This document shows, in pieces, positions 1 through 57,908 of a stretch of DNA of 57,908 bases. The DNA comes from Hyphomonadaceae bacterium (lineage in GTDB: Bacteria; Pseudomonadota; Alphaproteobacteria; Caulobacterales; Aquidulcibacteraceae): the NCBI GenBank assembly GCA_021731815.1, contig JAKFWO010000004.1, positions 1 to 57,908 on the forward strand, in the 5' to 3' direction. Below the pieces are notes generated by a model. That model was not told the origin of the DNA. It worked only from the letters and a program-made list of their open reading frames with translations, and did no database searches. Numbering within the stretch: the stretch's first letter is position 1; the number at the start of each line of letters is the position of its first letter. Both the position numbers and the translations under genes were made by a program.

Positions 1-691
1 CAATGGTCGAGAAATCGGCCGGATGCGTTCCAAAACCCGCCGTGGTCGCTACCGACGATACCGGGCGCGCCGAAAACCGCAGATTCGGGACGTCGAGATA
101 ACGGACACCGAGATCGAAATGCAGGCGACGCGACAATTTCAATCCAACGCCGGCCACGCCCTGCCAGGCAAAGCCGGTATCGGTGTCGTCGAAGCCGTTA
201 AAGGCCTGTCCCGACGCGTTAAACAGATTCTGCACATTGCTGTTGATCCGCGCAATGCCGATCCCACCACCGAGATAGGGCTTGATCGTACCCTTGTGGT
301 TGAAATCCTTGATCAAATTAAACAGTACCGGCACGGCGTGCAAATTGCCATTGGTCCGGACAAACGTGCCCGCGGGCTGGGTTCCGATAAAGTCGCGACC
401 GGGGGTCGTGCCTACGTCAACCCGGTTATGGAACGAGCTCACCGTGGCTTCGGCGCGGATACCCCAGCCAAAGCCATAGCCAATGCCGCCACCATAAATG
501 ACGCCGCCATCGGTGCCAGGCGATTCGTCAAGCTGCCCTGCCACTGCCGGCCGCGGCGGATCGATATCGTGGTCGCCGCCAAAGGTATAGCCGACGTCGA
601 GCCGACCATACCAGCCCTCCTGGGCGACTGCCATTGTTGGAACCGAAACCATGGCCGCCGCAGCGGAGGCCCATACAAGCGCTTTCTTCAT
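1..691 (-). CDS. Outer-membrane beta-barrel protein (C-terminus cut by window edge)
   Basis: An uninterrupted reading frame of 230 codons runs off the left edge, so the C-terminus is missing. The protein starts MKKALVWASAAAAMV and has a clear signal peptide ending near VAQ (about residue 24). The rest alternates aromatic and glycine-rich stretches (GWYGRLDVGYTFGG, YGGGIGYGFGWG, PYLGGGIGIA, FDLGVRYLDV), as in small outer-membrane barrels of the Opa/OmpA-like (OMP_b-brl) type. The start at 691 is preferred over an in-frame ATG at 697 because GAGGGG lies six bases before 691 and directly abuts 697. A structural or adhesin-like surface role is likely; ligand unknown. The gene lies downstream of metC on the same strand with a 210-bp gap, so it probably has its own promoter. 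Confidence 0.85.
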   Translation of the reverse strand, partial: MKKALVWASAAAAMVSVPTMAVAQEGWYGRLDVGYTFGGDHDIDPPRPAVAGQLDESPGTDGGVIYGGGIGYGFGWGIRAEATVSSFHNRVDVGTTPGRDFIGTQPAGTFVRTNGNLHAVPVLFNLIKDFNHKGTIKPYLGGGIGIARINSNVQNLFNASGQAFNGFDDTDTGFAWQGVAGVGLKLSRRLHFDLGVRYLDVPNLRFSARPVSSVATTAGFGTHPADFSTI

Positions 692-903
692 GCCCATCCC
701 CTCAGATGAAATTATTCCCGGACAACCGGACTGCGTTGAGCCCGATTAACCGCGGCCACACCGACACGCGCCCTTCCTATACCGAAAGATTTGCGCTGGC
801 TATTCCCAAGGTGTGACTTTTCGACGACACATGTCAAGAACTTACGGCGATTTCGGGGAAGCCCGGGCTGGATCCACCCGGCAATGGCCGGTTGACGGGC
901 ATT

Positions 904-2130
904 TCAGGAACCCGTCCCATGACCACCCACCTCAGCCGCCCGCGCGGTGAAGGCGGCCTCGAGGTCGGCGACGAGATCGTCGGGATCCTCGAGCCCGACA
1001 TGAAGCCGCACCAGCGGTCCCATACCCCGCCAGGAACCACAGGATCGCGCCATCTCTCCATCCGCCGGAATGGCGAGGCTCTCATAGCCACCCCACGAAA
1101 ACCCATGGCCGAACAGCCGCATCGCCCGATAAAATGCATCGAGCGCCGGGGCAGGGGTGAGTTCCATCTCAAACCCCAGAAGGCCGGTGGCGCCAGTAAA
1201 ATCACGCTTCCAGATTTCATGCCCCGGATCGCCGGGCCATGCGGGATACAATACGCGCAGGACCTCCGGCCGGCCCGCCAGAAATTCCGCGACGATCCGC
1301 GCGCCGGCCTCATGCGCCTTGAGCCGCACCCCCATCGTTCGTAATCCGCGCAGGCAGAGATAGACATCCTCGGGGCCAACCGAGATTCCGAGCAGCCGCG
1401 CTGCCTCCTTGACCCGTGAATCCAGAACCGCACTGCCCGATATGACCGCTCCCATCAAGGCATCGGCATGGCCGACCTGATATTTGGTCGCGGCCTGTAC
1501 CGACAGATCAATGCCATGGTCGAAGGGCCGGAAATAAATTCCCGCGCTCCAGGTATTGTCGAGCAGGCTTATCGCCCCATGGGCCCGCGCGGCCGCCGCA
1601 ATGGCCGGACAATCCTGCATCTCGAAGGTAAGCGATCCCGGGCTCTCCATCACGACGAGCCGCGTATCAGGCTGAAAAAATGCGGCGATCCCCGCCCCGA
1701 TCAGCGGATCATAGAACCGCGCATGCACGCCCAAACGCGGCAGAAAGCGCTCACAAAAGCGCCGGGTCGGCCCATAGACACTGTCGGTGACCAGAATATC
1801 GTCGCCGGCCTCGACCACCGACAGGATGGCGAGGGTGACCGCCGAGAGCCCCGAAGATGTGACCTGCGTCCCCGCGCCGCCCTCGATTTCCGCCAGCGCA
1901 CTCTCGAGCGCCCTTTGGGCCTTGTGCCCGGAGCGGCCATAGGTGGGACCCGCGCGCCCCGAAAACAGATCAGCAGTGGCAGCATGCAGGATGGTCGAGC
2001 CGCGCTCGATGGGCGGATTGACGAGGCCCGACCATTCGCTGGTTGCCCGCCCGGCATGGACCATTTTTGTGGCATTGCGCCAATTCGCCCGCCGGGCGGC
2101 GATGGCCGGGTCCTCGTCGCGCGCACTCAT
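904..2130 (-). CDS. metC: Cystathionine beta-lyase (PLP, Cys/Met metabolism family)
   Basis: This 408-residue fold-type I PLP enzyme probably cleaves cystathionine to homocysteine, pyruvate and ammonia in methionine synthesis, or acts on cysteine. The Schiff-base lysine is K216 in TKYQVGHAD, a context typical of beta-lyase rather than gamma-synthase. LLDNTW (D191) contacts the pyridine nitrogen, and YGRSG near residue 64 is the phosphate-binding tyrosine/arginine pair contributed to the partner subunit. The frame stays open further upstream, but the ATG at 2130 overlaps the stop of the preceding sulfurtransferase gene as ATGA, which argues for translational coupling. It is the last gene of a three-gene sulfur operon. 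Family-level assignment is sure; beta- versus gamma-lyase specificity is inferred. Confidence 0.88.
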   Translation of the reverse strand: MSARDEDPAIAARRANWRNATKMVHAGRATSEWSGLVNPPIERGSTILHAATADLFSGRAGPTYGRSGHKAQRALESALAEIEGGAGTQVTSSGLSAVTLAILSVVEAGDDILVTDSVYGPTRRFCERFLPRLGVHARFYDPLIGAGIAAFFQPDTRLVVMESPGSLTFEMQDCPAIAAAARAHGAISLLDNTWSAGIYFRPFDHGIDLSVQAATKYQVGHADALMGAVISGSAVLDSRVKEAARLLGISVGPEDVYLCLRGLRTMGVRLKAHEAGARIVAEFLAGRPEVLRVLYPAWPGDPGHEIWKRDFTGATGLLGFEMELTPAPALDAFYRAMRLFGHGFSWGGYESLAIPADGEMARSCGSWRGMGPLVRLHVGLEDPDDLVADLEAAFTARAAEVGGHGTGS

Positions 2131-2999
2131 GCGCCGGCTCCCCCGACCGCACCGACCACCGGGTCCGGCCCGGGCTGGCCCCATTCGGCCCAGGATCCGT
2201 CATAGATCGCTGCCCGCCAGTTCCCGAGCTGCGCCAGCGCCAGAGCCACGATCGCGGCTGAAATTCCCGACCCGCAGGTCGCCACCGCGCGCGCCATGGG
2301 ATCGACACCCGCTTCCGAAAGCACTGCCTGCAATTCGGCACGCGGTTTCAGGGTCTGGTCGGGCGCGATCAGGCTCGCATAAGGCAGATTGATGGCATTG
2401 GGCATGTGCCCCGCCCGCAATCCCGGCCGGGGCTCGGGTGCCAGCCCCCAAAAGCGGGCCGCCGGGCGGGCGTCGAGTATCATCTCGCCTCCCGCTTCCA
2501 CGATCGCGCGCATCTGGCTGTGCTCGCGCACGAGGTCAGAGCGCATCACCGGGGTGAACAAGGAATGGTGGCGCAGGATCTCTTCGCCCTCCTCCGCCAG
2601 CCCCCGGCCTTCGCGCCGCCATTTCGGCAGGCCGCCATCGAGGACTTGCACCTCCTCATGCCCCATGGCCCGGAACATCCACCACATACGCGCGGAGGAC
2701 CACATGCCGGTCTGGTCATAGACCACGACGCGCATGCCATCCCCGATACCGAGCCCCTGAACCGCCGTCGCGAACGCTCCCGGCCCCGGCAGCATATGGG
2801 GCAATCCGCGCTGCTGGTCGGAATGGGCGTCGATGTCGAAGAAGCGGGCACCGGGCAAATGGGCGGCCGCAAATCCCGCGCGGGGATCGAGGTCCGAACC
2901 GATCGGCGCAAGACTCGCATCCAGAATCCGCAGATCGGGATCCGCCAGGGCATCTGCAAGCGCGCCCGTGGAAATGAGCGGAGAGGCAGGACGCGTCAT
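2127..2999 (-). CDS. sseA: 3-mercaptopyruvate / thiosulfate sulfurtransferase
   Basis: The protein has two tandem rhodanese domains in 290 residues, the usual length for this family. The C-terminal domain carries the active-site loop CGSGIS with catalytic C242. A CGSG loop is characteristic of 3-mercaptopyruvate sulfurtransferases, whereas rhodaneses usually have CRKG-like loops. The N-terminal domain keeps the fold (VVVYDQTGMWSSARMWW, HEEVQVLDGG) but has no cysteine at the equivalent place, as expected of an inactive domain. The enzyme would move sulfane sulfur from mercaptopyruvate to thiols, making persulfide or H2S. ATGA overlaps join it to cysK upstream and metC downstream, so the three are likely made together. 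No signal peptide is seen, so it is cytoplasmic. Confidence 0.92.
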   Translation of the reverse strand: MTRPASPLISTGALADALADPDLRILDASLAPIGSDLDPRAGFAAAHLPGARFFDIDAHSDQQRGLPHMLPGPGAFATAVQGLGIGDGMRVVVYDQTGMWSSARMWWMFRAMGHEEVQVLDGGLPKWRREGRGLAEEGEEILRHHSLFTPVMRSDLVREHSQMRAIVEAGGEMILDARPAARFWGLAPEPRPGLRAGHMPNAINLPYASLIAPDQTLKPRAELQAVLSEAGVDPMARAVATCGSGISAAIVALALAQLGNWRAAIYDGSWAEWGQPGPDPVVGAVGGAGA

Positions 3000-4018
3000 T
3001 GCGCCGCCTCCAAAGGTTCAGCCAGCCAGTCCGGCACAGGCAGCCCGCGCGCGGCCAGAAATTCCCGGTTGAAGATCTTGCCCTGATAGCGCGCGCCCGG
3101 ATCGCACAGAATGGTGACGATCGTCTTGCCCGGCCCCAGAATGCGTGCGAGCTGCATTGCGCCCGCAATATTGATCCCCGAGGAACCACCCAGACACAGC
3201 CCCTCTTCCGCGATCAGGCCATAGACGATCGACAGGGCTTCGGCATCCGCGATCCGGAAGGCGTGATCGACCACCACCTGTTCGAGATTGGCGGTAACCC
3301 GCGACTGGCCGATGCCCTCCATGATCGAATTGCCGTCTGCGGCCAGAACGCCGGAGCTGTACCAGGAATAAAGGCTCGCCCCGAACGGGTCGGCGATACC
3401 GATGGCGACTTCCTTCTTGCGCGCCTTGAGCGCGTTCGACACCCCGCCCAGGGTGCCGCCCGACCCCACGGCGCAGACAAAGCCATCGACCCGGCCGGCG
3501 GTCTGCTCCCAGATCTCGGGGCCGGTGGTCTCCTCATGGGCGCGCCGGTTGGCGATATTGTCGAACTGATTGGCCCAGAAGGCACCTGCGGGCAGGGTGG
3601 CGTTCAATTCTTCGGCCACCCGTGCGGAAAAGCGGACATAATGATTGGGGCTTGCCGATGGCGCGGGATCGACCTCGATCAGCCTTGCGCCCAGAATGCG
3701 CAGCGCGTCCTTCTTTTCCTCGCTCTGGGTGCGCGGGATGACGATCACCACTTTGTAGCCCAGTGCATTGCCGACCGTCGCAAGCCCGATCCCGGTATTG
3801 CCGGCGGTCCCTTCCACGATGGTGCCGCCGGGCCGCAACTGGCCCCGCGCCTCTCCGTCGCGGATGATGAACAGGGCCGCGCGGTCCTTCACGGACTGGC
3901 CGGGATTCAGGAATTCCGCCTTGCCGAGAATCTCGCAGCCGGTTTCTTCGGAAGCGCGGCGCAGGCGGATGAGCGGCGTGCGCCCGATCGCGTGAACCAC
4001 ATCAGGAAATATGTGCAT
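2996..4018 (-). CDS. cysK: Cysteine synthase A-like PLP enzyme
   Basis: This is a fold-type II PLP enzyme of 340 residues, expected to replace the acetyl group of O-acetylserine with sulfide. The PLP lysine is K44 in NPGQSVKDRAA. The substrate loop reads GTAGNTGIG instead of the common TSGNTGIG, and the phosphate cup is GSGGTLGG. The last third has the GGSSGINIAGA segment of the family. The frame can be extended to a TTG at 4093, but the ATG at 4018 opens directly into the conserved HIFPDVVHAIGRTPLI and has AAGGGCG upstream. The altered substrate loop leaves open a cystathionine beta-synthase-like or related activity. It heads the sulfur operon and is transcribed divergently from the hydrolase at 4252. 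Confidence 0.87.
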   Translation of the reverse strand: MHIFPDVVHAIGRTPLIRLRRASEETGCEILGKAEFLNPGQSVKDRAALFIIRDGEARGQLRPGGTIVEGTAGNTGIGLATVGNALGYKVVIVIPRTQSEEKKDALRILGARLIEVDPAPSASPNHYVRFSARVAEELNATLPAGAFWANQFDNIANRRAHEETTGPEIWEQTAGRVDGFVCAVGSGGTLGGVSNALKARKKEVAIGIADPFGASLYSWYSSGVLAADGNSIMEGIGQSRVTANLEQVVVDHAFRIADAEALSIVYGLIAEEGLCLGGSSGINIAGAMQLARILGPGKTIVTILCDPGARYQGKIFNREFLAARGLPVPDWLAEPLEAAQ

Positions 4019-4053
4019 GAAACTTCGCCCTTGAGTGGGGAGCGAATGTGCCG

Positions 4054-4117
4054 GCGCGCCGGGTGGCGCGCAAATGTCAAGCGCAGTTGTCAAGCCCCGG
4101 TGACCGCCCCGGTGACC
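4054..4117 (-). promoter_or_regulatory. Candidate control region of the cysK-sseA-metC operon
   Basis: Between the divergent cysK and hydrolase genes there are two abutting copies of the 12-mer GCCCCGGTGACC (4094-4105 and 4106-4117). Next, reading on the minus strand, are two TTGACA hexamers 13 bp apart (4093-4088 and 4080-4075), then a six-base inverted repeat CGCGCC/GGCGCG (4054-4069). Tandem 12-mers beside -35-like hexamers would suit an activator or repressor site, but I see no good -10 box at the right distance. The function is inferred from layout only. Confidence 0.35.
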
Positions 4118-4251
4118 GGATTACCGCCGGGCCGCTATCGGACCAATTGCGCTGTTCGCAGGGTGGTGCCAGACTGTGTTCGCGGCCATGGGTTGCACGA
4201 AATGCCCGGTTGGTGGCAGACTGGCCCCGGATATCGACAATCGGGGACGCA

Positions 4252-5331
4252 ATGGGGACGAACAACCAACAGACAAAAGCCGGCGCTCAGCCGACGCGGA
4301 TCGGAATTTCCGTGTTGGTGGCGGGGATGCTCGGGATCGCACTCGCCGCGCTGGGAATCGCATTTTTCATTTTGCGCACACCCGATCTTCCGGCCGATCG
4401 GCTCGAAAAAACCTATGCCGGCGCGCCCTCCCAATTTCTGACCCTGCCCTCGGGGCTGCGTGTTCATGCCCGCATTTCGGGCGCAGACGATGCCCCTGCG
4501 CTGTTATTGCTGCATGGCTCTGCTTCGGCGCTCTTCACCTGGGAGGCCTGGCGCGAAAGATTCTCGGCAACACATCGGGTGATTTCGATCGACCTGCCCG
4601 GCCATGGATTGACCGGACCGGATGCCAAAGCGCGCTATTTTCCCGCCGCCATGGTCGATTTGATCGAGGAATTGCGCCTGGCACTGGGAATAGAGCGCCT
4701 GGCCATTGCCGGCAATTCCATGGGGGGTGAGCTGGCCTGGCGTTATGCCGCGAAATATCCCGACCGCATGACCGCCCTCATCCTGCTCGCTCCAGCGGGA
4801 GCCGAACTGACGCTGAGCGACAGCGAAAAGCGCAAGGGCGCGCGCGGATTCGCGCTGGCGCGGGTGCCAGTGGTCAATCAGCTCGTGCGGTACATCACGC
4901 CCAAAAGCCTCGTCAAACAGGGGCTTCTGGCATCGTTTCATGATGACAGTCTGGTCACGCCGGAAAAAGTGACGCTTTATTGGTCGATGCTGCGGCGCAG
5001 CGGCAATCGCGCCGCCCTGCTGGAGCGCTTCCGCGCCCGTCCGGCCGGCAATTCCGTTGCCTCGGACCGCGCCGAGCAGATGCGGCTGGTGCGGACGCCC
5101 ACGCTCATCATCTGGGGCGAGGAGGATGCCATTCTGCCCGCCCGCATTGCCCCCCAGATTCAGGAGGCGATCCGCGAAAGCCGCCTCGTGCTCATGCCCG
5201 GGACAGGCCATGTGCCCCAGGAAGAGCGCCCGGAGGAAAGCGCGCTCGAAGCCGCCAATTTCCTCGCTTTGTGGCACCGCGAGGCGGAATATCCGGAAGC
5301 GCCAATCGCAAGCGGGGGGCTTGAGCCGTGA
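4252..5331 (+). CDS. Membrane-anchored alpha/beta hydrolase
   Basis: This 359-residue protein has an N-terminal membrane segment at about residues 17-41 followed by an alpha/beta hydrolase domain. The oxyanion loop is LLLHGSAS (residues 85-92). The nucleophile elbow is GNSMGG with S156, the acid is in IIWGEEDAILP and the histidine is in GTGHVPQEE, so the triad is complete. The fold, short cap and motif spacing resemble esterases and C-C hydrolases; the substrate cannot be told. The frame is open from 4048, but the region before 4252 lies in the divergent promoter and reads as low-complexity arginine-rich sequence. The ATG at 4252 precedes a normal anchor and has GGGGA upstream. The active domain probably faces the periplasm, by inference from the anchor. 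Confidence 0.85.
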   Translation: MGTNNQQTKAGAQPTRIGISVLVAGMLGIALAALGIAFFILRTPDLPADRLEKTYAGAPSQFLTLPSGLRVHARISGADDAPALLLLHGSASALFTWEAWRERFSATHRVISIDLPGHGLTGPDAKARYFPAAMVDLIEELRLALGIERLAIAGNSMGGELAWRYAAKYPDRMTALILLAPAGAELTLSDSEKRKGARGFALARVPVVNQLVRYITPKSLVKQGLLASFHDDSLVTPEKVTLYWSMLRRSGNRAALLERFRARPAGNSVASDRAEQMRLVRTPTLIIWGEEDAILPARIAPQIQEAIRESRLVLMPGTGHVPQEERPEESALEAANFLALWHREAEYPEAPIASGGLEP

Positions 5332-5382
5332 GATTTTGCGTCAGGACATCAAAGGAACAAATTTCCGTCGCCCTATCCGCAT

Positions 5383-6789
5383 TCACGCCACCGCTTCGAG
5401 ATCCATGCCATTGGCTGCCGTAACGCGGACATTGACGATCGTTCCGGGCTCCCAATGGGCCTCGCTCTCCACAAATACCGCCCCGTCCACTTCAGGGGCA
5501 TCGGCGGTGGAGCGCGCCTGATAGAAGCTGCCCTCCTCGTCCCAGCCATCGATCATCACCGGGATCTCGCGCCCGACCATGGCCTCGGCCCGCGCCTCCA
5601 TGATCGCAGTCTGGATCTCCATGAAGCGCGCATGGCGCTCGTCCTTGACCTCTTCGGGCACATGACCGGCCAGAGCTGCAGAAGCGGCACCCGCCACATT
5701 TTCATATTTGAACACGCCCGCCCGGTCGATCCTCGCTTCCTCGAGGAAATCGAGCAGCGTTTCGAATTCGCCCTCCCCCTCACCCGGAAAGCCGACGATG
5801 AAGGTCGAGCGGATGGCGAGATCCGGGCAGGTCCGCCGCCACGATGCCAGGCGCTCCAGCACCCGGTCCTGCCGCGCGGGTCGCCGCATGGCGCGCAGGA
5901 CTTCCGGGGCCGCATGCTGAAAGGGGATGTCGAGATAAGGCAGGATCCTGCCCTCGGCCATGAGGTCTATCACTTCATCCACATGCGGATAGGGATAGAC
6001 ATAATGGAGGCGCACCCACACGCCGAGATCGCCCAATTCGCGGCACAGATCATAAAACCGCGCGCGGACGGTTTTGTCCCTGAATTTGCTCTCGGCGAAT
6101 TTGAGGTCGAGGCCATAGGCCGAAGTGTCCTGGCTGATGACCAGAATCTCCTTCACGCCCGCCTTGACCAGGGCCTCGGCCTCCTTGAGCACGGCCGAAG
6201 CCGGGCGCGAGGCCAGATCCCCCCGGATCGAGGGGATGATGCAGAAGCTGCACCGGTTATTGCAGCCCTCGGAGATTTTCAGATACGCGAAATGACGTGG
6301 CGTCAGGCGCACGCCTTCGGGCGGCACCAGATGGACGAAAGGATCATGCAAGGCGGGGGCATGCGCGCGGACCGCTTCCATCACCTGCTCATATTGATGC
6401 GGGCCAGTGATTGCGAGCGTTTTGGGATGGGCGGCGCGGATGAGTTCGGCCTCGGTCCCGAGGCAGCCGGTAACGATCACCCGGCCATTTTCGGCAATGG
6501 CTTCGCCAATCGCTTCGAGGCTCTCGGCCCGCGCACTGTCGAGAAAGCCGCAGGTATTGACCAGCACCAGATCGGCACCGGAATGGTCGGCGGCGAATTC
6601 ATAGCCCTCGGCCCGCAGCCGGCTCAGAATCCGTTCGGAATCGACGAGCGCCTTGGGGCAGCCCAGCGATACCAGCCCGATCCGGGGCGCTTTCGGGCGG
6701 GAAGAGAGACGGGTAGCAGAAGCGGTTTTCGCCACAGAAAAGCTCACGGGACTGGGGGAGAATAAAGACTGGTTCCGGCCTCGCGCCAT
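5383..6789 (-). CDS. rimO: Ribosomal protein uS12 (Asp89) methylthiotransferase
   Basis: RimO is a radical-SAM enzyme with two 4Fe-4S clusters that adds a methylthio group to an aspartate of ribosomal protein S12. The N-terminal UPF0004 domain has its three cluster cysteines in [21 protein letters not shown] and VTGCLG. The radical-SAM motif is CNNRCSFC, and a TRAM domain ends the protein. [11 protein letters not shown] distinguishes RimO from MiaB and MtaB. I place the start at the ATG at 6789; an in-frame GTG at 6846 would add 19 residues. Both starts give a long, basic, poorly conserved leader before the conserved [12 protein letters not shown]. The gene is convergent with the hydrolase and divergent from the cupin gene at 6910. 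Confidence 0.95.
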
Positions 6790-6909
6790 GGGCCGGACGA
6801 TCGGGACGCTGTCGCCACGAAATTGTGACGACGCGCGGAAATTCACAAATCCGGGCCCGGACTTCCGGACCTAACAAATTCCGCGCAAAGAGGTAAGGGA
6901 GAAGGCTGC

Positions 6910-7449
6910 ATGCCTGAACCGCCCAGCGACGGGAAGCCAATTTTTTGCGACATGGAACACATGATGAAGCCGGATGACCATTCAGAATCCGATGGTTCGA
7001 ACGCCGCCGAAGCCCGCCGGATCATCACGCAACTCGGCCTCGGGCCCCATCCCGAGGGCGGCTGGTATCGCCGGACCTGGGCACGCAGCGGCGAAGGGGA
7101 TGCGCGCCCGGCGGCGACCGCGATCCTGTTCCTCCTCGAGGCCGGCCAATCCTCTGCCTGGCATCGGGTCGATGCCGATGAGATCTGGTTCTGGCATGCG
7201 GGCGCGCCGATCGAATTGCGCATCCTCGATGAAACAATGCCGCCCGGACGCCAGGTGCGGCTGGGCCCCGATGTACTCGAAGGGCAATCGCCACAGGAAT
7301 GCGTGCCGGCCGGCCATTGGCAGGCGGCGGCGGCCGGTGCCGGCTACGGGCTGGTCAGCTGCGTCGTGGTCCCCGGCTTTCGCTTTTCGGGCTTTACGCT
7401 CGCCGATGCCGCGGAAATTGCGAGGCTCGACGCGCTGGCGGCGGGATGA
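6910..7449 (+). CDS. Cupin-superfamily protein (DUF985 type)
   Basis: This 179-residue protein has a single cupin barrel of the DUF985/COG3542 kind. The family hallmarks are LGLGPHPEGGWYRRTW, a central SSAWHRVDADEIWFWHAG and the later VSCVVVPGFRFSGF. Histidines and the glutamate in HRVDADEIW could bind a metal. Members have unknown or sugar-related roles; no pathway can be assigned here. The start at 6910 has GGGAGAAGG seven bases upstream; the internal ATGs at 6952, 6961 and 6964 have nothing comparable. The N-terminal 30 residues are polar and probably disordered. It is divergent from rimO across 120 bp. Confidence 0.85.
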   Translation: MPEPPSDGKPIFCDMEHMMKPDDHSESDGSNAAEARRIITQLGLGPHPEGGWYRRTWARSGEGDARPAATAILFLLEAGQSSAWHRVDADEIWFWHAGAPIELRILDETMPPGRQVRLGPDVLEGQSPQECVPAGHWQAAAAGAGYGLVSCVVVPGFRFSGFTLADAAEIARLDALAAG

Positions 7450-7572
7450 ACGATGGCCCCGGTCCGACAATTTTGTCCGGCTTGCGTCAAGCCGATTCCA
7501 GGATGCCCGGTTTGAATGGTTCCATGAAACCCGCAAACCGGGCCGCTTCCTGATGAACAATCGTCAAACGCA

Positions 7573-7953
7573 CTACGCTTGGCGTTGCTGAAAAATCATC
7601 GTGTTTCCACTGGGATCATCGATGTAGATTTCGCGCGATCCCCAGGTCTGGTCGATCGGACCGGCGTGAACCGGCGAGTCTGGCCTGGCCGGTATTGTCA
7701 GGCCACGTGCGAGAAACGAATTGAACAGCCCGTCGACGTCGTCGCACAGAATGATGACTGAGGAAGTCCCGACCCGGGTCCCGCCGTGAACGAGATTGAG
7801 ATGCAATTCCTCGCCGTTGCGCTTCAAACCCGCATAAAAGGGGTGATCCTGAGGCGAAATGAATTCGAGCCCGAAATCCAGCACTCTGGTGTAGAAGGCG
7901 ATTGCCTCGGACAGGTCGCGTACCAGCAAAAGGGGAATAAGCATCTGATCCAT
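7573..7953 (-). CDS. VOC-family (glyoxalase/bleomycin-resistance-like) protein
   Basis: This single VOC module of about 126 residues starts MDQMLIPLLLVRDLSEAIAFYT. Its hallmarks are RDLSEAIAFYTRVLDFGLEF, the middle strand EELHLNLV and the closing REIYIDDPSGNTMIF. The closing strand supplies the usual E/D metal ligand position. Such short proteins act as dimers in resistance, dioxygenase or isomerase roles; the substrate is unknown. The frame continues to 8013, but the extra 20 residues lack VOC similarity, so the ATG at 7953 is preferred. The gene is convergent with the cupin gene. Confidence 0.82.
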   Translation of the reverse strand: MDQMLIPLLLVRDLSEAIAFYTRVLDFGLEFISPQDHPFYAGLKRNGEELHLNLVHGGTRVGTSSVIILCDDVDGLFNSFLARGLTIPARPDSPVHAGPIDQTWGSREIYIDDPSGNTMIFQQRQA

Positions 7954-8168
7954 GGCTGATGTGATCGACACGCAGAATGTGAGAACGCTCCCCCGGTTCG
8001 GCAATTGGCGCAATCGGGAAAACCCTGCTGAAACGCTGAATTTTTGGCGTAGCCTGCCATCAACGACATTCAGATGGCGATCATGATATCCCGGTGTTCA
8101 GTGTTTTCGAACCACGCACACCAGTTTTGGCCCTTCGCGTTCCATACACTTCGCTCTCAATCTGAAAG

Positions 8169-9065
8169 CTAATGCCGGGCGGCCTCGTGTTTGGCTGGCT
8201 TGTGTCCGGCTGGCTTGTGTTCAACTTGCGTGGCTTCCTCGGGCGCGACCGCGCCATGGTCGTCGGGAGCGGCCAGGGAAGCGGCTGGCGGCTCCGCAGA
8301 CGCTGCCGCCGGAACAGACTCGCTTGCCGACTGGATGAAGGGCGCGCTCGCCCGTCGCTCGAAGCGGACCTCAAGGTCGAAAGCGGCCAAAGGCGGGCTT
8401 TCAAGCCGGGTCCCAAAGCGTGCGGTCTCGCCGGGCCCGAGTTCGGCGACCTCGAGCCCGAGGCTCCAGGCATAGACCTCCTTGCCGGCATCATTGCGCA
8501 ATCCCACGCGCACGATCGGTGCCGGGTGCGGCTGGTCGGAGACATTGCGCACGCTGCCGCTGATTACCAGAACGGGAGTGACACCGGAAATCTTCCGCTC
8601 GGCCTTCACATCGGCAAAATCAAGCCCGAAGGCATTGACCGGCGCGCCGATCGCGGCATAGGCCCCCGCTGCTTGCGGCCAGACCGCAACAAGGGGTGCG
8701 CGAAACAGCCAGGCCCCGGCCAGCAGGGTCACACCTGCCACCGCCGTTGCGCTCCAGGCAATGGCGACACCCTTGAATTTTGCCTTGCGGTCTGTCTCTG
8801 CCCGGTTGCGGCGGGCGGCATCATGGCCGGGTGATTGTCCGCCGCCCAGCCCGGCCCGCATCCGCTCGACACTGGTGCGGTTCCATCTCGGCGCATCGGC
8901 CCTCTCTTCGCCAGACCCGTCTCCGTCAGAATTGGGGCCGTCGTCAGCCGAAGCATGGGTCCAGACATGCCCGCAGGCGGCACAGCGAAGACGGCGCGCC
9001 CGGGCACCAACTTCCTCGTCCTCGGCGAAATAGCGGGTGGTGCAAGAGGGGCAGGTCAGGATCAT
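8169..9065 (-). CDS. MJ0042 zinc-ribbon, DUF3426 single-pass membrane protein
   Basis: The protein begins MILTCPSCTTRYF and has a CxxC...CxxC zinc ribbon (C5, C8, C28, C31) of the MJ0042 type. A polar, disordered linker and one membrane segment at about residues 99-122 follow. The remainder is a DUF3426 domain with the typical SGSVRNVSDQPHP and LGPGETARFGTRL strands. The last 45 residues are Ala/Pro/His rich. Its function is unknown; in alphaproteobacteria such genes often sit divergently next to ftsEX. The start at 9065 was chosen because the domain begins exactly there; the upstream extension to 9173 contains an 18-bp tandem repeat. Confidence 0.85.
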   Translation of the reverse strand: MILTCPSCTTRYFAEDEEVGARARRLRCAACGHVWTHASADDGPNSDGDGSGEERADAPRWNRTSVERMRAGLGGGQSPGHDAARRNRAETDRKAKFKGVAIAWSATAVAGVTLLAGAWLFRAPLVAVWPQAAGAYAAIGAPVNAFGLDFADVKAERKISGVTPVLVISGSVRNVSDQPHPAPIVRVGLRNDAGKEVYAWSLGLEVAELGPGETARFGTRLESPPLAAFDLEVRFERRASAPFIQSASESVPAAASAEPPAASLAAPDDHGAVAPEEATQVEHKPAGHKPAKHEAARH

Positions 9066-9517
9066 CACGGTCTCATTTCGGCGGAGTTTCAGCGGACAGG
9101 GTAAAAGCCGGGAATTATGGCCCGGAATGATTTTTCTTCCCGGTGATTCAGGCATCCCCGGTGATTCAGGCATTGCGCCCGCGACGTTTTCGAATCAGAA
9201 TTCAACTGCGAATTCGTTAATGATTTCGCTCATCTGCTTCTCCGCAGGGAACTTTCCGGCGCGGATTGGTGCGCCGATTCGGGGAAAGCCGGGACGATTC
9301 CGCAGGAAAACAGCCTGTGGACTGGCCGGAACTGAGGAAAATCGTCTTCTTCAGCGTCCATGAACACACGACGCAGTGTATGGGGATTCGGTACAAATTA
9401 CCTGACATCGAAACACGAAGAATCTCATGCGGTCATCCGGCCGGCACCCAAGGAAAGAGATCCCCGCGGGGACCGGCACCGGATGCGACCGGACACAGCC
9501 GGGCGACAGAACAGCGA
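9066..9517. other. Gene-free stretch between DUF3426 and ydcF genes
   Basis: I find no credible gene in these 452 bp. The only structure is a short tandem duplication at 9140-9175 and probable promoters for the two divergent genes. In related genomes, as I recall them, ftsE and ftsX occupy this place. Confidence 0.6.
9140..9175. repeat. 18-bp tandem duplication
   Basis: Two head-to-tail copies of an 18-bp unit (CCGGTGATTCAGGCAT plus two bases) lie just upstream of the DUF3426 gene; 16 of 18 positions match. It may be a recent slippage product. No function is evident. Confidence 0.8.
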
Positions 9518-10351
9518 ATGCGGGGTTTTTATCCGGAGCTGGACACCAGCGCAGGAGCTCCCGTGGATGCACATGATGTTTTCCTTTTATCGCCAAAGGG
9601 ATCCGGCTTGACCCGACCATCCTCATCCGGGCACCTGCCGCTCATCCTGCGGGGCCGCAAACGCTGGCGGTTACTTGATCTGATCCTCGTCCTTCTGCTT
9701 GGCTGGGGCGCGGGCATGGGCTTTTTCGCGGCCTCTGCGGCGCGAATTCAGCAAACATCCGACAGCGCCGATGCGATCATTGTGCTGACTGGCGGGGCCG
9801 ATCGCATCGAAGCCGGGTTTGATCTGCTGAAATCCGGCCGGGCTCGGACCCTGATGATCTCCGGCGTACATCCCGATGTGCGCGATTCCGAGGTCAAGGC
9901 CCGCTGGACGGGCCCGCCTTCGGACTATGAATGCTGCGTGCGGCTGGGGCGCAGCGCCCGCGACACTTTCGGCAATGCCAATGAAGTGGCAGCCTTTCTG
10001 CGTGCGGAAAATGCGCGTTCGGCGATCGTGGTCACCGCCGATTACCATTTGCCGCGCGCTTTGCTGTTGATCGAGCGCGCCGCCGGGGATCTGGAACTGA
10101 AGGCCTTTCCGGTGCGGGCAGCGCGGGCACGCGCCGCGCAATGGTGGTCTGATGCAGGTGCGTTTCGGCGGGTATCACTGGAATTTCTGAAATATTGCGC
10201 AATTGCCACCCGGGAATGGGTGAGCCGTCGGCCGGTCTGGCCACTTGCTCTCAGCGCAACAAAGGATAGAAATCGGCGAACGGAGCCAGGTCCGCCGGCA
10301 CCGGACGATCCGGATAATCGGTGGTCCCTCCGCGAAAGACCCGCTCCTTGA
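9518..10351 (+). CDS. YdcF/ElyC/SanA-family (DUF218) membrane protein
   Basis: This protein of about 277 residues has one membrane segment (LLDLILVLLLGWGAGMGFF) followed by a DUF218 domain. The domain hallmarks are DAIIVLTGGADRIEAG, the SGRARTLMISG strand, ARDTFGNANEVAAFL and VVTADYHLPRALLL. DUF218 proteins such as ElyC and SanA are tied to envelope integrity, but the chemistry is not established. The start is uncertain: the ATG at 9518 is the first that avoids an upstream repeat-like region, and a TTG at 9608 would leave a shorter leader. It is followed with overlap by plsC and then the DUF2125 gene, which suggests an envelope-lipid operon. Confidence 0.8.
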   Translation: MRGFYPELDTSAGAPVDAHDVFLLSPKGSGLTRPSSSGHLPLILRGRKRWRLLDLILVLLLGWGAGMGFFAASAARIQQTSDSADAIIVLTGGADRIEAGFDLLKSGRARTLMISGVHPDVRDSEVKARWTGPPSDYECCVRLGRSARDTFGNANEVAAFLRAENARSAIVVTADYHLPRALLLIERAAGDLELKAFPVRAARARAAQWWSDAGAFRRVSLEFLKYCAIATREWVSRRPVWPLALSATKDRNRRTEPGPPAPDDPDNRWSLRERPAP

Positions 10352-11133
10352 ACTTTCTCCGCTCCCTCCTGTTCGTCGTATGGCTCTACGCCGCAATGGT
10401 CGGGGTGGGGCTCGCTTTTCTGCCGGCCTGCGCGATCAGCCGCAAACTGTCGGCAGGCGCCATGCGGGCATGGGGCCGGGCGATCGTGTGGGGGATGCGG
10501 GTCATTCTCGGGATCCGTCTGGAAATCCGCGGGCGCGAGCACCTGCCGGCTGGCCAGATCATTCTTGCGGCCAAGCACCAGAGCATGTTCGAGACCGTCG
10601 CCATTTTTCTGGTGCTCGATGATCCCGCCATTGTGTTCAAGAAAGAACTGCTCTGGATGCCGGTTTTCGGCTGGTATTGCTGGCGCACCGGACAATTGCT
10701 GGTCGATCGTGAGGCCCATGCGGGCGCGCTCAAAAGCCTCATCCGCCGCGCGAAAGCGGTGGCCAGCGACGGGCGCTCGATCGTCATTTTTCCCGAAGGC
10801 ACGCGCAGGGCACCCGACGCGCCCCCCGCCTACAAGCCGGGCGTGGCCGGACTTTATCGGCAATTGGGGCTGCCGGTGGTTCCAATGGCGCTCAATTCGG
10901 GCGTGTGCTGGCCGGCCCATGGCATTCGTCGCTATCGGGGAACCATTATTCTCGAATTTCTTCCGCTTATACCGACGGGACTTAAATCGGGGCCTTTCAT
11001 GGCAGCGCTGGAGGAAGCGACGGAAACCGCAACGGCCCGGCTGGTAGCGGAAGCGCGCGCCCTGGCCAATGGCCATGCACATTCGGCCACCGGTAACCAC
11101 GCGCCCCGCCCTCCTTCAGTGAATTCAGGCTAG
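10348..11133 (+). CDS. plsC: 1-acyl-sn-glycerol-3-phosphate acyltransferase
   Basis: PlsC makes phosphatidic acid from lysophosphatidic acid at the inner membrane. The N-terminus is hydrophobic. The catalytic HX4D motif appears as HQSMFE, with glutamate replacing aspartate; this is seen in other members. The second motif FPEGTR is intact. I suggest a TTG start at 10348 that overlaps the ydcF stop as TTGA, matching the same arrangement at thrS/hydrolase (27811); a GTG at 10321 would add nine residues. The gene is followed after two bases by the DUF2125 gene. The family assignment is firm, the start is not. Confidence 0.85.
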   Translation: MNFLRSLLFVVWLYAAMVGVGLAFLPACAISRKLSAGAMRAWGRAIVWGMRVILGIRLEIRGREHLPAGQIILAAKHQSMFETVAIFLVLDDPAIVFKKELLWMPVFGWYCWRTGQLLVDREAHAGALKSLIRRAKAVASDGRSIVIFPEGTRRAPDAPPAYKPGVAGLYRQLGLPVVPMALNSGVCWPAHGIRRYRGTIILEFLPLIPTGLKSGPFMAALEEATETATARLVAEARALANGHAHSATGNHAPRPPSVNSG

Positions 11134-11135
11134 CC

Positions 11136-12209
11136 ATGGCAAAAGCGGAATCCGGGGCCGCAGGTTCCGACATTGATTTGTCTGCTTCTGCCCCGCTCGC
11201 CCGAAAGCAGCGCTTGCGACGGCTCGGCCTGATCTTTGGCTTTGGCGCGCTGATTCTTGCCTTCTATGGCATTTACTGGCTGCTCGCCGCCCGACATCTC
11301 GGCGCTGAATACGGGAAGTTTGTCCATGCCCAGGGCAAAGCGGGCGTGGAAATAAGTCAGGAATACCTGCACGTGTCCGGTTTTCCCTATCGCCTGACAC
11401 TTGTTGTCGGCCGCCCCGATATCCGCTTCGATACCGGCTGGCGCTGGCAGGCCGAACGCGCTGTCATTCATATTTCGCCGCTCGATATCAGCCGGGCCTC
11501 GTTGGACCTGTCGCGCGGAACACATGTCGTCACGACACGGACTGGCGAGGAATGGCGGATCGATGCCCGCCGGATGCTCGGCCGGTCGGTGGTCAAGAGC
11601 GGGCGGCTGGTGGATCTTGGACTGAAAGCGGAAAATCTGCGCGCCATTCACCGCAACGGGCAAATGCGCTTTGACATCGTGCTTGCCTTTTCCGCAATTA
11701 CCCCCGCTTCGCCCGACATCGTGCGCCTTGCACTGCGTCTCAAGGGTGGTGACGTCGATCCCGGTCTGCACCGGCACGACTTTCTTGGCGCGCGCCTCGA
11801 AAACGCCGAAGCTGCTCTGGAACTTGGAGGCGGTGCATCCGCAGATCTCTTGCAGAGCCTGTTCTCCCCCCTCCGGCTGCGCAATTGGGCGGCAGCCGGG
11901 GGTGAGCTTCAATTGAAGGAATCGCGGCTGGATTGGGGCCCGGCCCTCATTTCCGGGAAAGGTGCGTTACAGCTCGATGTCCTGCGCCGCCCGCAAGGGA
12001 GTTTACGGCTCGAGGTCAACCGCGTGGGCGATTTGGCCGAAGCGTTGATCGCTGCGCAAATGGTCAGCCCGGGTGCCGGCGAAGCCCTGAGGCTGGCGGC
12101 GTCGCTTGCAGCGTTGAATGGCGGGCGGGCCCCCCTGCCTTTCCGGCTGCGGGACGGCGACATGGCGCTCGGGCCCGTGAAGATCTTTGCAATCTCACCA
12201 TTGCCGTAA
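11136..12209 (+). CDS. DUF2125 domain protein, N-terminally anchored
   Basis: This 357-residue protein has a basic leader (RKQRLRRL), one membrane segment at about residues 29-50 and a long beta-rich domain of the DUF2125 family. Typical elements are YLHVSGFPYRLTLVVGRPDI, WRWQAERAVIHISPLD and a C-terminal GRAPLPFRLRDGDMALGPVKI. The fold recalls AsmA/lipid-transfer-like repetitive beta proteins, but that is only an impression. It starts three bases after plsC, so a joint role in envelope lipid handling is likely. Function is unknown. After it, a 184-bp gap without visible structure leads to the LuxR-type gene. Confidence 0.85.
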   Translation: MAKAESGAAGSDIDLSASAPLARKQRLRRLGLIFGFGALILAFYGIYWLLAARHLGAEYGKFVHAQGKAGVEISQEYLHVSGFPYRLTLVVGRPDIRFDTGWRWQAERAVIHISPLDISRASLDLSRGTHVVTTRTGEEWRIDARRMLGRSVVKSGRLVDLGLKAENLRAIHRNGQMRFDIVLAFSAITPASPDIVRLALRLKGGDVDPGLHRHDFLGARLENAEAALELGGGASADLLQSLFSPLRLRNWAAAGGELQLKESRLDWGPALISGKGALQLDVLRRPQGSLRLEVNRVGDLAEALIAAQMVSPGAGEALRLAASLAALNGGRAPLPFRLRDGDMALGPVKIFAISPLP

Positions 12210-12393
12210 AGTGCAATGCGCCTCGGCCACGCGATACGGTAGATCGAGCGGAAACACTGTCAATATTGCGCATCGTCTTCACGGAATTTTTGGTGATCGC
12301 GTGTAGTCTGCCGATCTCACAGAGAGCTTTCTGTCTCACATTCGATATTCGCTGCTTCCGTCTTTCCGGGAGCATGCACGCGGTATTGCCTTT

Positions 12394-13140
12394 ATGCATC
12401 GCACACAGACCCGGGAGCTCTATTCCAAGGCCATGGGCTTCATTGCCCGGCGCGAGGATATTCGCTCCATCGACGCCCTGAACGCGATCTATCACGATCT
12501 CGTCTTTCCCTATGGTGTCGAAAGCTTTGCCTGCGCCGAAATTTACTCGCCCCGCGGCATGCCCAAGGCTGGCGTGATCTTCGGCAATCCGCATGAGGGA
12601 TTTCTCAAGGATTACCGGCGCACGGAAGCGTTCCGGCACGATCCCATGCTGCGCGAGGCGCTGATTTCCCGCCAGCCTTTTGCCTGGTCGGATGTGATGT
12701 CGCGCGCCGATCTCAGCATCGAGGCACGGGCGGTGATGGACCTCGCGCGCAGCTGGTCGCGCTTTATGGGATTTGTGGTGCCCGTCCACCGGCTCAATGG
12801 TTCTATCGCCTCGATCGTGCTTGCAGGACGGGAGATGGATCTTTCCCAGGCTGTGCGCGGATATTTGCAACTGATTTCGATCTATTTTCACGATCTGGGA
12901 CTGGCGCTTGCCAATCACAGCGATGATTCGGACCGGAACGAGGTTCTGCTCAGTCCCGTGCAAATCTGCTGCCTGACCGGAATGGCCCGCGGGATGAGCT
13001 ATGCCGAGCTTGCGCTGCGTGAGCGGATGACCGAGGAAGAAATCGCGACCGAGATCGAGGCCGCCCAGGCTTTGCTCAAGGTGGATAATCCGGCGCAAGC
13101 GGTGTTCATGGCGCTGCGGCGCAATGAACTGACCTTGTAG
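12394..13140 (+). CDS. LuxR-type regulator with autoinducer-binding domain (solo)
   Basis: Residues 20-165 match the autoinducer-binding domain. By motif alignment to TraR, Y74 corresponds to Y61, D83-P84 to D70-P71, W98 to W85 and G126 to G113, while the W57 position is F70. Such a pocket can bind acyl-homoserine lactones or other signals. The C-terminal 60 residues align with a LuxR helix-turn-helix (LSPVQICCLTGMARGMSYAELAL), but the recognition helix is divergent: the usual S-x-x-T-V-x-x-H is ERMTEEEIATEI. No luxI-like synthase is in the window, so it is an orphan here. Whether it still binds DNA is open. Confidence 0.82.
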   Translation: MHRTQTRELYSKAMGFIARREDIRSIDALNAIYHDLVFPYGVESFACAEIYSPRGMPKAGVIFGNPHEGFLKDYRRTEAFRHDPMLREALISRQPFAWSDVMSRADLSIEARAVMDLARSWSRFMGFVVPVHRLNGSIASIVLAGREMDLSQAVRGYLQLISIYFHDLGLALANHSDDSDRNEVLLSPVQICCLTGMARGMSYAELALRERMTEEEIATEIEAAQALLKVDNPAQAVFMALRRNELTL

Positions 13141-13265
13141 GTCGCTTCCTTCTTAACGCGCATTGGACTGAAACCCGCTGCGGCGGCAATTGCCAATCGC
13201 GATGGAACACGCTTGTATGCGGCCGACGGTCCCCCGGCCCGGCTCGCTGGCCCATACAGGTTCTC

Positions 13266-13889
13266 ATGCTGACACTCCATCATTTGCTGATCGGCCGGGC
13301 GCTGTTTACGCTCTGGCTGGTCGAAGAGCTTGAAGCTCCGCACGAATTGAAGATCTATCACCGCGACCCCGCCACGATGCGCGCGCCGATGGAACTCCGC
13401 GCCGTTCATCCCCTCGGCAAAGCGCCGATCATCGAGGATGGTCCGGTCACGCTCGCAGAATCCGGCGCGATCACCACCTGGCTGCTCACCCGCTACCGGA
13501 GCGACCGGGTTCTGGTTCCCGACAGTTCCGATCCGCAGCTCTGGGCGAACTATCTCTATTGGCTGCATTATCCGGAAGGCTCCGCCTTTCTGCCGCTCTT
13601 GATGGAATTGCTGATGATGCGCTCGGCTGCGCGGCCGGAACCCTTCGCGACCTTTGCCGCAGGCGAGGTTCCGCTCCATCTCGACCACATGGTCGAGGGG
13701 CTGGGCGACCGGGATTATCTGCTGGGCGCGCAGATTTCCGGGGCAGATTTCGGTTTCGCCTATATCGTGTCACTGGCCGGAAGGCTGGGCCTGCTCGGGT
13801 CCCGCCCGACGCTCCTCGCTTACCTCCAGCGCGTTACTTCGCGTCCTGCCTGTCAGCGGGCCATGGAAAAGACCGGGGAGCGGATCTGA
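13266..13889 (+). CDS. Glutathione S-transferase
   Basis: This 207-residue protein has a thioredoxin-like N-terminal domain (LTLHHLLIGRALFTLWLVEEL, GKAPIIEDG, then LAESGAITTWLL with the glutathione-binding ESGAI) and an all-helical C-terminal domain (ISGADFGFAYIVS). It would conjugate or reduce small electrophiles in the cytoplasm. There is no strong catalytic Ser/Tyr/Cys in the first loop, which reads HHLLIGRA, so the mechanism is uncertain. It lies in a co-directional run with the following nitronate monooxygenase, 83 bp apart, and both could serve detoxification. Confidence 0.87.
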   Translation: MLTLHHLLIGRALFTLWLVEELEAPHELKIYHRDPATMRAPMELRAVHPLGKAPIIEDGPVTLAESGAITTWLLTRYRSDRVLVPDSSDPQLWANYLYWLHYPEGSAFLPLLMELLMMRSAARPEPFATFAAGEVPLHLDHMVEGLGDRDYLLGAQISGADFGFAYIVSLAGRLGLLGSRPTLLAYLQRVTSRPACQRAMEKTGERI

Positions 13890-13972
13890 CCCTCCCTCTC
13901 CCCGCCCCTGAAGCCCCTCTCTGAACATCCGTCATCCCGGCAGAGCCGGAAGCCACGTCTGAAGGAATCCTC

Positions 13973-14962
13973 ATGGCACTTCCCGGCCTGTTGCGCGATC
14001 GGTTGCGTCTGCCTGCAATCGCTGCCCCCTTGTTCATCGTCTCCAATCCGAAATTGACCATCGCCCAGTGCAAGGCCGGGCTGGTCGGCTCGTTCCCTGC
14101 GCTCAATGCGCGACCTCCGAGCCTGCTCGACGAATGGTTGGCTGAGATCACCGAGACGCTCGCGGCCCATGACCGCGCTTATCCCGAGGCGAAATCGGCC
14201 CCCTTTGCGGTCAATCAGATCGTCCATCGTTCGAATGACCGGCTCGATCACGACATCGCCATGTGCGAAAAATACAAGGTGCCGATCATCATCACCTCGC
14301 TGGGCGCCCGGCCGGAGGTCAATGACGCCGCCCATGGCTTCGGCGCGATCGTATTGCATGACATCATTACCACCGCCCATGCCCACAAGGCGCTGGAAAA
14401 GGGTGCCGACGGGCTGATCGCCGTGACGGCGGGTGCCGGCGGACATGCGGGCGGGCTCTCCCCCTTCGCCCTGATCCAGGAAATCCGCGCATTTTTTCAG
14501 GGCCCCCTGGCGCTGTCGGGGGCGATCGCGACCGGACGCTCCATCCTCGCTGCCCAGGCGCTCGGGGCGGATCTCGCTTATATCGGCTCGGCCTTTATCG
14601 CGACGACCGAGGCCAATGCCGCGCCCGAATACAAGCAGACCATCACCGAAGCCGAGGCTGCCGATATCGTCTACACCAATCTGTTCACCGGCGTTCACGG
14701 CAATTATCTCCGCCAGTCGATCGTCGCTGCCGGCCTTGACCCGGACAAACTGCCTGAATCCGATCCGAGCCGCATGAATTTCGAATCGGCGGGTACCAAA
14801 AAGGCGTGGCGCGACATCTGGGGCTGCGGTCAGGGGATCGGTGCCATCAAGGACGTACAGCCCGCCGGCGAGTTGATCGCGCAGTTTCAGGCGCAATACG
14901 AAGACGCCCTTGCCGAATTGCGCGCCGCGAGCGCGTCCTTCCACCGCCGGCAGATGTCGTAA
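13973..14962 (+). CDS. Nitronate monooxygenase (2-nitropropane dioxygenase family)
   Basis: This 329-residue FMN-dependent TIM barrel is expected to oxidise nitronates such as propionate 3-nitronate. Recognisable parts are the start PAIAAPLFIVSNPKLTIA, the flavin loops ITSLGARPEV and GADGLIAVTAGAGGHAGG (with the catalytic-region histidine), and ALSGAIATGRSILAAQALGADLAYIGSAF for phosphate binding. GAAGGHAG-like loops are the family signature. AAGGAATCCTC precedes the ATG. It could also be a related FMN enoyl reductase, but the loops favour nitronate monooxygenase. It lies 99 bp before hpnN on the same strand. Confidence 0.88.
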   Translation: MALPGLLRDRLRLPAIAAPLFIVSNPKLTIAQCKAGLVGSFPALNARPPSLLDEWLAEITETLAAHDRAYPEAKSAPFAVNQIVHRSNDRLDHDIAMCEKYKVPIIITSLGARPEVNDAAHGFGAIVLHDIITTAHAHKALEKGADGLIAVTAGAGGHAGGLSPFALIQEIRAFFQGPLALSGAIATGRSILAAQALGADLAYIGSAFIATTEANAAPEYKQTITEAEAADIVYTNLFTGVHGNYLRQSIVAAGLDPDKLPESDPSRMNFESAGTKKAWRDIWGCGQGIGAIKDVQPAGELIAQFQAQYEDALAELRAASASFHRRQMS

Positions 14963-15061
14963 GCGACCCTTTCCCGGCATGTCGGACAATGCCCGCTGGC
15001 GTCTTGCGCAACCTTGGGCTCAGGGTTAACTGACCGCTTCAATTTCCACGAAGGCGGGCGA

Positions 15062-17716
15062 ATGCACGACGCAATGAACCGACCCGGGAAGGGACCATCC
15101 CTGCTCGATCGCCTTGGCGACGCCCTTGTCATTTGGGCGGGATATTGCTTTGCCCGGAAATGGCGGGTGCTGCTCACGGCGGTTCTGGTGGCCATGCTGG
15201 CCGGCTGGTTCGCCGCGAGCCGGCTCACCGTCAACACCAATCCCGCCGACATGATTTCGGCCAAACTGCCTTATCGCCTGCGTGAGGCCGCATTCAACGA
15301 AAATTTTCCCGTCTTGCGCAACCAGATCGCGGTGGTGGTGCGGGCGGGATCACGCGACGAGACTGCCGCCTTCAGCCGCCGCCTCGTCACCGGGCTCTCC
15401 CGACCCGGCCTGCCTTTCGAGGATGTGTTTGCCGCCTCGATCGACCCGTGGTTCGAGCGTAATGGCCTGCTCTATCAGGAAGGTGCCGAACTCGACGCGA
15501 CCATGGGCGCACTGAGCCGCGCCGCACCGCTGCTCAAGACGCTTGCCGCAGATCCAGGCCTCGACAATTACTTCGCAGCCTTGGCCGATGGGGTGAGCAA
15601 TTCCGGGCTGGCCCTGGGCGACAAGTCGCAGACAGAATTGTCGCGCGCGCTCGCGACCACCAGCCTGCTCGTCGAAAGCCGGTTGCGCAATGAAGCCATG
15701 CCGCTGGCCTGGAGCAACCTGTTCACCGGGCCGCCGGAACAGGGATTCGTTCAGGAAGTCATTGCTGTCCGGCCGAAACTCGATTTCACCTCGCTCCAGC
15801 CAGCCAAACCGGCGCTCGATGCGCTCGCAAATGCCATCGCGCAGGCCCGCGCCGATCCCCTGCTGGCGCGTGTCGATGTGCAGGTGACCGGCGATCCCGC
15901 CTTGCGGGCCGAAGAACTGAAATCCGTCGCGACCGGCATCGGATATTCCTTTGCGGCTTCGATCCTTGCGGTGGCGATCCTGCTGGGCATTGCGCTGCGA
16001 TCGGTCCGCCACACCATTCTGCTCACGGGCACGCTTGTCTGGACCATCGTCGTCACCGCCGGAATCGCTGCGATTTTCTATTCCGCGCTCAATCTCGTCT
16101 CCATGGCTTTCACCGTGCTGCTGGTCGGGCTGGGGATCGATTACGCGATCCATCTCTATCTGGTGACCCAGGACCACAGGCGCGCAGGGCTCGATAACCG
16201 TTCCGCGCTGATGACCGCCATTCGCGAACTCGGCCCGGCCAGCGCCCTGTGCGCATTGACCACCATGTTGGGATTCCTCGTTTTCGTCCCGACCGATTTT
16301 GTCGGCATGGCCCAATTGGGCGTGCTGGGTGGGGTGGGTGTGCTGATCGCGATGTTCTCCGCCTTCACTTTCCTGCCGGCGGGATTTGCACTGATGCCCC
16401 CGGCACCCGCGGCGGCTCCAAAGCCCGGGCAGGCAGCCCCGCCGCGACGCACACGGCTCGCCATCGGGCTGGTTCTCGCTTCTGTCGGCGCGCTGTTTGC
16501 CCTGCCATTCGTGCATTTTGATGCGGATCCGATGGCCCTGCGCGACCCGCAATCGCCCTCGGTCAAGGCATTCGCACGATTATTTGAGGGCGAGAACCAG
16601 CAACCCTATCGCCTGAGCCTGGTGGCCAAGGATCAGTCCGAAGCTGCGACCCTTGCCGAACGCGCGCGCGCCTTGCCGGGCGTCGGGCGGGTGATCACCC
16701 CTGCGGATCTGACGCCCGCCGCGATTTCCGAGCGTCGGGACGTCATCGACGCCGCAGGCCAGGGCGTTTTGCTGGCGCTCGAGGATCCCGGCCCGCCGCC
16801 CGAACGCGCGCCCGATGGCGGGCTTAATGCGCTGAATGACGCTCTGCTCGGCGTGGCCAGTGCCGAAGCCAATCAATTGCGCGCCGCACTTACCCGCTTC
16901 ATGGCCGCACGAAAACAGGATCCCGCGATCGCTGCGGGGCTTGAAAGCGATGTATTCGCGTTTTTTCCAGCCCAGGTGGAACGACTGAAAGCCAGCCTGT
17001 CGCCGGATTGGGAGATCGCATTCGAGGATCTGCCCCAATTTCTCCAGCGCTCCTTCCGCGCCGAATCGGGCGCACACCGCGTGGAAATCTGGCCGAAAGC
17101 CGATTTGCGGGACGAAAAGGCACGCTCCGCCTTTGTGGCCGAGGTCACCAACGCCCTGCCAAATGCGACGGGACCGGCGCTCAATCTGTGGAAGGCGGGC
17201 GAAGTCGTCAGCACGGCGATGACAGGGGCAATCCTTGCCGCTTTTGGGTTGTGCGCGCTCATCCTGCTGTTGTTACTGCGCGATTTCCGCTTCACCACCG
17301 CGATCCTGGTGCCGGTGATCATGGCGGGCGCATTGGTCTGCGCCGCAGGTGTGCTGCTCGATCTGCCGTTCAATTATGCCAATGTGATCGTTCTGCCTTT
17401 GCTGATCGGCGCGGGCGTCGATTCAGGCATCCATCTCGCCTTGCGCGCCAAACATGCCGGCGGTGCGACTGCCGCTCTTGCCACTTCCACGCCGCGGGCA
17501 GTGCTGTTTTCAGCATTGACCACCATTGCGTCCTTCGGTTCACTGATGTTCTCCCGCCATCAGGGTGTTTCGGGCATGGGGAAATTGCTGGTACTGGCGC
17601 TGGCGGCCACTTTGTTGACGACATTGTTTGTTCAGCCTCTCCTTCTCCGGCTGCTCGGATTTGAACGGGACGAAGCCTCCAAAGCGACGGGCCTTGCCAT
17701 CAACGAAACAACATGA
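15062..17716 (+). CDS. hpnN: Hopanoid transporter HpnN (RND/MMPL family)
   Basis: This protein of about 884 residues has the RND/MMPL layout: one N-terminal membrane helix, a large periplasmic loop, five to six helices with a GxGxDY-like element (GLGIDYAIHLYL), a second periplasmic loop, and a second helix bundle with GAGVDSGIHLALR. The first loop begins TVNTNPADMISAKLPYR, a pattern typical of HpnN. HpnN moves hopanoids to the outer membrane in Rhodopseudomonas and Burkholderia. The start at 15062 has GAAGG upstream; an upstream GTG-type start would add 16 non-conserved residues. hpnM follows at once, which supports the assignment. No hopanoid biosynthesis genes of the shc or hpnC-E kind are in the window. 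Confidence 0.88.
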   Translation: MHDAMNRPGKGPSLLDRLGDALVIWAGYCFARKWRVLLTAVLVAMLAGWFAASRLTVNTNPADMISAKLPYRLREAAFNENFPVLRNQIAVVVRAGSRDETAAFSRRLVTGLSRPGLPFEDVFAASIDPWFERNGLLYQEGAELDATMGALSRAAPLLKTLAADPGLDNYFAALADGVSNSGLALGDKSQTELSRALATTSLLVESRLRNEAMPLAWSNLFTGPPEQGFVQEVIAVRPKLDFTSLQPAKPALDALANAIAQARADPLLARVDVQVTGDPALRAEELKSVATGIGYSFAASILAVAILLGIALRSVRHTILLTGTLVWTIVVTAGIAAIFYSALNLVSMAFTVLLVGLGIDYAIHLYLVTQDHRRAGLDNRSALMTAIRELGPASALCALTTMLGFLVFVPTDFVGMAQLGVLGGVGVLIAMFSAFTFLPAGFALMPPAPAAAPKPGQAAPPRRTRLAIGLVLASVGALFALPFVHFDADPMALRDPQSPSVKAFARLFEGENQQPYRLSLVAKDQSEAATLAERARALPGVGRVITPADLTPAAISERRDVIDAAGQGVLLALEDPGPPPERAPDGGLNALNDALLGVASAEANQLRAALTRFMAARKQDPAIAAGLESDVFAFFPAQVERLKASLSPDWEIAFEDLPQFLQRSFRAESGAHRVEIWPKADLRDEKARSAFVAEVTNALPNATGPALNLWKAGEVVSTAMTGAILAAFGLCALILLLLLRDFRFTTAILVPVIMAGALVCAAGVLLDLPFNYANVIVLPLLIGAGVDSGIHLALRAKHAGGATAALATSTPRAVLFSALTTIASFGSLMFSRHQGVSGMGKLLVLALAATLLTTLFVQPLLLRLLGFERDEASKATGLAINETT

Positions 17717-17877
17717 CTGAAATCGACATCGGGTGTTCAGCCGGCCTTCAGCTTTTGGGTCTCATACCCATTTGCAGATGATGTCGCGACCTTCATCACC
17801 CGAACGCCCCGGCCCGGGAGCCCCGGCCAGATGGATTCCACCCGGATTCGAATGCGTCTGCGGAACAGGAGAAAAGA

Positions 17878-18573
17878 ATGCTCAATCTTGGCATACGCCG
17901 CATGGTCTTTGCCCTCATCGCAACGGGAATTGTCGTTTCCGGCTTGACCTGTGCCGCAATGGCGCAGACGCCCCCCGCAAAGACACCGGCTACCAAAGTG
18001 GCTCCGGCCAAAGCCGCCGCACCGGCAAAATCCACCGCAGCTACCCCATTGGAAAAGGACGCCCAGGCTTTCATAGGCGCACTGATCGGCGATCTGTCGG
18101 CGGCGGTTTCGGATGCGAGCCTTACGCCCACCGCCCGCAGCACCCGCTTGCGCGCAACTTTGGCCCGCGCCATGGCATCCGAGCGCATCGGGACCTTTCT
18201 GCTCGGTGAAAACAAGGCCGCCGCGAAACCTGCGGAGCTTGCTGAATATCAGAATCTGGTTCCAGGCTTCATTGCGGCCGAATTTGCCTCGCGGATCGAC
18301 GATCTCGTCGAACAGAAGCTGACGATCGGGGCCGCCAAACAACGCAATCCCAAAGAAGCCATCGTCAAGACCGGCTTTCTGCGCCGTCGCGATCAAACCA
18401 CGGTCGCCGTCGACTGGCGCGTGACCAAATCCGCCAACGGCAAGATCCAATTGCTCGACGTCTATGTCAATGGCGTGTCGCCGCTGGTTACCCAGCGCGA
18501 TGATTTCTCGGCCATCGTCAAGGCGGACGGTTTTGGCGCGCTGATCACACGGTTGAAAACGCGGTCCAGCTAG
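17878..18573 (+). CDS. hpnM: HpnM/MlaC-like periplasmic lipid-binding protein
   Basis: A signal peptide ends near residue 30 (CAAMAQ). An Ala/Pro/Lys linker follows, then a toluene-tolerance Ttg2/MlaC-type domain (LEKDAQAFIGALIGDL, RSTRLRATLARAMASERI, LAEYQNLVPGFIAAEFASRID, WRVTKSANGKIQLLDVYVNGVS). MlaC-like proteins carry lipids through the periplasm, and those encoded next to hpnN are called HpnM and are linked to hopanoid traffic. It lies 161 bp after hpnN and probably works with it. The low-complexity linker is longer than usual. It is followed immediately by palindromic repeats. Confidence 0.87.
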   Translation: MLNLGIRRMVFALIATGIVVSGLTCAAMAQTPPAKTPATKVAPAKAAAPAKSTAATPLEKDAQAFIGALIGDLSAAVSDASLTPTARSTRLRATLARAMASERIGTFLLGENKAAAKPAELAEYQNLVPGFIAAEFASRIDDLVEQKLTIGAAKQRNPKEAIVKTGFLRRRDQTTVAVDWRVTKSANGKIQLLDVYVNGVSPLVTQRDDFSAIVKADGFGALITRLKTRSS

Positions 18574-18619
18574 AGCATCGTCCGATCAAACAGGTTCGGC
18601 TTGATCGACCGATGCTCTA
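18573..18619. repeat. 47-bp palindrome after hpnM
   Basis: The arms AGAGCATCG/CGATGCTCT, extended inward by GATCAA/TTGATC, enclose an 11-base loop. It begins at the hpnM stop codon and has no T-tract, so it is more like a dispersed palindromic unit or mRNA 3' stabiliser than a terminator. Confidence 0.7.
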
Positions 18620-18632
18620 AATATCTGAAACA

Positions 18633-18744
18633 AGAGCATTTTCAAGGAAATCCGAGCCGAATGTCTGAATCGAGAATGCTTGGATTCAATGATTTGGAGC
18701 ACGTTCAGGCGAAAACCGGACTCCACTATTTCTGAACGCGCTCC
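18633..18744 (+). repeat. Two-hairpin dispersed repeat, copy 1
   Basis: This degenerate copy has a first stem starting AGAGCATTTTCA (18633-18680) and a second stem GGAGCACGTTCAG/CTGAACGCGCTCC (18696-18744) around the core CGAAAACCGGACTCCACT. It is a homologue of the tandem pair at 52697-52920. It sits between the convergent ends of hpnM and the small gene at 18988. The rest of 18574-18987 holds only related palindromes. Confidence 0.85.
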
Positions 18745-18755
18745 AGGTCGCAATT

Positions 18756-18789
18756 AGAAAAAGCGGGTTTCGGGTTTTCGTCAGAACGC
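18756..18789 (-). repeat. Inverted partial copy of the second hairpin
   Basis: The stretch starting AGAAAAAGCGGGTTTCGG and ending TCAGAACGC matches the reverse complement of the second hairpin's loop and arm with several changes. It is a decayed half-unit next to copy 1. Confidence 0.55.
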
Positions 18790-18987
18790 ACTTTTGCCGT
18801 GGTTCCGGGGACGCGCGACGCGATTTCCATGAGAGCAGTGAATTGCTCCGTCCGCCAGATGCCAATTGATCGCGTGCGGGTGAACTGCCCGAACAAAATT
18901 CAATGCCGGTCGGAACCCCGACCGGCATTGATGCAACAAGCTGCAATATTCATCTGCTCCGGGACGACTGAACCGAAGCGCTTGAGA

Positions 18988-19230
18988 TCAAGCCGCCTCA
19001 CCGCCCGCGCGGCGGGTCTGACGGCGGCTGGAATCTTCGCTTTCGGCCCGGCGGCGTGGCATGCCATTCAGCATGTCTGAGCGCACATCGACGCGTGCCG
19101 AACGCATTGCGGGCATGAATCCCGCATCGATCAGATTGATTTCTACGGAATATCCCTTCTCGCGCCAATAGGCCTCAATCCGGTCTTTCAGCCGGCGAGC
19201 ACCCTCATGCGTACACCAATCGTTTTCCAT
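18988..19230 (-). CDS. Small conserved-looking protein of unknown function
   Basis: This 80-residue polypeptide starts MENDWCTHEGARRLKDRIEA. A strong ribosome site (AGGGAAGAGAG) lies directly before the ATG. The composition is protein-like, with an amphipathic N-terminal helix (GARRLKDRIEAYWREKG), a strand (YSVEINLIDAGF) and the segment MRSARVDVRSDMLNGMP. I recall near-identical RSDM-NG-P endings in hypothetical proteins of other alphaproteobacteria, but cannot check this. The C-terminal 20 residues are charged and variable. No signal peptide or membrane helix is present. A small DNA- or protein-binding role is possible; no function is assigned. Confidence 0.68.
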   Translation of the reverse strand: MENDWCTHEGARRLKDRIEAYWREKGYSVEINLIDAGFMPAMRSARVDVRSDMLNGMPRRRAESEDSSRRQTRRAGGEAA

Positions 19231-20055
19231 CTCTCTTCCCTGATCTATTCCGCGAATGCGGAAACAATAATCCCAGCGCCAGGTAATGACGCAACATTCT
19301 TTCCGGATTCATTCGAAGCCGTGGCAATGTTCGCAAATTACGAACCTGCTACCATTGTGTTCGTCCGGAAAATTCTACTCGAGGTGAGCCGGAACGGCTC
19401 CTGCTACTTATCCCCATTTGCGGAATCAGCGCACAGATCGCACATGGCGTAGCAATTCCGCTGACTTATGTGCGCGATTCAAATTCTAAACTGTCAGATC
19501 GTCGATCTGTACATGCACAGACTTCCCTGACCTGTCACGCCATCCTTAAGCGAGTCTTGCATGTATGGCAATGAAAACCCGACCGATTGAGGATCACGAC
19601 GGGGTCCAAAAATGTCACAACCACGTGACCGGCTTCCTTTGTCGGGAAATCATGGCGGCCTTACGCCGATATTCTGACCGGATCGACGTATTTTTGGAGC
19701 AATCGCGGCCCATGACCTGAATAATTTCAGCACTATAGTCAAAGTCTGACCCGTCGTGACTTCTGGAACACGCATTAACTTTCGTTTATTTAAAAACTCG
19801 CCCCGTTCGGACGATCACCGTCACAATTGCCTGTTTTCCGGCTGCATTCGCGATGACCTTTTCCAGGGCCGCGCAGAACTCGCTCCGGAATTTCGAAAAA
19901 TTCCGATCTGACGTCGCCCGGAAATTGCCCGCCAGGAAGGCGTTGGACCGTTTGCGTCCAGAACAGCATCCTGACGAATTGCGGAGTGGCGACTGGAGTT
20001 TCCGGGAAGATCCCGGTATTACGCATCTCATTCGCTGTGCGGGAGATCGTTTTCC
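19231..20055. other. 825-bp gene-free, lower-GC stretch
   Basis: Open frames here are short, overlap on both strands and lack ribosome sites or protein-like composition. The stretch is visibly AT-richer than its neighbours, for instance around 19480-19800. It may hold a small RNA or long leader for the DUF3455 gene, but I see no definite structure. Confidence 0.5.
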
Positions 20056-20580
20056 ATGATGATTTCAAGAATATGCGCTTTTTCAGGCGCATTCATCGCC
20101 GCCATCGCTTTGGCAGCGTTTCCCGCCTCCGCCCAACCGGTGCCGGTGTCATCAGCCGAAATCCTCGCAAATCCCGGCGAGACCCGGCTACTCACGCTCA
20201 AGGCCACGGGCGTGCAAATCTACACCTGCACCGCCGGAAGTGACGGCGCACTCACCTGGATTTTCAGCGAGCCCCTTGCCCGCTTGCAGGCTGGCGGGAA
20301 GAATGTGGGCACGCATTATGCCGGTCCGACCTGGGAACATCGTGACGGAAGCCGGATCAAGGGTCGCCCGATTGCCCGCGCCGATGCACCCGAGCCGCGA
20401 TCAATCCCCTGGCTCAAACTCACCGGAATTGAGGGTACAGGCAACGGAATTCTCGCCGGCGTGAGCACGATCCTCCGCACCAATACCAGAGGCGGCGCTC
20501 TCTCGGGTCCCTGCACGCGGGCCGGCAAGCGCCGCCGGCAGCCTTATTCCAGCGACTATGTGTTTCTGGCGCGCGTGTGA
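20056..20580 (+). CDS. DUF3455 secreted protein
   Basis: This 174-residue protein has a signal peptide ending at about residue 27 (FPASAQP). The mature part has the DUF3455 pattern: ATGVQIYTC, LTWIFSEPLARL, GTHYAGPTWEHRDGS, IPWLKLTGIEGTGNGILAG, then TRGGALSGPC and YSSDYVFLARV. Two conserved cysteines (in IYTC and SGPC) could form a disulfide in the periplasm. The family is found as extracytoplasmic protein in bacteria and fungi; its function is unknown. It is flanked by gene-poor sequence and is probably monocistronic. Confidence 0.87.
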   Translation: MMISRICAFSGAFIAAIALAAFPASAQPVPVSSAEILANPGETRLLTLKATGVQIYTCTAGSDGALTWIFSEPLARLQAGGKNVGTHYAGPTWEHRDGSRIKGRPIARADAPEPRSIPWLKLTGIEGTGNGILAGVSTILRTNTRGGALSGPCTRAGKRRRQPYSSDYVFLARV

Positions 20581-20661
20581 GCCGTCTTGTTTCTTCGCCC
20601 GGAAAGACTAAAACGGTGGCGGTAACACGCAGGAATCACCAACATCCCGAAAGGCCCAGCG

Positions 20662-20967
20662 ATGCGCGCCCGGATTTATCAACCCGCAAAATCGGCGATG
20701 CAATCCGGTCGCGCGAACTCAGATCGCTTCGTGCTGGAATTTGAGCCCAATTCTGCCGGCAGCGTTGATCCTCTCATGGGATGGGTAAGTGGTGGAATTG
20801 ATTCCGGTCAGATCCGGCTGCACTTTTCCAGCGCAGCCGAAGCCGCCAGCTATTGTCGGGCTCACGGGATCGACTTCGAACTCGCCGAAAGTGCTCCGGT
20901 TTCGCGCAAGCCGAAATCCTATGCCGAAAACTTCTCTGCGAACAGGAAAATTCCCTGGTCGCACTGA
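20662..20967 (+). CDS. NDUFS4-like complex I accessory subunit
   Basis: This 101-residue protein matches the ETC_C1_NDUFS4 family. It starts ARIYQPAKSAMQSGRA, then has VLEFEPN, PLMGWVSGGIDSGQIRLHF, and closes KSYAENFSANRKIPWSH. Mitochondrial NDUFS4 stabilises the NADH module of complex I, and alphaproteobacteria carry a homologue. The usual W before VLEF is F here. It is encoded 10 kb away from nuoA on the same strand and is not in the nuo operon, as is usual for this accessory subunit. It likely acts on the cytoplasmic arm near NuoE/F/G. Family assignment is confident. Confidence 0.9.
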   Translation: MRARIYQPAKSAMQSGRANSDRFVLEFEPNSAGSVDPLMGWVSGGIDSGQIRLHFSSAAEAASYCRAHGIDFELAESAPVSRKPKSYAENFSANRKIPWSH

Positions 20968-21690
20968 TTTTCAAGGTCAACCTCACTGGCGGCCAAAACC
21001 GGCGGTCAAAGTTCCTGGGCTGACGGTGCCTTGTGAATGTTACCGGACGATCCCGATCTGATATTCTGCCAATCGAGCTTCTGATTGGCTACTGCCAGGT
21101 ATTCGCGGAACCTTGTTCCTGTCAATTTTGCGAAAACGCTCATTTGATCCAGGAAATTGTGCGATAAAGGCGAGCGTTGCGGGAGCGGGCAACCCTGCTC
21201 CCGGGCAGGCTCGCAATGTCCTGAGTATTTGACGTTGCATCGGGGATCAGGTTGCTATCAAGCAATTACCTTTAGGGAAATAACAGATGCAACACCTGTT
21301 GGGCGCAATCTTTCTGACACAGACTTACACTTTTGCCAGTACCTTCTCACAAGAATTCCGGCCGGATTTCTGAATTGAAAAAGCCTGGATTCAGTCATTC
21401 AGCGCGTGTTCGGACGAAAACCGGACTCTCCTTGTTCTGAACTCGCCCCGGACATTTCCCGCCGCGAGAGAGAAAGCGATTCCACTCAAGATAAAGAGTC
21501 GTAAACCGGTACCTTCCATCGGAACCGGATCCAGAAATTCGGTGAGACGCTGAAGTGCAAAGTGAAGAATTCAGCGGTTTCACTGCAACCGGCATCGCAT
21601 TTTCGGCAGTCGCAGGAAATGCAGGATTGACTTTGATCCATAATATTGAGTTAAACATGCAATTGTAAGAATCAGAGAAAGGCTAACAGG
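20968..21690. other. 723-bp gene-free region before mucR
   Basis: No credible coding frame is seen. It contains a decayed copy of the dispersed repeat at 21369-21447, and the AT-rich last 100 bp (AATATTGAGTTAAACATGC) probably holds the mucR promoter. MucR genes are often self-regulated through AT-rich sites, so the AT-richness fits, but I cannot define a box. Confidence 0.5.
21369..21447 (+). repeat. Decayed copy of the two-hairpin repeat
   Basis: The order CTGAATTGAAAA, GGATTCAGT, AGCGCGTGTTC, CGAAAACCGGACTC and TTCTGAAC follows the intact copies at 52.7 kb with many substitutions. The stems no longer pair fully. Confidence 0.6.
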
Positions 21691-22122
21691 ATGAATGACG
21701 CTGGATCGGATACAACTATTCCTGCGGAGGAAATCTTGCGGATGACGGTGGATATCGTAGCCTCATTCGTCAGTAATAACCCGGTTTCCCCGGAAAATGT
21801 TCCCGAGATTATACGATCGGTGCACCGGACGATTGCCAGCCTTTCCAGCGACGTCGCCGAGCGGCCACTCGAAAAGCCGAAACCCGCAGTTGCAGTCCAA
21901 AAGAGCTACACAGATGACTATATCATCTGCCTTGAGGACGGAAAGCGCCTCAAAATGCTCAAGCGTTATCTGAAATCCAAATACAAGATGTCGCCCGAGG
22001 ATTATCGTCGGCGCTGGAATCTCCCGGCCGATTATCCCATGGTAGCCCCCGCTTATGCCCGCCGTCGCTCCGATTTCGCCAAGAGCATCGGGCTCGGACG
22101 TGGTGTGCGACGCAAAGGCTAG
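21691..22122 (+). CDS. mucR: Ros/MucR-family transcriptional regulator
   Basis: The 143 residues follow the MucR plan: an N-terminal helical oligomerisation region (residues 11-50), a linker, then the DNA-binding region DDYIICLEDGKRLKMLKRYL and PEDYRRRWNLPADYPMVAPAYA. MucR proteins are H-NS-like repressors of AT-rich targets affecting cell cycle, exopolysaccharide or virulence genes. Compared with Ros (C79, C82, H92, H97), the aligned residues are C80, D83, Y93 and Y98, so only one zinc ligand remains although the spacing is exact. The region around the fold is otherwise well kept, which suggests a working but zinc-free domain. The stop codon overlaps a dispersed repeat. Confidence 0.93.
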   Translation: MNDAGSDTTIPAEEILRMTVDIVASFVSNNPVSPENVPEIIRSVHRTIASLSSDVAERPLEKPKPAVAVQKSYTDDYIICLEDGKRLKMLKRYLKSKYKMSPEDYRRRWNLPADYPMVAPAYARRRSDFAKSIGLGRGVRRKG

Positions 22123-22196
22123 AGCCTTTTCAAGGAAATCCGGGCCGAATGTCTGAATTGAAAATGCTCGGATTCAATGATTTGGAGCGCGTACAG
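22121..22196 (+). repeat. Two-hairpin dispersed repeat, 3'-truncated copy
   Basis: The first hairpin (AGAGCCTTTTCA ... TGAAAATGCTC) is present with one mismatch, followed by GGATTCAATGATTTGGAGCG; the second hairpin breaks off after its first arm. It starts within the mucR stop codon and lies between convergent mucR and ftsY. Confidence 0.85.
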
Positions 22197-22217
22197 GCAG
22201 CGTTTGCCGACAATAGC

Positions 22218-22244
22218 AAAAGGCCCGGTTTTCCGGGCCTTTTT
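22218..22244. terminator. Bidirectional rho-independent terminator, mucR/ftsY
   Basis: The stem AGGCCCGG/CCGGGCCT (22221-22240) has a four-base loop and is flanked by an A-run before and a run of five T after. It can therefore end transcription from mucR and, on the other strand, from ftsY. Confidence 0.88.
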
Positions 22245-22293
22245 CGTTACGCCTTATGCGTGAAGAATATGGGAAACCACAGCAATGATCGCC

Positions 22294-23289
22294 TCAACCC
22301 GCCCCGGTCAGTGCGCGCGCAAACGATCCGGCTGCAAAGGGCTGAAGATCCTCCGCGCCTTCACCAATACCGATGAAATGCACCGGCAAAGCGTGTTTCT
22401 CCGCGAGTGCCGCCAGCACTCCACCCTTGGCGGTCCCGTCGAGCTTGGTCATGACGAGCCCGGTCACCCCGGCGGCCGCCCGAAACGCCTCAGCTTGTGA
22501 CAGGGCATTCTGGCCGACGGTCGCATCGAGCACCAGAACTACATCATGGGGCGCTTCGGGATCGAGCTTGCGCAGGACGCGGACGATCTTGGCGAGTTCA
22601 GACATCAGCTCCGTCTTGTTCTGAAGGCGCCCCGCAGTGTCGATCAACAAAAGGTCGAGTCCCTCGGCCCGCGCAATCTCCAGCGCTTCAAAGGCAAGGC
22701 CGGCCGGATCCGCACCCGGGCCCCTTGCAATGAAGCGCGCGCCGCTGCGCTCGGCCCATACCGACAATTGCTCGATCGCAGCGGCACGAAATGTATCGCC
22801 GGCCGCAATCGCGATGCGGTGCCCGGCCGCCGCCCATTTTGCGGAGAGCTTGCCAATCGTCGTGGTCTTGCCAGAGCCATTGACCCCGACAAACAGAATG
22901 ACATGGGGCCGGCGGGCGGGATCGGGGACCAGCGCCCCCTCGCGCGGGCGCAAAATCTCCGCCAGCTCTTCAGCCAGCGCCTCGCGGATCTCGACCTCGC
23001 TCACTTCCCGCCCGAAGCGGTCTTTGGCGAGCGACAGCCGCAGCCGCCGCGCAGTCGCTGTGCCGAGATCGGCGGCGATCAGCACTTCCTCCAGCTCGTC
23101 CAGCGTTTCGGCATCGAGCTTCTTTTTCGTGAAGACCGCGGCGACATTTTCGGCAAGTCGCCCGGAGCTCTTTTTGAGCCCCTCAAACAGCCGGCCGAGG
23201 AGGCCGGGCTTTTTCTCTGCCTCAAGCGATTCCGATCCGGCGCTCTCCGCGCTTTCTCCTGCTTCTTTTTTGCCGAACGGCCATTTCAT
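22294..23289 (-). CDS. ftsY: Signal recognition particle receptor FtsY
   Basis: This 331-residue SRP GTPase receives ribosome-SRP complexes at the inner membrane. An acidic, short A region (residues 1-30) is followed by the N domain (LDELEEVLIAADLG) and the G domain. The P-loop is GVNGSGKTTTIGKLS. Other GTPase motifs are DTFRAAA, LLIDTAGRL and TKLDGTAKGG, then GIGEGAEDLQPF for the C-terminal helix. All GTPase motifs are intact. It lies 21 bp after mtaB, an order common in alphaproteobacteria. It ends toward the mucR terminator. Confidence 0.97.
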   Translation of the reverse strand: MKWPFGKKEAGESAESAGSESLEAEKKPGLLGRLFEGLKKSSGRLAENVAAVFTKKKLDAETLDELEEVLIAADLGTATARRLRLSLAKDRFGREVSEVEIREALAEELAEILRPREGALVPDPARRPHVILFVGVNGSGKTTTIGKLSAKWAAAGHRIAIAAGDTFRAAAIEQLSVWAERSGARFIARGPGADPAGLAFEALEIARAEGLDLLLIDTAGRLQNKTELMSELAKIVRVLRKLDPEAPHDVVLVLDATVGQNALSQAEAFRAAAGVTGLVMTKLDGTAKGGVLAALAEKHALPVHFIGIGEGAEDLQPFAAGSFARALTGAG

Positions 23290-23310
23290 GAAATCGGTTT
23301 CCCTGGAAAT

Positions 23311-24600
23311 TCAGGCGATCTGCGCATTCAGCGCATCCGCCGATGCCGACCCGATCATCGCGGTAACGAAGTCGCCCGCATCGCCGGCAACACCGGAGAA
23401 ACGCACCGGCGTGAAGTCTGCCGCGCGGCCGAAATCGGGCTTTTCGAGCAGGGTTTCGACCCGATGGCCGATGCGCCGCGCAAAATGCCGGGCGAGCGCA
23501 AGGTCCGCCTCGGCCCGCAAAATAGCGGCACGCGCCTTGACCAGCTTGCGATCGAGCTGGGGTATACGGGCCGCCGGGGTTCCCGTGCGCGCGCTGAAGG
23601 GAAACACATGGACAAAGGCCAACCCGCATTCGGCGATCAGCCGCCGGCTATTGTCGAAGGCGGCTTCGTCCTCGGTCGGGAACCCGGCGATGAGATCGGC
23701 ACCCAAAGCGCAATCGGGACGGAGTTCGCGCAGCTTTGCGCAGAATTCCACGGCTTCGGCCCGGGAATGACGCCGCTTCATCCGCTTGAGTATGAGGTCA
23801 TCACCCGCTTGCAGCGACAGATGAAGAAAGGGCGCGAGCCGTTCTTCGCCGGCAAACAGGCGCAGCAATTCGGGATCGGCCTCGACGGCATCGATGGAGG
23901 AAATCCTCAGACGCGGCAATTCAGGCACCAGCTTCAGGATCCGGGCGACCAGATTGCCGAGCGCGGGATGGCCGGGCAGATCGCCCCCCCAGGAGGTCAG
24001 GTCGACCCCGGTCAGCACCACTTCCCGATAGCCGGATCGGGCAAGCGCGCGGATCTGCGCCACCACCTCGCCCGCCGGTACCGAGCGGGCAGCGCCCCGC
24101 CCGAAAGGAATGATGCAGAAGGTGCAGCGATGGTCGCAGCCATTCTGCACCTGAACATAAGCGCGCGTCCGGCCGGCAAAGGCTTCACCGGGACGGGAAT
24201 CGGTCAGGAGATGGGCGGCGGTCTCGCGCGCAGCAAAAATGTCATTGACCCGCACGCGCTCCGCGCCGGGATTCGCCAGAATCGAAAATGCATCGGGCCG
24301 GAGCTTTTCGTCATTGCCGAGCACATGATCGACTTCGGCCATTGCGGCGAAACCGGCGGGGTCGATCTGGGCCGCGCAGCCGGTGACGACAATCCGCGAC
24401 GCCGGCATCAGCCTGCGCTGGCGGCGAATCGCCTGCCGGGTCTGGCGTACCGCTTCGGCGGTCACCGCGCAGGAATTGATGATCACGAGCTTTTCTGCGC
24501 CCCCCGCCCCGGCCGCCAGCGCATTGGCGCGCATGGTCTCGCTCTCGGCCGCATTCAGCCTGCAGCCGAGCGTGATGATCACGGGCGAGGATTCGGACAT
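23311..24600 (-). CDS. mtaB: tRNA (t6A37)-C2 methylthiotransferase
   Basis: MtaB uses radical SAM and two 4Fe-4S clusters to convert t6A to ms2t6A at position 37 of ANN-decoding tRNAs. The N-terminal cluster cysteines lie in TLGCRLNAAESE, INSCAVTAEAV and VTGCAAQIDP. The radical-SAM motif is CDHRCTFC. The LGCRLN motif separates MtaB from MiaB and RimO. The frame extends to 24720, but the ATG at 24600 (MSESSPVIITLGC) matches the usual compact N-terminus; a start further upstream cannot be excluded. It is placed just upstream of ftsY and is probably cotranscribed with it. Confidence 0.92.
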   Translation of the reverse strand: MSESSPVIITLGCRLNAAESETMRANALAAGAGGAEKLVIINSCAVTAEAVRQTRQAIRRQRRLMPASRIVVTGCAAQIDPAGFAAMAEVDHVLGNDEKLRPDAFSILANPGAERVRVNDIFAARETAAHLLTDSRPGEAFAGRTRAYVQVQNGCDHRCTFCIIPFGRGAARSVPAGEVVAQIRALARSGYREVVLTGVDLTSWGGDLPGHPALGNLVARILKLVPELPRLRISSIDAVEADPELLRLFAGEERLAPFLHLSLQAGDDLILKRMKRRHSRAEAVEFCAKLRELRPDCALGADLIAGFPTEDEAAFDNSRRLIAECGLAFVHVFPFSARTGTPAARIPQLDRKLVKARAAILRAEADLALARHFARRIGHRVETLLEKPDFGRAADFTPVRFSGVAGDAGDFVTAMIGSASADALNAQIA

Positions 24601-24765
24601 TGGCGCAGCATCCGGCAGCGGCCGCTCGTCGCCTGACCCGGTCACGGGAGAATGCGCGCCGCCTTCCGGACCATGACCACGCACCATTATGGGAGCATCA
24701 TTCAGGGACATGAACGCCAAGTGCGGCGTGCCGCCGCAGGAATCAAGTCTTTTCCACGGAACACA

Positions 24766-25959
24766 TCAGCTTCGTCGGACTGCCACCGCCGTCGCCTCTC
24801 CGCCGCCGATACACAGGCTCGCCATGCCGGTTTGGGCACCGCGGCGTTCCATCTCTGCGATCAGGGTCACGAGGATGCGCGCGCCCGAGGCTCCGATCGG
24901 ATGGCCGATGGCGCAGGCCCCGCCATTGACATTGATCCGGTCCAGCGGAATTCCGAACTCGGCCATGGCGATCATGGGAACCACGGCAAAGGCCTCATTG
25001 ACCTCCCACAAATCCACGTCCGAAGCTTCCCAGCCGGCTTTGGCAAGCGCTTTGCGGATGGCTCCCACCGGGGCGGTCGTAAAGGCTTCGGGTGCCTGGG
25101 CATGTGCCGCACTCGCGACGATCTCGGCAAGGACGCGGAGCCCTCGCCTTTCGGCCCCGGATTTCCGCATCAGCACCAAAGCGGCTGCGCCATCTGAAAT
25201 CGCCGAAGCATTGGCCGCCGTCACCGTCCCGTCGGGCGTGAAAGCGGGTTTGAGCGTCGGGATCTTGTCGGCGCGCGCCTTTTGCGGCAATTCATCGGCA
25301 GCGATGGCGAGGGTCTCGCCTTTTTGCCGGATCTCCACCGGAATGATCTCGCGGTCGAAACGCCCGCTCTTTGTCGCATCCTGGGCGCGTTGGAGTGTGG
25401 TGAGCGCATAGGCATCCTGTGCTTCGCGCGTGAATTGATAGTCCCGGGCAGTCCGGTCGGCGAACTGGCCCATTGGCAGCCCGTCATAGGCGTTTTCGAG
25501 CCCGTCCAGCGCCATGTGGTCGAGCACGCGGTCATGGCCATATTTCGCACCGCCGCGCATTTTCGGCAGCAGGAAGGGCGCGTTGGACATGCTCTCCATG
25601 CCGCCCGCCACCACAATGTCGGCCTCTCCCGCGAGGATCGCCGCGCGCCCGAGGATCGCTGCCTGCATGCCCGATCCGCACATTTTGTTGAGTGTGGTGG
25701 CTTGTGCCGACAATGGCAGCCCCGCCTTGAGCGCCGCCTGGCGTGCCGGTGCCTGGCCCTGCCCTGCCGAGAGCACATTGCCCATCAATACCTGATCGAC
25801 ATCCCCGCCGGGGATACCGGCTTCCTTCATCGCGCCACGGATCGCCGCCGCCCCCAGTTCCGGGGCCGCGAGACTCTGGAACTGACCAAGCAAACCGCCA
25901 ATGGCGGTGCGCGCCATGCCGACAATGACGATCGGATCGCTGTTCCCGCTGCTGTGCAT
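24766..25959 (-). CDS. Acetyl-CoA C-acyltransferase (thiolase)
   Basis: This 397-residue thiolase has the acyl-accepting cysteine C94 in LNKMCGSGMQA. The histidine is in NVNGGACAIGHPIGASGARI and the second cysteine in SLCIGGGEA, with NEAFAVVPM beside the active site. The length and motifs fit biosynthetic (PhaA/AtoB) or degradative types; I cannot separate them. It follows the SDR gene at 26000 by 40 bp on the same strand. Together they could form the last two steps of a fatty-acid or short-chain acyl-CoA beta-oxidation route. Active-site residues are all present. Confidence 0.93.
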   Translation of the reverse strand: MHSSGNSDPIVIVGMARTAIGGLLGQFQSLAAPELGAAAIRGAMKEAGIPGGDVDQVLMGNVLSAGQGQAPARQAALKAGLPLSAQATTLNKMCGSGMQAAILGRAAILAGEADIVVAGGMESMSNAPFLLPKMRGGAKYGHDRVLDHMALDGLENAYDGLPMGQFADRTARDYQFTREAQDAYALTTLQRAQDATKSGRFDREIIPVEIRQKGETLAIAADELPQKARADKIPTLKPAFTPDGTVTAANASAISDGAAALVLMRKSGAERRGLRVLAEIVASAAHAQAPEAFTTAPVGAIRKALAKAGWEASDVDLWEVNEAFAVVPMIAMAEFGIPLDRINVNGGACAIGHPIGASGARILVTLIAEMERRGAQTGMASLCIGGGEATAVAVRRS

Positions 25960-25999
25960 GGCGCGCCTCTTTCCTGTGGAATGTCCTGTGGTGTGTGAC

Positions 26000-26908
26000 T
26001 TACATCAGGCCAAGCTTGCGCATGAATTTGATGGTCTGTCCGCCGCCCTGTTCATAGGCTTCATGCCCATCGGGATCGGAAATCTTGCCCCAATTGTCGC
26101 GGACTTCTTCTGCCGAAATGCCGTCGGCCCCCAGATAGACGCCCGAGGTTTCGTAGATTTTCGCCAGCGCGAAAACACCCGCGCCGGCCGTGAGCACGGC
26201 ACCGGTCGGGGCCTCTTCAGAGGCGAGATAGATCACACCGGGCGTCACCATTTCCGGGCGCAGGGCTTCGAGCATCTGGGGTGGCATGCCGAGATTTTCC
26301 GTCATCCGCGTGGCCGCGACCGGACTGATCGCATTGACATGGATATTGTTTTTCGCACCCTCGATCTTGAGGGTGTTCATGAACCCGACCAGCGACAATT
26401 TCGCGGCACCGTAATTGGACTGGCCGAAATTGCCATACAGCCCGGAAGAGGAAGTGGTCACCACGATCCGGCCGTAATTCTGCGCCCGCATGATTTCCCA
26501 GACGGCCTTGACCGGCTTGACCGTGCCCCACAAATGGACATTGAGCACCGCTTCGAAATCGGCGATTTCCATCTTGGAAAAGCTCTTGTCGCGCAGGATG
26601 CCGGCATTGGCGATCAGAATGTCGATCCGCCCCCAGGCTGCCATCGTGGTTTTCACGAGATTGGCGATTCCGGCATCATCGGTGACCGAGGCCCCATCGG
26701 CCATGGCCTCGCCGCCGGCGGCGCGGATTTCCTCGACCACCCGATTTGCGGCTTCCGAGGAACCGCCCGCGCCATCGACAGAGCCCCCGAGATCATTGAC
26801 GACGACCTTCGCCCCGCGCCGCGCGAATTCCAGCGCATGGGCGCGCCCGAGCCCGCCGCCCGCCCCGGTGACGATCACCACTTTGCCGTCGAAACGAAGA
26901 TCGGACAT
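26000..26908 (-). CDS. SDR dehydrogenase, MFE-2 hydroxyacyl-CoA dehydrogenase-like
   Basis: This is a 302-residue classical/extended SDR. The NAD site is VTGAGGGLGRAHAL and the catalytic residues are in TTSSSGLYGNFGQSNYGAAK (S, Y and K all present). KVVVNDLGGSVDG after the first strand is typical of the (3R)-hydroxyacyl-CoA dehydrogenase part of peroxisomal multifunctional enzyme 2. The C-terminal extension (GISAEEVRDNWGKI) also fits that subgroup. It likely oxidises a 3-hydroxyacyl-CoA whose product the adjacent thiolase would cleave. The ATG at 26908 has GAGCAGGG upstream; a longer frame to 26944 is unlikely. Confidence 0.88.
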   Translation of the reverse strand: MSDLRFDGKVVIVTGAGGGLGRAHALEFARRGAKVVVNDLGGSVDGAGGSSEAANRVVEEIRAAGGEAMADGASVTDDAGIANLVKTTMAAWGRIDILIANAGILRDKSFSKMEIADFEAVLNVHLWGTVKPVKAVWEIMRAQNYGRIVVTTSSSGLYGNFGQSNYGAAKLSLVGFMNTLKIEGAKNNIHVNAISPVAATRMTENLGMPPQMLEALRPEMVTPGVIYLASEEAPTGAVLTAGAGVFALAKIYETSGVYLGADGISAEEVRDNWGKISDPDGHEAYEQGGGQTIKFMRKLGLM

Positions 26909-26989
26909 GCCCTGCTCCCATGATGCCGGATGAAAGCGCCGCACAGGCGCAAAAGATTGGCGCAGTTGTGAAACGCCCGGCCCCTGCCG

Positions 26990-27811
26990 TCAAGGCACAG
27001 ACGGCCCGAGGGCGATCAGATCGCCCAGCTCGAGAACCATGCGCCCCAGCCGTGCGAGATCGGCCGGCCGCGACAGCCGGTGATCGCCGTCCTTGACCAG
27101 CATTGTTTCGACATCCCCGGACGAAAACGCTGCCGCAACCGCCAGCGCATGGGAAAAGGGCACATCGGGATCGGCCTGCCCCTGGAGGATGCGCACCGGT
27201 CCGCCAAAGGGAACCGGCGAACCGAGCAGCAGATGCGCGCGCCCGTCCTCCAGAAGCCGCCGCGTGATGGGATAGCCGCCATCATTACAGGCGGAGGGAC
27301 GGAGCCAGAAACCCTGTTCGGCGATGGCGCGCAGCGCTTCTTCCGGCAAAGCGGGGGCAAGCAGGCGATGGGTGAAATCCACCGCCGGGGCGATGAGCAC
27401 CAGACCTGCGACCGCAGCGGGATGCCTGATTGCCAGCAGGCTTGCAATCCATGCCCCCATCGAGGAGCCGACAAGCACGACCCGGCTTGTCTCGTATCGG
27501 GCCGACAGCAGATCCAGCATGGTCTGCGCATCCGAAAGCCAGTCCGAAAGCGCGCCATCGGCAAAACACCCATCCGATTCGCCATGCCCCGAATAATCGA
27601 AGCGCAAAAACGCGACACCGTGTCGCGGCAGGAGACCGGCCAGAAATTCAGCCTTGCCCCCGCGCATGTTGGAGCGAAATCCCCCGCACCACAGAAATGC
27701 GATCCCGCGCGCCGCGACTTCCGGCGGCGGTTCGCTCAGGAGAAAAGCGAGCCGCGCGCTCCCCGGAGAACCGGGGTGGCGGGCCGTGAATTCTGCTGCC
27801 GGGATGCTCAA
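26990..27811 (-). CDS. Alpha/beta hydrolase coupled to thrS
   Basis: This 273-residue soluble hydrolase has the oxyanion region [16 protein letters not shown], then [11 protein letters not shown], the nucleophile elbow GSSMGAW, an acid in [11 protein letters not shown] and the histidine in KDGDHRLSR. The arrangement resembles the ABHD10/YfhR-like group that cleaves thioester or carboxylester bonds. It starts with TTG at 27811, whose last two bases begin the thrS stop (TTGA), so it is translationally coupled to thrS. There is no signal peptide. A link to aminoacylation is not implied by known biology; the pairing may be only operonic. Confidence 0.87.
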
Positions 27812-29763
27812 GTGACAGTTTCCCGGGCAAGATCGGGCGCGCGCGCTTCCCTCGCCAGCATGAGGGCCGCGGCGGCAAGGTCATGCATCTCCTGTTTGGC
27901 CGCATCCAGCCCGAGACGACGCAGAGCGAGGGTTCCGGCCTCGGCCTCCTTGCGACCGACCACTGCAATCAACGGGATTTTCGCCACCGAATGTTCGCGG
28001 ATCTTGTAATTGATCGTTTCGTTGCGCAGATCCGTCTCCACCCGCAGACCGGCTTCCCGCAGGCGGGCGGCGACCGAATGAGCATAATCATTGGCATCCG
28101 ATGTGATCGACGCGACCACGATCTGCACGGGTGCCAGCCATAGCGGAAAAGCGCCGGCATAATTTTCGATCAGAATGCCGAGAAACCGTTCGAAGGTCCC
28201 GAGTATGGCCCTATGCAGCATGACGGGGCGGGCTTTGGCCCCCTCCTCCGTCACATATTCGGCGTCGAGCCGCTCGGGCAGCACGAAATCCAGTTGCAGC
28301 GTCCCGCATTGCCAATTGCGGCCAATCGCATCCTTCAGATGGAATTCGAGCTTCGGACCATAAAAGGCGCCCTCGCCGGGCAGAAGCTCGACCTGTTCGC
28401 CTGCCGCTTCAGCGGCGCGTTGAAGCATGCCCTCGGCCCGGTCCCAGACCTCGTCATCGCCCGCGCGCAAATCCGGGCGCAGCGCCAGCTTCACGGAATG
28501 GAGCGTGACGCCGAGATCCTCATAGACCGAACGCAACAAGCGGCAGAACAGCAGCGTTTCCGCTTCGATCTGGTCCTCGCGGCAAAAAATATGGGCGTCG
28601 TCCTGGGTAAAGGCCCGCACCCGCATGATGCCATGCAGCGCACCCGAACTTTCATAGCGATGGCAGGAGCCGAATTCCGCCATTCGCAGCGGCAGATCGC
28701 GATAGCTCTTCTGCCCGACATTGAAAATCTGGACATGGCCGGGGCAATTCATCGGCTTGACGGCGAGGACTTCCTCCTCCTCCGTCTGGCACGAGAACAT
28801 GGCGTGGCCGAATTTTTCCCAATGGCCCGAGCGCTCCCACAGGGATTTGTCGAGCACCTGTGGCGTTTTGACCTCCGCATAGCCCGCGTCTTCCAGCCGG
28901 CGGCGCATATAGCTTTCGAGGGTGCGCCACAAAGTCCACCCCTTTTTGTGCCAGAACACCATGCCCCGGCCTTCTTCCTGCATGTGGAACAGGTCCATGG
29001 CCCGGCCGATCCGGCGATGGTCGCGCTTGTCGGCTTCGGAAAGGCGGAAGAGATGGGTCTCTAGATCGGCTTCTGTCAGCCAGGCCGTCCCGTAAATTCG
29101 CTGGAGCACGGGGTTACGCGGATCGCCGCGCCAATAGGCACCCGCAAGCTTCATCAGCTTGAACGCCTTGCCGACAAAGCGAGTCGAGGGCAGATGGGGA
29201 CCGCGGCACAGATCTTTCCAGTCCGGGCCCTGACGATAGACCGTGATCGCTTCGCCCGGCGGGATGATATCGTCGATGATCCGGGCCTTGAAATCCTCGC
29301 CGATCGAATTGAAGTGGCGGATGGCATCCTCGCGGTCCCACACTTCCCGCGCGATCGGCAGGTCGCGATCGACGATCTCGCGCATCCGGGCCTCGATCAC
29401 CGAGAGGTCTTCCAGCGAAAACGGTGCTTCCCGATGAAAATCGTAGAAGAAGCCATCCTCGATCACCGGGCCGATCGTGACCTGCGTGCCGGGAAACAAT
29501 TCCTGCACCGCCTGGGCGAGCACATGGGCGCAATCATGGCGCACGACTTCCAGAAGCTCCGCGGAATTGACGGCATCGCGCGTCAGGATTTCGATGCGCC
29601 CGTCCTGTCCGATCGGACGCCGCAGATCATAGAGAATGCCATCGAGCTTGATCAAAGCGGCCTTTTTGGCCAGCGATTTCGAAATGGCAGTGGCGACATC
29701 GAGGCCGGAGGAACCGGGGGCGAACTGGCGCTGTGCGCCGTCAGGGAAATGCAGATTCAGCAT
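27808..29763 (-). CDS. thrS: Threonyl-tRNA synthetase
   Basis: This 651-residue class II synthetase has the full domain order: TGS ([13 protein letters not shown], residues 1-60), editing domain with the HxxxH-type site ([11 protein letters not shown]), catalytic core and anticodon-binding domain. The zinc ligands of the catalytic core are found as MNCPGH, DAHIFC and MLHRAILG. Motif 2 contains [12 protein letters not shown] and motif 3 [10 protein letters not shown]. The C-terminal domain begins [12 protein letters not shown]. The length matches family norm. The downstream hydrolase gene overlaps its stop codon. No T-box or other leader signal was recognised upstream. Confidence 0.98.
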
Positions 29764-29955
29764 GAAAGCTCCGAAAGCCGGAAAGGCGGATCACGAGAGG
29801 CCGAAGGCCGTCGGAACCATCAGGGTTCCTTACGGCGCGCCAGCTTTCTGGTGAAGGGGGAAGTGAAAGGAAATTGAAGTGGCAATGCCGGATATGGTGT
29901 CCCCGACATGGTAAAAAACCCGGAAATCCGCGCCGGTGGGATGGCCAGAGGGCCC

Positions 29956-30291
29956 TCAGCAGCCCGGCGCGGGGGGAGTTCGCTCGCGCGCTCCCGAAGA
30001 ATCGGTCCCGCGGTTCCACGCCCAATCGCCCATGCGCCACGGGGCGAACCGAGGTGCCGCCGGTTTTTGCACCGGTGCCGGGTCATAGCCCGCACCCCCC
30101 CAAGGATGGCAGCGGCAGAACCGCGCAAGGCTCAACCAGAAGCCGGGCCACGCGCCATGGGCACGCACGCAATCCATCGCATAATGCGAGCAGCTCGGCC
30201 CATAACGGCAGCGCACGCCCAGCGCAGCAAGGGCTGGCGAGAACGTGAGCTGATAGAGGCGCAGAAAAGCCAGTGCGAGCGACGAAAGCAT
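29956..30291 (-). CDS. yidD: YidD membrane protein insertion efficiency factor
   Basis: YidD is a small membrane-associated protein that aids YidC-dependent insertion. The core is complete: [27 protein letters not shown] and the cysteine-containing [13 protein letters not shown], with the cysteines of the family. A C-terminal tail of about 35 residues is Arg/Pro-rich and non-conserved. The frame extends to 30489, but [14 protein letters not shown] at 30291 is the natural start just before the amphipathic helix. In many genomes yidD follows rnpA; here it stands alone beside tRNA-Asp and after thrS on the same strand. The 192 bp to thrS are empty. Confidence 0.9.
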
Positions 30292-30524
30292 GGAGCAACA
30301 GCAGAAAATGGTGGCCCGATGGCCCGGATCATTCCGGATGGAATTGCGCGAGGCGCATATCATATCTGTCACGGTTTGAGGAGAGGGGGCTTGATCCACG
30401 CGATGCGTCCAATGGCAGGCTGACGAAGACGCGCTTGCCGCCTTGACCACGCTTGCGCCATGGCGTATCAGCCCTGCTCTCTTGCGCAAGAGAGCCTTTG
30501 GCTTTCCTTCGCGCGGGAAGAAGC

Positions 30525-30601
<77 letters not shown>

Positions 30602-30857
30602 TTTCTTCCCTTCCCGGTACATTCTTTCCGGCTTTTCCCCTTTCTGATCCGCTTTCGCCGCCCGGACCGGGCGGATTTTCCTGCGCGAGATTGCATGCGC
30701 CAGATTGCGTGCACGCGGGGAAGGGCCTAGGAAGAAGAGACGGGGAAGCGGGGCCCGGTCACCGATTCGAAGGCGGATTGGCGATCGGATTTCGTTCCAT
30801 ATAAGGGCAGGAATCACCCGGTAATGGATGCGCCGGACAGCAGGGCGAGCGGCCACT

Positions 30858-31253
30858 ATGGTTCAGTCGGAAGTGTTATTGGCGCAATTGCGCGAATATC
30901 TGCCCATCGTGATCATGCTGGCGATTGCGGGTGCATTGGGGCTCGCTTTCATGCTGGCGGCCTGGGTCATCGCGCCCAAAAACCCTGATTCCGAAAAAGT
31001 TTCGGCCTATGAATGCGGGTTTAATGCCTTTGACGGCGCACGCCTGAAATTTGACGTGCGCTTTTATCTGGTTTCGATCCTGTTTATCATTTTTGACCTC
31101 GAAGTGGCGTTTCTCTTCCCCTGGGCGGCGAGCCTGAACACGCTGCCCATCGATGTCGCCCAATTCGCATTCTGGTCAATGATGGCGTTTCTGGGCGTGC
31201 TGACGCTCGGATTCGTCTATGAATGGAAGAAGGGCGCACTCAATTGGGAGTGA
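30858..31253 (+). CDS. nuoA: NADH-quinone oxidoreductase subunit A
   Basis: NuoA is a small inner-membrane subunit of complex I in the quinone-site region. The 131-residue protein has three membrane helices and the loop signature [17 protein letters not shown], with [25 protein letters not shown] following, which contains the conserved D/E residues. The longer frame from 30828 adds ten residues; the ATG at 30858 follows GGGCGAGCGG and starts a standard N-terminus. It opens the nuo run. The 172 bp to nuoB contain no gene and could hold a processing site. Confidence 0.96.
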
Positions 31254-31425
31254 TCGGCACGATTTGGAATATTTGACCCATTTGTGGGCAACCGGCGGGA
31301 AGGCCGGGATTGCCGGACAAGGGCCCGAATAAAGGACCGAACCAGGAATTGTGTTTCAAATGAGCGCGTTTCAGCCCCGGTAACATCCCGCAAGCTCAGC
31401 CCCAAGCAGAGAGACCGAAATCGCC

Positions 31426-32007
31426 ATGGACCCGCTCGAACAGGATCGAATCCGGATGCCATCCCCGGAACTGACCCCGGCATTGTCAGTGCCCGATTAT
31501 GACCCGAAAAAGCATGACCCATTTTTTGATGGCGTCAATAATGTGCTCGCCGACAAGGGCTTTCTGGTCGCTGCTGCCGATGACCTGGTCACCTGGGCGC
31601 GCACCGGTTCGCTGATGTGGATGACCTTCGGGCTGGCCTGCTGCGCGGTCGAGATGATGCAGGCTTCCATGCCGCGCTATGATCTCGAACGCTTCGGCTT
31701 TGCGCCGCGCGCCAGCCCGCGGCAATCGGATGTCATGATCGTGGCCGGAACCCTGACCAACAAGATGGCCCCCGCCTTGCGCAAGGTCTATGACCAGATG
31801 CCGGAGCCCCGCTACGTCATCTCCATGGGATCCTGCGCCAATGGCGGCGGCTATTACCATTATTCCTATGCCGTGGTGCGGGGCTGCGACCGCGTGGTGC
31901 CTGTGGATATCTATGTTCCCGGCTGCCCGCCCACCGCAGAGGCGCTTGTCTATGGTGTCCTGCAATTGCAGAAGAAAATTCGCCGGGAAGGATCGATCGA
32001 GCGATGA
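31426..32007 (+). CDS. nuoB: NADH-quinone oxidoreductase subunit B
   Basis: NuoB carries the terminal 4Fe-4S cluster N2, which passes electrons to quinone. Cluster ligands are in [19 protein letters not shown] and [10 protein letters not shown]. The C-terminus ([15 protein letters not shown]) is standard. The 193-residue length is normal for alphaproteobacteria, with an extra polar N-terminal segment before [12 protein letters not shown]. nuoC starts four bases inside its end (ATGA), so the two are translationally coupled. Confidence 0.98.
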
Positions 32008-32597
32008 ACCTGTCCGAATTGCGCGATTTCCTGACCCCGAAACTGGGTGACGATCTGGTCTCGGCGAATCTTGTGCTCGACGAGCTGACCCTCAATCTGC
32101 GGCGCGAGGCGATCGTTCCCGTATTGCGCATGCTGCGCGAGGACGAGGATTGCCGCTTCACCACGTTGATCGATATTTGCGGCGTCGATTACCCGGAGCG
32201 GGCCGAGCGCTTCGAACTGGTCTATCACCTGCTGTCCATGACGAAAAATCTGCGGCTGCGCCTCAAGATTGCCGCGGGCGAGACGGTCCCGGTCGATTCC
32301 GTCACCCCGGTTTTTCCGGTCGCCGACTGGTATGAGCGCGAAGCCTTCGACATGTATGGGATCCTGTTCTCGGGCCATCCGGATCTGCGGCGGATCCTCA
32401 CCGATTACGGGTTCGAGGGCTATCCACTGCGAAAAGATTTCCCGCTCTCGGGCCATGTCGAGGTGCGCTATGACGATCTCGAGAAACGTGTGGTCTATGA
32501 ACCGGTAAGCCTCGTGCAGGAATATCGCAATTTCGATTATCTGAGCCCGTGGGAAGGCATGAATCGCACCCTCCCCGGCGATGAGAAGGCGGGCTGA
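32004..32597 (+). CDS. nuoC: NADH-quinone oxidoreductase subunit C
   Basis: NuoC (the 30-kDa subunit) is part of the connecting arm of complex I. The 197 residues contain the family signature [42 protein letters not shown], seen here in full. The upstream part has [15 protein letters not shown]. It is a separate protein and not fused to NuoD as in E. coli. nuoD starts two bases after its stop. No deviation from the family is seen. Confidence 0.98.
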
Positions 32598-32599
32598 CC

Positions 32600-33838
32600 A
32601 TGGCCGATGACGGATTGGCGGCACAGGCCGCGGCCTCGACCGGAAATGTTTCGCGAGATGCGGCTGCGCCCGGCGAAAACCGCTTCACCATCAATTTCGG
32701 GCCCCAGCACCCGGCGGCCCATGGCGTGTTGCGGCTGGTGCTCGAACTGGATGGCGAGGTGGTCGAACGGGTCGATCCCCATATCGGCCTTCTCCATCGC
32801 GGCACCGAAAAGCTCATTGAATACAAGACCTATCTCCAGGCGCTGCCTTATTTCGACCGGCTCGATTACGTCGCCCCGATGAATCAGGAGCACGCCTTCT
32901 GCCTCGCGGTCGAGAAATTACTCGGAACCACGGTCCCGCGCCGCGCCCAATATATCCGGGTGCTCTATTCGGAGATCGGGCGGCTTTTATCACATCTGCT
33001 CAATGTCACGACCCAGGCGCTCGATGTCGGGGCCCTCACCCCGCCTTTGTGGGGATTCGAGGCCCGCGAAAAGCTGATGGTGTTTTACGAGCGCGCCTCA
33101 GGCTCGCGCATGCATTCGGCCTATTTCCGGGTGGGCGGGGTCCATCAGGACCTGCCGAACAAATTGCTCGCCGATATCCACGCCTTTTGCGAGCAATTTC
33201 CAAAAACGCTCGATGATATCGAGACCCTGATCACCGAAAACCGCATCTTCAAACAGCGCAATGTCGACATTGCAATCGTGGATCGCAGAACGATCGAGGA
33301 CTGGGGCTATTCGGGCGTCATGGCGCGGGGATCGGGCCTTGCCTGGGATTTGCGGCGCGCCCAGCCTTATGAGGTCTATAACGAGCTCGACTTCAAGATT
33401 CCGGTCGGCAAGAATGGCGATTGTTATGATCGCTATCTCGTGCGGATGCAGGAAATGCGCGAAAGCGTGCGCATCATGAAGCAATGCCTCGCCCAGATGC
33501 CGGAAGGGCCAATCATGGCAGCCGATGGCAAGATCGCGCCACCGAAGCGGGCGGAGATGAAGCGCTCCATGGAGGCGCTCATCCATCATTTCAAACTCTA
33601 TACCGAAGGTTTTCACGCCCCGGCCGGCGAGGTCTATGCCGCGGTCGAAGCACCCAAGGGCGAATTCGGCGTCTATCTCGTCGCAGACGGAACCAACAAG
33701 CCCTATCGGCTGAAGATCCGGGCCCCGGGATTCCCGCATCTCGCCTCCATGGACCATTTGTGCAAGGGCCATATGCTGGCCGATGTGTCGGCGATCCTTG
33801 GTTCGCTCGACATCGTGTTTGGGGAAATCGACCGATGA
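32600..33838 (+). CDS. nuoD: NADH-quinone oxidoreductase subunit D
   Basis: NuoD (49-kDa subunit) helps form the quinone cavity with NuoB. The family start is [16 protein letters not shown], followed by [12 protein letters not shown] and the [11 protein letters not shown] loop. The middle contains [12 protein letters not shown], and the end is IVFGEIDR as usual. The histidines and tyrosine of the quinone pocket lie in these stretches. The protein is 412 residues. The nuoE ATG lies inside its stop (ATGA). No insertions are seen. Confidence 0.98.
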
Positions 33839-34521
33839 GCGTGCGTCGCCTCGCTCCGGCAGCGCAGCAGCCGGCCAGCTTCACTTTCGCCGATGATTCC
33901 CGCGCGAAAGCCCAATGGTGGCTGACCAAATATCCCGAGGCCCGCCGGGCTTCGGCCGTCATTCCGATCCTCTGGCTGGTTCAGAAACAGGAAGGCTGGC
34001 TGTCGAAGCCGGCGATCGAGGCGGTCGCCGAAATGCTCGGCATGCCGCAGATCCGGGTGCTGGAGATCGCCACCTTCTACACCATGTTCAATCTCGAACC
34101 GGTCGGGAAATATTTACTCCAGCTCTGCGGCACCACACCCTGCATGTTGCGCGGAGCAGAGGATCTGAAGACCATCTGCAAACACATGATCGGTCCCAAG
34201 GGTGCGACCAGTGCCGACGGCAATTTCACCTGGATCGAGGTGGAATGTCTCGGGGCCTGCGTCAATGCGCCAATGATCCAGATCAATGATTATTTCTATG
34301 AAGATCTGAGCCCCGAAATTCTCGAGGATATTCTGAAACGGCTCGCTGCGGGCGAGACTGTGCCGCCGGGAAATTTCGTCCGGCGCGACACCTCTGCCCC
34401 CGAAGGCCATGCGCTGACGCTGATCGACGAACGGCTCTATGACGGCTCACGCGGTGGCCCGATCACCCTGCCCAATGCGCCCGAGAAACTTCCCGCCAAT
34501 GCGGATGGTGGGAATGGCTGA
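33835..34521 (+). CDS. nuoE: NADH-quinone oxidoreductase subunit E
   Basis: NuoE (24-kDa subunit) binds 2Fe-2S cluster N1a in the NADH module. Ligands are in [11 protein letters not shown] and [10 protein letters not shown]. The conserved core ([13 protein letters not shown]) is intact. The 228-residue length exceeds the E. coli protein by about 60 because of a C-terminal extension with [18 protein letters not shown], as in many alphaproteobacteria. The start at 33835 overlaps the nuoD stop. The next gene starts eight bases inside its 3' end. Confidence 0.96.
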
Positions 34522-34981
34522 GCGCGCCCCCCCCGGGACCGGGACGGCAAGCCCGGAAAACGAAAAATCCGTGCCCCCGAAGCCGGGCCACAACCCTGCC
34601 CCGCAGGCCGAACCGGACAGAGGCACGGATCAGCCGGCTCCGGGCGTGGTTTTTTCGGTGGACCTCGCCCCGCGGGAAAATCCCGCAAATGCCAGTGGAA
34701 GCGCCGACGCACCGGCCTCCGGTCAAGTCGTGACCCGCGACCAGCCGGTTGTGAGCCCCGCGAACACCGGTACCGGCGAAACCCGTGTTCAGGAATTTTT
34801 CGCGCCTTTCGCTGCCATCGACCAGAATGCCATGCGCCTGGTGGTCGGCGTGCCGATGATCCTGCTGGCCGTCATCGTGTTCTGGGGGGCGTGGCGCACC
34901 TCTGACCGCAAGATCAAGCGCGACCTCGAACGTATGCAGGGGCGCGGGGATGACACGAAACCCACACGGAAATGGAGCTGA
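34514..34981 (+). CDS. Small single-pass membrane protein between nuoE and nuoF
   Basis: This 155-residue protein of no recognised family starts inside the nuoE 3' end (ATG at 34514; an in-frame ATG at 34505 is also possible). The first 90 residues are rich in Pro, Ala and Gly and look disordered. The region QEFFAPFAAIDQNAMRL leads to one hydrophobic segment at about 108-127 (VVGVPMILLAVIVFWGAW). A basic tail follows (RKIKRDLERMQGRGDD). By the positive-inside rule the tail is cytoplasmic and the long N-terminus periplasmic. The overlap and position make it a nuo-operon gene; a supernumerary or assembly role in complex I is possible but unproven. Confidence 0.75.
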   Translation: MAERAPPGTGTASPENEKSVPPKPGHNPAPQAEPDRGTDQPAPGVVFSVDLAPRENPANASGSADAPASGQVVTRDQPVVSPANTGTGETRVQEFFAPFAAIDQNAMRLVVGVPMILLAVIVFWGAWRTSDRKIKRDLERMQGRGDDTKPTRKWS

Positions 34982-35044
34982 AGCCCGAAGGGGCCTTCCC
35001 AGGATCCATTTATACGCCGACCCGGATAGAACCAGGACGAAACC

Positions 35045-36349
35045 ATGCTCGCCGACAAGGACCGGATTTTCACCAATCTCTATGGCCGACGCGACTGGCG
35101 GCTTGCCGCCGCGCGCCAGCGCGGTGCGTGGAATGCCACGCCCGATATGATCGCGCTCGGCCGCGACTGGGTGATCCAGCAGGTCAAGGATTCGGGCCTG
35201 CGCGGTCGCGGCGGTGCCGGCTTTCCCACCGGCCTCAAATGGACTTTCATGCCAAAGGAGGTCAAGGACCGCCCCCATTATCTCGTGGTCAATGCCGATG
35301 AATCCGAGCCCGGGACCTGCAAGGACCGGGATATCATCCGGCATGATCCACATCTGCTGCTCGAAGGTTGTGTCATCGCCGCTTTCGCCATGCAGGCGCA
35401 TGCCTGTTATATTTATCTGCGCGGCGAATATATTTTCGAGCGCGAAGTGCTCGAGGAAGCGGTCCGGGAAGCCTATGAGGCCCGGCTGCTCGGCAAGGGC
35501 AATGTCCATGGCTGGGACATGGATATTTATGTCCATCACGGGGCCGGTGCCTATATTTGTGGCGAAGAAACCGCCCTTCTCGAAAGCCTTGAGGGGAAAA
35601 AGGGCCAACCCCGGCTCAAACCGCCCTTCCCCGCCAATGCCGGGCTTTATGGCTGCCCGACCACGGTCAACAATGTCGAATCCATCGCGGTGGTTGGTGA
35701 AATCCTGCGCCGGGGAGCCAAATGGTTTGCCGGGATCGGCCGCCCCAAAAATGAGGGCACCAAGATTTTCTGCATCTCGGGTCATGTCAACCGGCCCTGC
35801 AATGTCGAGGAGGCCATGGGCATCCCGCTCCGCGAACTCATCGAGGAACATTGCGGCGGCGTGCGCGGCGGCTGGGACAATCTCAAGGCGGTGATCCCGG
35901 GGGGCTCCTCGGTGCCGCTGCTGCCCAAATCGATCTGCGACAATGTGCTGATGGATTTCGATGCCTTGCGGGAGCATAAATCGGGCCTCGGCACGGCGGC
36001 CGTCATCGTCATGGATCAATCAACCGATGTGGTCCGGGCGATCGCGCGCATCTCCTATTTCTACAAGCATGAGAGCTGCGGCCAATGCACGCCCTGCCGC
36101 GAGGGCACGGGCTGGATGTGGCGGGTGATGGAGCGCATGGCCAAAGGCGAGGCCGAAATGCGCGAGATCGACCTCCTGCTCGATGTGGCAAGCCAGGTCG
36201 AGGGACACACGATCTGCGCCCTGGGCGATGCCGCCGCCTGGCCGATCCAGGGGCTGATCCGGCATTTCCGGCACGAGATCGAGGAACGCATCACCCGGTA
36301 TCGCGGTGGGCGCCCCTTCGTGCCGGGAACCTATATCGCCGCCGAATAG
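35045..36349 (+). CDS. nuoF: NADH-quinone oxidoreductase subunit F
   Basis: NuoF (51-kDa subunit) binds FMN, NADH and cluster N3. The FMN/NADH glycine loop is [15 protein letters not shown], with [15 protein letters not shown] and [17 protein letters not shown] following. Cluster ligands are [12 protein letters not shown] and HTICALGD. The 434-residue length and ending ([12 protein letters not shown]) are standard. It follows the inserted membrane protein by 63 bp. After it there is no nuoG; instead a GNAT gene begins seven bases on, so the complex I run is interrupted here. Confidence 0.98.
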
Positions 36350-36356
36350 GCCGGAA

Positions 36357-36902
36357 ATGATTCCCGATATCACGATCCGCCGCGCCTTACCGGAAGAGGC
36401 CGCCTTTGTCGCGCAATTGGGGCGGGAAACCTTTGCCGCGACCTTCGGCGATTCCTACGCGCCCCACGATCTCGCGGATTTTTTCGCCGGGCCCTATTCC
36501 GATGAATATATGGAAACCGCCTTGGCCGATCCCGCCAATGCGGCCTGGATCGCGGTAGAGAGCGAAGGGAGAGGGGCCGCTGGTTTCGGCGGTTTCTGCC
36601 TCGCGGGTCCGGCGAGTTTCGATCTCGATGACCCTCCGCCAAATCCGGGAGCTCTTCAGAGATTATATCTGCGCCCCGCCTTTCAGGGCCGCCGCATTGG
36701 CACGCGCCTGCTGGAGCTCGGCCTTGCCTGGCTCGAGGCTGCACATTATCGACCGCTTTTTCTCTCGGTCGACGCGGAAAATTACGGGGCCCAGCGGCTT
36801 TATGCCCGTTATGGCTTCGTCAAGATCAAGGAATTCGCCTTCATGGTCGGTTCCCATGCCGATCGCGAATTTCTGATGGAGCGGAAAACCGGGCCGCGAT
36901 AG
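36357..36902 (+). CDS. GNAT-family N-acetyltransferase
   Basis: This 181-residue protein has the GNAT fold. The start ITIRRALPEEAAFVAQLGR is followed by a beta strand region GAAGFGGFCLAG and the acetyl-CoA-binding motif LYLRPAFQGRRIGTRLLELG (Q/R-x-x-G-x form). The next helix-strand is FLSVDAENYGAQRLYARYGFVK, a common small-molecule or protein N-acetyltransferase ending. The substrate is unknown. It starts seven bases after nuoF, so it is probably read through with the nuo transcript. The opposite-strand accD gene ends 18 bp away, so this is a convergent junction. Confidence 0.9.
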   Translation: MIPDITIRRALPEEAAFVAQLGRETFAATFGDSYAPHDLADFFAGPYSDEYMETALADPANAAWIAVESEGRGAAGFGGFCLAGPASFDLDDPPPNPGALQRLYLRPAFQGRRIGTRLLELGLAWLEAAHYRPLFLSVDAENYGAQRLYARYGFVKIKEFAFMVGSHADREFLMERKTGPR

Positions 36903-36920
36903 GCTCTCTTTCCGCTGAAA

Positions 36921-37895
36921 TCAGGCTTCCTTCTGCTTCCGGCTGGCGGGGTCGATGGCGCGCCGGTTCATCAGGAGCTGCAACACCAGCGCCAATTGCC
37001 GGCGCAGATCGCGGCGATCGACCACCATATCCACCATGCCCTTGTCACGCAGATATTCAGCGCGCTGAAAGCCTTCAGGCAATTTCTGGCGAATGGTTTG
37101 CTCGATCACGCGCGGACCGGCAAAGCCGATCAGGGCATTGGGTTCGGCGATGTGAATGTCGCCCAGCATGGCATAGCTCGCCGTCACCCCGCCAGTGGTC
37201 GGGTCGGTCAGGACCACGACATAAGGCAGACCCGCTTCCCGAACCATGTCCACGGCAAGTGTCGTGCGCGGCATTTGCATGAGCGAGAGCACGCCTTCCT
37301 GCATCCTGGCTCCCCCCGAAGCGGGGATACAGATCAGCGCGGCCCGGCGCTCGACTGCAATTTCGGCCGCTTTCACGAAGGCCTCGCCCGCCGCCATGCC
37401 GAGCGACCCGCCCATGAACTCAAAATCCTGGGCGATGATCACGCTGTCGACGCCCCCGACCTTGCCCACGGCGATCGCCATGGAATCTTCCCGGCCGGTC
37501 TTTGCGCGGGCCGCCTTGATCCGGTCGGTATATTTCTTGTCATCCTTGAATTTGAGCGGATCGAGAACAACGGGCGGAAGAGGAACCTCCTCCCAATTGC
37601 CCTGCCCGTTGTCTGTCCCCTCGGCATTGTCATCGAGCAGGATTTTGAAACGCTGCTGTGGCCCGATCCGCATGTGGAAGCCGGTGGGCGTCACCCACAG
37701 ATCACGCTCGAGATCGGGCTTGTAAAGCAATTCCCCGGTTTCAGGGCATTTGACCCAGAGCGTATCATCGCCCTTGCCCGGTTGGGGCTTGCGCCGGGCC
37801 GGGGGTTCCGGCTTCACGGGAGCCGGCTTCTGCTCCTCCTGACGCTGAAACAGCTTCTTCATCCCCGGCGGGGTGATATCGGAAATCCAGTTCAT
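36921..37895 (-). CDS. accD: Acetyl-CoA carboxylase carboxyltransferase subunit beta
   Basis: AccD, with AccA, transfers carboxyl from biotin to acetyl-CoA for malonyl-CoA. The carboxyltransferase core is intact (QDFEFMGGSLGMAAGEAF, PASGGARMQEG, LTDPTTGGVTASYAM, GFAGPRVIEQTIR). The N-terminal zinc ribbon that carries four Cys in E. coli is altered: only C50 remains; the other positions are T53, T69 and G72, in WVKCPETGELLY and LWVTPTGFHMR. Some alphaproteobacterial AccDs show the same loss, as I recall. The first 40 residues are Lys/Pro/Glu-rich. The start overlaps the dapB stop as ATGA, so the two are coupled. Confidence 0.95.
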   Translation of the reverse strand: MNWISDITPPGMKKLFQRQEEQKPAPVKPEPPARRKPQPGKGDDTLWVKCPETGELLYKPDLERDLWVTPTGFHMRIGPQQRFKILLDDNAEGTDNGQGNWEEVPLPPVVLDPLKFKDDKKYTDRIKAARAKTGREDSMAIAVGKVGGVDSVIIAQDFEFMGGSLGMAAGEAFVKAAEIAVERRAALICIPASGGARMQEGVLSLMQMPRTTLAVDMVREAGLPYVVVLTDPTTGGVTASYAMLGDIHIAEPNALIGFAGPRVIEQTIRQKLPEGFQRAEYLRDKGMVDMVVDRRDLRRQLALVLQLLMNRRAIDPASRKQKEA

Positions 37896-38761
37896 GCCGG
37901 ACCTTTCTGTTCAGGCGGGTAATCGGTAGGCGTGCTGAGATCGAAGCCCAAAACGTCCTGCATCGACCACAGGCCCGGAGGCTTGTCTCTCACCCAGATC
38001 GCGGCCCGCAGCGCGCCCTGGGCAAACAGGCTGCGCGACAGCGCCCGATGGCCAAGATAGATTGCTTCGTCCTCATTCACAAAGGCTGCTTCGTGATCGC
38101 CGATGATACCGCCGGCGCGGCGGATGGCAAAGCCGATTGCGCCGCTGCGCCGTGCTTCTGTCTGTCCCTCCCGCGGCCCCTCGCGCAGCGCGTCGAGGCG
38201 TGAGCCCCGACCGGCGGCGGCGGCGTGCCCGATCGCCAGCGCGGTTCCCGAAGGAGCGTCGAGCTTGTGCCGGTGGTGGCTTTCGGCGATCTCGATGTCC
38301 CAGTCGGGTCCCAGCATCTGCGCCGCCTGTCGTACAAGCCCGAGCAGAACATTGACTCCCACCCCGAAATTCGCCGCCTGTACGATCGGGCGCAGACGGG
38401 CGTGCTGAGCGATCTCTTCCTGTTCGCCGGGCGAAAATCCGGTGGTGCCGAGAATGATGGCCGGAAGCGGTCCCGGTCCAAAGGCATTCAGGGCCGCAAG
38501 ACTGGCCGACGGTCGGGTGAAGTCGACAAACACCCCTGCGCCTTCCACCGCCACGCGCGGATCGGCGTGTATCAGGGCACCCAGCGGATCAGCCCCGATG
38601 ATTCCCCCGGCATCCGTGCCGATCAGGTCAGAGCCCGGCTGTTCTGTTCCCGCGAGGATACGAAACCGGGGATCCCCGGCAGCCGCCTTGAGCAGCTCCC
38701 GCCCCATTTTTCCGGCCACACCGGCAATCGCAAGGCGAAGGGGATTGTTCGTTTCGATCAT
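37892..38761 (-). CDS. dapB: 4-hydroxy-tetrahydrodipicolinate reductase
   Basis: DapB uses NAD(P)H to reduce HTPA in lysine and diaminopimelate synthesis. The Rossmann loop is IAGVAGKMGRELLKA. FVDFTRPSASLAAL and GTTGFSPGEQEEI follow. The catalytic histidine/lysine signature is ESHHRHKLDAPSGTAL. The 289-residue length is usual. It is upstream of accD and coupled to it, an unusual pairing of lysine/peptidoglycan precursor and fatty-acid genes. Promoter sequence should lie in the 628-bp gap upstream. Active-site motifs are all intact. Confidence 0.96.
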   Translation of the reverse strand: MIETNNPLRLAIAGVAGKMGRELLKAAAGDPRFRILAGTEQPGSDLIGTDAGGIIGADPLGALIHADPRVAVEGAGVFVDFTRPSASLAALNAFGPGPLPAIILGTTGFSPGEQEEIAQHARLRPIVQAANFGVGVNVLLGLVRQAAQMLGPDWDIEIAESHHRHKLDAPSGTALAIGHAAAAGRGSRLDALREGPREGQTEARRSGAIGFAIRRAGGIIGDHEAAFVNEDEAIYLGHRALSRSLFAQGALRAAIWVRDKPPGLWSMQDVLGFDLSTPTDYPPEQKGPA

Positions 38762-39036
38762 CGCGGTTCAACCCTGACACCCGCCCGTTTCGGGCGTATT
38801 TCTGTATTTGTTCCCGATCGAACAGACGAATCTGCCGGAATCGCGATCGTTACGCTTTCGGAAAGGCGCGATTCTGGTTTTCGTTCTCCGCGAACAGGCC
38901 CGCATTGATCGCTTGTTTCCATGAACATGGTCGCGTCGGGTGAAATGGTGTCGGCGAATGGCGGCTCAAAGAGCCAACCATGTTACGCCACGCACACCGA
39001 CGGTTCAGAATCATCCGAAACCCGCGTCACCAGAAT

Positions 39037-39077
39037 GCGTTCAGAAAAGGGGAGTCCGTTTTCGTCCGAACGCGCTC
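39037..39077 (-). repeat. Inverted half-copy of the dispersed repeat
   Basis: The reverse-oriented arms GCGTTCAG and CGAACGCGCTC flank AAAAGGGGAGTCCGTTTTCG, which matches the reverse complement of the second hairpin of the copies at 52.7 kb. Confidence 0.65.
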
Positions 39078-39294
39078 TAAATTATTGATTGCCAGAATTT
39101 TTACTCTGAAATTCGGCCGGTGTATCTTCGAAAATGCCCCGGCATGGATTCTGCCGTGCTCACAATGTCAGCGTGGCGGCGTTCCGTCGATTGGCCCGGA
39201 AGATAGATGCCCGGATACGCGGTCACTCCAATATTCCGGGGAGCCTTAAAAAACTTCCCGACCTGTCGAGAAACAAGCGCCTTTTCAAAAGACC

Positions 39295-39330
39295 ATCAGC
39301 CCCTGTTTGCCGATGCAAACAGGGGCTGAT
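39295..39330 (-). terminator. Perfect 16-bp hairpin after the TonB receptor gene
   Basis: The stem ATCAGCCCCTGTTTGC pairs without mismatch with its complement across a CGAT loop. T-runs occur on both sides (TTTTT on the plus strand; TCTTTT reading leftwards). It lies 59 bp after the receptor stop, so it most likely ends that minus-strand transcript. Confidence 0.82.
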
Positions 39331-39389
39331 TTTTGGATTGCCCCCCTTCCTGACGCTCATTCAGGCGTCAAGAAGGGGTGATGCCGATA

Positions 39390-41768
39390 TTATCCACCAA
39401 ATTTCTTCGACAATTTTACGCCGAACTCGCTGCGGTCATTGGACAGGACCACACCGACAAAGCCGGTCTGTTGCAGGCGACCCTGGTCATAGACTTCGTT
39501 GGTGACGTTCTCGCCATAGATGTTGAAGGTCCAGCTGTCATCGGGCGAGGTATAGCCAACCGTGAAGCCCAGCAGGCCGCGGGAATTCAGCCGCTCGCTC
39601 TCGCGATTGACCGATTGGCCGAACTGGTCACCGCGATAGGAATAATTGACCGACGCGATGAAGCGTCCGCCATTGCCAAGTGCCGTTTCGTAACGCGGCG
39701 TGATGGCGAGCGTCCAGCGGGGCGTCAGTGCCGGGCTGTCGCCGAGGCCGATCCCCAGCACGCCGGCATCGACGGCGGTGATCTCGGAATCGAGGTAACC
39801 GACGGCCGTTGCCAGGGTAAATCCCTTGAACAATTCGACCTTTGTGTCGAGTTCCACCCCGCGCGAACGCGAGCGCCCGGCATTTTCCACGATCGTGACA
39901 AAGCCGCCACCCGCCGTGGTGTCGGAGAATGGCAAAGCGAGATCGCGATAGAGCGTCCAGAAGAGCGCAATCGAGCCCTGAATGCGTCCGCCAAAGGCCG
40001 AGCCCTTGAAACCGCTTTCGAAATTGATCGCGGTCTGTTCGTCAAAGCTCACAAATTGTCCCGGTCCGCCGAAGGGGCGGGGCGGGAAGCCGCCGGTCTG
40101 ATAGCCCTTCTGGATCTGGGCATAGGCATTGACGCTATCGGTCAAAGCCAGCAGGGCGTTCACGTCCCAGGTGAGCTCATTGAACGCTACCGAGCGGAAG
40201 GTGCGGGTCGGAAAGCTCGGGAACAGGGCATTGGCGTCCTTGGAATCCCGCGACCAGCGCAAGCCGCCCCCGACTGTCAGTCTCTCATTCAGCCGTGCCT
40301 TGATATTGCCATAGACCGCATAGGCATTGGTGGTCTGGTTGAGGTCGAAATCACCAAGCCCGGTCGGGAAACCAAGATTGAAAGGCACGCCGAAATTGTC
40401 GATCTGGCCGGGCGTATTGAAGGGGCTGAACACGAAGGGGCCGGAATCGGTGGTCCCGTCCTCAAAGAAATAATAGAGACCGCCCACGAAATCGAAAATG
40501 CCGGCAGAAGCGTTCAATTGCCATTCGACGGATACCTGCTCGGCGCGACCGATTTCGGGGAATTCCGACAGGTTGAACGGGGTCTCGTCGTCATCGAGCC
40601 CGCCCGAATAATCGGAATAGCGATAGCTCGCCAGCAATTTGGTCGAAATCGAATCGGTGATCCCGTAATCGACCGTCAGCGATCCGCCCCAGGCCGAATT
40701 GGTCGTGGTTTCGAGGCCGGCCACGGTCGAGAAGCTGTCATCGCGATCGGCCGCAAACAATTGGCCATTGGCACCCGCCGGCAGGAAAGGCGCGATATTG
40801 CCGCCCGTAAAGCCTGGTTGCAGAACGAAGAAATCGCCCGCAAACGGATTGGGCCGGTTCTGGATCGGTGTCCCGATCGTGAAATTGTCGCCCGCGCCGA
40901 CCCCGATGCCATTGACTTCGGTCGTATAGGGCGATTGGCCGTTATTGGCCTGCAATCCGTCGATCGAGAAGGTGAAGGCCAGCCGGTCGGTCGGTTCCCA
41001 GCGCGCCTTGATCCGCCCGCCAAATTCCTGTTCCTCGCCGACCCGGGCTTCGGGCTCGGGCAGCAGCAGGAAATCGCCCACACCATTGCGGCGCTTGAAA
41101 TAGGTCGAGACGGAGACGTCGAAATTTTCCGCGAGCGGGAATTCGGCATAGATGTTCGCTGCCGCGCGCCCGCGCGAGCCGCCTTGCAGATTGACGATGG
41201 CGCTGTTGGGCTTTCCACCCGGGCTCGAGGTGACGATGTTCACCGCCCCGCCGAGTGAATTACGGCCATAAAGCGTGCCCTGCGGACCGCGCAGGACCTC
41301 GATCCGCTCGATATTGACGAGCGAGAGATTGGAGCCCAGTTGCCGGCCGAGATAGACGCCATCAAGATAGACACCGACCCCGGGATCGGTGGTGATGATG
41401 TGGTCCTGCAGGCCGATGCCGCGAATGAAGATCGCTGCCTGCGCCGTATTGCCAACCCCGAAACGGGTAATGGTCAGATTGGGGACATATTTGCCGACAT
41501 CCTCGACACTGCCGATATTTTGTTCGGCGAGCTGGGTCGGCCCGACCACTGCGAGCGCGGCTGGCACGTCGAAGGCCGATTCCTCGCGCTTGCGGGCGGT
41601 GACGATAATCTCGCCGGTGGTTTCCTGCTCCTCGATCCCCGGCGGCTGATTGGCCGCGCCCTGGGCGAAGGCTGCTCCCGAAAGCGACATGCTGGCCAAC
41701 AGGGTTGTCGAGCCCAGCAACAGCACCCGAAAAATGGCCGGGCCAGAAATCTTTTTCTCACTCAACAT
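39390..41768 (-). CDS. TonB-dependent outer-membrane receptor
   Basis: This 792-residue receptor has a signal peptide ending near ASMSLSGAAFAQ, a short N-terminal region with GEIIVTARKREESAFDVP (TonB-box region), then a plug domain (IGSVEDVGKYVPNLTITRFG, IERIEVLRGPQGTLYGRNSLGGAVNIVT) and a 22-strand-type barrel. The C-terminus is LSKKFGG instead of a terminal F. The 'GPQGTLYGRNS' plug type is typical of sphingomonad/caulobacter receptors that import siderophores or organic substrates. GAGGGG six bases upstream fixes the ATG at 41768; the frame is open to a GTG at 41789. Its symporter neighbour points to a shared solute; the substrate is not predictable. Confidence 0.94.
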   Translation of the reverse strand: MLSEKKISGPAIFRVLLLGSTTLLASMSLSGAAFAQGAANQPPGIEEQETTGEIIVTARKREESAFDVPAALAVVGPTQLAEQNIGSVEDVGKYVPNLTITRFGVGNTAQAAIFIRGIGLQDHIITTDPGVGVYLDGVYLGRQLGSNLSLVNIERIEVLRGPQGTLYGRNSLGGAVNIVTSSPGGKPNSAIVNLQGGSRGRAAANIYAEFPLAENFDVSVSTYFKRRNGVGDFLLLPEPEARVGEEQEFGGRIKARWEPTDRLAFTFSIDGLQANNGQSPYTTEVNGIGVGAGDNFTIGTPIQNRPNPFAGDFFVLQPGFTGGNIAPFLPAGANGQLFAADRDDSFSTVAGLETTTNSAWGGSLTVDYGITDSISTKLLASYRYSDYSGGLDDDETPFNLSEFPEIGRAEQVSVEWQLNASAGIFDFVGGLYYFFEDGTTDSGPFVFSPFNTPGQIDNFGVPFNLGFPTGLGDFDLNQTTNAYAVYGNIKARLNERLTVGGGLRWSRDSKDANALFPSFPTRTFRSVAFNELTWDVNALLALTDSVNAYAQIQKGYQTGGFPPRPFGGPGQFVSFDEQTAINFESGFKGSAFGGRIQGSIALFWTLYRDLALPFSDTTAGGGFVTIVENAGRSRSRGVELDTKVELFKGFTLATAVGYLDSEITAVDAGVLGIGLGDSPALTPRWTLAITPRYETALGNGGRFIASVNYSYRGDQFGQSVNRESERLNSRGLLGFTVGYTSPDDSWTFNIYGENVTNEVYDQGRLQQTGFVGVVLSNDRSEFGVKLSKKFGG

Positions 41769-42139
41769 CTTGATCCCCTCTTTGGGCACCGGATCCGCAA
41801 AAGCGAAGGTGCACGAAATTTGGTCGGGCAGGTCTCCGTGCCATTTCCCCCGGCTGCGTATGAATCGCCATGCCGGGACGACAATGGTCGCGAGGCTCCA
41901 CCGATCGCCAATGACGGTTCCCGCGACATGCGGAACCGATATTGCGTCCTGTCTTCGTCAAATATTCAGGTGCCACGGAAGTCTATTCGCACTCCGAATA
42001 CAGGAACACCGAATCCAGACTGGGCGAATTTTGGCAGAGAGTCAAAATCCCGTGAAAAAATACCTGCACTGTGTCACAAAAGCATCATCACGCCCCGACG
42101 CGGGTTTCAGGACGCGATGGCACTGAAAAAACAGAACAA
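41769..42139. other. 371-bp intergenic region upstream of the receptor
   Basis: It lies between the stop of the symporter gene and the receptor start, both on the minus strand. No gene is seen. It presumably carries the receptor promoter; I see no clear Fur-box-like palindrome. Confidence 0.5.
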
Positions 42140-43558
42140 TCAGCCCGCTTGCGGTCGCACCCGGAACCCCAGGAGCAGAATCAGTGGCGGAATCCAGGGC
42201 AGCAGATATTCACCGACATCGCCGGGCAGATCCGGGCGCGCATTCATCCAGACGGTTCCCAGAAAGCCCGCGGCCATGGCGGCAAGGACCGCCCAATCCC
42301 GGCTCGGCACCCCCAGCACCCGGCACACGACGATCGGTCCGAATGCGGCTCCGAGCGCCGACCACGCAAACAGCACGCGCCGGAACACGGAGGCCGGCAA
42401 AAACAGCGCCAGCGCGATGGCCGCAATCGCCACCGCCGCGAGTGCGCCGCGCACCAGCCACACGCCCGAAATCCCGCCACGCGCGCGGCCAAGACCCAGA
42501 TCATGGGCCAGCGCCGCTGAAGTTACCAGCAATTGGCTGTCGACGGTCGACATGATTGCCGCGAGCACGGCGGCGACCACCACGCCTTGCACCACGGGAT
42601 GGCCGAGCGCCTCGGACAGCACGAACAGGATGTCCTCATGCGCACCGGCCGCCGGCGGGCCATAGAGCGCGCGCGCTGCCAGCGCAGCCGCCCCCATGCC
42701 GCCATAGACCGCAATTCCCCAGGCGACCGAAGCGATGGTGCCCCCCCGGCGCGCCTTTTCGTCCCGGAGTGCGATGATCCAGTTGAGATTATGCGGCTGG
42801 CCAAGCGATGCGAGACCAAGCCCGGCTCCGCCGGCAACGATGGCCAGCGCGTTCCAGCCTCGGGCACCGCCAAAAATATCGACATAATTGGAATCGACCG
42901 AAATGGTCGCCCAGACAGCCGCCGGCCCGCCAGCCGCACTGATCGCAGCGATCGGGAGGAACAAAGCGACAAAGGCCATGATCGCGCCCTGAAAGGCATC
43001 GGTCGCCGCCACCGCCCAGAAACCGCCGAGAGCGGTATAGGAAAACACGATCAGCGCGCCGATGCCGAGCCCGAGCACGGGATCGATATGCAGCGATTTT
43101 TCAAAGGATTGACCCGCCGCCTGAAACTGGCTCGCGATATAGAAGCTGAAGCAGAAAATCACCAGTACCGCGGCGAGGCTGCGAATGGCCCGCCCGATCG
43201 GGCCCGATGCGTTCACTGCAAGGAAATCGATCAGTGTCAGATGGCTCTTTTCGCGCCCCTCGCGCGCCAGCATGGGCCCCGCAAACGCCCAGCAGGCCCA
43301 GAACCCGATCACAAGGCCAAGTGCCAGCCATATGGCCTGCAAGCCCGCCAGATAGACGAAGCCCGAATAACCGACCAGAATCCAGGCCGAGGAATTGGAG
43401 GACACATAGGCAAAGGCCCCCAACAGGCCGCCCAGCCGGTTCTCCCCGCCGATAAAGGCTTCTTTCGACTTCGCCCGCCGCGCCGCGATGATGCCGATCG
43501 CCAGCATGCCGATATTGTAGATCAGCAGCACCACCAGAATTATGAATTCCTTGCTCAC
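42140..43558 (-). CDS. Sodium:solute symporter (SSS/PutP family)
   Basis: This 472-residue protein has about 13 membrane helices. Typical elements are AFAYVSSNSSAWILVGYSGFVY in helix 2, FSYTALGGFWAVAATDAFQG (sodium-site region of the LeuT-like fold) and AAIMSTVDSQLLVTSAALAHDL. The last motif is the SSS signature and is close to PutP-type proline or pantothenate transporters. The start is a GTG at 43558, with GGGGGAGGGG five bases upstream; extension to 43675 lacks family similarity. The solute is unknown, but proximity and common strand with the TonB receptor suggest a joint uptake route. Confidence 0.92.
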   Translation of the reverse strand: MSKEFIILVVLLIYNIGMLAIGIIAARRAKSKEAFIGGENRLGGLLGAFAYVSSNSSAWILVGYSGFVYLAGLQAIWLALGLVIGFWACWAFAGPMLAREGREKSHLTLIDFLAVNASGPIGRAIRSLAAVLVIFCFSFYIASQFQAAGQSFEKSLHIDPVLGLGIGALIVFSYTALGGFWAVAATDAFQGAIMAFVALFLPIAAISAAGGPAAVWATISVDSNYVDIFGGARGWNALAIVAGGAGLGLASLGQPHNLNWIIALRDEKARRGGTIASVAWGIAVYGGMGAAALAARALYGPPAAGAHEDILFVLSEALGHPVVQGVVVAAVLAAIMSTVDSQLLVTSAALAHDLGLGRARGGISGVWLVRGALAAVAIAAIALALFLPASVFRRVLFAWSALGAAFGPIVVCRVLGVPSRDWAVLAAMAAGFLGTVWMNARPDLPGDVGEYLLPWIPPLILLLGFRVRPQAG

Positions 43559-43845
43559 GATTCCCCTCCCCCAACCGATGACACGACCCGGGCTCCGGCA
43601 GGCGAAATTTCGGCCCGCACCGAAAAGAATATTTGTCAATCCGCGCAAACGCGCTAAATCCGTATCGGCTGGCACGTCGCGAAGTGATTGACTGAAAGGC
43701 GTTTGTTCGTGTTCTGTGCAAGCACAGCCTTAAGGCGCGCGTCGTGGTGACGCAATCTTTGGACTGAGTTATCGCGGATCGGGTTTGGGGCAAAGCGGGT
43801 TCCGGTTCCCATGACAGGAACCCCTCGTGGGCAGGAAAGACGGAC

Positions 43846-44709
43846 ATGGCCAGATTTCCAATGCAGATGGGCGGGGGTGGATCCTTTCGCTGGCCCGTGC
43901 TCCTGTTGTTTCTGGTGGGGGCGGCATTTTACTGGTTCTCCAACCAGAAATCCGCGCCGCTTACCGGGCGCAACCAGTTCATCACCTCGAATGTCGGCCA
44001 GGAAAGCGCGCTGGGGCTCGAGGCCTATCGCCAGATCCTGTCGCAATCCAATGTGGTGCGTGAGGGAGAGGCGGCGCAGACGGTGCGCGCGATTGGCGAG
44101 CGGATTGCGCGCGCGGCGGTCAACCATCCCGATCCCGCCATTTCCGAGATCGCCCGCGGCTTCGAATGGCAATTCGAACTCATCGAATCGGACCAGGCCA
44201 ATGCCTTTTGCCTGCCGGGCGGCAAGGTCGCCGTCTATACCGGACTGCTGCCGATCGCCAAAAATTCCGATGGGCTTGCCGCGATCATGGGCCATGAAGT
44301 CGCTCATGCACTGGCCCGGCATGGCGGCGAGCGCATGTCCCAACAGCAATTGATGCAATTCGGACAAATGGCGGTGGCGATGGCGGCGGGTGACCTCCCG
44401 CCCCAGGCCCAGCAGGCGGTGATGGGCGCATTCGGTGCGGGCGCGCAATTCGGGGTACTGCTGCCCTTTTCGCGCAAGCACGAGGAGGAGGCCGACCAGA
44501 TCGGGCTCGATCTTCTCGTGCGCGCCTGCTTCGACCCGACCGAGGCACCGGCCCTGTGGGAACGGATGAAGGAATTGTCGGGTGGCCAGGCCTCACCGGA
44601 ATTCGCCTCCACCCATCCCGCACCCGAGACAAGGGCGCAGAATTTCCGCGAATGGATGGAGGGTGCCCTGAAATTGCGGCGCGATTCCTGCGCGATCGGT
44701 TCGAAGTAA
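43846..44709 (+). CDS. M48-family metallopeptidase, membrane-anchored
   Basis: This 287-residue protein has an N-terminal anchor at about 16-30 followed by an M48 (Oma1/LoiP-like) domain. The zinc motif is HEVAH (H150-H154), and the third ligand is within HEEEADQIGLDLL. A typical DQANAFCLPGGKVAVYTGLL strand precedes the active site. The protease faces the periplasm and would degrade misfolded envelope proteins. There is no lipobox, so it is an anchored protein and not a lipoprotein. It is upstream of, and convergent with, an NTF2-like gene 20 bp away. Confidence 0.92.
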   Translation: MARFPMQMGGGGSFRWPVLLLFLVGAAFYWFSNQKSAPLTGRNQFITSNVGQESALGLEAYRQILSQSNVVREGEAAQTVRAIGERIARAAVNHPDPAISEIARGFEWQFELIESDQANAFCLPGGKVAVYTGLLPIAKNSDGLAAIMGHEVAHALARHGGERMSQQQLMQFGQMAVAMAAGDLPPQAQQAVMGAFGAGAQFGVLLPFSRKHEEEADQIGLDLLVRACFDPTEAPALWERMKELSGGQASPEFASTHPAPETRAQNFREWMEGALKLRRDSCAIGSK

Positions 44710-44729
44710 ACCGTAAGACAGCGGAGAAT

Positions 44730-45098
44730 CTATTCCCGCGGCAGCAAGGGGCCGAAAAAACCATCTATGCGGCTGATCTTCATTTCGTCGAGATCGAGCG
44801 CCACGCAATCGAGGCCGTCAAAGGTCTTTCCATCGGGCCAGACCACCTGCCAGGCATAACGTGCACGGTCATGATGCATGTCGATGACGCTGGTCTGCTT
44901 CAGCATGGCATCGCCCACCCGCGCATGAAAGGCCCGGATCAGCTCGTAGAAAGCTTCCCGCCCGGAAATCGCGTGCTGGGGGTCGGTGAAGGTCACGCCC
45001 GGCGTCACCGCCGATTCGACAAGGGCACGAAGCTTTGCGGGGTCGCGCTCATTCCAGGCAGCGCGGATATTGGCAAAACATGCGGGTTCAGGTGACAC
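44730..45098 (-). CDS. NTF2-like (SnoaL-type) protein
   Basis: This 122-residue cone-shaped NTF2-like fold has FANIRAAWNERDPAKLRALV, VTFTDPQHAISGREAFYELIRAFHARV, and the strands RARYAWQVVWPDG and FDGLDCVALD, ending ISRIDGFFG. Such proteins bind small ligands or act as isomerases or cyclases; nothing defines the substrate. The start is a GTG at 45098 with GGGGAAATCG upstream. It is divergent from the HSDL2-like SDR and convergent with the M48 gene. Confidence 0.85.
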   Translation of the reverse strand: MSPEPACFANIRAAWNERDPAKLRALVESAVTPGVTFTDPQHAISGREAFYELIRAFHARVGDAMLKQTSVIDMHHDRARYAWQVVWPDGKTFDGLDCVALDLDEMKISRIDGFFGPLLPRE

Positions 45099-45311
45099 GG
45101 CGATTTCCCCGGTTTAGACTGTCGGGACCCGGAACGCCGGACCCGGATTGCGTGCCGTCGTGGCTATCAGGGCGGCACCATTTTGACAAGCTATGGTTTG
45201 GCCGGGCAACAATCCGGCCGGGCTTTGGCCGGTCCGGTTGGAACCGCCCGGCACTCCCGACAGGCTGGCGCGTTTCCCCTTCATCTCCCATTGCACCCCC
45301 GGAGGCTTTTG

Positions 45312-46178
45312 ATGTCACTCGCCGGCAAGACCCTGTTCATCACCGGCGCGAGCCGCGGCATCGGCCTCGCAATCGCCCTGCGGGCGGCGAAGGATGGTGC
45401 CAATATCGTTGTCGCGGCCAAGACCTCCGACCCCCACAAACATCTGCCGGGCACCATCTGGACCGCCGCCAGCGACATCGAGGCCGCGGGGGGCCGGGCG
45501 CTGCCGCTGGTGGTGGATGTGCGCGACGAAGCCAGCGTGGCGGCGGCCGTGGAGGCCACCATCGCGCGCTTCGGGGGTATCGACATCTGCGTCAACAATG
45601 CCAGCGCCATCCAGCTCACCGGCACGCTTCAGACGGAGATGAAGCGCTTCGACCTCATGCATCAGGTGAATATGCGCGGCACCTTTCTGGTGTCCCGGGC
45701 CTGTATCCCGCATCTGCGCAAAGCCGCCAATCCGCATGTGCTCAATCTGTCGCCGCCGCTCGACATGGCACCGAAATGGTTTGGCCCGCATGTGGCCTAT
45801 ACGATGGCGAAATTCGGCATGTCGATGTGCGTGCTCGGCATGGCCGAGGAATTCCGCGCCGAGGGCATTGCCTTCAACGCCTTGTGGCCACGCACGGGGA
45901 TTGCAACCGCCGCCATCGAATTTGCATTGGCCGGCGCGGAAGGACTTCGCCATTGCCGCACCCCCGACATCATGGCGGAAGCGGCCTGGACGATCCTCAA
46001 CCGCCCTTCACGCGAGACCACCGGCAATTTCTTCATTGACGATCTTGTTTTGTACGAAGCAGGCATCAGGGATTTCGATCTCTGGCGTGTGGACCCCAAG
46101 GCCCCGCTGATGCCCGATTTCTTCGTGCCCGATTCGACACCCATGCCGGCGGGGATTTCGCTCGAGCCGGTGGCGTGA
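45312..46178 (+). CDS. HSDL2-like short-chain dehydrogenase
   Basis: This 288-residue SDR starts MSLAGKTLFITGASRGIG. The NADP-preferring KT after the second strand (VVAAKTSDPHKHLPGTIW) and the catalytic motif YTMAK with S in LNLSPP are the hallmarks of the human HSDL2-like group. The C-terminal RPSRETTGNFFIDDLVLYEAG is also typical. The physiological substrate of this group is unknown, with lipids suspected. GGAGG before the ATG at 45312 fixes the start; the open frame begins further upstream. It is followed after 59 bp by a GST. Confidence 0.9.
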   Translation: MSLAGKTLFITGASRGIGLAIALRAAKDGANIVVAAKTSDPHKHLPGTIWTAASDIEAAGGRALPLVVDVRDEASVAAAVEATIARFGGIDICVNNASAIQLTGTLQTEMKRFDLMHQVNMRGTFLVSRACIPHLRKAANPHVLNLSPPLDMAPKWFGPHVAYTMAKFGMSMCVLGMAEEFRAEGIAFNALWPRTGIATAAIEFALAGAEGLRHCRTPDIMAEAAWTILNRPSRETTGNFFIDDLVLYEAGIRDFDLWRVDPKAPLMPDFFVPDSTPMPAGISLEPVA

Positions 46179-46237
46179 GCCCGGCATGATACAAATCGTC
46201 GCCACAAATATTTGATCCACGAAGCAATGGAAACCTG

Positions 46238-46894
46238 ATGTCACTTCCTGTTCTCTATGTCGGCAACAAGAATTATTCGTCCTGGTCGATGCGGCCCTGG
46301 CTGGTGCTGAAGGCCGGGGGACTCGGTTTTACCGAGCAGCTCGTGCGGCTGGACACAGCCGAAACCCGGGCTTCGATCGCAGCGATCTCTCCCATGAATG
46401 GCAAGGTTCCTGCGCTGCGGCTGGGCCAGGCGCTGATCTGGGACAGCCTCGCCATCGCCGAATGGGCGGCTGGGCGGGTTCCCGCCCTGTGGCCCGCCGA
46501 CGAAACCGACCGCGCCATGGCGCGCGCCGCCGTAGCGCAGATGCATTCGGGCTTTGCTGCCCTGCGGCGTTCACTGCCCATGAATCTGAAACGCAGCGCG
46601 CCGCTCGCCAACCCGATTCCCGAGGATGCCGCCGCCGACATCGCCGACCTCGAAGGTCTGTGGGCGGTATTCCGGGCGCGTTTTGGCGACAAGGGGCCCT
46701 ATCTGTGCGGAACCTGGTCGATCGCCGACGCATTTTTCACGCCGGCGGCGACCCGTTTGCGTAGTTATTGTGTCGGAATTTCCGAGGTTTCGTCGTCTTA
46801 TGTCGATGCCTTGCTGTCGCGCCCGGAATATCTCGAATGGCAGGCGGCTGGCCTCGGGGAGCCATGGGCGAACGCGCAGACAGATACGATATGA
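46238..46894 (+). CDS. Glutathione S-transferase (YfcF-like)
   Basis: The 218 residues begin with LYVGNKNYSSWSMRPWLVL, a signature of a bacterial GST group with a catalytic-loop NYSSWS. The second motif is NGKVPALRLGQALIWDSLAIAEW. The helical domain has LCGTWSIADAFFTPAATR. It would use glutathione for detoxification or as a cofactor. It is co-directional with the upstream SDR, though a joint pathway is not shown. It precedes the ribosomal protein cluster by 240 bp. Confidence 0.9.
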   Translation: MSLPVLYVGNKNYSSWSMRPWLVLKAGGLGFTEQLVRLDTAETRASIAAISPMNGKVPALRLGQALIWDSLAIAEWAAGRVPALWPADETDRAMARAAVAQMHSGFAALRRSLPMNLKRSAPLANPIPEDAAADIADLEGLWAVFRARFGDKGPYLCGTWSIADAFFTPAATRLRSYCVGISEVSSSYVDALLSRPEYLEWQAAGLGEPWANAQTDTI

Positions 46895-47132
46895 GTGCTA
46901 TCGTCCGGACTTCATCGATATAAGGGCGCGTTGTATGGCCGCGGGCCTGGGCGCAGAGAAAAGTCTCTTTCTTCGCGGCGATTAATCTGCTATGCGCCCC
47001 GCTTCATCAAGGAGCCGCGGTTTTTCCGACCACGCGCCAGCCGCTTGTGCGGTCTGGTTTTCGGAAAAATCCGCCGGTGCGGGTGCCGATTCCCGGCGCT
47101 CCGTGTCGCCGCGGCCGTATCAGGGAAGCACA

Positions 47133-47606
47133 ATGGCGCTCTATGAACACGTGCTGATCGCACGCCAGGATGTCTCGGCCCAACAGGTCGATAGTTTGGT
47201 CGAGGACCTCAAGAAGATCGTCAGCGATCTGGGCGGCGAGGTCGGGAAATACGAATATTGGGGTGTGCGCACCCTCGCTTATCGTATCAAGAAGAACCGC
47301 AAGGGCCATTATGCCCTGCTCAATATCACCGCCCCGGCAGCGGCCATGCATGAGCTCGAGCGTCGCCAGCGTCTCAATGAAGACGTGCTGCGTTATATGA
47401 CCGTGCGGGTCGAGGAACTCGAGGAAGGTCAGAGCCCGGCCCTTGCCAAGCGCGATCGCGATGACAAGCGTGGCCCGCGCGGCGACCGGCCCGATCGCGG
47501 AGATCGTCCCGATCGCGGTGACCGGCCCGACCGGGGTGGCGATCGCGGCCCCCGGCCCGACCGCGGCCCGCGTGAGCGCCGCGGCGGCGATTTCGTTCCC
47601 CGGTGA
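47133..47606 (+). CDS. rpsF: Ribosomal protein bS6
   Basis: bS6 binds the 30S platform with bS18. The globular part ([13 protein letters not shown], then [19 protein letters not shown], and [14 protein letters not shown]) is standard. A C-terminal tail of about 45 residues is a run of short RPDRGD-like repeats rich in Arg, Asp, Gly and Pro, as in several alphaproteobacteria. The start at 47133 has AGGGAAG upstream; the longer frame from 46992 is spurious. It is the first of the rpsF-rpsR-rplI operon. Confidence 0.98.
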
Positions 47607-47677
47607 TCCGATCCCGCGGCGGTCACTCCCGCTGCTCGTGACCCCAATCTCCCTGATCCAGGTTCAAAGAGGCCATA

Positions 47678-47935
47678 ATGGCGCAACAAATCAATATCGC
47701 CAATATCCCGTCCCGCCGTCCTTTTGCGCGCCGCCGCAAGGTGTGCCCGTTTTCGGGTGAGCATTCTCCGAAGCTTGATTACAAGGACGTCAAGCTTCTC
47801 CAGCGTTATCTGTCCGAAAAGGGCAAGATTGCGCCCGCACGCATCACCGCCGTTTCCGCGAAGAAGCAGCGTCTGCTCGCCCAGGCGGTGAAGCGGGCCC
47901 GTTATCTCGCCCTTCTGCCCTACGCCGTGCAATAG
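47678..47935 (+). CDS. rpsR: Ribosomal protein bS18
   Basis: This 85-residue protein follows rpsF by 71 bp. It has the core [37 protein letters not shown] in two stretches and ends [14 protein letters not shown]. The single Cys in VCPFS is common. bS18 sits with bS6 and uS11 at the mRNA exit site. The length is usual; rplI starts seven bases after its stop. Confidence 0.98.
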
Positions 47936-47942
47936 GATCCCT

Positions 47943-48536
47943 GTGATGAAAATCATCCTTCTCGAGCGGGTCGACAATCTCGGCCATATCGGCGACGAAG
48001 TTACGGTTCGGCCGGGCTTTGCGCGCAATTTCCTGTTCCCCCAGCACAAGGCGCTGCGGGCCAATGAGGCCAATCGCAAGATCTTCGTGGCCCAGAAGGC
48101 CCAGATCGAAGCGCGCAATGCCGCCGCGCGTGCGGCAGCCAGCGAGGCCGGTGCCGGGCTTGAAGGCAAGGTCTTTGTACTGATCCGCTCGGCGGGCGAT
48201 TCCGGGCAGCTTTACGGGTCGGTCTCGGCACGCGACATCTGCGATTCGGCCGAATCTGCCGGCTTTACTCTCGGGCGCAATCAGGTCGTGCTCGACCGGC
48301 CGATCAAGACGATCGGCATGCATGCCTTGCGCGTTCGCCTGCATCCGGAAGTGGTGGTCGGTGTGAGCGTCAATGTCGCGCGGTCGGTCGACGAAGCCAC
48401 CCGCCAGGCCCGCGGCGAGGACGTGTTCGCCTCTGCCATGGCCGAAGACCGTGCGCTGGCCGATGAAACCGCCAATGCGCTTTACGAGGCCAATCTCGAA
48501 GCCGAAGCCGATCGTCTGCCCGCAGACGATGCCTGA
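47943..48536 (+). CDS. rplI: Ribosomal protein bL9
   Basis: bL9 has two globular domains joined by a long helix. The N-domain is MKIILLERVDNLGHIGDEV, then VRPGFARNFLFPQ. The helix region AQKAQIEARNAAARAAASEA is present. The C-domain is shown by LYGSVSARDICDSAES and HPEVVVGVSVNVAR. The 197-residue protein is longer than the E. coli one by about 45 residues at the C-terminus, which is typical of alphaproteobacteria. It ends the ribosomal operon. Confidence 0.98.
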   Translation: MMKIILLERVDNLGHIGDEVTVRPGFARNFLFPQHKALRANEANRKIFVAQKAQIEARNAAARAAASEAGAGLEGKVFVLIRSAGDSGQLYGSVSARDICDSAESAGFTLGRNQVVLDRPIKTIGMHALRVRLHPEVVVGVSVNVARSVDEATRQARGEDVFASAMAEDRALADETANALYEANLEAEADRLPADDA

Positions 48537-48627
48537 CGCGTGAAATGACCTGCGGGACATCGCACACTAGCCGTTCCGTTTCCTGATATCTCCGGATATT
48601 TCAGGGTCTGAACCGGGCGGAGGGTGC

Positions 48628-50001
48628 ATGGCGCGTTGGCTGAAATCACTCGTGGCAAGTCCCGCCCGGCTGTTTGCGGTCTTTCTGTTTGCCGGGCTGA
48701 CGATGATCATCGTCTTCTGGTGCCTGCGTCAGCTCTTGCCGCCACCCGCGATCCGGCCCGAGGGCGTGGAATGCTGGCACCGGCCGGTCTTTCTGCGTGG
48801 ACCCGGGATCGTGACGCGGCTGTCGGGCTTTGAGGATCTCGCAGTGGATCCGGTGTCAGGCCGGGTGCTCGCATCGGCCCATGACCGGCGCAAGGGGGCC
48901 GATGTCGGGGCGGGCGAGGGCCTGTTTTTCCTCGGAGACTGGTTGCTCGATCCACCGCCGGCGGATGCAGGGGACCTCGACGCCTGGCGCCGCGCGGGGT
49001 ATGTGCGCGACCTCGGCCCCGACATCATCCCCCTCGCAGCGCCACATGGCATTGCGCTCGAAGCACGCGACGGGCGGGTGCAGATCGCCGCGATTTCCCG
49101 CCGGATCGCCGACGGAAAAGTCGCGGCGGCGGACATCGTGGTGCTCGCATCCGATGGCCGCGGTCATTGGCACAGGACCCATTATTCCGATCCCCGTTTG
49201 CGCACCGCCAATGATCTGACCTTTGTGCGCAACGGCCCGGACAGCGTCCTGCTGGTGACCTTTGACCGCAATGGGGGCAAGGAATATCCCGGCGGGCGGG
49301 TTGGAACGCTGACTTTCCCCCCACCCGGGGCCGGCCAATGGAAGTCGTCTGCGGCGCTGGCGGCCGATCCCGGCGCGCCTGCACCCGTTGTCGAGGGAAG
49401 TCAGGCTGACCACGGGTTTTCCCTTGTAATTGGTCCAGAACGGTTCCATTTCGCCAATGGGATCGTTGTTTTGCCGGGTACGGATCTTTCGGACGGCAGC
49501 AATGGGATTCTGGTGGCCGAAACGCGGGGCGCAAGGGTGCGGATGATTGCATGGCCACCACCCCGGCGCCTCACGGCAGGGAGGCCGCCCGACGCACGGG
49601 CAAATCTCCGCGCGCGGGGAGAACCCCGCCCACAGGGGAAATCCGGTCGCGGAAAACAATTCCGGCTGTCCGGCGGCCCGGACAATCTCACGCTCGATTC
49701 ACGCGGGCGGGTGATCGCCGCACTCCATCCCGATCTCCTGCGTTACGGGGCCTATCGTTATGACTGGCCACCCGGTCGGCTGGGCGCGGCTTTGGGCCTG
49801 CGCCGTGCCGCGAGCCGGGTCGTGCGGATCGATCCCGAAAGCGGCACAATCGAAACCCTGCTCGACATTCCCGCCGATACAAAAGCACCGGCCTTTCATG
49901 GGGCCAGTGTCGCGCTGGCCTTCAGGGACCATCTGATCCTCGGCGGCGCGCGCGAGGATGGGCTGCTGGTCTGCCGGTTTGCCCCCGGAATCCTGTCATG
50001 A
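48628..50001 (+). CDS. Membrane-anchored beta-propeller (paraoxonase/SMP-30-like) protein
   Basis: The 457-residue protein has an N-terminal membrane anchor at about 13-37, then a domain that looks like a six-bladed propeller. The blade-like elements GFEDLAVDPVSGRVLASAHDRR, PHGIALEARDGRVQ, RTANDLTFVRNG, FHFANGIVVLPGTD and GGPDNLTLDSRGRVIAALHPDL resemble paraoxonase/arylesterase and strictosidine-synthase-like families, including PDN near the calcium site. A lactonase or arylesterase on the periplasmic face is possible. The assignment rests on motif impression only. It begins 91 bp after rplI and is followed after ten bases by the epimerase. Confidence 0.7.
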   Translation: MARWLKSLVASPARLFAVFLFAGLTMIIVFWCLRQLLPPPAIRPEGVECWHRPVFLRGPGIVTRLSGFEDLAVDPVSGRVLASAHDRRKGADVGAGEGLFFLGDWLLDPPPADAGDLDAWRRAGYVRDLGPDIIPLAAPHGIALEARDGRVQIAAISRRIADGKVAAADIVVLASDGRGHWHRTHYSDPRLRTANDLTFVRNGPDSVLLVTFDRNGGKEYPGGRVGTLTFPPPGAGQWKSSAALAADPGAPAPVVEGSQADHGFSLVIGPERFHFANGIVVLPGTDLSDGSNGILVAETRGARVRMIAWPPPRRLTAGRPPDARANLRARGEPRPQGKSGRGKQFRLSGGPDNLTLDSRGRVIAALHPDLLRYGAYRYDWPPGRLGAALGLRRAASRVVRIDPESGTIETLLDIPADTKAPAFHGASVALAFRDHLILGGAREDGLLVCRFAPGILS

Positions 50002-50011
50002 TGGACACCCC

Positions 50012-51010
50012 ATGATCCTCGTGACCGGAGCCGCCGGCTTCATCGGGCGCCATGTCACGGAAGTGCTGGCCCGAAGCGGTGCGCAAGTGCGCGCCTTCGA
50101 CCGCGCGACCTTTGCCGATGCGCCGCCGGGGGTCGAGACCGTTCAGGGTTCGATCGCCGATCTGCCTCCGCCGGTGCTTGGCGAGCTTCTGCGCAATGTG
50201 ACGGGCATCATCCATCTCGCCGCGATTTCGAGCCTGTGGATCCCGCGCCCGGCGGATTATCTGCGGGTCAACGCCTTCGCCGCAGGAAGGCTCGCGACGG
50301 CAGCACGGCACGCCGGGGTTCAGCGCTTTCTCTATGTTTCAAGCCTCACCACCTTTGTCGCGGGGCCGGCAGGCGGGCCGCCATTGCGGGTCGATGAACA
50401 GGTGCGCCCCCATCCCGATACCCTGCCCGGGCCCTATCCGCGCGCCAAGCGCATGGGCGAAATCCTGGCCCTTGCCGAGAATTGCGACGACTTCAGGGTC
50501 AGCGTGCTGGCCCCGACCCTGCCCCTGGGGCCGGGCGATGTGAACATGACGGCCCCTTCACGCCTCGTCGCAGACCTCGCTTCGGGGGCGATCCCGGCCA
50601 TTCTCGAAACCCCGATGAATTTCATCGATGTCCGCGATCTCGCTTCTACCATCGTCGCTGCCCTCCGACTGGCGCGGGGCGGCGAGACCTATCTGCTGGC
50701 GGGCGAGGATGTGGCGCTCACGGCCTTTGCCGCCGAAGTCGCGGCCGAGACCAGTCGGAATTCGGTCACATCGCTCGTGTCGCCTCCGCTCGCCCTTGCG
50801 GCCGCCTGGCTCGACGAAACGATCCTTGCGCCGCTGACCAGGCGCGCGCCAAAGGCGAGCCTGACCGGAGTGCGGCTGGCGCTGCGGCCGCGGCTGTTCG
50901 ACGCAACCAAAGCGCGTACCGAGCTTGGCCTCGCAATACGCCCGCGCGCCGAAAGCCTGCGCGACGCTTTGGCGTGGCTCACGCAATCAGCCCCCTCCCG
51001 CAAAGATTGA
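50012..51010 (+). CDS. NAD-dependent epimerase/dehydratase family protein
   Basis: This 332-residue extended SDR starts MILVTGAAGFIGRHVTEVLA. NAD-binding and catalytic signatures include GIIHLAAISSLWIPRP, RVNAFAAGRLATAARHAGVQRFLYVSS and YPRAK (the YxxxK pair). The middle is like dihydroflavonol-4-reductase and hopanoid-associated epimerase HpnA (VSSL, then GPYPRAKRMGEILA). A true HpnA would be interesting given hpnN/hpnM at 15-18 kb, but the similarity is only partial. It sits between the propeller and class II aldolase genes in one transcription unit. Confidence 0.83.
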   Translation: MILVTGAAGFIGRHVTEVLARSGAQVRAFDRATFADAPPGVETVQGSIADLPPPVLGELLRNVTGIIHLAAISSLWIPRPADYLRVNAFAAGRLATAARHAGVQRFLYVSSLTTFVAGPAGGPPLRVDEQVRPHPDTLPGPYPRAKRMGEILALAENCDDFRVSVLAPTLPLGPGDVNMTAPSRLVADLASGAIPAILETPMNFIDVRDLASTIVAALRLARGGETYLLAGEDVALTAFAAEVAAETSRNSVTSLVSPPLALAAAWLDETILAPLTRRAPKASLTGVRLALRPRLFDATKARTELGLAIRPRAESLRDALAWLTQSAPSRKD

Positions 51011-51092
51011 CGAAAGATTTGGCACGTCGCATCATGAAACCCGGTTGCAGGCTGTGTTGCGACCAGACCCTCAAATCGCCGCAGGAATTGTC

Positions 51093-51887
51093 ATGCCTGA
51101 TGATCTTTCTCCCACCGGCCAATCTGCATTGCCGCCCGCAATGACCCCCGCAATCACCAGTGATGCCGAATGGCGCGCGCGGGTGGATTGCGCGGCGCTC
51201 TACCGTCTCGTGGCGCTCTATGGCTGGGACGATCTGATCTTCACCCATATTTCCCTTCGGGTGCCGGGACCCGAAGACCATTTCCTGATCAATCCCTATG
51301 GCATGTTGTTTGAGGAAATCACGGCGTCGAGCCTCGTCAAGGTCGACCTCGATGGGCAGATCGTGGGGCCGACGGATCATTTCATCAATCCCGCGGGATT
51401 CACCATTCACTCGGCCATCCATGCCGCCCGTGAGGACGCCCATTGCGTCATGCATTTGCATACGGATGCAGGCGTTGCGGTGGCGGCGCAGGCCGATGGG
51501 CTTTTGCCAATCACCCAGCATGCGCTGATCGCGCTGCCACAATTGGCCTGGCATGATTATGAGGGCATCGCGCTCAATCTGGACGAGCGCGAACGTCTGA
51601 CCGCCGATCTCGGCGACAAAAAGCTGATGCTTTTGCGCAATCACGGGACATTGGCGGTCGGTGCGACGGCGGCCGAAGCCTTTGTCGGGATATTCTTCCT
51701 TGAACGCGCCTGCCAGCAGCAGGTCTATGCCCTGAGTGCGGGCCAGGCGGGCCTGCGAATGGCCCCGCTTGCCGCGCAGGAAGAAGTGGCGCGGCAAATT
51801 GCCGGCGGCCCCGGAATGGCCGGGCTGTTGGCCTGGCCCGCGCTGTTGCGCAAGCTCGACCGGGTGTCGCCCGGCTATGACCAATAG
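51093..51887 (+). CDS. Class II aldolase/adducin-family protein
   Basis: The 264-residue protein has the class II aldolase fold (WDDLIFTHISLRVPGPEDHFLINPYG, IHAAREDAHCVMHLHTDAGVAVA, LLRNHGTLAVG). The zinc histidines are in HLHT and RNHGT, and the acid is in REDA. The residues match the group containing adducin-like and fuculose/rhamnulose aldolase homologues; substrates vary and none is predicted. The open frame begins at 50925, but AGGA before the ATG at 51093 fits best. The next gene overlaps its end by 11 bp, which supports coupled expression. Confidence 0.9.
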   Translation: MPDDLSPTGQSALPPAMTPAITSDAEWRARVDCAALYRLVALYGWDDLIFTHISLRVPGPEDHFLINPYGMLFEEITASSLVKVDLDGQIVGPTDHFINPAGFTIHSAIHAAREDAHCVMHLHTDAGVAVAAQADGLLPITQHALIALPQLAWHDYEGIALNLDERERLTADLGDKKLMLLRNHGTLAVGATAAEAFVGIFFLERACQQQVYALSAGQAGLRMAPLAAQEEVARQIAGGPGMAGLLAWPALLRKLDRVSPGYDQ

Positions 51888-52653
51888 AGGCAAAGGCTGG
51901 CGCTTCGCCGCGGTTCTGACTGGCCTTGGCAGCGGGCTCGCAGCCGAACAGACCGCCTCGGCCGGGCCCTGGCCGCTGGCCCGGAAGGAAAAGCTGTCGA
52001 TCACCACGCTGGTCGCAGCACCCGCGGCTTTGCGTGGGCCGACGCAATCCGATGATCCCCTGGATTTCGGTTCCGAAAGTGCCGACGCCGCCGTGATCGA
52101 AACCTATGCGGAATGGGGCCTTGGCGCCGGCTTCACCGCGATCGGCAAGGCGCAAACCGCCTGGCAGGGCCCCGCAACGGGACAGACCACCGGATCCTAT
52201 GAATTTGGCCTGCGCCGCACCATCGCCCGCCGCGGCGATTTTGTCTTTGCATGGCAGGCGAGCCTCGCGGGCGGGCCATCGCAAAACGAGGCCTGTGCGG
52301 GTGAGCGCGCGGAGCTGCGTCTCCTGGCGGGCTGGGGTCGCAAATTTGGACGACGTAATGCTTTTGCCGCCCTCGAAAGCGGCGGGCGGGTTCGGACCGA
52401 TGCCTGTGCGGGCGTCAAGACGGATTTCGCGTTGGGCGTCGAGCTGGTTCCCAACCGCCTGCAATTTCTGTCGCAGAGCTTTTTCGATCTCGACCGCGAG
52501 CGGCGCAACAGCCGCAATCTGACGCTCAAATTCCAGCAAAGCCTGGTGCTGCGCGTGTCGCCGAAATGGTCCGCGCAAATCGGCGGGCGCTTTGGCGTGA
52601 CCGAGCAATCGCGGGAGCGCTCGGCGCTCGTGGCACTGTGGCGGCGATTCTGA
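51877..52653 (+). CDS. Outer-membrane barrel-like protein of unknown function
   Basis: This 258-residue protein starts MTNRGKGWRFAAVLTGLGSG, a signal peptide-like N-terminus ending around AEQTASAG. The rest has alternating hydrophobic strands and ends VALWRRF with a terminal phenylalanine, as many outer-membrane barrels do. Segments such as YAEWGLGAGFTAIGKAQTAWQ, GDFVFAWQASLAGG and WSAQIGGRFGVTEQS suggest a barrel of 8-12 strands. There are two cysteines (ACAG and ACAG). It overlaps the aldolase gene. No family was recognised, and the ligand is unknown. Confidence 0.72.
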   Translation: MTNRGKGWRFAAVLTGLGSGLAAEQTASAGPWPLARKEKLSITTLVAAPAALRGPTQSDDPLDFGSESADAAVIETYAEWGLGAGFTAIGKAQTAWQGPATGQTTGSYEFGLRRTIARRGDFVFAWQASLAGGPSQNEACAGERAELRLLAGWGRKFGRRNAFAALESGGRVRTDACAGVKTDFALGVELVPNRLQFLSQSFFDLDRERRNSRNLTLKFQQSLVLRVSPKWSAQIGGRFGVTEQSRERSALVALWRRF

Positions 52654-52696
52654 TCGGATCCCGGGGCATTTCCTCGTGGTGATCGGGTGCCGGACC

Positions 52697-52810
52697 AGAG
52701 CATTTTCAGGGGAATCCGAGCCGAATGTCTGAATTGAAAATGCTCAGATTCAATGATCTGGAGCGCGTTCAGGCGAAAACCGGATTCCACTTTTTCTGAA
52801 CGCGCTCCAG
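52697..52810. repeat. Two-hairpin dispersed repeat, tandem copy 1
   Basis: This is the best-preserved unit. Hairpin 1 has the 11-bp perfect stem GAGCATTTTCA/TGAAAATGCTC. Hairpin 2 has the 13-bp stem GGAGCGCGTTCAG/CTGAACGCGCTCC around GCGAAAACCGGATTCCACTT. It lies between the convergent barrel gene (stop 52653) and autotransporter gene (stop 52996). Confidence 0.92.
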
Positions 52811-52920
52811 GGCATTTTCAGGGGAATCCGAGCCGAATGTCTGAATTGAAAATGCCCGGATTCGATGATCTGGAGCGCGTTCAGGCGAAAACCGGATTCC
52901 ACTTTTTCTGAACGCGCGCC
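52811..52920. repeat. Two-hairpin dispersed repeat, tandem copy 2
   Basis: This copy is nearly identical to copy 1. In hairpin 1 the pair at the second stem position is G-C (GGGCATTTTCA/TGAAAATGCCC) instead of A-T, a compensatory change that keeps the stem. The last base pairs of hairpin 2 are slightly changed (GCGCGCC). The intergenic region 52654-52995 contains nothing else. Confidence 0.92.
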
Positions 52921-52995
52921 GCCCCAAAACCGGGCCCGGAGGCGATGGCGGGCGAGGTGCCTTTCATCGCCTCCGGAACGGGGTCGGGGGCAGGA

Positions 52996-55900
52996 TCAGA
53001 AGCGGAAAGCGACGCCTGCGGTGACGCTATGCGAAGAATCCGTGCCATAGCGGCCGAAATAATCGACAAAGAATTCGCCGCTTTTGATGAATTGCCAGCG
53101 CATGCCGGCATCGAGCAGGCCCTGGGTGAGGTCGCGGGTCGAGCCGTCGAGGTTAAACGCGCTGCCCGAATCCACCAATGTCACCGGCACGGAGAGGTCG
53201 CCGAGATCCTGGGTCCGGCCCACGCCCCCGGCCAGCCGGAAGGTGAGCGCCCGGTCGTTGGATCCGATGCCGAAAGCCCGCTGCGTCTGGAGATAGAGAT
53301 CACCCCGCCATTGCGCGTCGGTCAGTTCGGGCACCGCAAGCCGCAAGGGATTGCTGCCTTCCTCGACATAGGCATTCTGATTGGCGCGGGAATAATTGAG
53401 CCCGAGCCGCCCCGAAACATCCCAGCCCGCCAGCATGGCGAAGCGCTGTTCGGCCGTGGCAAAAAGCCCGATCGCAGTGGCATCGGTCTCGCCGTCGACA
53501 GAGGACGTCACCCCGTTAAAGGTAACGGTGCGCCGGGTGGTCTGGTCGATATGCCCGGCAAGGAAGCCGAAGCGCAGGGCCGTCGATTTGCTCGCCCAAT
53601 CGACAAAGAAGCCGCCGAGATAGCCTTCCTGCTCGCCGTTGCCCGCCCCTTGCGCCAGCGTGATATCGGCCTCTGCCGTGGTTCCGAAAATCCCGACCCG
53701 GATGCCGGGCAGAGGCGTGGCGAATTCGGCACCGAAATTGATCCCGTAAATATCGCTGTCAAATGCCAGCGATCCCGCATTGGCCTCGCGTTCGGCCGTA
53801 TTGCCAAAGCCGTCCAGCCAGAAGCGATGGCCGCTGCGCCCGGCGGGCTCGTCAGTATCGAAAGGCGCAGACCCGATCGGGTGGGCCTGCGGCAGTCCCA
53901 GCAAGGGTGTGTCGGTGAAGCGCAGCGCCGTGAGGCGGTTGGCGACAAAGGTGGTCGGGCGCTGGGCCACGACCGTGACCGGCGGCACCACCGTGCCGAG
54001 CGCGCCGGTTGTGGGGGAAAGAACAACAGTGACCGGCAGATTAGTGCCCACGACTTCCGTGGCAGCAAATGCGCCACTGACGCCACCCGCCGCCCGCAGG
54101 AAGGTTCCGCCCGTCGCTTCGCTATTGTCCTCGGCCACCAGACGCAAGGTGCCGCCAAGGGTCGCGGTGCCCGTGACCGTCAACAGATCGATCAGGCTGC
54201 CGCCATTGCTGAATTCGACCTCAAGTACGCCAGTCGAGGATTGCGTGAAATTGCCCCCAACCGTGAGCGCGCCGATCGAATTGCCCGGGGCGAGCCGCCC
54301 GGCATTGGTGACATTGCCGGTAATCGTGCCGATGCCGTCAAGAAAGGCACCGCTGGCCACCGTCACCGAGCCGGTCAGCGTCGCATTGACGCGCGCAGCC
54401 CCCGCATCCACCGCGAGGATTCCGATGGTGACCGGGTTCGCAAAGGTGAGCAGGCCCGTCCCCAGCTTGCGCAGGGTTCCCGCTCCCGAAAGACCGAGGG
54501 TGAAATTGGTATCGCTGGCGACGCTCTGTTCGAGAATTGCCCCGGAGCCCACATTGACCGCACCCGTTCCCAGCGCCGACAGGCTCGAAACCCGCAAGAT
54601 CCCTCCGGTCACGCTGGTGCCGCCCGAATAGGTGTTCGCAGCGCTGAGCGTGGTCGCTCCCGACCCGGCCTGGGTCAAAGCCCCCGTGCCGGCGATCACC
54701 CCCGCGAGCGTCACCGCATCCGCGCGATTGATCGCAAGCGCACCATTATTGGTCACAGCACCCGTGCCGAGCGAGCCGGTGGTCCCGCCATTGCCGATCT
54801 GCAATGTGCCGGCCGAGATCGTCGTCGCGCCCGAATAGGTATTGGCCCCCGTCAGGATCGTCGTGCCCGACCCGGCCTGGGTCAAAGCCCCCGTGCCGGC
54901 GACCACCCCCGCGAGCGTCACCGCATCCGAGCGATTGATCGCAAGCGTGCCATTATTGGTAAGCGCACCGGTGCCGAGCGAGCCGGTGGTCCCGCCATTG
55001 CCGATCTGCAATGTGCCGGCCGAGATATTGGTCGCGCCGCTATAGGTGTTGGCTCCCGTCAGGATCGTGGTGCCCGACCCGGCCTGGGTCAAAGCCCCCG
55101 TGCCGGCGATCACCCCCACGAGCGTCACCGCATCCGAGCGATTGATCGCAAGCGCACCATTATTGGTCACAGCACCCGTGCCGAGCGAGCCAGCGGTCCC
55201 GCCAGCGCCGATCTGCAATGTGCCGGCCGAGATCGTCGTCGCGCCCGAGAAAGTGTTGGCCCCCGTCAGGATCGTCGTGCCCGACCCGGCCTGGGTCAAA
55301 GTCCCCGTGCCGGAAATGGCATTGGCCAGAGTGATCGAATTTGAGCGATTGACCACCAGCGCTGCATCATTGATGACCGCGCCGGTGCCGAGCGAGCCGG
55401 TGGTCCCTGCAGCACCCAAAGCTGCGAAGGATTGCGGCGTCTCTTGCGTCGCTTCGGCGAGCTTCACCGAACCCGGCTCGGCCCCGAATCTGATCTCCAC
55501 CGAGCCGCCAATCTGCAGCGTACCGGCCGAAATCGTGGTCGTCCCCGAATAGGTATTGGCCCCCGTCAGGATCGTGGTGCCCGACCCGGCCTGGGTCAAA
55601 GCCCCCGTGCCGGCGACCACCCCCGCGAGCGTCACCGCATCCGAGCGATTGATCGCAAGCGTGCCATTATTGGTAAGCGCACCGGTGCCGAGCGAGCCGG
55701 TGGTCCCGCCATTGCCGATCTGCAATGTACCGGCCGAGATATTGGTCGCGCCGCTATAGGTATTGGCTCCCGTCAGGATCGTGGTGCCCGACCCGGCCTG
55801 GGTCAAAGCCCCCGTGCCGGCGATCCCTCCGGACAGCGTCACCGCATCCGAGCGATTGATTGCAAGCGTACCATTATTGGTAAGCGTGCCGGTGCCGAGC

Positions 55901-57908
55901 GAGCCGGTGGTCCCGCCATTGCCGATCTGCAATGTGCCGGCCGAGATCGTCGTCGCACCCGAGAAAGTGTTGGCTCCCGTCAGGATCGTGGTGCCCGACC
56001 CGGCCTGGGTCAGAGAACCCACATCGGAAATGGCCCCCGCAATCGTTACCGAACCCGAGCGATTGACCACCAGCGCCGCTTCATTGATCACTGCGCCGGT
56101 GCCGAGCGAGCCGCTTGCCCCGCCATTGCCGATCTGCAGCGTCCCCGCCAAAATAAGGGTCGTACCCGAATAAGTATTGGCTCCCGTCAGGATCGTCGTG
56201 CCCGCCCCGGCCTGACTCAGCACCCCGGTGCCGGAAATGTCATTGGCGAGCGTCACTTCATTGGCGCGAAAAACCACCAGCGTGCCATCATTGACAATCG
56301 TACCCGTGCCGATCGAGCCGGTCAACCCCATCGCCGATGAAGGCCCGGCGAACAGCGGGGTCGGGCTGCCCTCCGAACCATCCCCCGAATCACCCTTGAT
56401 GGATGATGTGCCTGACTCCGCAAGCTTTCGATCGACACCACCCGACGCACCGAGCTGCAGGGTCGCCCCCGCAAGGATCGTGGTTGTACCACTATAGGTG
56501 TTGGTACCGGTCAGAATCAATGTGCGGCTGTCGCTCATCTCCGTGGGCTCCCCCGTCACACGGATGCCGCCCGCACCCTGAATGACACCGCCAAAAGAGC
56601 CGCTGCCGATCCCGAGTTCTGACGTGGAGGTCTCTCCCAGCAAAAGGGTTCCAATTCCCAGCAGCTCACCGATCCCGGTGCCCGATGGCGATGGGCGCTG
56701 GTTATTGATATCCAGCGTCGCATCCTCCTCGATAAAGACCTGGCTTAGGCCAAGGCCATTGAAAGCCCCGGTACCGCCAAGACGCAGCGTCCCGGAATCA
56801 ATGGAATAAACTGCGGCGATGTCAGAACTGTCGCCATTCCAGATGATCGTGCCATTATTTGTCCGATCACCAAATCTGGCACCCGCGACCAATTCCTGGT
56901 CCCCAACCTCGACAAAAATATTTCCGATGGTCAGAGTCGTATCCGTCACCGCAGCCAGCGTTCCGGCAAGGGAATCCACAAAGACAATATCCCCACCCAG
57001 GAACTCGCCTGAGCCCGTCAGAGCGGTGACCAGCGACCCGAAATTCGTAATTCGTACCCCTGTGGTCGGGCTTCCGTCCAATCCGCCCAGCGCGGCCGCA
57101 TTGCTGATGAAGACATTCCCGCCATCGATCAGCGTGCCGCCCTGATAGGAATTTGCGCCCGTCAGCGAGACCGTACCCGTGCCGGTAACCCGGAGTCCGC
57201 CCGCGCCAATAATTTCATTGGTATTCTGCCCGAAAATATTCGTGCTGGTATCGCCCCGCAGGGTGACATTCTGCCCATCCCCCTGATTGATGGTCAGGAG
57301 GGTGCCTTGATCCTGGAGATTGATTAATCCCAAATGATCGAAATTCGTCCCCAGCGACAGGCTGACACCGGTCCCCGTAACCAGGATGGCCTCTGCGCGG
57401 TTCTGGCCCGTTAACCCGCCTGCGACAATGCCATTGAATGTAAGATTGAAATTTCCTGCGATGTCGAGGCCGATCCCGCCCGCGCCTGAATTCCCCGGTG
57501 GATTACCCAAGAAAGGGATGCCAAATAGGAAAGATCCACCACCCGACCCGCCATTGCCACCGGTCACGTTTCCATTGATCGTTGCGAATGCTTCCGACGA
57601 CCCAAGATTTCGGAGAAAGGCACCACCACCGCCAGATCCGCCAGATCCGCCAAAAAAGCCATCTCCGCCACTGCCGCCATTGCCGCCAGAAAAACCCGCA
57701 AGGGACATATCAAGATTGCCACCGGTTTCTGTGACCAGTACCAGACCAAAACCGCCGGCACCGCCCCCACCGCCAGCACCAAAATCCATCCCTGCCATTC
57801 CTCCACCTCCGGCACCCCCCCGCATATCCGAACCCGGCGCGACGCAAGGAAGAGACGAGCCCGCGAATCCATGGGCTCCCCCAAAGCCACCACCACCATT
57901 GGGAGGCT
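52996..57908 (-). CDS. Giant autotransporter, barrel C-terminal (N-terminus beyond window)
   Basis: The reading frame is open from the right edge to a stop at 52996, more than 1,630 residues. Reading from the N-terminal side: a Gly-rich region (about 57.4-57.9 kb, GGNGGSGG-type stretches), a beta-helix passenger, PATR-like repeats of TYSGTTTISAGTLQIGNG type at 54.6-56.5 kb, then a linker and the autotransporter barrel (SGHRFWLDGFGNTAERE ... VTAGVAFRF) ending in F. It is a type Va surface protein, probably an adhesin or biofilm factor. The passenger is 69-residue-periodic with loop insertions. The start codon and signal peptide are not in the window. Confidence 0.93.
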   Translation of the reverse strand, partial: PPNGGGGFGGAHGFAGSSLPCVAPGSDMRGGAGGGGMAGMDFGAGGGGGAGGFGLVLVTETGGNLDMSLAGFSGGNGGSGGDGFFGGSGGSGGGGAFLRNLGSSEAFATINGNVTGGNGGSGGGSFLFGIPFLGNPPGNSGAGGIGLDIAGNFNLTFNGIVAGGLTGQNRAEAILVTGTGVSLSLGTNFDHLGLINLQDQGTLLTINQGDGQNVTLRGDTSTNIFGQNTNEIIGAGGLRVTGTGTVSLTGANSYQGGTLIDGGNVFISNAAALGGLDGSPTTGVRITNFGSLVTALTGSGEFLGGDIVFVDSLAGTLAAVTDTTLTIGNIFVEVGDQELVAGARFGDRTNNGTIIWNGDSSDIAAVYSIDSGTLRLGGTGAFNGLGLSQVFIEEDATLDINNQRPSPSGTGIGELLGIGTLLLGETSTSELGIGSGSFGGVIQGAGGIRVTGEPTEMSDSRTLILTGTNTYSGTTTILAGATLQLGASGGVDRKLAESGTSSIKGDSGDGSEGSPTPLFAGPSSAMGLTGSIGTGTIVNDGTLVVFRANEVTLANDISGTGVLSQAGAGTTILTGANTYSGTTLILAGTLQIGNGGASGSLGTGAVINEAALVVNRSGSVTIAGAISDVGSLTQAGSGTTILTGANTFSGATTISAGTLQIGNGGTTGSLGTGTLTNNGTLAINRSDAVTLSGGIAGTGALTQAGSGTTILTGANTYSGATNISAGTLQIGNGGTTGSLGTGALTNNGTLAINRSDAVTLAGVVAGTGALTQAGSGTTILTGANTYSGTTTISAGTLQIGGSVEIRFGAEPGSVKLAEATQETPQSFAALGAAGTTGSLGTGAVINDAALVVNRSNSITLANAISGTGTLTQAGSGTTILTGANTFSGATTISAGTLQIGAGGTAGSLGTGAVTNNGALAINRSDAVTLVGVIAGTGALTQAGSGTTILTGANTYSGATNISAGTLQIGNGGTTGSLGTGALTNNGTLAINRSDAVTLAGVVAGTGALTQAGSGTTILTGANTYSGATTISAGTLQIGNGGTTGSLGTGAVTNNGALAINRADAVTLAGVIAGTGALTQAGSGATTLSAANTYSGGTSVTGGILRVSSLSALGTGAVNVGSGAILEQSVASDTNFTLGLSGAGTLRKLGTGLLTFANPVTIGILAVDAGAARVNATLTGSVTVASGAFLDGIGTITGNVTNAGRLAPGNSIGALTVGGNFTQSSTGVLEVEFSNGGSLIDLLTVTGTATLGGTLRLVAEDNSEATGGTFLRAAGGVSGAFAATEVVGTNLPVTVVLSPTTGALGTVVPPVTVVAQRPTTFVANRLTALRFTDTPLLGLPQAHPIGSAPFDTDEPAGRSGHRFWLDGFGNTAEREANAGSLAFDSDIYGINFGAEFATPLPGIRVGIFGTTAEADITLAQGAGNGEQEGYLGGFFVDWASKSTALRFGFLAGHIDQTTRRTVTFNGVTSSVDGETDATAIGLFATAEQRFAMLAGWDVSGRLGLNYSRANQNAYVEEGSNPLRLAVPELTDAQWRGDLYLQTQRAFGIGSNDRALTFRLAGGVGRTQDLGDLSVPVTLVDSGSAFNLDGSTRDLTQGLLDAGMRWQFIKSGEFFVDYFGRYGTDSSHSVTAGVAFRF
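54662..56410 (-). repeat. 207-bp tandem repeats inside the autotransporter passenger
   Basis: The marker GACCCGGCCTGGGTCAAAG, or a close variant, occurs at 54662, 54869, 55076, 55283, 55583, 55790, 55997 and 56204. Spacing is exactly 207 bp (69 codons) except for one 300-bp step, which includes a 93-bp insertion. Copies are near-identical at the DNA level, so expansion or contraction by recombination is likely. Confidence 0.93.

Follow-up and report, generated by a model that had tools for sequence, protein, structure and literature searches.

Gene order and family membership suggest a housekeeping role for an overlapping cysK, MST, and metC operon in a Hyphomonadaceae bacterium

Three genes for enzymes that handle reduced sulfur overlap one another near the start of a 57,908-nucleotide stretch of DNA (here called the window) from a Hyphomonadaceae bacterium (assembly GCA_021731815.1, contig JAKFWO010000004.1), which raises the question of whether they form a dedicated sulfide- and persulfide-producing module or an ordinary operon of sulfur amino-acid metabolism. 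The features on which the answer depends are as follows.

2996..4018, minus strand: cysteine synthase of the EGTAGNTG clade (5jis type), 340 aa (from the ORF, profile scores, structure match, tree, and loop)
3791..3814, minus strand: codons of the EGTAGNTG loop, residues 69-76, the clade signature (computed from residue numbers and compared with the sequence)
2996..2999, minus strand: ATGA overlap of cysK and MST, with a GGAGGCG stretch immediately 5' of the MST start (from the sequence)
2127..2999, minus strand: 3-mercaptopyruvate sulfurtransferase-type (MST) protein, 290 aa, two rhodanese stretches, loop CGSGISAA (from the ORF, profiles, and 1urh alignment)
2127..2130, minus strand: ATGA overlap of MST and metC, with a GGGGGAG stretch immediately 5' of the metC start (from the sequence)
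904..2130, minus strand: cystathionine beta-lyase (MetC), 408 aa (from the ORF, profiles, and structure match)

All three open reading frames were intact on the minus strand in the order cysK, MST, metC, and neighbors shared 4 bp (ATGA), so the overlapping operon of three sulfur enzymes described in a first-pass annotation of this DNA was borne out, as were the folds it had assigned (Pfam PALP for gene 1, two rhodanese stretches for gene 2, and Cys_Met_Meta_PP for gene 3). The genes are probably cotranscribed, and from their overlaps translational coupling among them is plausible. The same annotation had taken this coupling to suggest equimolar production. Equal output does not follow, because each start has its own purine-rich, Shine-Dalgarno-like stretch on its 5' side (GGAGGCGGCGCAATG for MST, GGGGGAGCCGGCGCATG for metC, and AAGGGCGAAGTTTCATG for cysK), and an ATGA overlap then carries no such implication. 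Divergent from the operon lay a plus-strand ORF (4252-5331) that looked alpha/beta-hydrolase-like by eye.

The product of the first gene was, as previously suspected, not a canonical CysK: it scored 258.1 bits against the 350.95-bit cut-off of the canonical CysK model (TIGR01139), and its loop read TAGNTG, not TSGNTG. It passed the NCBIfam model NF007989, named "cysteine synthase A" (532 versus a cut-off of 387), a result that is not diagnostic because this model also accepts canonical E. coli-type CysK. As a marker of the clade NF007989 was thus rejected, L165 (loop PTSGNTG, grouping with E. coli CysK) being one such protein above the cut-off; the equivalog takes in canonical CysK as well as the EGTAGNTG clade, and its database name does not tell the two apart. 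Residues 69-76 of the window protein were EGTAGNTG, and this loop, together with K44 (in this fold, the presumed catalytic lysine), Q98, and Y127, was kept in every one of 80 one-per-family loci that had been found by protein similarity. Position 127 was Y in 39 and F in 3 of 42 rows from the window's order, and Y in 71 and F in 9 of 80 named loci; the named loci also all carried EGTAGNTG, but they had been fetched by patterns including VEGTAGNT and are not an independent test of the loop. In comparison, the loop was TSGNTG in all canonical CysK and CysM proteins (17/17) and in the solved cystathionine beta-synthase (CBS) chain, and TAGNTG in all bacterial long CBS proteins (11/11), three of which had exactly GTAGNTG. 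Since it is invariant in the clade (80/80), the GTAGNTG loop is, as judged from these alignments, a mark of the clade and no peculiarity of the window protein. It had been put forward as a sign of a nonstandard role, a suggestion that loses its footing with a loop that marks a whole clade including the solved cysteine synthase 5jis.

Phylogenetic analyses gave the same assignment. In a tree of 42 rows, which left out 11 near-duplicate or surplus rows, the window protein grouped with 5jis in a clade of 22 rows (branch support, 97/92), separate from CysK/CysM (10 rows; 99/98) and from the bacterial long CBS (8 rows; 100/100), while the branching among the clade, CysK/CysM, long CBS, and solved CBS, with an outgroup included, was without resolution. 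The row nearest to 5jis was an Ochrobactrum (Brucellaceae) protein. A midpoint-rooted tree of 50 rows, built without the solved CBS, supported the clade (here without 5jis) at 100/99 and placed it with the long CBS on one side of a 100/99 branch. One different fold-II enzyme (L065.2; 28% identity) was excluded from the trees.

That second tree and the TAGNTG loop shared with bacterial CBS raised the possibility that the CysK-like protein is itself of CBS type, making cystathionine from serine and homocysteine, with MetC acting on its product in a short transsulfuration loop. The distribution of the genes points the same way, as the clade cysK was missing from 8 of the 9 genomes of genus code g2, and the two of these that were examined (G063 and G278, loci L158 and L181, both of the window's order) had a long CBS instead. 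The identification was not upheld once the solved CBS and an outgroup were added, since the relation of the three groups was then not settled. Nor does the protein look like a CBS: it is 340 aa long with one Pfam domain only and no CBS-domain pair, and it scored 270 bits against the 510.25-bit cut-off of TIGR01137, although bacterial long CBS proteins miss that cut-off too (0/100 genomes exceeded it). In addition, a CBS feeding a beta-lyase would, by our reasoning, merely regenerate homocysteine. A CBS-type enzyme in this position is accordingly quite unlikely.

The second gene product narrowly missed the MST model NF008557 (247.7 versus 250, or 2.3 bits short), and we therefore call it MST-type; its relatives at L037 and L050 scored 253 and 290. 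It aligned over residues 12-281 with 1urh, named 3-mercaptopyruvate sulfurtransferase, with CGSGISAA opposite CGSGVTAA, and both the CGSG active-site loop and the two rhodanese stretches were present. The third gene product passed TIGR01324, bacterial cystathionine beta-lyase (457.5 bits versus 365.9), and is by this model not the cystathionine gamma-lyase (CSE) that a parallel with mammalian CBS, MST, and CSE would call for. The first member of that parallel was also not found, as the genome had no CBS match at E<=1e-110.

The remainder of the genome appears well supplied for cysteine synthesis, with one CysE above the cut-off at C5:46635-47117, a protein with two neighboring PF01077 matches in one open frame, and a second, canonical CysK (L003; TIGR01139, 426 bits); PF00291 had six matches in all, L005 and L006 among them. 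An O-succinylhomoserine sulfhydrylase was above the cut-off (TIGR01325, 547 bits), so homocysteine may bypass cystathionine. A "cystathionine gamma-synthase family protein" (L118, C12:584-1792; NF005455, 581 bits), named to the family level only, was likewise above the cut-off, and for a further PF01053 enzyme (L120, C3:44471-45592) no listed model was. Both L118 and L120 are Cys/Met-metabolism PLP enzymes and are relevant to the source of cystathionine. By gene content, methionine could be made via direct sulfhydrylation or via cystathionine, and since both routes are possible, the main substrate of MetC is not fixed by that content.

Matches in 289 genomes of the window's class included cysK in 173 (E<=1e-90), MST in 178 (E<=1e-30), and metC in 173 (E<=1e-75). 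Among the listed cysK matches, 80 loci were picked by hand, one per family code of the class, and their neighbors were mapped up to about 9 kb on each side (4 kb for L184). MST lay within 3.5 kb downstream of cysK on the same strand in 61/80 loci, adjoining it (<200 bp) in 33 and with alaX between in 26; metC lay downstream in 32, the contiguous trio was found in 9 (one with a 261-bp gap), and MST, alaX, and metC were all absent in 12; three contigs stopped within 1 kb. Random placement would by simple arithmetic put MST downstream in well under one of the 80, so the linkage of cysK and MST is more than chance. The 80 named loci, being best matches and hence biased towards some groups, gave MST in 29, alaX between in 15, the trio in 7, and none in 30, the trio belonging to Ponticaulis, three Hyphomonas, a Caulobacteraceae, a Caulobacterales, and an unclassified alphaproteobacterium. 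The gene order is thus kept far beyond one clade and is not incidental, and on these comparisons the operon is most likely a compact local version of a class-wide cluster, cysK-(alaX)-sseA-(GNAT, aap-type transporter)-metC.

Several neighbors recurred in these loci. The AlaX-type gene (Pfam tRNA_SAD) is exemplified by L050:11060-11797, and in an Ochrobactrum locus (L114) alaX adjoined cysK. At L077:8349-9932 and in similar rhodobacteral loci, a NUDIX/GGACT gene, presumably trgB-like, and a small gene preceded cysK, and many rhodobacteral loci had an MscS-type channel gene and alaX 3' of cysK (not counted by taxon).

Within the window's order, the clade cysK was present in 89/100 genomes, and the contiguous trio was found in 8 of 43 loci, window included (one locus from each of 40 genomes plus the window, L183, and L184). 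In the window's own family, the roughly 4 kb around cysK held no match to MST, alaX, or metC in any of the 19 other sampled loci. A further sample of 20 family members, whose genomes partly overlapped with the first, had MST adjoining metC (one strand, <=100 bp by coordinates) in 16; of the other four, one had MST and metC on different contigs and three lacked a match to one of them. Most simply, the window keeps an older gene order lost by its sampled relatives; reacquisition could also have brought the trio together. The separate location of cysK in all 19 relatives is what might be expected if cysK, MST, and metC were neighbors by inheritance alone, with no functional coupling. Given the MST-metC adjacency retained in 16 of the 20 sampled family members and the class-wide linkage of cysK to MST, we regard that explanation as very improbable.

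There remains the proposal that the trio is a module dedicated to making H2S and persulfide, a counterpart of mammalian CBS, MST, and CSE. Each of the three enzyme classes is capable of releasing or carrying sulfur from cysteine, and the loop is one that bacterial long CBS proteins share. For E. coli, the excerpt of PMC6401616 lists CysK and MetC as cysteine desulfhydrases and has MST making sulfane sulfur, and that of PMC6599011 describes H2S as mainly MST dependent; the former also cites an earlier study with less H2S in the absence of sseA, and the two together suggest that MST alone may feed H2S. The same excerpt of PMC6401616, however, reports that loss of cysK raised H2S, that loss of metC or sseA left it unchanged in LB, and that desulfhydrase activity was very low in both purified CysK and purified CysM. 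The clade itself includes a solved cysteine synthase, and the lyase is a beta-lyase. Among the ORFs of positions 1-9000, inspected by eye, no sulfide- or persulfide-handling gene was recognized, and at the Rfam gathering threshold no riboswitch or other RNA regulator matched near the operon, the only match being a tRNA at 30525. On balance, the E. coli data would favor cysteine synthesis and sulfur transfer over a dedicated H2S trio. Nothing in the analysis pointed directly to an H2S/persulfide module or to equimolar output; the module reading is not supported, and we consider it improbable.

The operon is conserved and ordinary, made up of three ordinary sulfur amino-acid enzymes. We put at roughly three in four the probability that it is a housekeeping sulfur amino-acid operon, in which cysteine would be synthesized by a CysE-free synthase and its sulfur passed on via MST and MetC. 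The observed gene order, overlaps, family and clade membership, and conservation are the basis for this reading, and the activities are predictions from them. The synthase would add sulfide to O-acetylserine to give cysteine, MST would accept sulfur from 3-mercaptopyruvate, the transamination product of cysteine, and carry it as an enzyme persulfide for use in thiolation or redox protection, and MetC would cleave cystathionine or, as side substrates, compounds such as cysteine. From its residues, the synthase is predicted to have O-acetylserine sulfhydrylase activity free of the CysE complex and probably does not bind CysE, as the Gln and Tyr matching Q98 and Y127 are, in the excerpt of PMC12811640, the residues that keep CysE out in Brucella. 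A more specific version, in which cysteine for sulfur transfer comes from this second, CysE-escaping synthase and reaches MST and MetC without involvement of the cysteine synthase complex, is unlikely; if true, it would mean that across alphaproteobacteria the cysteine used for biosynthesis is kept apart, by a built-in separation, from that used for sulfur transfer. The odd-looking CysK is a member of a second cysteine-synthase clade that is common in Alphaproteobacteria and lies within a conserved sulfur cluster. From the linkage of cysK with alaX, sseA, and metC, cysteine synthesis and sulfur transfer are predicted to be regulated together. Among the article excerpts consulted, none was recognized as describing the whole cysK-alaX-sseA-metC cluster.

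Parts of the operon do resemble known systems. The closest structural counterpart of the synthase is 5jis, named "Cysteine synthase," which belongs to the same clade and has both the EGTAGNTG loop and a Gln and a Tyr at the positions of Q98 and Y127. The structure 5i7w also matches the window protein, and 5jjc was the next match, although its printed chain lacks the Gln and Tyr; we take all three to be Brucella O-acetylserine sulfhydrylase, and 5jjc presumably to be an engineered variant. Structures of the 5jis type are about two-thirds identical to the window synthase. The solved structures most similar to the products of genes 2 and 3 were 1urh (3-mercaptopyruvate sulfurtransferase) and 1cl1/2fq6 (cystathionine beta-lyase), presumably all from E. 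coli, where to our knowledge the corresponding genes are unlinked. The trgABcysK tellurite locus of Rhodobacter sphaeroides, as excerpted in PMC6955997, recalls the many rhodobacteral clade loci with a NUDIX/GGACT gene before cysK, and its trgAB-linked cysK is probably a clade cysK; unlike the rhodobacteral loci, the window cysK has no adjoining NUDIX/GGACT gene. Azospirillum brasilense has a second CysK, CysK-B, with the Brucella-like Gln and Tyr (excerpt of PMC12811640), and CysK-B may belong to the clade, although the conserved loop given there is TSGNT and that of the window is TAGNT. The same excerpt places the CysK-B gene between those for ADP-ribose pyrophosphatase and Ala-tRNA(Pro) hydrolase, whereas the window has MST and metC directly after cysK.
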